A DNA stretch of 34,366 nucleotides, taken from NCBI GenBank assembly GCA_021812985.1, contig JAKAMG010000032.1, forward strand, positions 1 to 34,366, given 5' to 3'. The notes under the pieces were generated by a model that was given only the letters and a program-made list of their open reading frames with translations, did no database searches and was not told where the DNA came from. The DNA comes from Bacteroidota bacterium (GTDB lineage: Bacteria; Bacteroidota; Ignavibacteria; Kryptoniales; JAKASW01). Below, piece by piece: positions 1 through 34,366 of the stretch (its first letter is position 1; each line of letters starts with the position of its first letter). A program made the translations under genes and the position numbers.

Positions 1-220
1 CCGCGTCCTTCAGCGACGTCGTGACCGTTAGTCTCCCCGCCTTCAGGTTCTTTTCCAGGAGGGCGTCAAGTCCCGGCTCATATATCGGCGACTCCCCCTT
101 CTTCAGCTGCGCGATCTTCGCTTTGTCCACATCCATGCATATAACATCGTTCCCTGTCTCCGCGAAGCATGTTCCTGTGACAAGTCCGACGTAGCCTGTT
201 CCGATAATTGAAATCTTCAT
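1..220 (-). CDS. ugd: UDP-glucose 6-dehydrogenase, N-terminal part (cut by window edge)
   Basis: Reading the minus strand from ATG at 220 gives 73 codons that stay open to base 1. The protein starts [16 protein letters not shown], the Rossmann dinucleotide motif GxGxxG (G7, G9, G12) of the UDP-glucose/GDP-mannose dehydrogenase family, with D30 ending the second strand to bind the NAD ribose and the family signature SPIYEPGLD at residues 44-52. The enzyme oxidises UDP-glucose to UDP-glucuronate with two NAD+ in the cytoplasm, supplying exopolysaccharide or lipid sugar pathways. A GAAGA stretch about 6 bases before the ATG may serve as ribosome site. The catalytic Cys and the central and C-terminal domains lie outside the window. 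A GDP-mannose or UDP-N-acetyl sugar dehydrogenase is the alternative; the EPGLD box favours UDP-glucose. Confidence 0.86.
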
Positions 221-225
221 GTGTC

Positions 226-309
226 TTCAGTTCTTCGTTCTTAGTTCTTAATTAGTGGTCCGTGGTACCTGGTTGTTTGTTCTTCGTATGGAGTTCCCGG
301 TTCCTGGTG
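226..309. repeat. In-register heptanucleotide repeat (12 units)
   Basis: Twelve consecutive 7-base units run without indel from 226 to 309, loose consensus CYTNGTT on the plus strand. Examples are CTTCGTT (233), CTTAGTT (240), CCTGGTT (268), CTTCGTA (282), CCCGGTT (296) and CCTGGTG (303). Position 5-7 of most units is GTT or a one-base variant. The array ends 5 bases before the start codon of the dehydrogenase gene, so it would lie in that gene's leader or promoter region. It resembles in kind the short tandemly repeated heptamers known from cyanobacteria; no link is implied. Confidence 0.6.
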
Positions 310-712
310 CGTAACTGCGGGCTCAGGGTACTTTCTTCCCTCGTTCATTTTATCATGGAACAAGGGTAGTACATACCTTCGACCTGCGGCGTTCAGGTGG
401 GCCTCCCGCAAGCTCTCCAACGGATATTATAACACCTCTGCTCTGTATTAAATTCCCCTTACCAAGCATTTTAGTCCAATATCTCTAGCCAAAGGATTGT
501 GCCGCGACTGTACTCAGGAAAAATTGGACACATGTCGTCAGTGAAGCTACCGAATCTTACGCTCTAAACACACGGCGCGCTTCCGTGAACACATGCGACG
601 CCCCATAGGGGAAGGAAGCGATAGGCCGCCATCACGATCGAAGGTTCATATGGACAAAAAGTAGCTGTAACCGAAGCCATCTGTCCAATGAAAGAGGGAC
701 GGTACCGGACAG
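310..712. other. Intergenic stretch without a supported gene
   Basis: Between the heptad repeat and the mscL terminator both strands hold only short frames without ribosome sites. The longest (minus strand, 564-776) translates to an aromatic- and Cys-rich product with no signal or motif. The 11-base string GGAAGGAAGCG occurs at about 610 and again near 804. No promoter was convincing enough to place. Confidence 0.5.
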
Positions 713-761
713 AAAAAAAAAGTATTGCTGCCACGAATAGTGTGGGCGGGCGGTAGCAGCA
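713..761 (-). terminator. Probable rho-independent terminator of mscL
   Basis: On the minus strand, 54 bases past the mscL stop, TGCTGC (761-756) can pair with GCAGCA (731-726), extended by two further pairs after one mismatch, around an 18-base loop. Four to five bases later comes a run of nine T (721-713 read on the minus strand). The long loop makes the stem modest, but the T-run is canonical. Confidence 0.55.
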
Positions 762-814
762 CTCCCCCCTCCACACCTAACAGTGCGGACCTGCAATCGT
801 CCGGGAAGGAAGCG

Positions 815-1249
815 TCATATCTGCGAAGTACAGTAGGGGCATCTGACCGCCTTCAGATTGACCGAGGACTGGCACTGGGGACAAGTCTTGGTGTTCGGCG
901 CAACGGCTGGCTTCTGACGCTTCAGCCTGTTCATGAGCTTCACGATCATAAACAATGCCCAGGCAACAATCAGGAAGGATACGATGCTGTTGAGAAAGAG
1001 TCCGTAGTTGATCGTCGCCGCGCCCGCGGCTTTCGCGGCCGCTAGAGATGGATACGAACCGCTGGACATGTTGATGAAGAGATTACTGAAATCCACGCCG
1101 CCGAGGAGACGTCCGAATGGAGGCATGATTACATCTGCCACAAGCGATTTGACCACCGTGCCGAATGATGCACCGATGACGATGCCTATCGCCATGTCCA
1201 CAACGTTTCCCTGAACGGCAAATTCTTTGAATTCATCGAGAATCTTCAT
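815..1249 (-). CDS. mscL: Large-conductance mechanosensitive channel MscL with C-terminal zinc ribbon
   Basis: The 144-residue protein carries the MscL core: an amphipathic N-terminal helix (MKILDEFKEFAVQGN), TM1 about residues 15-45 with the pore-lining GNVVDMAIGIVIGASFG segment, a periplasmic loop about 50-80, and TM2 about 82-105. It is the homopentameric inner-membrane valve that opens on membrane tension during hypo-osmotic shock. The usual C-terminal helical bundle (LLxEIRDLL-like) is absent; instead residues 123-140 read CPQC(10)CPYC, a four-Cys zinc-ribbon pattern. Start choice is firm: AGGAGG lies 6 bases before the ATG. The DUF3078 gene ends 63 bases upstream on the same strand and may share its transcript. 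The channel assignment is near certain; metal binding by the tail is inferred from the Cys spacing. Confidence 0.95.
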   Translation of the reverse strand: MKILDEFKEFAVQGNVVDMAIGIVIGASFGTVVKSLVADVIMPPFGRLLGGVDFSNLFINMSSGSYPSLAAAKAAGAATINYGLFLNSIVSFLIVAWALFMIVKLMNRLKRQKPAVAPNTKTCPQCQSSVNLKAVRCPYCTSQI

Positions 1250-1312
1250 GCTTTCCTCCTGTTATGTGCTTTTAGAATCTAGACTACTTTAGAGTCCCTG
1301 AACTCATCAGGT

Positions 1313-2191
1313 CTAAAACACCGTGTAAGTTAACCCCATCTGAAGGCCTTCCTTCATCTGTGTCCTCAGCGACTGGTCCTTCTGGTAAACCAGCTGATAG
1401 GTGAAGTTTACGTTTATAAATGAGTTGACCTTGGCGGCGATCAGGTTATCCCACCTTACATCCCACACTTTCAAATCGTTGAACCTAGTAAAAAGACGCA
1501 GGCCCGTTGTGAGAAGCATGTTGTCTGCCACCTGAAGTTTGGCCTGTGTCACCGATTCAAGACCTGTCTCTAACTTGAACGCCTCGACTTTGTCGGTTGT
1601 TGACGGGTTGTCAGTGTACTGACGATACCTGTTTGTAAATACTTCCTGTGCCGCAAGTCCAAGCCTCGTGGTAAGATTAGACAACTTGTCGTAATTGAAC
1701 CCCAGGCTCTGCGTCACGTAGCCAGGATCGAAAAAGTTCGCGATCGGCACGGGGACAGTGGAAGCGTAAGAGTAACCTTCCGCTATCGTCGTAATCACGG
1801 TATTGCTGAAGAATGGATTTGTGGCCCAGCCAACGTTGTATGTCAAAACGTCCTCGAGAAGGAGGTCGTTGTCCGTAGTGATCGCCCCCTGACTCCCGAG
1901 TTTGCTTCTCCCGTATGAGGCGCGAAGGTGATTGACCAGCCCCCACGTCTTGCCCTTATAGTTGTAGCCGACATTTGCGGTCACCGTCCACGCGAGCGCG
2001 TTAGATCCCCCCTGAGTCCAGTTGCTGAATGCTATCTGGCTAAGGTTGAGCGCAGTCACCATGGTTGGGATCCAGACACCGACCGTATCCGCATGCGCTG
2101 AATCTGGTTTTGCGGCCTGAGGACCCGGATATGCACAGGCCGTAAGCGCGGCAAAAAGAATTAAAAGTACGACGGTAGAAAGTTTGTACAT
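1313..2191 (-). CDS. DUF3078-type outer-membrane beta-barrel protein
   Basis: This 292-residue secreted protein has a signal peptide (residues 1-20). After it comes the pattern typical of DUF3078 proteins of Bacteroidota: a W58-containing NWTQGGSNALAW box followed by repeated amphipathic beta strands rich in aromatic residues and ending in the barrel-like C-terminus GLTYTVF. The family is thought to form outer-membrane barrels of unknown function. The segment LTAC at 16-19 fits a lipobox, so a lipidated N-terminus at C19 is possible, although barrel proteins are normally cut by signal peptidase I. A ribosome site AGGAGAGG precedes the ATG by about 5 bases. mscL follows 63 bases downstream. 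The family assignment rests on pattern recognition and is likely rather than certain. Confidence 0.72.
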   Translation of the reverse strand: MYKLSTVVLLILFAALTACAYPGPQAAKPDSAHADTVGVWIPTMVTALNLSQIAFSNWTQGGSNALAWTVTANVGYNYKGKTWGLVNHLRASYGRSKLGSQGAITTDNDLLLEDVLTYNVGWATNPFFSNTVITTIAEGYSYASTVPVPIANFFDPGYVTQSLGFNYDKLSNLTTRLGLAAQEVFTNRYRQYTDNPSTTDKVEAFKLETGLESVTQAKLQVADNMLLTTGLRLFTRFNDLKVWDVRWDNLIAAKVNSFINVNFTYQLVYQKDQSLRTQMKEGLQMGLTYTVF

Positions 2192-2531
2192 ATTCCCTCT
2201 CCTATCTTATCGGATGAACATCGAACCCTGTTGCCGTCGGAAAGCCTCTGACGCCGTATGTGACGGTTTGGCTCAAAGTTACTGAAGATTTGTCTAAGAA
2301 TCTGGAAGGTTTAAGAGAATCCACCTGTATCATGAGATAAGGTAACCAATCCCATAGGATTGTTCTCATCACGGAATGATAAAGAATCCGCGATGCTGCC
2401 TCTCAAGAATAGTTCCATCATCATGAATGTACTTCAGCCGAAGTCTTCGTAACTTATCGCTTAGACCCGGTTGTAGTTGCGCGCCGGGATGAAATCCGTT
2501 CTAACCCGACTGAAAAGGATTGATATCGCAG
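2192..2531. other. Divergent intergenic region between DUF3078 gene and GH76 gene
   Basis: About 340 bases separate two divergent genes, so promoters for both should lie here. I see no ORF, no strong hairpin and no clear minus 10/minus 35 pair. The last 17 bases hold AAGGA (2515-2519), the ribosome site used for the plus-strand gene. Confidence 0.4.
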
Positions 2532-3677
2532 ATGAGGGGGAGTATCAATAGCGTGAGTTTCCCAATACGTCCTGGTAGAGTTGTACTCGCAATTCTTTTG
2601 CTTTGTTCAGCCGCAGCCTATGGGCATGACGGCTTGGCCCACACGAAGAGTCCTTCGAAATCAATCTGGTTCTTCCGCGCCGACTCCGCCCAAGCCACGC
2701 TTCAGCGGGATTTCTGGAATCCGCAGGCGAAGATTTTTTACTCCAGCTCTTCCAGGTCTGGTGATCTCAATTACTGGTGGCAGGCGCACGCATTGGATGT
2801 ATTGGTCGACGGTTTCGACCGGACCGATAACCCAGATTACGTCGCGAGGATATCTTCCCTTTTCCAGGGTGTCTCAACGCAAAATGACGGGTTCACCAAC
2901 AACTACGACGACGACATGGCCTGGATGGCGCTTGCCCTTCTGAGGGCGTACCGCTGCACGGGTGATAAAAGATACAAGACTGTTGCGGAGAGCCTCTGGG
3001 ACACGATAAAAGAAGGATGGGACGCAAACCTGGGGGGCGGAGTATACTGGCAGAGAAATCCACACACATACAAAAACACACCTGCGAACGCGCCTGCATG
3101 CATTCTCGCGTGCCGCCTCTACGATGAGACTGGCGACAGCACCGACCTCGAGTGGGCGGAGAAGATGCACTTCTGGCTGAAGTCTACACTCGTCGACACC
3201 GCGACCGGCGTCGTGTGGGACGGAATCGACACAAAGGGGAGAGTTAGCAGAGCGCAATACTCGTACAACTATGGAACATACCTCGATGCATGCCTCGAAC
3301 TTTACAGGATCACCAGAAATCCTTCGAACCTGAACGAAGCCGTGACGACTGCAAAGGCGGCTGACAGCGTCTTCGCCTCCGGCGGAGTTCTCCGAAGCGA
3401 GGGAACGGGCGACGGAGGATTGTTCAACGGGATATACGTTCAGTACCTCGTGGAGCTCACAATCGAGCCTGACCTGGACGACTCCTTGCGAATCAAATTC
3501 GAGAGCTTTCTCTACGACAACGCAGTAACCTTATGGGAGAGGGGACAGATTCAGGGCATGGGCTTGTTCAACGACAACTGGAATTCACCGCCTTCCGGGA
3601 GCGTGAACCTGTCGGTCGAGCTGAGCGGGCTGCTTTTACTCGAAGCAGAGGCAAAGCTAAGCACGCACGTGAAATAG
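2532..3677 (+). CDS. Secreted glycoside hydrolase family 76 (alpha-1,6-mannanase type)
   Basis: The 381-residue protein begins with a long N-region and a hydrophobic signal core (VVLAILLLCSAAAYG). It then carries an alpha/alpha-barrel sequence with the GH76 hallmark NNYDDDMAWMALALLRAY; D127-D128, followed two residues later by Trp, match the paired catalytic aspartates of this family. Other family-like pieces are WWQAHALDVL near the start and the GGVYWQRN and SYNYGTYLDACLELY segments. GH76 enzymes hydrolyse alpha-1,6-mannosidic links, typically in fungal mannan or bacterial glycolipid/polysaccharide backbones, in the periplasm or outside the cell. An in-frame TTG at 2520 is possible, but AAGGA at 2515-2519 sits 12 bases before the ATG at 2532 and only touches the TTG, so the ATG is preferred. 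There is no carbohydrate-binding or sorting domain, and no sus-type partner genes are adjacent. The exact substrate is inferred from the family. Confidence 0.85.
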   Translation: MRGSINSVSFPIRPGRVVLAILLLCSAAAYGHDGLAHTKSPSKSIWFFRADSAQATLQRDFWNPQAKIFYSSSSRSGDLNYWWQAHALDVLVDGFDRTDNPDYVARISSLFQGVSTQNDGFTNNYDDDMAWMALALLRAYRCTGDKRYKTVAESLWDTIKEGWDANLGGGVYWQRNPHTYKNTPANAPACILACRLYDETGDSTDLEWAEKMHFWLKSTLVDTATGVVWDGIDTKGRVSRAQYSYNYGTYLDACLELYRITRNPSNLNEAVTTAKAADSVFASGGVLRSEGTGDGGLFNGIYVQYLVELTIEPDLDDSLRIKFESFLYDNAVTLWERGQIQGMGLFNDNWNSPPSGSVNLSVELSGLLLLEAEAKLSTHVK

Positions 3678-3687
3678 GCCAGGCGAT

Positions 3688-3720
3688 CGGGGCCCGGTTC
3701 TTACTCTCTCGGGTTCCCCG
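3688..3720. terminator. Hairpin between convergent genes
   Basis: CGGGG (3688-3692) pairs with CCCCG (3716-3720) and the adjoining CCCG (3693-3696) with CGGG (3710-3713), leaving a two-base bulge and a 13-base loop. It lies 11 bases after the GH76 stop and 30 bases after the stop of the convergent protease gene, so it can serve both. Neither side has a clean T-run. Confidence 0.45.
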
Positions 3721-3749
3721 TTCCATCCTCCTCTCTCCTTCCAGTACGC

Positions 3750-4673
3750 TCAGTTCACGATCATTTTCCGATCAGGTATATCGACTGTGATTTGTTTCCC
3801 GAGCCAGTTGATGCAGGTAATGCCGTCGTAAATCAGCCCCGGAAGAAAGGAAGTCTTTACATCAAGGGCACGCACAGACGGCGCCGCCGACAGCGAGATA
3901 TCATTGACGGTATCCACATAGAAGACGTTTGTCAGACTGTTGTTGAATGTGCTCGTCTTGAAGACCTTCGTGGCCATGGCAGTGTCGATCCCGATATCCT
4001 TCATGAAGCCGCTGTTGAACCTGTACACATCGAATCCTGCCCCGCTGTCGAGTGACACTTCGAGCGTAAGCCTGTTGTCGACCCTGACACTCGTGAACAT
4101 GTCGAGTGAAATTCCCCTTTGGTCGTCGAGCTGGATCGGCACGGTTCTCCCTTCCCGCACCCGTGAAGCCAGGCTGGATTTCGTCTCCAGCCAGAGCTTC
4201 TTCGCGGCAAAATCTATCGTGAACGCACGGCGGCGGAAGCAGGTGAGGGAAATCAGCCCGTCGGTATGTCCTAAATCCGCGTCGAGAACGGTCACGACCG
4301 GATCTACAGTCTTCATATTGCCGATTCGAATTTCGTTCACCTGATAGAGTCGCACTTTGAGCGCCTCGCCGGTCGCCCTGAATCCGGTAAAATAACCGTC
4401 CTCTTTCCGGATGCTCCCAAGTTTATCCGCAAACGCTTTCGTGAAGACATTTATGCCGGCACCGGTATCGAGTATAAAGCGCCCTTGCACGCCGTCGACC
4501 CTGGCGTCGATTATGATATGGCCGTAGGGATCGAGGCCGATCGGTATCGATGTCGGACCATGGTTGTCGACGGCGGGATGCCCTTCCTGGTGTGACGGGA
4601 CCGCGGCATGGATCGACACGGAGACAGCAAGAAGGTAAAACACCAAAAGATAACCATGAGACAAGATTTTCAT
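3750..4673 (-). CDS. Secreted retropepsin-like aspartic protease with two lobes
   Basis: From ATG at 4673 (GGGAAAG about 8 bases upstream; an in-frame TTG at 4688 is weaker) the protein has 307 residues. A signal peptide ends near HAA. Two copies of a clan AA fold follow. Lobe 1 has RFILDTGAGINVF with D69 and closes with a DGLISLTCF(5)IDF segment. Lobe 2 has VSLDSGAGFDVYRF with D209 and closes with YDGITCINWL(4)VDI. Each lobe thus shows the catalytic D-T/S-G-A motif and the hydrophobic glycine-containing flap partner. Most bacterial members are single-lobe dimers or membrane-anchored; here one chain could supply both aspartates, as in pepsin. The likely location is periplasmic or extracellular. 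The substrate is unknown. It is convergent with the GH76 gene and has no obvious operon partner. Confidence 0.8.
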   Translation of the reverse strand: MKILSHGYLLVFYLLAVSVSIHAAVPSHQEGHPAVDNHGPTSIPIGLDPYGHIIIDARVDGVQGRFILDTGAGINVFTKAFADKLGSIRKEDGYFTGFRATGEALKVRLYQVNEIRIGNMKTVDPVVTVLDADLGHTDGLISLTCFRRRAFTIDFAAKKLWLETKSSLASRVREGRTVPIQLDDQRGISLDMFTSVRVDNRLTLEVSLDSGAGFDVYRFNSGFMKDIGIDTAMATKVFKTSTFNNSLTNVFYVDTVNDISLSAAPSVRALDVKTSFLPGLIYDGITCINWLGKQITVDIPDRKMIVN

Positions 4674-5179
4674 AAAGTTCTTTCCCAATTAGTTAAACGC
4701 TACGGAATTTAACCAATCGGCGAGAACTGTTGCCACAATGTGTGATGAAGCATCGCGTGGTTTGGGCGCGGGTGGGATTGCGAAGGAGCGGATTCCCGCG
4801 AAATGTGATCGCGACGAAAGTGAGCTCGGCAGTTTTGCTGAAAGTTGGTCAAGGTTTGCGCATTATATTGGAAGAGGGAGAAGGAGCAAAGGAGGAGTCT
4901 GTCGTGAAGCTGCATAATAATACAACCCGGAAGAGATACTCCCGGCGGACAGGCTCAATTTCCCCCTTCTGACTCAACAGGAATCGCAATATCCAGAAGG
5001 TCACGGATGGAGAAAGGATGACCGGACATTTTCTGTGAATGCTGTGATACGCAGTCGTCCCATGGTGATTGAATGCTGGGCCGCCCTACACGATGGGTTC
5101 ATGCCCGCGGAGACTTATATATTCAGATTGACCACCGCCTACCTTCGCAAAGCTCACGGCACCGTTCCGGCGCATTCAA
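4674..5179. other. Intergenic region, no supported gene
   Basis: About 500 bases upstream of the protease gene and downstream of the next minus-strand gene. Frames on both strands (for example plus 4730-4972) lack ribosome sites and give Arg/Val- or His/Ser-rich products without motifs. I found no convincing stem-loop or promoter. Confidence 0.4.
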
Positions 5180-5809
5180 CTATTCGTGAACAACTATTCC
5201 GTTGAGAAAATCCGTCATGTCGGATTCATACTGGGGGAGAAGGTTGGCGGAGGTGAACGTAATAAGTTGCAGGATACCGGCGGGACCGGCATAGTAATAA
5301 CTGTAGTACACGAACTTGATGCTGTTTATGGTACCGGTGATCTTCATGCAGAGGAGTCGACGGCCGTTGACCTTTCTATATTGCTGGTAAATGATTTGTG
5401 CATCAGGGGCGGCTTTGAGAGCATTGTTCAAGGCCATCTGCTTGAGATTATCGAAAGTCATCTCGAACCTCTCAGCAATGATTATCGCGTAGACGTCGCC
5501 GTTCTTTTCTTCCATCTGCGTCTTGTCGGGGTCCTGCGTCTTCTGCAGTATCCACTTAGACGGATCGTACCATAGTTCGAAATGGCCATCCTTAAGCTTC
5601 AACACGTCTGTTGCGAACGCACTCTTCGTGAAAACGCTGTCTGATGTGTCGGCAACTTCTGTGGTATCGCGTGCGAACTTCCATGTGCCGTCATTCTTGA
5701 GTAACACCTGACGGCCGTCTTCAGTCGTCGCCTTGATTACCTGTGAGTGGAGAGGGCTTACTGAAATCCACAAAACGGAAATAAACGCAAGTATAGTAAC
5801 TCTTTGCAT
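5180..5809 (-). CDS. Small secreted protein of unknown function with DGR..LKNDGTW motif
   Basis: The open frame extends to 5923, but the real start is the ATG at 5809. AAGGAGA lies about 7 bases upstream and the protein then opens with a signal peptide (MQRVTILAFISVLWISVSPLHSQ). The mature N-terminus has ATTEDGRQVLLKNDGTWKFA, a short beta motif seen at the start of many exported hypothetical proteins of Bacteroidota. The remaining region has LWYDPSKW, EERF-like and YYSYYYAG segments reminiscent of PsbP/DUF1795-type folds, where an early P-x-x-W is typical. Length is 209 residues. No catalytic motif is seen. It is probably periplasmic; function is not assigned. Confidence 0.8.
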   Translation of the reverse strand: MQRVTILAFISVLWISVSPLHSQVIKATTEDGRQVLLKNDGTWKFARDTTEVADTSDSVFTKSAFATDVLKLKDGHFELWYDPSKWILQKTQDPDKTQMEEKNGDVYAIIIAERFEMTFDNLKQMALNNALKAAPDAQIIYQQYRKVNGRRLLCMKITGTINSIKFVYYSYYYAGPAGILQLITFTSANLLPQYESDMTDFLNGIVVHE

Positions 5810-6166
5810 ATGCAGCTCTCCTTCCGGAAATTGGTCCTTGCAGCAATGGTACAATCTGACAAGCCTGGTCGCCGATAGCTCTCGAACACGTTCATAGGAA
5901 GAGCCGCCCCCCTTAAGTATCAATCAGGCTTCCAACATTGAGCTAATTTTAGGCAAAGCGCAGCTTAATAGCAACTCTCGGTGAGCTTCGCTGTCTGCCG
6001 GCATCCCTTTCCTAGGTCACGTGCATGCCGCGAGGACTAAAACGACTACGTTGCGATGGGACAACTAAGTTTCAAGCTTTGCCTTCCCTGTGATTTTGAG
6101 TGCCTGGCACGTAGGACTTAAGGATCGCGCGACCCGAATGGAATTAAAGGCCAGCCGGCCGGTGAG
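5810..6166. other. Intergenic region upstream of the secreted protein gene
   Basis: About 357 bases with no supportable ORF. Next to the methyltransferase stop, the minus strand reads GGCCGGCTGGCC and then TTTAATT, which could form only a 4-bp stem; a weak terminator is possible. A promoter for the 5809 gene is expected near 5820-5900 but none could be placed. Confidence 0.35.
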
Positions 6167-7033
6167 TCAGGTATACGCGACCAAGAGTTCTTCTCCGTTG
6201 TCAGGCGGTCGGAAGCCGTCAGTCCTCTTCGCAAAGTAGAGTTCTGTCAGCTCAGCCGCCGACACATGCCGCGCCCTTCTAAAACCCGAGTCGCGTGCAA
6301 GTCTCAACACTTCTTGCGGCGTGAAGAAGCTGATGAAGGGAGTCCCGCTTGACCGAGCCCCTTTGGCTGCGGCTTCGAAGCCGGGCCGCACATCCGGGCC
6401 CGCGAGCTCGAGGGGGATGAGAAATGTCATCGCGAACACAGTCCGCGGCGCGAGCGACGACACTTGGCGTAGCGTGCCGGCGATCGCTTCTTTCGTAAGG
6501 TACATGCTCAAACCGATGGACGTGACCACAGCTGGCCGGGTCACATCGAAGCCTGCCGACGGTAGTTTGTCCAACCATGATTCACCAGATTCAAAATCGA
6601 CCGGTACGAACCGAAGCCATTCAGGTACACCGTATCCCAGCTCCACAAGCCGAGCCCGCTTCCATTCCTGCTGAGCGGGTCTGTCGACCTCGAATATCCG
6701 GAGTCGGGACGCGATTTCCGGCCTCCGCTGCGCAAATGTGTCCAGGCCCGCTCCGAGTATGACGTACTGACTGACCCCCGAGCCAGACTCTTCAACAACC
6801 AGGTCTTCGATGAAGCGGGCGCGTGCCACTATAGATGCCCGGAAAGGTCGCGTGAACTGGGGGTTCATATCAGGTCGGCTGCGCCAGTCTTCTCCCGGAG
6901 AGGCCAGCCGAAGACCAACCTCGTCCTCAAGAATGTAAGGGGGCGGGTCTGCCTTTACGTGCAGCGCCCGCCACAAAGCCACTCTTACGGCAGTACTGTC
7001 TGCGGCTGGTGTTGTTCCTTTATCATCAGTCAT
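6167..7033 (-). CDS. SAM-dependent methyltransferase, TIGR00027/LCM-like family
   Basis: The 288-residue cytoplasmic protein matches the leucine carboxyl methyltransferase-like group (TIGR00027) that is abundant in actinobacteria. An N-terminal helical cap with TRPFRASIVARARFIED leads into SAM motif I VILGAGLDTFAQR (residues 91-103), the acidic end of beta 2 in FEVDRP (114-119), then VPVDFESG with the second SAM contact. The terminal strand GEELLVAYT is characteristic. Family members transfer methyl groups to carboxyl or hydroxyl groups of small molecules; the substrate here is unknown. The ribosome site is weak (GAGA about 8 bases before the ATG). marC lies 154 bases upstream on the same strand. 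The protein looks Arg/Pro/Ala-rich compared with its neighbours, which could hint at transfer, though I did not quantify this. Confidence 0.86.
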   Translation of the reverse strand: MTDDKGTTPAADSTAVRVALWRALHVKADPPPYILEDEVGLRLASPGEDWRSRPDMNPQFTRPFRASIVARARFIEDLVVEESGSGVSQYVILGAGLDTFAQRRPEIASRLRIFEVDRPAQQEWKRARLVELGYGVPEWLRFVPVDFESGESWLDKLPSAGFDVTRPAVVTSIGLSMYLTKEAIAGTLRQVSSLAPRTVFAMTFLIPLELAGPDVRPGFEAAAKGARSSGTPFISFFTPQEVLRLARDSGFRRARHVSAAELTELYFAKRTDGFRPPDNGEELLVAYT

Positions 7034-7187
7034 GGCACTATCTCTTGTTTGTCGTGGTTACACATGAACTTTCTCCAAGCCGACTATTTATAATCCCGAT
7101 TGGGCCGGAACACTTTCAGCCCCGCGAACAGACAAATGCCCGAATATTCTGATCGTGACAACGCGACTCGCGCCCAAATTATTAGGA

Positions 7188-7859
7188 TCAGGGGTGTATC
7201 AAATTGGTTACCCCACCGACGGCGATCTGCAACCCGACGCAGAAAATTAGGAACGCCATGAGCCGGTTCACGATTTTCTCGGTGCGGGAGCCCATGTATC
7301 TGATCAGTCGTCCGGCATTCACATAGAAAATGAAAATCAGAATGGCGATGCCTAAAATGGATATGATGAGAGCCGCGTTGTTCAGCATGTACTCCGTAAA
7401 TGATTTCTCCTGCACGTGCGCGCTGAGAGTGAACAGCACCGCGATCGTTCCGGCCCCAGTGGTGATAGGAAATGTGATCGGGTAGAACAGCTTACCTTCC
7501 AGCCTGGCGAACTCCTCCTCATCGGACTCATGAGGGGGCGGGTTTGTCCGCTCGCTTGATTTGTCGGTCGTAAGAAACTCCCAGCCTATCTTACAGATCA
7601 TGATTCCACCGCCAAGCTGGATTATAGGAACAGACAGGCCAAACAGCTCGAGTATCCAATGGCCGATGAAAAGAGTGAAGACACACAGTCCGAGAGCGTA
7701 TATCGATATCCTTCTGGCCGCGCTTACCCTCTCCTTCCTCGACAGGCCCGAAAAATAAGGGTCGACGAGTAGAGCCGTACCGATAGGGTTAACCACCGGG
7801 AATAGCGCGATGAACCCGAGAAAGACAATCTCAAGAAAAGAGTGGAAATGAATAGGCAT
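7188..7859 (-). CDS. MarC family integral membrane protein
   Basis: The 223-residue protein has six hydrophobic segments and the MarC (UPF0056) signature PVVNPIGTALLV at residues 21-32, where NPIG recurs in nearly all members. A second family motif, FPITTGAGTIAVLFTL, begins the second half, reflecting the internal two-fold repeat of the family. A charged cytoplasmic loop (SSERTNPPPHESDEEEFARLEGK) separates the halves. MarC proteins sit in the inner membrane. The original link to multiple antibiotic resistance was withdrawn and their transport role remains undefined. No strong ribosome site was seen. It is upstream of the methyltransferase gene; a functional link is not evident. Confidence 0.93.
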   Translation of the reverse strand: MPIHFHSFLEIVFLGFIALFPVVNPIGTALLVDPYFSGLSRKERVSAARRISIYALGLCVFTLFIGHWILELFGLSVPIIQLGGGIMICKIGWEFLTTDKSSERTNPPPHESDEEEFARLEGKLFYPITFPITTGAGTIAVLFTLSAHVQEKSFTEYMLNNAALIISILGIAILIFIFYVNAGRLIRYMGSRTEKIVNRLMAFLIFCVGLQIAVGGVTNLIHP

Positions 7860-7950
7860 TAGCTGACCGCATTTTTTTTGAAGTTAACCAGAAGCCGGCA
7901 TAGTCTACAAGCACAAATTAAATTCTCGGCAACGCTGCTGATGGGAGCGA

Positions 7951-8172
7951 GTGCGGGACACCGCGTGCCCGGAAGTGGTGGTCGTCCCACGTCAGACTCG
8001 CGCTAGCTGGCGCAGGTTCCTTCCAAGCTGGTCGGCCATGGCCGATCAGGCTTCAAGAGTCGATTTCTTCGGCAGGATCATGGAGCACCCCCTCAATAAC
8101 GATCGGCCAAGAGAGTTGTACCTTTCCTGTGAACCGCAAGTCGAATACGACCGGTGGCAGTCGATATCGTGA
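7951..8172 (+). CDS. Possible small protein, 73 codons, unknown
   Basis: A plus-strand GTG-initiated frame in an otherwise empty 446-base gap. By my hand count its GC by codon position is about 59, 49 and 70 percent, the rising third-position pattern expected of a gene here and unlike spacer DNA. GGGAG lies only 3 bases before the GTG, which is short. The product ends in a charged stretch (EHPLNNDRPRELYLSCEPQ) and has no signal peptide or known motif. A strong hairpin follows 29 bases after the stop. It may be a real small gene, a remnant of a longer one, or chance. Confidence 0.3.
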   Translation: MRDTACPEVVVVPRQTRASWRRFLPSWSAMADQASRVDFFGRIMEHPLNNDRPRELYLSCEPQVEYDRWQSIS

Positions 8173-8200
8173 TCGCCGAGACAATGACGCCTGAAACATG

Positions 8201-8236
8201 GGAACACGCATCCCCCCTGCGTGGGATGCGTGTTCC
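8201..8236. terminator. Perfect 14-bp hairpin (terminator-like or regulatory)
   Basis: GGAACACGCATCCC (8201-8214) and its exact reverse complement (8223-8236) flank an 8-base loop CCCTGCGT. The loop itself contains TGCGT, which can pair with ACGCA (8206-8210) in an alternative fold. It lies 69 bases past the stop of the minus-strand T9SS gene and 29 bases past the possible plus-strand ORF. Neither side has a T-run, so it is not a textbook intrinsic terminator; bidirectional transcript-end stabilisation is the likeliest role. Confidence 0.6.
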
Positions 8237-8305
8237 TGACTCTACCGCGGAGGCAGGGTGAAAATAATTCGCGTGATCTTATTTAGGCGCAAACGACACG
8301 AAAAG

Positions 8306-9658
8306 TCATTTAAGTATGATCATTTTTTTTGTCTCATTGAAGTTTCCGTAATGGATCTGGTAAAAATATATCCCAGATGACACGCGCGTGTTCTCATTGT
8401 TTTGGCCATCCCAATTGACCTGATGCCACCCTTTGGGTTGGCGTGCGTCGACCAAGACTTTTACTTGCCTACCAAGGACGTCAAACACAGTGACTCTAAC
8501 AGGTTCACTCGAGGGAAGTCTATACTTTATGGTGGTGGAGGGATTGAACGGGTTCGGATAGTTCTGAAGCAAAGAAAAACCATCGGCGCCGGAACCATTA
8601 CTCAGGTCCTGTTGAACAAATGTTGGAGACTGATCCCCCTGATCCGTTCTCAGAATAGCATAATCTAACCCGCCGGCCCAAACGCAGGTACTGTTTACCA
8701 CCGAAAATCCGACAATGGATGACTGTGAGGCTCCCGATTTTACCCAGCTATCACCGAAGTCAGTGGATTTCAGAATCGCATAACCTGAGTCAGGTGAGTA
8801 AAATCCCTCGCTCCAGTATATTCCTGTCCCGTGGACTGCTGCCACTGAACCACCGGCCACGGAATTGTACCGCACTTTCCAGGTTGCACCGCCATCAATT
8901 GTAGTGGCACAATTTCCATTGGTGCCATTTAATATCCCGTGCAAGCTGTCTGAAAACGCAAGATTAAAATAACCGATAGCCTTGGGAACCGGAATGCTCG
9001 ACCAAGTAAGCCCTCGGTCAGTGGAGCGAAAAACGTACCTTTGAGTTGTTGTATCAGCCGAGCTTGTATTAGATGCAAACATAAAATTGTTTCCAATCGC
9101 ATCAAAGTCCATCGTTACCCCAGCTTGTCCAGCGACTCGCGGTACACCGTTTGTTACCTGCGTCCATGTCGAACCGCCGTCGGTAGTCCTTAGGATCACG
9201 TAGGCACTCGTATCAGGATAGAAAGGCGGATCTCCGAAAGCCACGCCAGTATTTTGATCCCAAAAATGTATGCCGTCTATGAAAGTCTGTCCTGATCCAG
9301 AGTATTCATACACCTTTGTCCAAGTTCCTCCACCGTTAGCGGTTTTATAAATCGAGCCGGTTGAACTTCCCACACATGCGACCGAATTATCTTGAGCGAA
9401 GAGGGCGGTCATCGACTGGGTCGATGGACCGACTGGGAAGAACCAGAAATTGTAGTACGAGTATCCCATTGTATCTAGCTTAGTATGAACCACGATGCCA
9501 TTGTCACCCGAAAACCAGCAGGAGCTTGAATCGACGGCGGATATGCCATAGAAAGCGGGGAGCCCATCCCCAAGTCGGGCCCAGCCCTGTGCAAAAGTAG
9601 GATTGCTCAGAAAGGTCACCGACAGCACCAGGCCTATGAGAACGCTAACCTTCTTCAT
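8306..9658 (-). CDS. Secreted YCF48/BNR-repeat beta-propeller protein with T9SS sorting tail
   Basis: Starting at ATG 9658 (AGGAAGAAG just upstream; an in-frame ATG at 9703 would only prepend a basic tail) the protein has 450 residues. After a signal peptide ending FAQ come five Asp-box-like repeats near residues 107-113, 158-165, 212-219, 253-260 and 298-305. Examples are TTDGGSTW, STDRGLTW, TIDGGATW and STDFGDSW, the YCF48/sialidase-like propeller blades. Residues 363-450 form a type A T9SS tail: SLLQNYPNPFNPSTTIKYRL, FDVLGRQV, SGIYFYQI and the terminal KKMIILK. The family is exported to the cell surface or medium by the Por machinery and the tail is removed. Propellers of this kind usually bind carbohydrate or protein; no catalytic residues are evident. 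It appears to be a single-gene unit. Confidence 0.88.
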   Translation of the reverse strand: MKKVSVLIGLVLSVTFLSNPTFAQGWARLGDGLPAFYGISAVDSSSCWFSGDNGIVVHTKLDTMGYSYYNFWFFPVGPSTQSMTALFAQDNSVACVGSSTGSIYKTANGGGTWTKVYEYSGSGQTFIDGIHFWDQNTGVAFGDPPFYPDTSAYVILRTTDGGSTWTQVTNGVPRVAGQAGVTMDFDAIGNNFMFASNTSSADTTTQRYVFRSTDRGLTWSSIPVPKAIGYFNLAFSDSLHGILNGTNGNCATTIDGGATWKVRYNSVAGGSVAAVHGTGIYWSEGFYSPDSGYAILKSTDFGDSWVKSGASQSSIVGFSVVNSTCVWAGGLDYAILRTDQGDQSPTFVQQDLSNGSGADGFSLLQNYPNPFNPSTTIKYRLPSSEPVRVTVFDVLGRQVKVLVDARQPKGWHQVNWDGQNNENTRVSSGIYFYQIHYGNFNETKKMIILK

Positions 9659-9961
9659 ATCTTCTTCCTTTCTTTTCTTATAAGCCGACAAACGAAAAGA
9701 CATTCTTGCATTCTTAATTCATCGTTGAATGCTGACGCAATTGAATGAGGTCTACATTACAGGTTATACCTAATTATCCTTGCAGGTAGTAGAGGTTGCT
9801 GAAAAAGCTCCGACCGTTCCCCTTTCGGTCAATGACTATTACAGAGGATGGTACTGGGGGTTCGTGAAACGAAGGAATCGCAAATGTTTAACCACATCTC
9901 CTCACTCTCCAATTGAGGTTAATATTGGCGAGGGATATCTTGATACATTTGGAGGTATTTG
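9659..9961. other. Divergent intergenic region (T9SS gene / nuclease gene)
   Basis: About 300 bases between divergent genes. A possible plus-strand promoter is TTGAAT with an 18-base spacer and TATACC near 9741-9770, but it would leave a leader of about 190 bases, so it is not scored. A 60-codon TTG frame (9780-9962) has GC by codon position of about 52, 43 and 38 percent and no ribosome site, so it is probably non-coding. GGAGG at 9951-9955 serves the nuclease gene. Confidence 0.4.
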
Positions 9962-10609
9962 ATGCTTAAACGGACTATGTTTCTGATTGCTGTGGCGGCC
10001 GGGTCGTGCTTCGCCCAGAACGTAACTATAAGACATGACAATTATACCACTGTCTTTAGTGAGTCGCTGAAGGTGCCAATCGTCGTCAAGTGGTGGCTCA
10101 CCAGGACAATGGTATCGTGCACCAACCGCACAAAAAGAACCAACAGGTTCATTCCGGACCCTGACCTCGCACAGTTCACCAACCTCGGACGCGATTACGC
10201 CGGGTCAGGATACGACCGCGGACACAATATGCCTGCGGAGGACAATGCTTGCAGTCCTCGCGGCATGAATGAGTGCTTCTACTACTCGAACATGTGCCCT
10301 CAGACTCCAAGCCTCAACCGCGGAGCATGGAAGAAACTGGAGACTCACACCCGCAAGCTGGCGAAGGAATACGACAGCGTCATGGTCTGGTGCGGTTCAG
10401 TCTGCAAGTCCGACAAGACAATCGGGCCGGACAAAGTTGCGGTGCCGAGCTATTGCTGGAAAATCGTATATGTGAAACAGACGGGCAAGACGTTGGCTTA
10501 TTCCTTCAGGGACGATTCTCCGGAAGACGGCCCAATAGAGAGTTACGAGGTCAGCATAGATTCCGTGGAGCACCTTAGCGGCATACAATTCAATAGGTCG
10601 GACCGATAA
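9962..10609 (+). CDS. Secreted DNA/RNA non-specific endonuclease (DRGH, beta-beta-alpha metal)
   Basis: The 215-residue protein starts at ATG 9962 with GGAGG six bases upstream. A signal peptide ends SCFAQ. The core is the NUC1/EndA family: YDRGHNMPAED at 84-94 with catalytic H88, then FYYSNMCPQTPSLNRGAWKKLE, where N119 and E127 correspond to the magnesium-binding Asn and the conserved Glu of Serratia-type nucleases. The C-terminal SVEHLSGIQF also fits the family. Mature sequence has seven Cys (C53, C97, C105, C112, C144, C148, C165), so disulfides are likely. It should degrade extracellular or periplasmic DNA and RNA, for nutrients or against competitors' DNA. No immunity gene is adjacent, which suits a secreted scavenging enzyme. 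The family call is very firm. Confidence 0.93.
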   Translation: MLKRTMFLIAVAAGSCFAQNVTIRHDNYTTVFSESLKVPIVVKWWLTRTMVSCTNRTKRTNRFIPDPDLAQFTNLGRDYAGSGYDRGHNMPAEDNACSPRGMNECFYYSNMCPQTPSLNRGAWKKLETHTRKLAKEYDSVMVWCGSVCKSDKTIGPDKVAVPSYCWKIVYVKQTGKTLAYSFRDDSPEDGPIESYEVSIDSVEHLSGIQFNRSDR

Positions 10610-10672
10610 CAATATCGGCCTCTGAGGAAAGTATCGGTGGGACAGAGTTGTCGCCAAGTGGTCGTGTCAACC

Positions 10673-10699
10673 CGGGGCCCCAATTGGGACAGGGCCCCG
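10673..10699. terminator. GC-rich hairpin between nuclease gene and ilvD
   Basis: CGGGGCCC (10673-10680) pairs perfectly with GGGCCCCG (10692-10699) around an 11-base loop. It lies 64 bases after the nuclease stop and 18 bases beyond the ilvD stop on the other strand, placing it between two convergent genes. A shorter stem, CCGATA/TATCGG with a 4-base loop (10603-10618), overlaps the nuclease stop codon. No T-run follows on either strand. Confidence 0.5.
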
Positions 10700-10716
10700 T
10701 TAAAGGACATAAGAGA

Positions 10717-12387
10717 TCAGTATTCCTTGAGAACTGCTCCGGTGTTCGCGCTCGTAACGTGCCTAGCATACCTCCCGAGATAGCCGTGATTGATGCGGGG
10801 TTGGAATGGAGGAAGAGATGCAAGTCTCTTTTCAATCTCACCAGCTTCCACAAGTAACTCGAGCTTTCCCGTCGGAATGTCGATCTGTATCCTATCTCCG
10901 TTCCGGATTGCCGCTATCGGCCCCTTGACGGCGGCTTCAGGCGACACGTGTCCGATGCACGCGCCGCGAGTTCCTCCCGAAAATCTCCCGTCGGTGATGA
11001 GTGCGACGCTGTCGCCAAGTCCCATCCCCATCAGGTAGGAGGTCGGAGCAAGCATCTCCTGCATCCCCGGGCCGCCCATGGGGCCTTCATACCGGATCAC
11101 GACTACATTCCCCCGCTCTACCTTTCCTGCCAGAATTCCCTGCACTGCATCTTCCTGTGACTCAAAGACCACAGCATCGCCTTCGAACACAAGCATTTCC
11201 TTCCTAACTCCTGCCGTCTTGACGATCGCCCCCTGCGGCGCAAGATTTCCGAATAGGACTGTAAGGCCTCCATCCTGCGAGTATGCGTTGCCGATTTCCC
11301 TGATGCACTCCTTGTCAGTAGTTTCGACCTTCGATATGTTCTCGCCCAGGCTCTTTCCTGTTACGGTCTTCGAGTCGAGAGAGAGTAGACCTGGAATATT
11401 CGAAATCTCCTTCAGAATTGCGCTGACCCCGCCGGCATGATCCACGTCTTCCACATGGTAGGACGAGGATGGGCTCACCTTGCAGATGTTCGGAGTTTTC
11501 CTGGAGAGACGGTTGATCTTCTCAAGATCATATTGAATTCCTGCTTCGTGGGCTATGGCCAAAGTGTGCAGGACGGTATTCGTGCTCCCTCCCATTGCCA
11601 TGTCGAGAACTAAGGCGTTCCCTATCGCCTCTTCGGTAACTATGTCCCGCGGTTTGAGGTCCATCTGTATAAGCTTCAATATCTGTCTAGCGGCGGCGCG
11701 GTAAAGCTCTTCGCGCCTCGTGTCAACCGCCAATACCGTTCCGTTGCCTGGAAGGCCCATGCCGAGCGCTTCCGTGAGACAGTTCATGGAGTTCGCCGTG
11801 AACATTCCGCTGCATGACCCGCATGTCGGACAGCCGTTCCTCTCCAGGTCGAGAAGCTGTTCGTCGTTTATGTTTCCGGATTTATACGATCCCACTCCTT
11901 CAAACACTGATATGAGGTCGACCGTACGCCCGTCCTTTGTGCGGCCGGCAGCCATCGGACCGCCACTCACGAAAATTGCAGGGATGTTTACTCTCATCGC
12001 AGCCATCAGCATGCCGGGGACTATCTTGTCGCAATTGGGAACGCATACCATCCCGTCGAACTGGTGCGCCCGTATCATGGTTTCGACCGAATCGGCAATC
12101 AATTCCCGGCTGGGTAGAGAATACTTCATGCCACTGTGCCCCATTGCAATGCCGTCGTCCACCCCGATGGTATTGAACTCAAACGGCACGCCCCCCGCCT
12201 TTCTTATTTCATCTTTAATGAGCGCGCCAACCTTATTCAGATGAACATGACCCGGTATTATCTCTACGAATGAATTTACTACGGCTATAAACGGTTTCCC
12301 GAAATCTTCTTCTTTCACGCCTGCCGCGCGCAGCAGACTCCTGTGCGGCGCGCGCTCAAAGCCTTTCTTAATGACATCGCTTCTCAT
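10717..12387 (-). CDS. ilvD: Dihydroxy-acid dehydratase IlvD
   Basis: The 556-residue protein is the usual length for IlvD (EC 4.2.1.9), which dehydrates 2,3-dihydroxy-3-methylbutanoate and its isoleucine analogue to the 2-keto acids in branched-chain amino acid synthesis. Recognisable blocks are [20 protein letters not shown] (71-90), [14 protein letters not shown] with C119, and [13 protein letters not shown] with C192, both iron-sulfur ligands, plus [11 protein letters not shown] near the C-terminus. The position that is Cys in the [2Fe-2S] subgroup reads PGHVHL here (45-50), as in the E. coli enzyme, so an oxygen-sensitive [4Fe-4S] cluster is predicted by analogy. GAGGA lies 5 bases before the ATG. 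No other ilv or leu genes are in the window. A stable hairpin sits 36 bases upstream of the start codon. Confidence 0.97.
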
Positions 12388-12423
12388 TTAATCCTCAATA
12401 GATTCTATAATATATTTGCCGTA

Positions 12424-12478
12424 CTTTGACGGCCGCCTTCTCTCCCCTGAGGGTTAAGAGCGGCGGCCCTGATCAAAG
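12424..12478 (-). promoter_or_regulatory. Long stable hairpin upstream of ilvD
   Basis: Nested inverted repeats: CTTTGA (12424-12429) with TCAAAG (12473-12478), GGCCGCC (12431-12437) with GGCGGCC (12462-12468), CTCT (12440-12443) with AGAG (12457-12460), and CCC/GGG at the tip around TGA. That is about 20 base pairs in 55 bases. On the minus strand it ends 36 bases before the ilvD ATG and begins 212 bases after the previous gene's stop. It could be an attenuator, an antiterminator target, or the end of the upstream transcript. No T-run follows, so intrinsic termination alone is unlikely. Confidence 0.55.
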
Positions 12479-12543
12479 GCAGTCAAGTGGCAACGCTACA
12501 AATTACCATTTCCCCGGTTTAAGAACATGAAGTCTGCGAGGAA

Positions 12544-12606
12544 TTAATTCGGCGTACCGCTAATCAGGTTTACATTGATGAAGATGGCACAGCCACGCGT
12601 CCTCAT
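12544..12606 (-). CDS. Possible ilv leader peptide, 20 codons
   Basis: Minus-strand ATG at 12606 opens a 20-codon frame whose middle reads CAIFINVNLIS: three Ile, one Val and one Leu within nine residues, the amino acids made by the ilvD pathway. It lies between the upstream gene and the hairpin that precedes ilvD, the position of a classical attenuation leader. Against it: no purine-rich ribosome site is seen before the ATG, and the hairpin lacks a T-run. Treated as a speculative candidate. Confidence 0.25.
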   Translation of the reverse strand: MRTRGCAIFINVNLISGTPN

Positions 12607-12690
12607 GTGAACAGGCACACGACAAACGTTGAAGCGTGACGGATGGATAAGTATGGCTTGTCGGTTCGCGGAGAGTGTCAGGACCTGTGG

Positions 12691-13158
12691 TTAATTGCCG
12701 ATCTTGTGCTTCGACTGGTAGTTGCCGGCCACGGTGCGGAAGCCCACGTTGAGTCTGTTCCATCCGTTTATGACAATAACAGCCATTGTCAGATCGACAA
12801 GTTCCTTCTCGCTGAAATGTCTCCTCGCCTCATTGTAGACATCGTCTGGGACGTGAGATTCGCTCACGAGGGTCAGCGATTCAGTCCACGCCAGCGCCGC
12901 CCTTTCGCGATCGGTGTAATACGGCGCTTCGCGCCAGGCATTCAGACCGTAGAGTCGCTGTTCCGTTTCTCCGAGGGCGCGGGCGTCTTTCGTGTGCATA
13001 TCGAGACAATATGCACAGGCGTTAATCTGGGATGCGCGTGTCTTAACAAGCTCGAGGAGCAACGGCTCAAGACCGGAGTTGTCCACGTACTTCTGCATCT
13101 GAAGCATTACTTCTAACGCCGCAGGTGCGGTCTTATGATGATCAATTCTAGCCTTCAT
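12691..13158 (-). CDS. Carboxymuconolactone decarboxylase-family protein, AhpD-like
   Basis: The 155-residue cytoplasmic protein carries the AhpD-domain signature: E36 followed by KTRASQINACAYCLDMH, where C48, C51 and H55 form the CxxC(3)H redox site used by alkylhydroperoxidase-like members. Later parts, RERAALAWTESLTLV and DLTMAVIVINGWNRLNVGF, match the family's second half. Proteins of this type (TIGR00778 group) are stand-alone peroxidase-like enzymes thought to reduce organic peroxides using a thiol donor, though most are uncharacterised. AGGAG lies 10 bases before the ATG, a slightly long spacing. The mug gene is 186 bases upstream on the same strand. A true gamma-carboxymuconolactone decarboxylase is unlikely because the CxxC site is intact. 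Confidence 0.9.
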   Translation of the reverse strand: MKARIDHHKTAPAALEVMLQMQKYVDNSGLEPLLLELVKTRASQINACAYCLDMHTKDARALGETEQRLYGLNAWREAPYYTDRERAALAWTESLTLVSESHVPDDVYNEARRHFSEKELVDLTMAVIVINGWNRLNVGFRTVAGNYQSKHKIGN

Positions 13159-13344
13159 GACATATCAACTCCTGAATATTGGTTCACCTGTTTCATAAAC
13201 CCTTAAACCTTGATCAAGTTCCGTACTTGGAATAACTCCATTAGTCATGTCCTGGAACGGATCTCAAAGAAAAGCCAATTTCCAACGGCGGCAATTGCGG
13301 CCGATCCCCCCTTTGATTCCGTTCCATCGGGTTTGCCTGAAGTC

Positions 13345-13845
13345 CTATTTGAGGAGCCTCCGCAGCTCGCGGATTCTTACGATGGCTTCACCACGTATGG
13401 GGAAATGCATGACGAAAATCCTGGACGCCATGATGTCCGGCTGCCAGCCGAAATCAAAATCCTTTGAACCTATGAACTTCTCATATGTGACCTTGCCAAT
13501 GAAACAGACTATGCGCGGCCTGTACCTTCTGATAGCCGAAAGGACACTCCTCCTTCCGGACAGCTCCTCCCCCTTTTTCAATTCGGTCACCACGCGGGTT
13601 GGCCTGTCGATGATGTTCATGAACCCGAGGTTATACACCTGTGCGAATTTGTGCAGATAGATCCGCTTGAGTTTCTTGTCGTCACGTAGATCGCTTTCGG
13701 CCTCGGCCAACACTCCTGCCCTGTTCATGAGATACCAGAACATCTTATTGTTTGAAAACGGGATGCCCCGGTTGAAGGAGCCGTAGTGAGGGTTTATTCC
13801 GACGAACAGAATCCTCATGTTCCTGCGGAATGTGTAACGTATCAT
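13345..13845 (-). CDS. mug: Mug-type (G:T/G:U mismatch) DNA glycosylase
   Basis: The 166-residue protein fits the uracil-DNA glycosylase superfamily, Mug/TDG branch. The active-site loop is FVGINPHYGSFNRGIPFSNN with N18 in GINP, the Asn that positions the attacking water in Mug, followed by KMFWYLMNRAGV, the FW..L..aG segment that packs behind it. The core strand RPRIVCFIGKVTYEKFIG and the loop VMHFPIRGE stand in for the second family motif, usually N-P-S or P-S-x-S, so the intercalation loop is atypical. It would remove uracil or thymine opposite guanine after deamination. The ribosome site AGAAGAG before the ATG is moderate; an internal ATG at codon 10 would cut too close to the active loop. 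No operon partner is obvious. Confidence 0.8.
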   Translation of the reverse strand: MIRYTFRRNMRILFVGINPHYGSFNRGIPFSNNKMFWYLMNRAGVLAEAESDLRDDKKLKRIYLHKFAQVYNLGFMNIIDRPTRVVTELKKGEELSGRRSVLSAIRRYRPRIVCFIGKVTYEKFIGSKDFDFGWQPDIMASRIFVMHFPIRGEAIVRIRELRRLLK

Positions 13846-14084
13846 GGCTCTTCTCTTGTCACCTCATCGGCGACATGTCACGTCTGACAGTTGCATTTGA
13901 AAGGTTATGCGATGGGAACCGAAATGTCAAATCTATTATCGCGCAACGGCAATCGGGGCGAGAGGATATGCCAGGCCAACGTCACCCCCAACTCGAGGCA
14001 GAAGCTGAAGGCTTTCTCCACCTAAATGTCGAGAGCCTCCCTTCCTTTCATCGGCCTGCCCGTAGTTTCTGAACCGCTGATTGC

Positions 14085-16052
14085 TCAGCCGTGCTTGCGG
14101 TTATTTCCGCTGTGACCGTTCCCGTTGTGGCCATGTCCGTTCTGACCGGCCGTCACGGTCCTCGAAAAATGATGACTCTCTCTTGCGCTTTCGACTTTGA
14201 ACCGGGCGACCAGGTTCCGCAGATTTTCCGTCTGCCTGTTGAGTTCGTCGGCTGACTGGGCGATTTGTGACACCCCTGCCGCGGACTGATTGGAAACCGA
14301 CGAGATTGCCTCGACGTTCTTTGATATCTGTTCGCTCGTGGCCGACTGCTCTTCGCTGGCAGCCGCTATCTGATTGATCATGTCAACTGACTTCTGCGTC
14401 TCAGACACGATTTGTTCGAGCGCCTCACCTGCCTTGTCGGCTGATGCCAGCCCCTCTTCTACCTCTTTGGTCCCCCTCTTCATTGATTCAACGGCGAGTT
14501 TCGTCTCTGCCTGGATCCCCTTTATCATGTCCTCGATTTCCTTCGTCGCCTTGGTCGTCCGCTCGGCCAGCTTTCTCACCTCGTCAGCCACGACTGCGAA
14601 TCCTCTTCCCTGTTCGCCGGCCCTCGCCGCTTCTATTGCGGCGTTCAGCGCCAGCAGATTTGTCTGGTCCGCGATGTCGTCTATGACAGAAGTTATTTCA
14701 CTTATCTGCTGACTCGAAGCGCCGAGCTTTTCCACGGTTGCGGCGGAATTCGTCACAACGCCCGCGATTTCCCTCATCTTACTCGTCGTCTCCTGAACTA
14801 TTTCGCCGCCGCTTGTGGCCAGCCTGCCGTTTTCGGTCGCCACATGGGCCGTCTTCGTAGCGTTGGCCGCGTTGTCGATAATTGTTCTGGTCATCTCCTC
14901 AACGGCGGCCGCGACCTCGCTTGACTGCGCCGACTGCTCCTGCGCACCGGCTGCGAGCTCTTCGCTCGAGCTGCTTATTTGCGTCGCGGCGGTCGCCGTC
15001 ATTTCAACCGACTCCTGGAGCTCCTGTATCATCGCGCGTATGTTGCCTACAGCCCTGTTGAAACCATCAAAGAGCTTTCCTATTTCATCATCGCTCGTTA
15101 TATCCATCTTCACCGTCAGATCGCCGTTGGCAAACTTATCCATACCGGACAGGATGCTCTCCACGCTGCTCGACAGGTATCCCGATTGTTTTTCGGCGAG
15201 TGCCTTCGCCTCCTGTGACTCGCGAGCGGCAGACTCCGCGGCCTCGCTCTTTTCACGCACCTCACGCATTGCATTCTTGATGTTCACTACCATGCCGTTG
15301 AAACTCTGTGCCAGCTTGCCGAGTTCGTCCCTAGAATCTATGTCAACGACTACATCCGTATTCCCGGAGGCTACTTTGTCGGCGCTTTCCTCGAGAATCC
15401 TGATCGGCCTGACAAATCCCTTCGACGCCAATAGTATCACTACAATTCCGAATAGGACAACGATGATTGACCATACAGCGACGTTGACGAACGCGTCGCT
15501 TGTTGCTTTTTGAACTGCGACCTTGTTCGTCAGAGAGCTCTTCCCGGCGTCAGCTATGAGCCCCAACAGCGTCGCCCTCAGCTTTCTCCAGCGTCCGGTC
15601 TCGGTGGTTGTGAGGAGGGTTACTCCCTCCTTGGCATTTCCCGATATCGCGAGCTCCTGAACCTGCTTCTTTAAATTATCGAGCGCGACCCACTGGCCGT
15701 CGAGCGTACCGAGCCGTGCCAGTAATTCCGGTCTGCCGATCGCAGCGTTGTCAGCCACGGCGAGCTCTGCGATGAATTCAGTGTTCGCCTGGGCGTAGTT
15801 GTCCTTCGCCTTTTGATCCGTCGGATTGAGGAGAATATTGCGGGTCGCCTGCTCAGACTGGAGTCCCTGCGCATACATGTTGTTCAGTGAAAGGAGGAGG
15901 GCCTGGTCTCTGTCTATGAAATTGACGAACGTATTCGAGTTGGAGTTGATTGTGTTCACTCCGTATGCGATTACTCCCAGAAAGCCCAGGGTCGTGATAA
16001 TCAGGGGGACAATATATTTTGTTCGGATACTCAGATTTTTAAAAAAGTTCAT
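14085..16052 (-). CDS. Methyl-accepting chemotaxis protein with His/Gly/Asn-rich tail
   Basis: The 655-residue transducer has TM1 (about 13-33), a 155-residue periplasmic helical sensor of the four-helix-bundle type, TM2 (about 190-210), a HAMP domain (211-263), a coiled segment, what looks like a second HAMP (about 295-346; [12 protein letters not shown].. [12 protein letters not shown]), and a long methylation/signalling bundle. The hairpin tip [20 protein letters not shown](..)[17 protein letters not shown] at about 462-500 is the invariant CheA/CheW contact. The C-terminus (about 637-655) is [19 protein letters not shown] instead of a CheR-docking NWETF-type pentapeptide. AAGGA lies 9 bases before the ATG. 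No che genes are in the window, so it must work with a remote cluster. The ligand is unknown. Confidence 0.95.
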
Positions 16053-16107
16053 TTTGTTTCATCCTTGAAATTTACATACCCGCCCATTCCTGGGCAGAAG
16101 GTGGTTT

Positions 16108-16137
16108 GGGAGGAGGTCGACTCAACAGACTCCTCCC
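16108..16137 (-). terminator. Terminator-like hairpin after the porin gene
   Basis: GGGAGGAG (16108-16115) pairs with CTCCTCCC (16130-16137) over 8 bp; alternatively a one-base bulge extends the stem to 10 bp. It is 17 bases past the porin stop on the minus strand, between the porin and chemotaxis genes. The T-rich flank (CCCTTTTCG) is on the plus-strand side, so the hairpin lacks a minus-strand T-run. A smaller stem GCCCA/TGGGC (16082-16095) follows, just before the chemotaxis gene. Confidence 0.5.
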
Positions 16138-16154
16138 TTTTCGTTACCGCTGAC

Positions 16155-17177
16155 TCAAAATCTGGTCTGCATCTCAAATATCAGTTTGTCCGGATTCGGG
16201 GTGCCGTCTTTGTAATCGAACAATTCGTAATTGATTCTGAACTGAGCGAATGTCACCCTGGCAAATTCGAATGCCACCCCGAGTGTCGTCCTGTAGATTT
16301 CGTTGCCTGAGACTGCGGTGCCCGGATCGTAACGCTCATATCTTATCGCCGGTATGATGTGCGAGATTTCAAATGTCCCGAGATTCTCATCGTATGAAGC
16401 ATAGACAAAGAACGAGTTTGAATTTGTGGTCGCTCCGCTGAGGTCGGCCCCCCTCGCAGCGTATTCGCCATCGAGGAAGAGGCCGCTTATTTTCATATCG
16501 AAACCGAGATCATAGATATTCACATTCGCGCCGGAGAGTCTGCCCCCGTAGTAGTTCGCTGAAAGGCCGAGGTTCCTGATCGGCCTGACGACTGCACGGA
16601 ATGCGTAGTTGGCAGTCTTGTCATTCTCTGTTTTGTTTTGGCCAGCCCCGTTGAATGCGCCTCCGGAGAGTTGTACCGGCATCGCGCCTTTAAAATCGTA
16701 TGTGCCCATCAATCCCATGTCACGAAGGCCGGGAGTGACATTCGTCGTCATCGGTCTGTCTACAAAGTCAATGACTGCACCGGATCTTAGATTGTCTGTA
16801 CTGAATGGGACCTTGAACTGTCCCATATCGATCGTGAGATTCTCGACCGGCTTGACGAAGGCGTCAGCGTCGAGTAGATAGTTTGAAAAAGTCGCGCTTG
16901 CATAGGTCACGTAGTTCACTCCATCGAGTGTCGTCGTCCTCGTTTGGAGACTGCCGAGTCTCGTAAAATCCACGAACACTCTATAACCCGCAAATTTGTT
17001 GACGCTCCCCTTCGCGCCGAGCCTCGCCATGTTTATCGAGAAGCCCCCCTGGTCTTTTGAATAATCGGCCTGGTACCAAGCCTTTATGTATCCGTAAACT
17101 GTCGGACCTGTTCCCGTCGAATCCTGTGCATACGCCGCGTTAAGAAGAATCATAATCGAGATAATAGCCCCCTTCAA
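16155..17177 (-). CDS. Phosphate-selective porin O/P-type outer-membrane protein
   Basis: The 340-residue precursor has a short signal peptide ending AYAQ. Its features are typical of the OprO/OprP porin family: an N-terminal YGYIKAWYQADYS strand, GGFSINMARLGAKGSVN, LLDADAFVKPVENLTIDMGQFKVPFS with the conserved Gly-Gln-x-Lys-x-Pro-Phe segment, then alternating beta strands ending in the outer-membrane C-terminal Phe (FEMQTRF). It should form a trimeric anion-preferring channel, although the family annotation does not fix the solute. The start is TTG at 17177, supported by AAGGAG 7 bases upstream; no ATG gives the signal peptide. It lies 102 bases upstream of the chemotaxis gene with hairpins between, so separate transcripts are likely. 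Confidence 0.87.
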   Translation of the reverse strand: MKGAIISIMILLNAAYAQDSTGTGPTVYGYIKAWYQADYSKDQGGFSINMARLGAKGSVNKFAGYRVFVDFTRLGSLQTRTTTLDGVNYVTYASATFSNYLLDADAFVKPVENLTIDMGQFKVPFSTDNLRSGAVIDFVDRPMTTNVTPGLRDMGLMGTYDFKGAMPVQLSGGAFNGAGQNKTENDKTANYAFRAVVRPIRNLGLSANYYGGRLSGANVNIYDLGFDMKISGLFLDGEYAARGADLSGATTNSNSFFVYASYDENLGTFEISHIIPAIRYERYDPGTAVSGNEIYRTTLGVAFEFARVTFAQFRINYELFDYKDGTPNPDKLIFEMQTRF

Positions 17178-17804
17178 ATCGGTACTCCTTCTTGTTCAAT
17201 TAATTCGAAATTTGGTTGGACGGTGCCCGCCTGACGGTTGGTACAGCGTCTGTATATTTGTCATAATTATTATCGGCTCCTTTTAGATAAAACTTTACCC
17301 AAATCTTCGCATAAACTACCACACATTAGTTTGGCGGCCACCGGATGGGATGTGAAATAGTCCGGCAATTGGATGAATTCTACTATTGAAACTTATTTGC
17401 CAATTCAAAGTGACGGAATCGTGAGGGACGCCCTAGTCAATCGTCGTGTACTCTGAGCAACAGGGGGATAAAACGGTCGCGTCAATTCATCTGGAAGAGG
17501 GTTCGGCGATCCGCTCCTCAGGCCCGAGTCTTTGACGAGGATTTTAGGAGCGGTTGATCTGGAGCGGAGAGTCACTGAATGCTCCATCTAAAAATAAAAC
17601 CTCAAAACAACTGCAGTCTGATGGAATTATTCCGATACAGCGGTAGAGAAGAGGTCTAAGACATTGGCACTTCGTACTGCGCCCTCACACTACTGACGGC
17701 GGGGGCCTCCTTTGCCCAAACGGAGATTCCGCAGGAGAGGCGGAAATCCCAAATGGCGTCCGAATCAGGTGTGCGCCTAAACAGTGTAACTATTGGAAAA
17801 GTGT
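17178..17804. other. Divergent intergenic region with a signal-peptide-like open frame
   Basis: About 625 bases between the porin and the plus-strand PAS kinase. No full gene is supported. One plus-strand frame is open from 17660 to its stop at 17825-17827 and contains ALTLLTAGASFAQTEIP, which looks like the end of a signal peptide, but no start codon of any standard kind precedes it in frame. A TTG one frame away (17664) has GAAGAGG upstream. This may be a decayed secreted-protein gene or chance. Confidence 0.3.
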
Positions 17805-20609
17805 ATGGAAAGAACCAGGGATTCTGAAAAGCTCCTGTTGGCCGAGCTAACCAGGCTGAAAGAAGAAAATGAGAGTTTGAGACTCGCTTACCGGGCGGAC
17901 ATTGCCCGACGTGAAGCGGAAGAGGAAGTACTCCGGACGAGCGAAGCACGATACCGGCAGCTTGTTGAAACCGCAATTGAAGGAATTTTGTCGGTAGATA
18001 TCGAGAGGCGGCTGACCTTCGTGAACGAGCAAATGGCAAAGATGCTCGGTTACAGCGTACAGGAAATGCTGGGACGGAAGTACGATTCTTTCCTACCGGA
18101 GGACCAGCTCGTCGAAGACAGAGCGCAGGCAAAGATTCGGGCTCAGGGAAAAAATGCAGTCTATGAAAGGTGTTTCCTTAGAAAGGACGGCCAAAGACAC
18201 TGGCTCCTCGTTTCCGCAAAAGCTCTCACGGATGCCGATGGAAAGTTCGCCGGTTCATTCGGCATGTTCACCGACATCAACGACCGCAAGAAAATGGAAG
18301 CAGCCATACAGGAAAGCGAGGAGAAGTACCGGCGTATCGTTGAGACGGCGACTGAAGGAATACTCGCGGTGGACACCGAAAGGCGTCTTACTTTCGTAAA
18401 CCAGCAGATGGCGAAGATGCTCGGATACACAGTCGGAGAAATGCTTGGGAGAAAGTACGAGTCTTTTCTCCCGGAGGACCAGCTGATTGAAGACACGGCG
18501 CAAGCAAAGATCCGGGCTCAGGGTAAAAGCGCAGTCTATGAGAGATGCTTCCTGAGGAAGGACGGCCAACGACACTGGATACTCGTCTCGGCAAAGGCGA
18601 TAACCGATTCGGAGGGTAAGTTCGCGGGGTCGTTCGGTATGTTCACCGATATCAACGACCGAAAGAAGATGGAAGTGGCCTTGCAAGAAAGCGAGGAGAA
18701 GTACCGCCGTATCGTTGAGACGGCTACTGAGGGAATACTCGCTGTGGACACCGAGAGGAGGCTTACTTATGTAAACCAACAGCTGGCAAAGATGCTCGGC
18801 TACACAATCGAAGAAATGCTTGGGAGAAAGTACGAGTCTTTCCTCCCGGAGGACCAGCTGATTGAAGACACGGCGCAAGCGAAGATTCGCGCGCAGGGGA
18901 AGAGCGCAGTTTACGAGAGATGCTTCCTGAGGAAGGACGGCCAACGACACTGGATACTCGTCTCGGCAAAGGCGATAACCGATTCGGAGGGCAAGTTCGC
19001 GGGATCTTTCGGTATGTTCACGGACATCAACGAACGAAAACGGGCCGAGGCAGCTCTGCAGGAGAGCGAAGAACGCTACCGCAGGATCGTGGAAACTGCC
19101 AACGAGGGGGTTCTATCATTCGGTAGTGACACGAAGATAAACTTTGTGAACAGGCAGATGGCGGCAATGCTCGGATACACAATAGAAGAAATGATGGGAC
19201 GGGAATTCGAAACGTTCCTCGCCGAAGACCAGTTGAGCGAGCACCACGTGCAAATGAAGAACCGTGCCCAGGGAAAGGACGCCATATACGAGAGGTGCTT
19301 CAGGCGCAAAGACGGTCAGCGCTACTGGATGCTGGTCTCTGCCAAGGCATTAATGGATTCACAGGGGCATTACGCAGGATCGTTTGCGATGTTCACGGAT
19401 ATCAACGACCGCAAGCTGACCGAGGCGGCGCTCTATGAGAGCGAAAAACAATACAGGCTCCTTTTCGAGACTGCCAAGGAAGCGATAGTCGTGATACAAA
19501 AGAGCAGACTTAGTTATTTCAATCCGGTGATGTCCGAGCTCACCGGCTACAGTCACGAAGAGATCCTGGACATGAACTTCTTCGAGTTCGTTTACCAGGA
19601 GGACCGGGACCTCGCCATCGCCAATCACAACAAGACAATAATGGGAAACAGCTCCGAACAGCGCATCCAGTTCAGGATGGTCAGGAAGGACGCGTCGATC
19701 TGCTGGGTCGAGATGGGGAGCGTCAGGTTCACATGGAAGGGCGAGGCCGCGACGCTGAATTTCATCATCGACATCACAGAGCAGAAGAACGCGGAGATCG
19801 AGCTAATCAGGCTGAACGAAGAGCTGAAGACATCAAAAGACCTGATTGAAGAGAATCTTTTCCAGAACAATATGCTCCTTGAGAAACTGACCGACACAAA
19901 GGAAAAGCTCGAAAGGATGAACTCCGAGAAGGACAAGTTCTTCTCGATCATCGCACACGACCTGCGGAGCCCATTCCAGGGCTTCATCGGACTGACTCAA
20001 ATAATGGCCGAGCAGATAAATATACTGTCGAAATCAGACCTCTCCGAGATGAGCAGCGAGCTGCACAAGTCAGCGAACAGCCTCTACAAGCTCCTGCAAA
20101 ATCTTCTTGAATGGTCACAGGTGCAGAAGGGGACGATTCCCTTCGAACCGCACAGTCTCCCGCTGTCGGAGTTAGTCTCGCAGAGCCGCGAGAGCCTTGA
20201 ACAGCGCGCGGCCCAGAAAGGCATCACCATTGAAACCCGCATACCAGGCTCCGTCATGGTCTACGCGGATGAGAAGATGCTTAACACCGTGCTCCGAAAC
20301 CTCATGTCAAACGCGGTTAAATTCACAAAGAAGGATGGGAGAGTTGTGATCTCAGCTAAACCGATAGATGGCGGCATGATTGAGGTCTCAGTTACCGACA
20401 CCGGCATAGGTATGTCCGAAGCCAATGTCGCGAAACTGTTCAGGCTGGACCACAAGGTGGGTAGGGCCGGAACGGAAGGTGAGCCTAGCACCGGCCTGGG
20501 CCTCCTATTGTGCGGGGAATTCGTCGAAAAACATGGGGGAAGGATCTGGGTGGATAGCCGTGAGAATGTCGGGAGCACATTTCATTTCACAGTGAAGTCA
20601 ACCGACTGA
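17805..20609 (+). CDS. Soluble five-PAS sensor histidine kinase
   Basis: Numbered from ATG 17805 (934 residues; a TTG at 17793 would add four and has no ribosome site). An N-terminal coiled coil (1-45) leads into four consecutive 125-residue PAS/PAC units starting at S46, S171, S296 and S421, a divergent fifth PAS (about 546-665), a second coiled coil, a HisKA domain with FFSIIAHDLRSPFQGFIG (H718 phospho-acceptor) and a HATPase domain with N836 in the N box, DTGIGM and TGLGL glycine boxes. No transmembrane segment is visible, so it senses cytoplasmic signals or redox/haem ligands. No receiver domain or regulator gene is adjacent. Units 2 and 3 differ at about 8 of 125 residues. It is convergent with the next kinase gene. 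Confidence 0.94.
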   Translation: MERTRDSEKLLLAELTRLKEENESLRLAYRADIARREAEEEVLRTSEARYRQLVETAIEGILSVDIERRLTFVNEQMAKMLGYSVQEMLGRKYDSFLPEDQLVEDRAQAKIRAQGKNAVYERCFLRKDGQRHWLLVSAKALTDADGKFAGSFGMFTDINDRKKMEAAIQESEEKYRRIVETATEGILAVDTERRLTFVNQQMAKMLGYTVGEMLGRKYESFLPEDQLIEDTAQAKIRAQGKSAVYERCFLRKDGQRHWILVSAKAITDSEGKFAGSFGMFTDINDRKKMEVALQESEEKYRRIVETATEGILAVDTERRLTYVNQQLAKMLGYTIEEMLGRKYESFLPEDQLIEDTAQAKIRAQGKSAVYERCFLRKDGQRHWILVSAKAITDSEGKFAGSFGMFTDINERKRAEAALQESEERYRRIVETANEGVLSFGSDTKINFVNRQMAAMLGYTIEEMMGREFETFLAEDQLSEHHVQMKNRAQGKDAIYERCFRRKDGQRYWMLVSAKALMDSQGHYAGSFAMFTDINDRKLTEAALYESEKQYRLLFETAKEAIVVIQKSRLSYFNPVMSELTGYSHEEILDMNFFEFVYQEDRDLAIANHNKTIMGNSSEQRIQFRMVRKDASICWVEMGSVRFTWKGEAATLNFIIDITEQKNAEIELIRLNEELKTSKDLIEENLFQNNMLLEKLTDTKEKLERMNSEKDKFFSIIAHDLRSPFQGFIGLTQIMAEQINILSKSDLSEMSSELHKSANSLYKLLQNLLEWSQVQKGTIPFEPHSLPLSELVSQSRESLEQRAAQKGITIETRIPGSVMVYADEKMLNTVLRNLMSNAVKFTKKDGRVVISAKPIDGGMIEVSVTDTGIGMSEANVAKLFRLDHKVGRAGTEGEPSTGLGLLLCGEFVEKHGGRIWVDSRENVGSTFHFTVKSTD
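17940..19439 (+). repeat. Four 375-bp tandem repeats encoding PAS/PAC units
   Basis: The codon for the Ser that opens each unit (agcgaa) recurs at 17940, 18315, 18690, 19065 and 19440, always exactly 375 bases apart, so four units carry no insertion or deletion. Units 2 and 3 are the closest; they share a 77-base run without a mismatch (18540-18616 equals 18915-18991), including silent positions. Unit 1 is about 84 percent identical to unit 2 in protein by my count, and unit 4 is clearly more diverged. The fifth PAS copy no longer aligns in sequence. Confidence 0.92.
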
Positions 20610-20783
20610 GTGGCGGCACCAAACCACAAGGACAATCGGGTTGTTCCATAGTATCAATTTGAGATTGACATGCGGGGAGGGACAAAGCGGGTCGGCGCCT
20701 CTGCCGGATAAACGGACCAGCTGCAGATGAGCGGGAGTTCGCATTTTTAATACCGTATGCTGCGGCGCGCGCCCCACACTGAA

Positions 20784-23700
20784 TTATGAATCGAGGACTT
20801 CTCTTATCTTCTTTGCAAGGTTGGATGGGGTAAATGGCTTCTGTATGAACTCGACTCCGTCGTCAAGTACGCCCCTATGCGCTATTACGTTCGCGGTGTA
20901 ACCAGACATGAACACCGATTTAATCTTCGGCCTCACGGCCTGAACCTTGTCTTTGAGCTCCTTACCGTTCATGGCTGGCATGATGACGTCTGTCAGGAGG
21001 AGGTCTATTTCCCCGGCGTAGGCCTCAGAGAGGAGGAACCCCTCGCTCGGAGTCAGCGCCGTTAACACCTTGTAGCCATGCTCTTCCAGTATATTCTTCG
21101 CAAGCTCGAGTAGCTCGGCCTGGTCCTCTACGACCAGAATCGTCTCCTTGCCTGAAAGGTCGACGACCTCCTCACTTACATCGCTCTTCTCGGTTTCGCC
21201 ATCAAAGCGAGGAAGGTAAACCTTGAAAGTGCTGCCGATATTCTCCTCGCTGTAGACGTCTATCGTACCGCCGTTTTGCCTGATGATTCCGTACACGGTA
21301 GAGAGCCCAAGCCCTGTCCCTTCCCCTCTCGACTTTGTCGTAAAGAAGGGCTCAAAAATCTGACGGAGGGTCTCCTTGCCCATCCCCTTTCCATTGTCGG
21401 TGAAGGACACGACGACGTAGTCTCCCGGGTGTAGATCCAACCGCCCGCTTACTTGCTCATCGGTCAGGGTGACATTCTTTGTCTCTATGATTATCGTGCC
21501 GACGCCTTCGATGGCATCTCTCGCGTTTGTGGCGAGATTCAGAAGCACCTGATCAAACTGCGTTGGATCGACGTTAACGTTCCATATCCTTGCGCCAGGC
21601 ATAAACTTCACATCAATGTCCTCGCCCATCGTCCTTCCGATAAGGTTAGTGAGGGAAGAAACCGCCTCGTTCGGGTTAAGCGGCCTGGGAGAAATAATCT
21701 CTCGGCGAGCGAACGCGAGAAGCTGCTTCGTGAGGTTGGCCCCTCGCTTCGCGGCGGAGTCTATCAGCTCTATGTACCGGCGGATGGGGCTATCATTTTC
21801 CAGCTTTCGGTTCATCAACTGAGTGTACCCCAATACAACGCCGAGTATGTTGTTGTAGTCATGCGCGACCCCTCCGGCCAGACGCCCCACGCTTTCCATC
21901 TTCTGCGACTGGAGGAGCTGGCTCTCCAGCTTCTTCCGGTCCGTTACGTTGTAGGCCGACACGAGAATCGCGTCTTCACCCAGATAGCGCAGAGTCGTGA
22001 CGCTGAAGTCTGCCCAGATAACCTCGCCGTTCTTCCTCAGCACCTCGGCTTCAAACGAGCTCCTGACATGCTCGCCCCTCAGCCTCTTCGCGATCTGCTC
22101 ACCGAATATCTCCCGATCCTCGGGAGTATGAATTTCTGAAACATCGATCTGCAGGAACTCCTCCATTGTGTACCCGATCATCCTGAGCGCGGCGGGATTT
22201 GCGTAGAGGAACCTTCTTCCGTTATGTATCCAAACGGCAGACGTAAGGCTTTCTACAAGGAGCCTGAAGTTCCTCTCGCTTTCGATCCTGGCCCTCTCCG
22301 CCCTGACGCGGTCGGTCGTGTCATGAACCGTAGACACCATTAGGTTCTGGTCCGGGATTGGGATGTTCACGATCGTTACATACCTGACTTCACCGCTCGG
22401 GTGCTCTATCGGGACATCGTACCACCTCATCTTTTCGAGATCTCCAGATTCCAGGCCAGTTCTGAACATTCTGCGCATCCTCTCGCGAGTTTCCGGGTCT
22501 CGGAAAACTGACGAATAGAAGCTCCCCGTGGAAGTAATCACTCCGTGAGACAAACCGTAGATCTCTTCAAACCTTTTCGTGATGAACCGCATCTCCCCCG
22601 TGTCGATCGTATGCACCACGAAGCCAATTGGGGAGTTTTCCATTATTGCTTCGATGTACTGGTCGCGCTGCCTGATGGCAAATTCTGCCTGTTTGCGCTC
22701 TGTAATGTTTCTTTTCACGGCGATGAAATGGTCTATCACCCCGTTGACATCTGTTATAGGCGTGATCGACATCGATTCGTAGTAGGTAGTCCCGTCCTTC
22801 GCCCTGTTCACTAGCTCGCCGCGCCAGACCTCACCTTTCAATATGGTATCCCACAAACGCTTGTAGAAGGCGCGGTCCTGCATACCCGATTTCAGCAGGC
22901 TCATGCCCTTCCCGATAGTCTCCTCCACGGTGTACCCCGTAAGTTCGGTATACGCCTTGTTCACATACTGAACAGTGCCGTTGGTGTCGGTGATGACTAT
23001 CGCGTCCGCTGCAGCGGCCATGGCAGCGAGCTGAAGTCTCTGGCTTTCTTCTGCCTCCTTCCTGGCGGTGACGTCCCGACTGACCGAGACAACTGCGTTG
23101 ACCTGCGGATTCTGAAGGAGGTTCTGCATATCTGTCTCGAGCCAGATCCAATGGCCTTCCTTATGAAGATTGCGAAACTCCATCTTGAAGTACGTGCCCG
23201 GATGGGCGACGAGCCTGTTCCATTCTTCTAGAAACTTCATCCTGTCGTCCGGATGGACGGTGTCGATTGCCATCCGTCCCAGCCTGTCATCGTCAGTGTA
23301 CCCGCTTATCCTGTTGAACGAGAGGCTCCTGTAGGTTATCCTCCCATCAGCATCCAGAAAGAGTATGCCGTCATGACTGTTCTCCAGAACAACACGGAAC
23401 CGCGCTTCGCTCCGCAGAAGCTGTTCCTGCGTTTTCCTTCGCTCTGACTCAGTTTCATACAGACGTTTGAAAGCCGAAGATTGCTTGTGCCTGTAGATGT
23501 ACGCCATTATCGAGACGGTGATAATGATGAACAAAAGCACGATGAGGGCCACGACGCCTCCCCGGAAGTTTGCCTCGCTTAGGATCTCGCTCGTGTCGAC
23601 TTTTGAAACGAGATACCAGGGTGAGTTCGGAACCGGCCTGAGGTCCGCAAGTACATTCCTTCCCCTGTAGTCTCTTCCCTCCACCATCCCGACCTTCCCG

Positions 23701-24458
23701 AGAACGACCTGAACTCCGGGCATGCGCGTCGAATTCAGAGGAATAAGCATCTGAAGGGCGCTGAGCGTATCGTATGTCAGCCTGCTTAAAACGAGAGCAT
23801 TATCTCCCTTCCGCTCCATAAGGACACTCTCGGCGGAATGCATTGAGACCGGCCACGATTCGAGGAGCGGATAAAGGAAGTTGGAGGCGTCGCTTCTCAG
23901 GACAACAATGGCTATTGGTTCATTCTCCGCATCAAGCACCGGCGATATGGCATCGATTGAGATCTTCCTGTCGGCGACACGGAAGAGATCGGTAAGTACC
24001 GCCACTTTTCCCGCGACCGCCTCGTCCGCACTCTTCATTTCCCCGCTGACAAGCCGCGGCACTCCGCTACCTATCGAGACGATGGTATTTCCTTTTAGGT
24101 CAGTCACAAACGCCTCGCTGTACAGCCCAGTCTCTCTCTCGAGCGCGAGCCTGGCCTGTACCTCAGCTCGGACCGATTTGTTCGTCGGATCCAACAGGAG
24201 GATTTTGATATCATTGGCCAACCGAGGGCTGGTGGAGGCAACCCGCGCGTCTGCCAGTCGTTCGATCCGCCATCTTTCTATCTCGTCAACTTTCATCCTC
24301 GCCACTGAAGCAATGTCGGAGTATTTATCGCGGCGAATCTGATCTAACTGACTGCTATAGTAAAAGGCCCCCACTGCCAGATAGGCAAGCACAAGAAGGG
24401 ATAACACTGCTAATATTGTGCGGCGTGTCAGTCTGTCGGAGAAACGATTAGTGTCCAT
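20784..24458 (-). CDS. CckA-like hybrid sensor kinase with extracytoplasmic sensor and four PAS domains
   Basis: The 1224-residue protein has TM1 (about 13-34), a 265-residue periplasmic region of dCache type, TM2 (about 301-322), then PAS domains near 350-467, 475-590, 598-717 and 727-842. HisKA contains GRLAGGVAHDYNNILG with H866, HATPase has N978, DNGKGMG (1021-1027) and GTGLGLS. The receiver domain (about 1105-1224) has acidic E1111/D1112, phospho-acceptor D1157 in LLTDVIMP, S1185 and K1207. Phosphate would pass from H866 to D1157 and then to an unlinked Hpt or return. The layout and the GGVAHD.NN box are those of CckA-like kinases. No output regulator is nearby. It starts at ATG 24458; the ribosome site is weak (AGAAGG about 8 bases before). 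Confidence 0.95.
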   Translation of the reverse strand: MDTNRFSDRLTRRTILAVLSLLVLAYLAVGAFYYSSQLDQIRRDKYSDIASVARMKVDEIERWRIERLADARVASTSPRLANDIKILLLDPTNKSVRAEVQARLALERETGLYSEAFVTDLKGNTIVSIGSGVPRLVSGEMKSADEAVAGKVAVLTDLFRVADRKISIDAISPVLDAENEPIAIVVLRSDASNFLYPLLESWPVSMHSAESVLMERKGDNALVLSRLTYDTLSALQMLIPLNSTRMPGVQVVLGKVGMVEGRDYRGRNVLADLRPVPNSPWYLVSKVDTSEILSEANFRGGVVALIVLLFIIITVSIMAYIYRHKQSSAFKRLYETESERRKTQEQLLRSEARFRVVLENSHDGILFLDADGRITYRSLSFNRISGYTDDDRLGRMAIDTVHPDDRMKFLEEWNRLVAHPGTYFKMEFRNLHKEGHWIWLETDMQNLLQNPQVNAVVSVSRDVTARKEAEESQRLQLAAMAAAADAIVITDTNGTVQYVNKAYTELTGYTVEETIGKGMSLLKSGMQDRAFYKRLWDTILKGEVWRGELVNRAKDGTTYYESMSITPITDVNGVIDHFIAVKRNITERKQAEFAIRQRDQYIEAIMENSPIGFVVHTIDTGEMRFITKRFEEIYGLSHGVITSTGSFYSSVFRDPETRERMRRMFRTGLESGDLEKMRWYDVPIEHPSGEVRYVTIVNIPIPDQNLMVSTVHDTTDRVRAERARIESERNFRLLVESLTSAVWIHNGRRFLYANPAALRMIGYTMEEFLQIDVSEIHTPEDREIFGEQIAKRLRGEHVRSSFEAEVLRKNGEVIWADFSVTTLRYLGEDAILVSAYNVTDRKKLESQLLQSQKMESVGRLAGGVAHDYNNILGVVLGYTQLMNRKLENDSPIRRYIELIDSAAKRGANLTKQLLAFARREIISPRPLNPNEAVSSLTNLIGRTMGEDIDVKFMPGARIWNVNVDPTQFDQVLLNLATNARDAIEGVGTIIIETKNVTLTDEQVSGRLDLHPGDYVVVSFTDNGKGMGKETLRQIFEPFFTTKSRGEGTGLGLSTVYGIIRQNGGTIDVYSEENIGSTFKVYLPRFDGETEKSDVSEEVVDLSGKETILVVEDQAELLELAKNILEEHGYKVLTALTPSEGFLLSEAYAGEIDLLLTDVIMPAMNGKELKDKVQAVRPKIKSVFMSGYTANVIAHRGVLDDGVEFIQKPFTPSNLAKKIREVLDS

Positions 24459-25037
24459 GGTCCTTCTGAAGTTTTAATCATGCAGGCTGTGCGAATTCGC
24501 CCCCTCTCCGTGCCATTACCTCCGGCACGTCGGTCGCATCGCCCGAACTTCTCCGCGCATTTCAGTTTATCACCCCGCCAGCCCGGAGCTGTACGCACAG
24601 GTGACCGCAAATGATCCGGAGATAGACATTCTATTTGAAACCATTAGCTTTTCAGGACTCATACATGCCCGAGGACACGCGGGCTCCTATCCAGATGAAC
24701 TGAGCTACCAATCCTTGAAGAACAAAGATGAGGATGTCTCGAGAATAGCGGACCAAGTTCCAGGTCGACTTCTTCCGAAGTTGTTGGAGTATTGAAACAA
24801 CCATACCCACGGGCAATGGATAAATCTCCACCCGCAAGTCAAAGCGCTCTCCAAGCAATGCTTCGGTCGATTAACCCGGAGAGTCACCCTAGTCCAGTAC
24901 CGATAACTTCCCCATGCGAATCTTAATCGAAGCTTAGATGAATTTATAATATCCCGACCGAAAAGAAAAACGACGGGGTGGCACAAATCACAACCTTCAA
25001 CCTGACCGAGGCAGTCCCATATTCTCGGACTATTGAT
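24459..25037. other. Intergenic region upstream of hybrid kinase
   Basis: Apart from the possible ORF at 24601-24795, this stretch holds a small inverted repeat CGTGCC/GGCACG (24509-24529) close to the kinase start and overlapping frames on the minus strand that are Trp/Phe-rich and cross the terminator, so they are not accepted as genes. No promoter was placed. Confidence 0.4.
24601..24795 (+). CDS. Possible small protein, 64 codons, unknown
   Basis: A plus-strand GTG frame in the 690-base gap between two minus-strand genes. Its GC by codon position is about 58, 36 and 47 percent by hand count; the low second position is a coding-like sign. The product is charged and balanced (EIDILFETISFSG.. 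SYQSLKNKDEDVSRIADQ.. LLPKLLEY), without Cys or Trp. The frame stays open upstream to about 24468 but has no ATG or TTG. The only ribosome-like GGAG is 13 bases before the GTG. It could be a small gene, a degraded gene that lost its start, or chance. Confidence 0.3.
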   Translation: MTANDPEIDILFETISFSGLIHARGHAGSYPDELSYQSLKNKDEDVSRIADQVPGRLLPKLLEY

Positions 25038-25073
25038 AAAAAAAAAGTGAGTCCGATCAGCCTCGGACTCACT
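25038..25073 (-). terminator. Canonical rho-independent terminator of the octaheme cytochrome gene
   Basis: GTGAGTCCGA (25047-25056) pairs perfectly with TCGGACTCAC (25063-25072) around a six-base loop, plus one A-T pair. Read on the minus strand the stem is followed directly by nine T (25046-25038). It lies 78 bases after the stop of the cytochrome gene. This is the clearest intrinsic terminator in the window. Confidence 0.92.
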
Positions 25074-25150
25074 CATTTCTCAATCATAACCGGGAAGAAT
25101 CAGGCCGCGTCCTTAGGGGAGCCCCCCAGACGCACCTCTGCGATCACGGT

Positions 25151-26644
25151 TTATTTCGGGTTTTCCAGCTCTTTGACTTGTTTTGCCGTGTAGCCGAGAG
25201 CTTTAAAGTCCATCACGCCTTTCCTGCTGTGGCAGGAATTGCACGAGAGACCGGCCTTCTGCACTCCATGGTTGACCGAGATGTAAGACGTGCCGGGAAC
25301 CTGCATCGCCATCCATTCCCCGCTCCACTTGAGCCCCATCGCTTCATACGGTTTCATGCCGGCGTCGATGGCGGCCTTAACATCCCCTGTCTTGTTGTAC
25401 ACCTCCCTGTTAGGCGCGAGAAGGAGAGGAAAGTCAGCAGTCGCGGGATCGTTCTTTAAAAATGCCATACCCGGTGCCTGCCACATCTTGAGCTTCCTGT
25501 CGAACAGCATGACCTGAGTCAGCGCCCTTGCGGGGTATATCTTCGCGCCGCTCGTCGAGATATTCGACGTCTCAAACGCCATCCAGCTTTGCGAGTTACT
25601 CGCGTGCCTCGTGTTTGCCACTCTCCAGATATACGTCGGGTAACCCATCTCTATTGTGTCCGTAGGAACGTACAAGCCGGGACGCGATGGAATCTTGTCG
25701 TACTTTGAGAGCTCACTGTATTCTCCCCTCAAGTCGTCCTTGATCGGCCTTCCCCAGTTTTCATAGACTATTCCGCTCACCCTGTTGATGTGGCATGTCT
25801 GACAGGCGATTCTCTCCGTGTGTTCGTTGAGTTCCTTCGCGTTCTTCCCCCGGTGGGGTGCATCACCGTGGCAGTTGGAACAAGTCACCGGTACATCCGG
25901 CAGATCGTTGGCTACCATGTCTGATTCGTACATCCCCTTCGCGATCTTGTGATGTTCGGTAACATGGCAGGTAACGCACTTGAGCCCGGCCGCGGCATGA
26001 ACGTCGTTGGAAGGAGTGTACGGCGTACCCCTCTTGTAGTCATATGAGAAGGCGTGCTCGTGGCACCTTAGACAGGCGGCGTTCGTCGGCACCTTCGTAA
26101 TGCTCAAGGCCGCCTGAAGGGATGTGTCCGCCCCCCAATGCACGCCCGTCGAGTCGTGGACGAGAGTCTCCCTCTTCGACCAGTCGTACTCCTTGGCATG
26201 GCAGACAAGGCAATCAACCGTGTTCAGCTCGGCATCGGTCGGCTCCTTCCCCGGCATAGGCGGCGAAGACAGAGAACCTATGTGGCACAATCCGCATCCT
26301 GCAGACTGCACCGCGAATTTTCCATGAGTGGCAGCGACCCAGTTCGCCGGGCTTGTCGATCCCGCCAGCGCGCACTCCCGGTTTACCATCCCCCACATCG
26401 TACTGTCCGGCAAACCCTGGACATTCCTGACAGGGGCGGCGAGCCGCCAGTGAACGGTGTTCTTGATTTCGTCCAGCGACTTGTCGTGGCAGGTGACGCA
26501 TGTTTGCGCTCCCTGGTAACCGCTGTCCCTGATAACGTCGTTGCCGGGATGGACCCATTTCTGAAGGAGGTGCGTCGACTCCTGCGCAAAAGCGCTGCCT
26601 GCAAAAGAAATTGAGATTAACAGAATTAATAATCGCTTTACCAT
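25151..26644 (-). CDS. Octaheme cytochrome c, tetrathionate-reductase (OTR) family
   Basis: The 497-residue periplasmic protein begins with a signal peptide (MVKRLLILLISISFAGSAFAQ) and has eight CxxCH haem sites at C49, C117, C145, C191, C223, C255, C281 and C468. The order of family blocks, HW after the first site, VDCLVCHA, DVHAAAGLKCVTCHVTEHH, CSNCH..PH, LNEHTERIACQTCH and a long gap before the last haem, follows the OTR-type octaheme family. Those enzymes reduce tetrathionate, nitrite or hydroxylamine in vitro; the physiological substrate is unclear. There is no membrane anchor or quinol-oxidising partner gene, so electrons must come from a remote donor. A non-haem Cys (C91) sits in NRECALAG. 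AGGAAG precedes the ATG by about 9 bases. A lone gene with its own terminator. Confidence 0.88.
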   Translation of the reverse strand: MVKRLLILLISISFAGSAFAQESTHLLQKWVHPGNDVIRDSGYQGAQTCVTCHDKSLDEIKNTVHWRLAAPVRNVQGLPDSTMWGMVNRECALAGSTSPANWVAATHGKFAVQSAGCGLCHIGSLSSPPMPGKEPTDAELNTVDCLVCHAKEYDWSKRETLVHDSTGVHWGADTSLQAALSITKVPTNAACLRCHEHAFSYDYKRGTPYTPSNDVHAAAGLKCVTCHVTEHHKIAKGMYESDMVANDLPDVPVTCSNCHGDAPHRGKNAKELNEHTERIACQTCHINRVSGIVYENWGRPIKDDLRGEYSELSKYDKIPSRPGLYVPTDTIEMGYPTYIWRVANTRHASNSQSWMAFETSNISTSGAKIYPARALTQVMLFDRKLKMWQAPGMAFLKNDPATADFPLLLAPNREVYNKTGDVKAAIDAGMKPYEAMGLKWSGEWMAMQVPGTSYISVNHGVQKAGLSCNSCHSRKGVMDFKALGYTAKQVKELENPK

Positions 26645-27020
26645 TTGTAACTCTTCCTTTCTAAAAGGTGCTTATTTGGATACTCTCACATCACCAGATA
26701 GAGCAGGAAGCATGCCAGGTTTGTCCCCCATTTCATTAAACAGCGGTGTTCCCCAGGAACAATGAGGTAATTTGCTCAGTGTAGATTGCGGTCTATTTAC
26801 TCTGTCGGATAATTCAACATCGCGCTAGTGGACGGACTCAACAGCGAAGCCGGCTGCGCGACAATTGTTGGGATGTGCCGCCCAACCTTTATGTTGACAA
26901 GATAATAAACATGAAGCACTGATGAAGGGACTAATCACGCCTTACGAACATTCCAAGCCATGCTGGTGAACCGTGATGCAAAGGCGGCGGAGTAGCGAGT
27001 CGGATAGATACTCGAGACCA
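26645..27020. other. Intergenic region upstream of the octaheme cytochrome
   Basis: About 375 bases without a supported ORF. It contains GTTGGG/CCCAAC (26867-26886, 8-base loop) and CGAGT/ACTCG (26996-27014) just beyond the stop of the next minus-strand gene, either of which could help end that transcript. No T-run is present. Confidence 0.4.
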
Positions 27021-28205
27021 CTATTTCATCAGCACCATCTTGCGTGCCGCTGAAAAGCCTCCAGCCCGAAGCCAGTAAAAATAGACTCCGCTCGCCAGTC
27101 CCGAACCATTGAATTTCACATTATAGGACCCGGCGCTCTCCACGTCGTTGAGTAGTGTCTCTACCTCCCTGCCAAGGACATCATAGATCTTTAATGTCAC
27201 TCTGCTCTGCGCCGAGAGCCGATAGCTGATGACCGTGACCGGGTTGAACGGGTTGGGATAGTTTTGCTCAAGGAGATACGATTCCGGGGTGCCACCAAGG
27301 TTTGAAATGTTCCTGAGTGGCCAAGCCGCGGCGTATTCGCTCCAGACGTATGGGGAGTCTATTTGCGCGAACTCCCACAGGCTCACGCCTGGATATTTAT
27401 ATGTCTCCTGTGAGAGAGTGCAGAAAGTCTGTATGTCACCGGGAAAGACGTTGCTCCCATATCCGAAATATTCCGCCTGCCCTATCGGCATGATAGGCTT
27501 GGCCGCGGCGCTGTCTCCGCTGCTTACCCACTGGCCGGTATAGTAGGTGAAGTCACTGCTCATTCTGCTCAACTCTGTCGCCGGGGTCACCGGTCGCGCC
27601 GCCCAGTAAGTCTGAGGCATGTTGACGCCGACGCCGTCCAGGAACGTCGTCCAGGGGAATGTGATATGAACGGCGACCCTCGCCCAGGCGGTCAGACCGA
27701 TGAAGCTCGCCGGATGGTACGCGCGAATTGTGTCGAGATAAGCTTGAGCGGCAGTGACCCGATTTGAGAGCGTGTCGTACTCGATTTCCGCATCTATCAG
27801 AAGTCCGTCGATCCCATGAATGTCAAGTATCATATTCGCCACGTCGGCCTCGCTCACGCCGTTTCCCCAGTAGGAGTATCCGCGGACGTACTGGTATCCG
27901 AATATCTTGATGCCGTTCGCGTGGAATGTGCTGACCACTCCCGCCATTCCTCCGTGATTGGCGGCCCAGTTGTATAGCGACTTCCCGCTCCTGTTGTAGT
28001 AACTGTCGCTGTCGCCGACTTTCACGACCACCCAGTTAACGCCCTCCGATTTCAACCTGTCAATCGTCGCAGTCAGATTACTGTCCGCCGGTGTCCACAA
28101 CTGCCATATCCACATTCCCTTTCCCTCGATAGGGAGCGATGATTCCGCATGGCCCAGGGACACCATTGAAACAAGCGCGAGGAGCGCGACCATGGTCGTT
28201 TTCAT
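27021..28205 (-). CDS. Secreted TIM-barrel glycosidase-like protein with T9SS sorting tail
   Basis: The 394-residue precursor has a signal peptide ending GHA. A catalytic-type domain (about 24-305) follows, opening with GKGMWIWQLW and LKSEGVNWVVVKVGDSDSYY, then FHANGIKIFGYQYVRGYS, IDGLLIDAEIEYD with D138 and E140, VGVNMPQTYW and KPIMPIGQAEYFG. This strand order is that of glycoside-hydrolase-like TIM barrels such as GH25/DUF4015; D138/E140 are candidate acid residues. Residues 311-394 form a T9SS tail (LLEQNYPNPFNPVTVISYRL, YDVLGREVETLL, SGVYFYWL, ARKMVLMK). It would act outside the cell on a polysaccharide or peptidoglycan. GGGAGAG lies about 9 bases before the ATG. The 28226-28846 gene ends just 20 bases upstream, so the two are probably co-transcribed. 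Confidence 0.83.
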   Translation of the reverse strand: MKTTMVALLALVSMVSLGHAESSLPIEGKGMWIWQLWTPADSNLTATIDRLKSEGVNWVVVKVGDSDSYYNRSGKSLYNWAANHGGMAGVVSTFHANGIKIFGYQYVRGYSYWGNGVSEADVANMILDIHGIDGLLIDAEIEYDTLSNRVTAAQAYLDTIRAYHPASFIGLTAWARVAVHITFPWTTFLDGVGVNMPQTYWAARPVTPATELSRMSSDFTYYTGQWVSSGDSAAAKPIMPIGQAEYFGYGSNVFPGDIQTFCTLSQETYKYPGVSLWEFAQIDSPYVWSEYAAAWPLRNISNLGGTPESYLLEQNYPNPFNPVTVISYRLSAQSRVTLKIYDVLGREVETLLNDVESAGSYNVKFNGSGLASGVYFYWLRAGGFSAARKMVLMK

Positions 28206-28225
28206 GTTGGCTGACTCTCCCGCTA

Positions 28226-28846
28226 TCAGTATTGAATCTTCACAGAGGTGAGCAGCTTGTTGAAAGCCTGCACTTCAACATCAGAAGTGTCCCTCATACC
28301 CGCGAGTAGCGCTTCCTTTAGTCCGGCCGCGCTCAATGGCCGTCCGTTTACAACCTCTCCCGGCTTTCCAAGACGCTTATCCCTCGTGAGCGAGAGGACA
28401 TAGTATCTATCCTTCACCTTTGCATAGCAGTTGATAACTCCCTCCCAAGCTCCCATTCCGGAATAGACAGTCCAGTACTCGCGTCTGAATTTCAGTTGAC
28501 CGCTGACGATGGAATCCGTGAGTACCATGTTTGAAAGCCACCTCTTGGCGTCCGGCCGGTCGAAGTAGAGTCTCCCCCCGTAGCTTCCGGGCAAATCAAC
28601 AAACGGCCTGTCTGATACGGACATTTCGGCAAAAGTCGATTTGATTGGAGTCCCGGCGGTCGAAACGAATGTGACGAGATATGAGCCGTCCCTCTTTTCG
28701 ATTCGTCCGACGCTGTCAAACGAAATCCCTAGCGATGAATCGACAACTCTTTCCGAGGCTGGAGAATGTCCCGACAAATCTTGAGAACCAGCGACGCCTG
28801 CCATTCCGAGGATAATTACTGAGATGCCAATCATCACGCGTGTCAT
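28226..28846 (-). CDS. Secreted protein of unknown function
   Basis: From ATG 28846 the protein has 206 residues; the frame also runs to an ATG at 28870, but that one is only two bases from its nearest purine run, while GGA lies about 9 bases before 28846. A signal peptide ends AGVAGSQ. The mature part has two short domains: a beta-rich segment DGSYLVTFVSTAGTPIKSTF followed by DRPFVDLPGSYGGRLYFD, and a C-terminal alpha/beta part YYVLSLTRDKRLGKPGEVVNG.. QAFNKLLTSVKI. I do not recognise the family and see no catalytic motif. Its stop is 20 bases from the start of the T9SS-tailed glycosidase-like gene, so it may be a partner of that protein or simply share its mRNA. Confidence 0.8.
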   Translation of the reverse strand: MTRVMIGISVIILGMAGVAGSQDLSGHSPASERVVDSSLGISFDSVGRIEKRDGSYLVTFVSTAGTPIKSTFAEMSVSDRPFVDLPGSYGGRLYFDRPDAKRWLSNMVLTDSIVSGQLKFRREYWTVYSGMGAWEGVINCYAKVKDRYYVLSLTRDKRLGKPGEVVNGRPLSAAGLKEALLAGMRDTSDVEVQAFNKLLTSVKIQY

Positions 28847-29227
28847 ATTATTTTTTCCGTCTAATCTCATTCCCAGTCGGTGAGTTCGATATGGGGTTGA
28901 AACGCTTATCCGTGGACAACTTGAGTTGCCGCGGCTCGATTCGTTTAACTTTATGGAATAGCGGAGAGAATATCAATCCGTGATGCGCGGGGCCGAAGGT
29001 GTTACTGCCGGGGACAGAGTGTAGGAGGGAGACAGGCCGGCAACGGTGGATGAGCGGAGCCCCCCTTCTGAGGTATTATTTTATCGACGACAGTCAAACG
29101 CTACACACCTGAGGATGAAGAAGGGAGTCGGAAGCATCGCGTGTCCCGCTGGAAGAGTCAGATGAAGGCTGGTGATGCGGGGCACCAAGTCGTCAGCGAG
29201 CGACGGCGGCAGAGCGGAGAGGACGGA
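28847..29227. other. Intergenic region, no supported gene
   Basis: About 380 bases between the small 44-codon gene and the secreted-protein gene. The sequence is purine-rich on the plus strand (many GGAG/GAGG strings) but no frame longer than a few dozen codons is supported. No strong inverted repeat was seen. A promoter for the two-gene minus-strand unit probably lies near 28860-28950. Confidence 0.4.
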
Positions 29228-29362
29228 CTATTCGAGCGCTTCGATTGCGAGTATTTCAGCCCCGGGGTAACTTCTCTTCACAAGCAGGAGGAGTTCGTAC
29301 CACTTGAGACAACTTGAAGTCAAACAACGTTCCTGCTTGTAGAATTTAAAACGAATTCTCAT
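29228..29362 (-). CDS. Small protein, 44 codons, unknown
   Basis: ATG at 29362 on the minus strand is preceded at 5-6 bases by GGAG within GAGGGAGAAGGC, a strong ribosome site. The frame runs 44 codons to TAG. GC by codon position is about 48, 36 and 50 percent by hand count, with the low second position expected of coding DNA. The product starts basic (MRIRFKFYKQERC), has two Cys (C13, C18), a leucine-rich helix (KWYELLLLVKR) and ends PGAEILAIEALE. No signal peptide or known motif. glgC ends 248 bases upstream. I do not recognise it; the ribosome site makes it the best supported of the very small ORFs here. Confidence 0.55.
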   Translation of the reverse strand: MRIRFKFYKQERCLTSSCLKWYELLLLVKRSYPGAEILAIEALE

Positions 29363-29610
29363 GCCTTCTCCCTCAGATATTTATCGGGCACGTTTGCCGT
29401 CACAGGTTCTTCTGGATTTTACAACGCTCGCTGACATACAGGAGATCTTTCCCGATTCAGCTGCCAACCCCACTTTAACTTTTGAGAGTCCGAGAAAAGT
29501 TCCCGAAATATGGCGTTTGACAAAATATTCTTTGCCCCCCGACGGCTCAAAATTGGGCGTTATTCGGACTTTATGCGGAAAACCGAGGTTAAGGAAGGAA
29601 AATGAACCGT
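29363..29610. other. Spacer downstream of glgC
   Basis: About 250 bases between the glgC stop and the 44-codon gene. A plus-strand frame starting at 29361 runs through it and into the end of glgC, but it has no ribosome site and an even GC spread across codon positions (about 48, 50, 42 percent), so it is not accepted. No hairpin terminator for glgC is clear. Confidence 0.4.
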
Positions 29611-30852
29611 CTACTCAAGCACCTCATTCTTCTTAATGACGACGATACCGCTCTCGGTTACCGTGAATTTCCTCGCGTCGTTGACAAGGTCAAAGCCAAT
29701 CTCGTAGCCCTCAGGTACTGTCACATTCTTGTCTATGATCGCCCTCCTGATTTTCGCGTGCCTGCCAATGTTGCAGTTGTCCATGATGATGGAATCGGTA
29801 ACGTAAGAAAAGCTGTTGACCCTGACATTCGGACCGAGGAGCGAGCGCTCCACCAGCCCTCCGGAAACCACGGTTCCGTCGCAGATGAGTGAGTTCAGGG
29901 TTCGTCCCACTCTTTCGCCCTCGTGCGAGACCGTCTTCGCCGGCGGCGCCTGGTACTGGTACGCGCGCATCGGCCATGACTTATCGTAGAAGTTGAAGTC
30001 AGGCGTGACGGAAATGAGATTCATGCTCGCCTCGTAATAGCTGTCGATAGTCCCGATGTCTTTCCAGTAGGGCTCAGCTTTTCCATTCTCGTCCTGAAAC
30101 GAATAAGCGCGCGCTTTCATCTTGGCCTTCACCATGTAGGGGAGGATGTCCTTCCCGAAGTCGTGGCTTTTGATTTTCTTCTCCTCCATCTCGGCGAAGA
30201 CTTCTGTGAGACGAGTCGCGTTGAAGACGTAAATGCCCATATTCACGAAACAGCGGCCCGGCTTGCCGGGTATCTCCGGAGGATTCGGCGGTTTCTCCAC
30301 GAAGGAAGTGATTTTGTAGTTGTCATCGACGTGAACAATCCCGAACCTGCTCGCCTCGTCCTTCGGCACCTCTATGCAGGCCATCGAGATGTCCGCGTCG
30401 GTGTCGATGTGATACTGGAGCATCTTCAGATAATCCATCTTGTAGATATGGTCTCCGCTCAAGACGAGCACCCACTTGACTCCCTTGCCCGGCGAAAACA
30501 AGTTCTGATTCTGGAGAAGAGCGTTGGCCGTGCCAAGATACCAATCGTTATTGATCTTCCTCTGTGGAGGGATTGAGAATATGAACTCGCCAAGCTGTGG
30601 GTTAAATATGCTCCACGCCTCGAGGAGGTGTTGGTTCAGTGAGTCGGACTTGTATTGAGTGAGGACATAAACCTTTCTCAGGCCGGAGTTAAGGCAGTTG
30701 GAAAGGGCGAAGTCTATAATCCTGTATTTTCCGCCGAACGGAACGGCGGGCTTGCTCCTAAACGCGGTGAGGGGAAAGAGCCTCTCTCCCTGTCCTCCTG
30801 CAAGGAGCATTGTGACCGTCTGTCTCAGGATTGATGAACCCGGGAAACTCAT
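29611..30852 (-). CDS. glgC: Glucose-1-phosphate adenylyltransferase GlgC
   Basis: From ATG 30852 (GGAGGA 4 bases upstream; the longer frame to 30930 has no ribosome site) the protein has 413 residues. The nucleotidyltransferase domain shows TMLLAGGQGERLFPLT (14-29), KPAVPFGGKYRIIDFALSN, the GDHIYKMDY substrate loop and EKP. The C-terminal left-handed beta-helix (about 300-413) has the hexapeptide-like SLICDGTVVSGGLVERS and IIMDNCNIGRHAKI. It makes ADP-glucose from glucose 1-phosphate and ATP (EC 2.7.7.27), the committed step of bacterial glycogen synthesis, normally under allosteric control. No glgA or glgB neighbour is in the window. Confidence 0.96.
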   Translation of the reverse strand: MSFPGSSILRQTVTMLLAGGQGERLFPLTAFRSKPAVPFGGKYRIIDFALSNCLNSGLRKVYVLTQYKSDSLNQHLLEAWSIFNPQLGEFIFSIPPQRKINNDWYLGTANALLQNQNLFSPGKGVKWVLVLSGDHIYKMDYLKMLQYHIDTDADISMACIEVPKDEASRFGIVHVDDNYKITSFVEKPPNPPEIPGKPGRCFVNMGIYVFNATRLTEVFAEMEEKKIKSHDFGKDILPYMVKAKMKARAYSFQDENGKAEPYWKDIGTIDSYYEASMNLISVTPDFNFYDKSWPMRAYQYQAPPAKTVSHEGERVGRTLNSLICDGTVVSGGLVERSLLGPNVRVNSFSYVTDSIIMDNCNIGRHAKIRRAIIDKNVTVPEGYEIGFDLVNDARKFTVTESGIVVIKKNEVLE

Positions 30853-30876
30853 GTGTCCTCCAGAATTTTTTTGCAG

Positions 30877-30906
30877 TTTATAACGCCGAGAATTGACACA
30901 TAACAA
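30877..30906 (-). promoter_or_regulatory. glgC: Possible sigma70-like promoter of glgC
   Basis: On the minus strand TTGTTA (30906-30901) and TATAAA (30882-30877) are separated by 18 bases, a fair minus 35/minus 10 pair. The minus 10 lies 24 bases before the ATG, giving a short leader that holds the GGAGGA ribosome site. Whether this lineage uses the standard sigma70 consensus is unknown. Confidence 0.35.
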
Positions 30907-31099
30907 TAAGCATATTCGAAGGTAGGCCACGCACCGCGTGGAGAAACGGCCTTGTTCAACTTCCCCAATATAAAGCCGCTGTAATTACGTACAAAATTCC
31001 CCGATTATAATTCGATGCCGAGTTCCCGCCGGGCCGGTGATTCGTTGCAGCAAATTCAGGGGGCGCCGACAGACGCCAACACTAAGGAGTGAGATACGA

Positions 31100-34000
31100 T
31101 CAGCTCTTCAATATGTCGTGCACCACTCTCGCGAGTTGAGAAGGCGAGAACGGCTTTTGTATGAATCCTGAGTTCGCGATCCTAACCCCTTCCGGATCTA
31201 TCTCGTTCGCCGTGTACCCTGACATGAAGAGTGTCTTCATATCGGGAAAGAGGTGCCTCACCTTCTCGCTCAGCTCCTTGCCGCTCATGACAGGCATAAT
31301 GACATCGGTCAGGAGGAGGTGGATAGTGTCGCCGAACGCCTCGCAAAGGAGCAGCGCTTCAGTCGGACCCGGGGCCATAAGGACCTTATATCCATACTTC
31401 TCCAGGCTTGCCTTTGTGAGCTCGAGCATCTCAGGCTGGTCTTCTACCACGAGAACGGTTTGGCTCCCGGTTAGCAGCTCATCATCTTCTGCCTGAAGTG
31501 CCGCCTCGGCTTTGTCAAACGACCTCGGAAGGAAGATTTCGAAAATGGTCCCTTTCCCCGGACGGCTCGCGACGTATATATTCCCGTTGTTCTGCTTTAC
31601 GATTCCGTAGACCGTAGAAAGCCCAAGTCCCGTTCCCTGACCTCTCTCCTTAGTGGTGAAAAAGGGTTCGAATATTCTTTTCTGAGTAACTTCATCCATT
31701 CCTGTTCCGCTGTCGGAAAAGGAAATCTTCACAAACTCTCCGGGGCTAAGGCCCGGGCGCTCTTCTGCCTCTGCCTCGCCGACGGTGACATTTTCCGTTT
31801 CAATGGTGATCGTCCCGGCTCCTTTTATCGCGTCCCTCGAATTCGCCGCAAGGTTCACGAGTACTTGATCAAGCTGGGTAGGATCAATTCTCACGTTCCA
31901 AACTCTCTCCCCCGGCCTGAATTCCAGGACGATGTTCTCACCGATGAGCCTCCTCAGCATCTTCTCTATCGACTCCACCGCGGAATTAATGCTGACTACT
32001 TTTGGAGAAGTCATCTCCTTGCGGGCGAAGGCAAGGAGCTGCCGGGCAAGGTCCGCCCCCCTTTTTGCCGCGCTAAGAATGGAATCGACAGGCTTTTCAA
32101 ATCTTGTGTTTCCTTCCGTCCTAGATTTCAAAAGCTCAGCGTAGCCGATGACGACGCCCAGTATGTTATTGTAGTCGTGCGCCACGCCTCCGGCGAGCTG
32201 CCCGATGCTTTCTAACTTCTGAGACTGAAGCAGTTTCTCTTCGAGAAGTTTACGCTCAGTCATATCCTGCTTCACGGCAACGAAATGGGAAATCTTTCCG
32301 GAGTCATCCCTTACAGGGGCGATTGTCATGTACTCGTCGTAAAGAGTCCCATCCTTTCTCCTGTTGACTATCTCTCCTTCCCAGACTTCGCCTGACGTGA
32401 TCCTGTCCCACATTTCCTTGTAGAACTCGCGGTCCTGCCTGCCAGACTTTATGAGCTCTCTTGGATTCTTGCCCACCACTTCTCCGACCGAGTACCCGGT
32501 AACGGTCTCAAAGGCGCGATTGGCCCAGACGATATGACCTTCACTGTCAGTTATGACTATGCCGTTCGCCGCGGTGTTGAGGGCAACGCTTTGCAGATGT
32601 AGTCGCTCCTCGGCGAGCCGGTGCTCTTCGACTTCCCTCCTGAGAGTTTCGTACGCTCGGGCATCGGATATGGCGATGGCGACACGGTCCGCGACTTCCT
32701 GAAAGAAGAGAAGCTCCCGCTCCGTGTATTTCTGGCCCCCCTCGCCTCGCCGCACAATCCCCATGACCCCTATGCAGACCCCCCCGTCACGAAGGGGGGC
32801 GAACATGGCTGTGTACACGGGATAATTATTGTAGAACGATTTTCTAGCGTCGTGGATTGTGGCAAAGACTTCAACCGTGTCTACGGTTTGAACAAGCCTC
32901 GCTTGGTTGGAGGATATGACCTCCCCGTAGTATCCCTCGTCAAAACGCATCGGGTATTCTGAGAAGTGGGACCTGAATGCCTGTGTGGCTTCCGCGTCTC
33001 TGCTGTAAACAGCCGCCAGTTCCAGGTCGGAATTCCCCGGATGAAAGAGGAAAACGCTAGCTGTGTCTCCCATTACCTCCGCACTCCTCCTTACAGCCAG
33101 CTCAACTATTTTTTTGACTTCGTGCTCCGAACCGAGGAGAAGCCGCGAGAGTTCGCTGAGGACGCGTTCGGCCTCTGCCCTGTAGCGCTCCAGGTCAGCG
33201 TTCAACTTCATTTCAGTGACGTCAACGCATAGTCCCTCGTGAAAAGTCACGCTGCCCTTCTCGTCGCGCAAATACCTTCCGTAATCCTCCACCCAAATCT
33301 CCGAGCCGTCTTTCTTCTTAAGGCGATAGACGTCCGTCGATTGCTTGAAATCTAAATTCTCATTATCCACTTCCCTGTCCGATTCATCGAAATAAAGCGA
33401 AGAGGGTATGTCGATGGACATGAGCTCTTCCCTTGAGTACCCGAGCATCCGGCAGAAGGCCGGATTGGTTTCCACGAACTTTCCCTCATGCGTGCTCTTG
33501 TAATAGCCGACAGGCATGGATTCAACAAGTTCCCTGTATTTTTGCTCAGTTTCCCTGACGACAGCCTCCATCTCCTTGCGTTGGGTCATATCTTCTACTG
33601 TGCCGTCGTAGTAAAGTATCTTTCCATTCGAGTCGCGAATACCCCGGGCGCTTTCTCTCACAAACAGAGATGCGCCATCTTTCCTCACCCAGATGGTTTC
33701 GAGCCCCTTAATTTCCCCTTTTGTTTCAATCTCTTCGAGGAAGGCCTTCCGTTCATATGAAGGTTCAAAGCCCTCATGCTGCAGGTTTCGCTCGGCAAGT
33801 TCCTCGAAAGACGAGTAGCCAAGCATTTTCACCAGAGTTGGATTGGCGAGAAGTATTTGCCCGTCGGGTGTGGTTCGATAGATGCCAATCGTGGAGTTTT
33901 CATAAACGCTCCTGAAACGTTCTTCACTCTCCCTGAGAGCCTTCTCGGCGTTCTTTCTGTCCGAAATGTCATCGAAGAGTCCCGCGAACTGCCGGTAGCG

Positions 34001-34366
34001 AGGCGAGTAGACACTCACCCGAAGATACTTCCCGAATGTCGCAGATTCGTACTCGATTGTCTCTGGTTTGCCTGTCAGCGCGACCCGGCCAAAAGTCTCT
34101 ATCATTTTGGGATCCGCATCCGGCATGACCTCTCTAATCGTCTTCCCTACGACTCTAGCGGCATCCAGGCCCATAACTTCCTTCGCATAGGCATTCGACT
34201 CGATGAAACGAAAATCAATGGGATCGTTGTTCGAATCCGTTATGACCTCACATAAGTTGAAGCCGTACGTAAGGTGCTCAAAGAGCATTTTGTACTTTGT
34301 CTCGCTCGCCCGCTTTCCCTCTTCGGCTTCAAGCAAATCTCTATAGACAGATGACTTCCTCCACTG
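31100..34366 (-). CDS. CckA-like hybrid sensor kinase with PAS and GAF domains (5' end outside window)
   Basis: The frame has no stop before base 34366 and the only start-like codon near the edge (TTG 34336) has no well-placed ribosome site, so the N-terminus lies beyond the window. Numbering from 34336: PAS domains about 14-127, 138-253, 262-375, a GAF domain about 390-560 (EVADRVAIAISDA), a fourth PAS about 580-695, HisKA with GQLAGGVAHDYNNILG (H720), HATPase with N832, DSGTGM and GTGLGLS, and a receiver (about 960-1078) with E965/D966, D1011 in LLTDVIMP, S1039 and K1061. No transmembrane segment is in the visible part. The PAS at 580-695, HisKA, HATPase and receiver are clearly paralogous to the 20784-24458 kinase. 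No cognate regulator is nearby. Confidence 0.94.
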   Translation of the reverse strand, partial: QWRKSSVYRDLLEAEEGKRASETKYKMLFEHLTYGFNLCEVITDSNNDPIDFRFIESNAYAKEVMGLDAARVVGKTIREVMPDADPKMIETFGRVALTGKPETIEYESATFGKYLRVSVYSPRYRQFAGLFDDISDRKNAEKALRESEERFRSVYENSTIGIYRTTPDGQILLANPTLVKMLGYSSFEELAERNLQHEGFEPSYERKAFLEEIETKGEIKGLETIWVRKDGASLFVRESARGIRDSNGKILYYDGTVEDMTQRKEMEAVVRETEQKYRELVESMPVGYYKSTHEGKFVETNPAFCRMLGYSREELMSIDIPSSLYFDESDREVDNENLDFKQSTDVYRLKKKDGSEIWVEDYGRYLRDEKGSVTFHEGLCVDVTEMKLNADLERYRAEAERVLSELSRLLLGSEHEVKKIVELAVRRSAEVMGDTASVFLFHPGNSDLELAAVYSRDAEATQAFRSHFSEYPMRFDEGYYGEVISSNQARLVQTVDTVEVFATIHDARKSFYNNYPVYTAMFAPLRDGGVCIGVMGIVRRGEGGQKYTERELLFFQEVADRVAIAISDARAYETLRREVEEHRLAEERLHLQSVALNTAANGIVITDSEGHIVWANRAFETVTGYSVGEVVGKNPRELIKSGRQDREFYKEMWDRITSGEVWEGEIVNRRKDGTLYDEYMTIAPVRDDSGKISHFVAVKQDMTERKLLEEKLLQSQKLESIGQLAGGVAHDYNNILGVVIGYAELLKSRTEGNTRFEKPVDSILSAAKRGADLARQLLAFARKEMTSPKVVSINSAVESIEKMLRRLIGENIVLEFRPGERVWNVRIDPTQLDQVLVNLAANSRDAIKGAGTITIETENVTVGEAEAEERPGLSPGEFVKISFSDSGTGMDEVTQKRIFEPFFTTKERGQGTGLGLSTVYGIVKQNNGNIYVASRPGKGTIFEIFLPRSFDKAEAALQAEDDELLTGSQTVLVVEDQPEMLELTKASLEKYGYKVLMAPGPTEALLLCEAFGDTIHLLLTDVIMPVMSGKELSEKVRHLFPDMKTLFMSGYTANEIDPEGVRIANSGFIQKPFSPSQLARVVHDILKS

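Follow-up and report, generated by a model that had tools for sequence, protein, structure and literature searches.

The stretch of DNA analysed here, referred to as the window, is 34,366 nt long and holds on its forward strand, at positions 17805-20609, a gene whose sequence indicates an orphan soluble sensor histidine kinase, probably cytoplasmic, with an array of PAS domains. Its reading frame is open from a TTG codon at 17793; the ATG at 17805, which agrees with the start of the orthologues, was taken as the start, giving a product of 934 residues. Pfam finds, in order, five PAS stretches, HisKA (713-779) and HATPase_c (826-936). The N-terminal region (17805-17939) looks coiled-coil-like, and neither a signal peptide nor a transmembrane segment was apparent there by inspection. 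HisKA spans 19929-20129, with the predicted phospho-acceptor His codon at 19956-19958 and an H-box that reads AHDLRSP, and the HATPase_c catalytic domain spans 20268-20600. No receiver domain was found in the protein by Pfam and no partner response regulator was identified; among the Pfam-tested neighbour genes, only hybrid kinases hold a receiver domain. The neighbours are a porin-like gene, an MCP, hybrid kinases and a cytochrome c protein. An antisense ORF (18255-18950) lying across the array region is regarded as a chance frame.

The array consists of four in-frame PAS units of 125 residues each, located at 17940-18314 (unit 1), 18315-18689 (unit 2), 18690-19064 (unit 3) and 19065-19439 (unit 4). 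The starts are spaced 375/375/375 nt without any indel, as the original prediction had it, and TRF recovers the same array with a period of 375. Units 2 and 3 had also been described as about 8 of 125 residues apart with a 77-base run in common. Indeed, they differ at 8/125 residues, at 43/375 bases (88.5% nucleotide identity) and at 32 third positions, and their longest identical run is 77 nt (unit offset 225-301; positions 18540-18616 in unit 2 and 18915-18991 in unit 3). The description of the units as near-identical tandem copies does not extend to units 1 and 4, which differ from the rest at 20-25 and 42-45 residues, respectively, their silent sites being at or near saturation. Unit 4 is followed, in near register, by a fifth, divergent PAS domain (about 19440-19802, from Pfam), 28% identical to unit 2 and conserved at the same place in the orthologues; this brings the PAS domains of the kinase to five. 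In the rest of the window's genome (a draft assembly of 64 contigs), the PAS unit has a single further close copy, in a hybrid kinase (L002 17-3190, minus strand; G000:C27) whose one unit of this PAS type shares 63% identity with unit 2.

Scanning the species genomes with a profile of the unit yielded two MAGs with 85-86% identical units (L034, or G061, and L033, or G062), together with the single-unit relatives L035 (70%) and L036 (59%). Two further arrays, G409 and G415, were added by a search of L034's family. This family is of the same class as the window genome and probably a different family, because the class search lists matches with identical contig coordinates under f22. The number of PAS units is 3 in G415, 4 in the window, 5 in G061, 5 in G409 and at least 4 in G062, so that copy number changes between species, each represented by one genome, where the original prediction had variation between strains; every complete unit across the five arrays is exactly 125 aa long. 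All five arrays come from draft assemblies, and contig ends truncate G062 and G415; in G062 only the first 30 residues of unit 4 are present (L033 6376-6467), which makes its count a lower bound. A contig end inside the array also suggests that assembly can break at arrays of this kind.

Over the part running from the fifth PAS domain through the kinase (PAS5-kinase), the window protein is 74% identical to G061 and 72% to G409, with 85% identity between the latter two. A search of the 12 other genomes in the window's genus yielded no orthologue of the kinase, and neither did plasmids, where the best match was under 60% identity. Elsewhere in the window, an IlvD/Edd-type dehydratase gene (10717-12387, minus strand) is 64-67% identical to the copies of G402 and G415, from another family, and only 41-42% identical to the copies found in two genomes of the same genus. 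Because it is closer to the other-family copies, the dehydratase, like the kinase, may be a transferred or differentially kept gene.

In the DNA tree of the units, one clade (100/97; 94/89 with protein) unites the terminal units of the window, G061, G409 and G415, the four genomes where this unit was recovered: the array ends in an old orthologue of the other family's last unit. The best-supported pairs among the remaining units are found within genomes, namely units 2 and 3 of the window (100/99), units 2 and 3 of G062 (98/99), units 1 and 2 of G415 (100/100) and units 2 and 4 of G061 (93/94). AU tests reject the pairing of window units 2 and 3 with units 2 and 3 of G061, respectively, as well as wider positional sets of units 2 and of units 3/4 (p of 2e-4 and below for DNA, 1e-4 to 0.017 for protein). 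Forcing the four window units into one clade is rejected too (p 5e-5 for DNA, 2e-4 for protein). DNA weakly rejects orthology of the first units of the window, G061, G062 and G409 (p 0.027), protein does not (p 0.16), and unit 1 may therefore be partly position-orthologous; it joins window units 2 and 3 in the DNA tree (98/98), a grouping absent from the protein trees. The non-terminal units of G061 and of G409 are not clean within-genome clades, although DNA does not reject such a clade for either (p 0.14 for both), and a single clade of the four non-terminal G061 units is rejected by protein (p 0.03).

Overall, non-terminal units are more alike within a genome than to their positional counterparts in the window, G062 and G415, partially so in G061 and weakly in G409. 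These tree results indicate that at least two unit types predate the split of the families' genes, and that later events hit the non-terminal type in each lineage. Lineage-specific homogenisation and copy-number change of the inner units are thus well supported, and the array behaves as a slowly shuffled repeat, not as a set of old fixed domains. Four units all equally divergent and old, the contrary pattern named in the original prediction, are not what the orthologues display.

Silent sites were compared at codons for the same residue. Among non-terminal units, silent-codon identity is 0.64 within genomes versus 0.46 between genomes, and a null built from each genome's own codon usage (200 shuffles) gives 0.43 within genomes (maximum 0.45) and 0.39 between them. 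For the terminal unit of the window against its other units, identity (0.40) equals the null (0.41): this unit shows no homogenisation.

The two kinds of unit also differ at column 60. His is found there in 4/4 terminal units (codon 19242-19244 in the window) and in three single-unit relatives, versus Asp in all non-terminal units of the five arrays. This split sorts the units of the array into two kinds and is evidence that the non-terminal type arose once. By sequence, the nearest solved structure of the unit is DosP, at ~20% identity; DosP, LOV-HK, FixL and MmoS are among the top fold matches, also ~20% identical, a set that includes heme and flavin PAS proteins. Column 60 aligns to residue 77, a His, of the 807-residue DosP chain (9bgv). 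Heme-binding PAS domains of the DosP/FixL type have an axial His on the F helix, and in E. coli DosP this His ligates the heme. As a candidate heme ligand, His60 of the terminal unit is a lead only, because His at this column also occurs widely: it is the commonest residue among 111 related units (47).

A second PAS array of the same genome served as a control. It lies in L196 (G000:C56:143000-146200; ORF 748-3054, minus strand), comprises four PAS domains with a mean period of 125 aa and precedes a phosphatase domain, of the SpoIIE/PP2C type by inspection. Four units were found in the window genome and in four others, and two units in the 551-aa frame of G001. The units are strictly position-orthologous across the genus (89/87, 98/99, 97/95 and 100/99 for positions p1 to p4), and the trees across the genus reveal no homogenisation in this four-PAS phosphatase array. 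A PAS array of such a period therefore does not homogenise by default, in a comparison where divergence is not matched, the control being sampled within the genus and the kinase array across families.

We explain the observed exact periods, copy numbers, tree pattern and silent-site excess by concerted evolution, a reading that we hold to be likely. The sensory region of the kinase would be a PAS array in which the inner units are duplicated, lost or overwritten in each genome and the terminal unit is left out. An older duplication, before the split from the gene lineage of the other family, would have produced the terminal unit and the non-terminal type, with a change of His60 to Asp; non-terminal units would then have repeatedly been copied, lost or replaced by one another within each genome. 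The route may be in-register recombination between the 375-nt repeats, and as a consequence unit number would step by exactly 125 residues (3, 4, 5) and inner copies would be alike. The terminal unit, adjoining the conserved PAS5-kinase output, would escape exchange. In the window, the last such event would have made units 2 and 3, with its junction where the helix between two PAS domains begins. A change by a whole unit would presumably be tolerated, the joining helix staying in frame and phase, and the kinase would still get its signal with one near-identical sensor module more or fewer.

The first alternative is a narrower history, consisting of serial tandem duplication through unequal crossing-over only, without later conversion, where the 77-nt patch reflects substitutions that happen to be unevenly spread. 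As this history falls within concerted evolution, our confidence in the two overlaps; taken by itself, it appears possible and somewhat less probable than not. A 77-nt run among 43 differences has a chance p of 0.0009 when the differences are shuffled at the nucleotide level, and of 0.008 when silent differences alone are shuffled. Allowing for all unit pairs of the window array brings this to a global p of 0.02-0.04, and p<0.05 is reached in 4/32 within-genome pairs, both of which suit duplication alone. Silent-only conversion tests in G061 and G409, at codons alike in all units, were not significant. Against duplication alone, three of the four significant pairs, from two genomes, have patches that fall in a common region of the unit (offsets 225-299 for window units 2 and 3, 252-314 and 228-272 in G409), and silent identity between window units 2 and 3 is 24/24 codons in the patch versus 0.674 outside it. 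A conversion patch as such has nominal support only (p 0.008-0.04).

The junction leaves both histories standing. Units 2 and 3 share 91% identity over their bodies (offset 0-338) and 61% over their linkers; the linker of unit 2 (18654-18689) is 81% identical to that of unit 1 (18279-18314) versus 61% to that of unit 3 (19029-19064). The break between body and linker, the likely exchange junction, coincides with the beginning of the predicted inter-PAS helix (114-136). Given that the predicted model has a mean pLDDT of 76 and a pTM of 0.47, only its local fold was used. Under duplication alone, a single whole-unit event whose junction falls in the linker accounts for the contrast, and the contrast fits a whole-unit duplication and a conversion tract ending in the linker equally. 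Of the recent duplication followed by gene conversion that had been proposed, the duplication and homogenisation of inner units stand, the conversion patch is nominal only, and the word recent has to be given up.

The latter point follows from dS, which is 0.46-0.55 between units 2 and 3 and about 2.9 between units 1 and 2, with all remaining window pairs saturated. The array is therefore not recent, no two of its units are near-identical over their whole length, and its last unit is an old orthologue. In the five arrays, homogenised within-genome pairs are ~84-94% identical and have dS values of 0.19-0.69 (NG86), lower than those between terminal orthologues, which run from about 1 to saturation. 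In favour of a recent duplication whose copy number still varies among present-day strains are the exact in-register repeats of 77, 38 and 30 nt that remain in the window array as recombination substrates, and the difference in copy number between species. However, with a dS of about 0.5 for units 2 and 3, other pairs at or near saturation and no near-identical full unit, we judge this reading rather improbable.

An old fixed array, alike only through purifying selection on the protein, is very improbable. The dN/dS of about 0.07 for units 2 and 3 and the high conservation of unit residues in all arrays would suit it; however, the within-genome similarity extends to silent sites, and the AU tests reject positional orthology. 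Purifying selection alone is thus contradicted for units 2 and 3 and could still hold for unit 4. We give equally little weight to an assembly artefact, be it false duplication or collapsed copies. The draft state of the assembly and the G062 contig that ends inside the array are what could be said for it, but the units differ at 43 or more sites, the longest exact repeat (77 nt) is shorter than usual short reads, and similar arrays occur in independent assemblies; a further identical copy might nevertheless have been lost in assembly. Finally, a constraint at the DNA or RNA level on the 77-nt patch, hinted at by several pairs whose longest identical run lies near offset 200-280, is rejected as the least credible of these readings, because silent identity between genomes is about the same inside and outside the patch (0.35 versus 0.37 for pairs of the window with another genome, 0.47 versus 0.45 overall).

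Concerted evolution could be extended to function, as an evolvable sensor ladder. The terminal unit would keep a His-ligated cofactor, perhaps heme, and set the signal, and the inner copies, interchangeable and carrying H60D, would be tuned in number by recombination, within populations too, altering the gain or threshold of the kinase. We offer this extension as a long shot.

Tandem PAS domains are usually divergent. In a survey of 663 ORFs from the loci analysed, a set biased towards PAS proteins, the kinase-array family alone exceeded 80% self-identity at a PAS-like lag, and the literature searched, most subscription journals being outside its scope, contained no report of PAS arrays under concerted evolution. 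Concerted evolution of tandem domains is a known process, met here in a bacterial sensor, and the pattern is moderately unusual. Within-gene concerted evolution is best known from animal repeat proteins, and the kinase provides an example in bacterial signalling. Multi-PAS kinases are common, and the reason for their many PAS domains and the route by which the number changes are unclear; one orthologous kinase with 3, 4 and 5 units of equal length offers natural variants for testing the effect of PAS copy number on signalling.

Compared with known systems, the kinase has the PAS-PAS-...-HisKA-HATPase design of multi-PAS histidine kinases (TIGR00229 sensory box proteins), of which one kinase may hold up to 19 PAS domains (PMC10468136). 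It differs from the usual ones in that the inner units are near-copies and their number shifts by whole units between orthologues. The tandem PAS sensors DosP, FixL and MmoS provide the best sequence match (DosP) and top fold matches at ~20% identity, the cofactor of the kinase units being putative. The PASx4-SpoIIE/PP2C phosphatase of the same genome shares the four PAS domains and the period of 125 aa, and differs in being position-orthologous and free of homogenisation. Poly-HAMP arrays such as that of Aer2 (PMC3570549) are likewise repeated, helix-joined signalling modules in a soluble receptor, and are an analogue only, as the modules of the kinase are PAS and not HAMP. We also noted near-identical 91-residue HAMP-like repeats, 86% over 100 residues, in an acidobacterial methyl-accepting protein (L043 1-1752), a candidate for another case of homogenised signalling modules. 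The abalone fertilisation protein VERL is an animal case of concerted evolution, with 22 repeats, among which repeats 3-22 reach at least 95% identity (PMC2704960). Like VERL, the kinase has tandem in-frame domains whose inner repeats are homogenised within species and an end that evolves separately; unlike VERL, it is bacterial, has 3-5 repeats with ~84-94% identity in homogenised pairs, and only its terminal end is clearly excluded from homogenisation.
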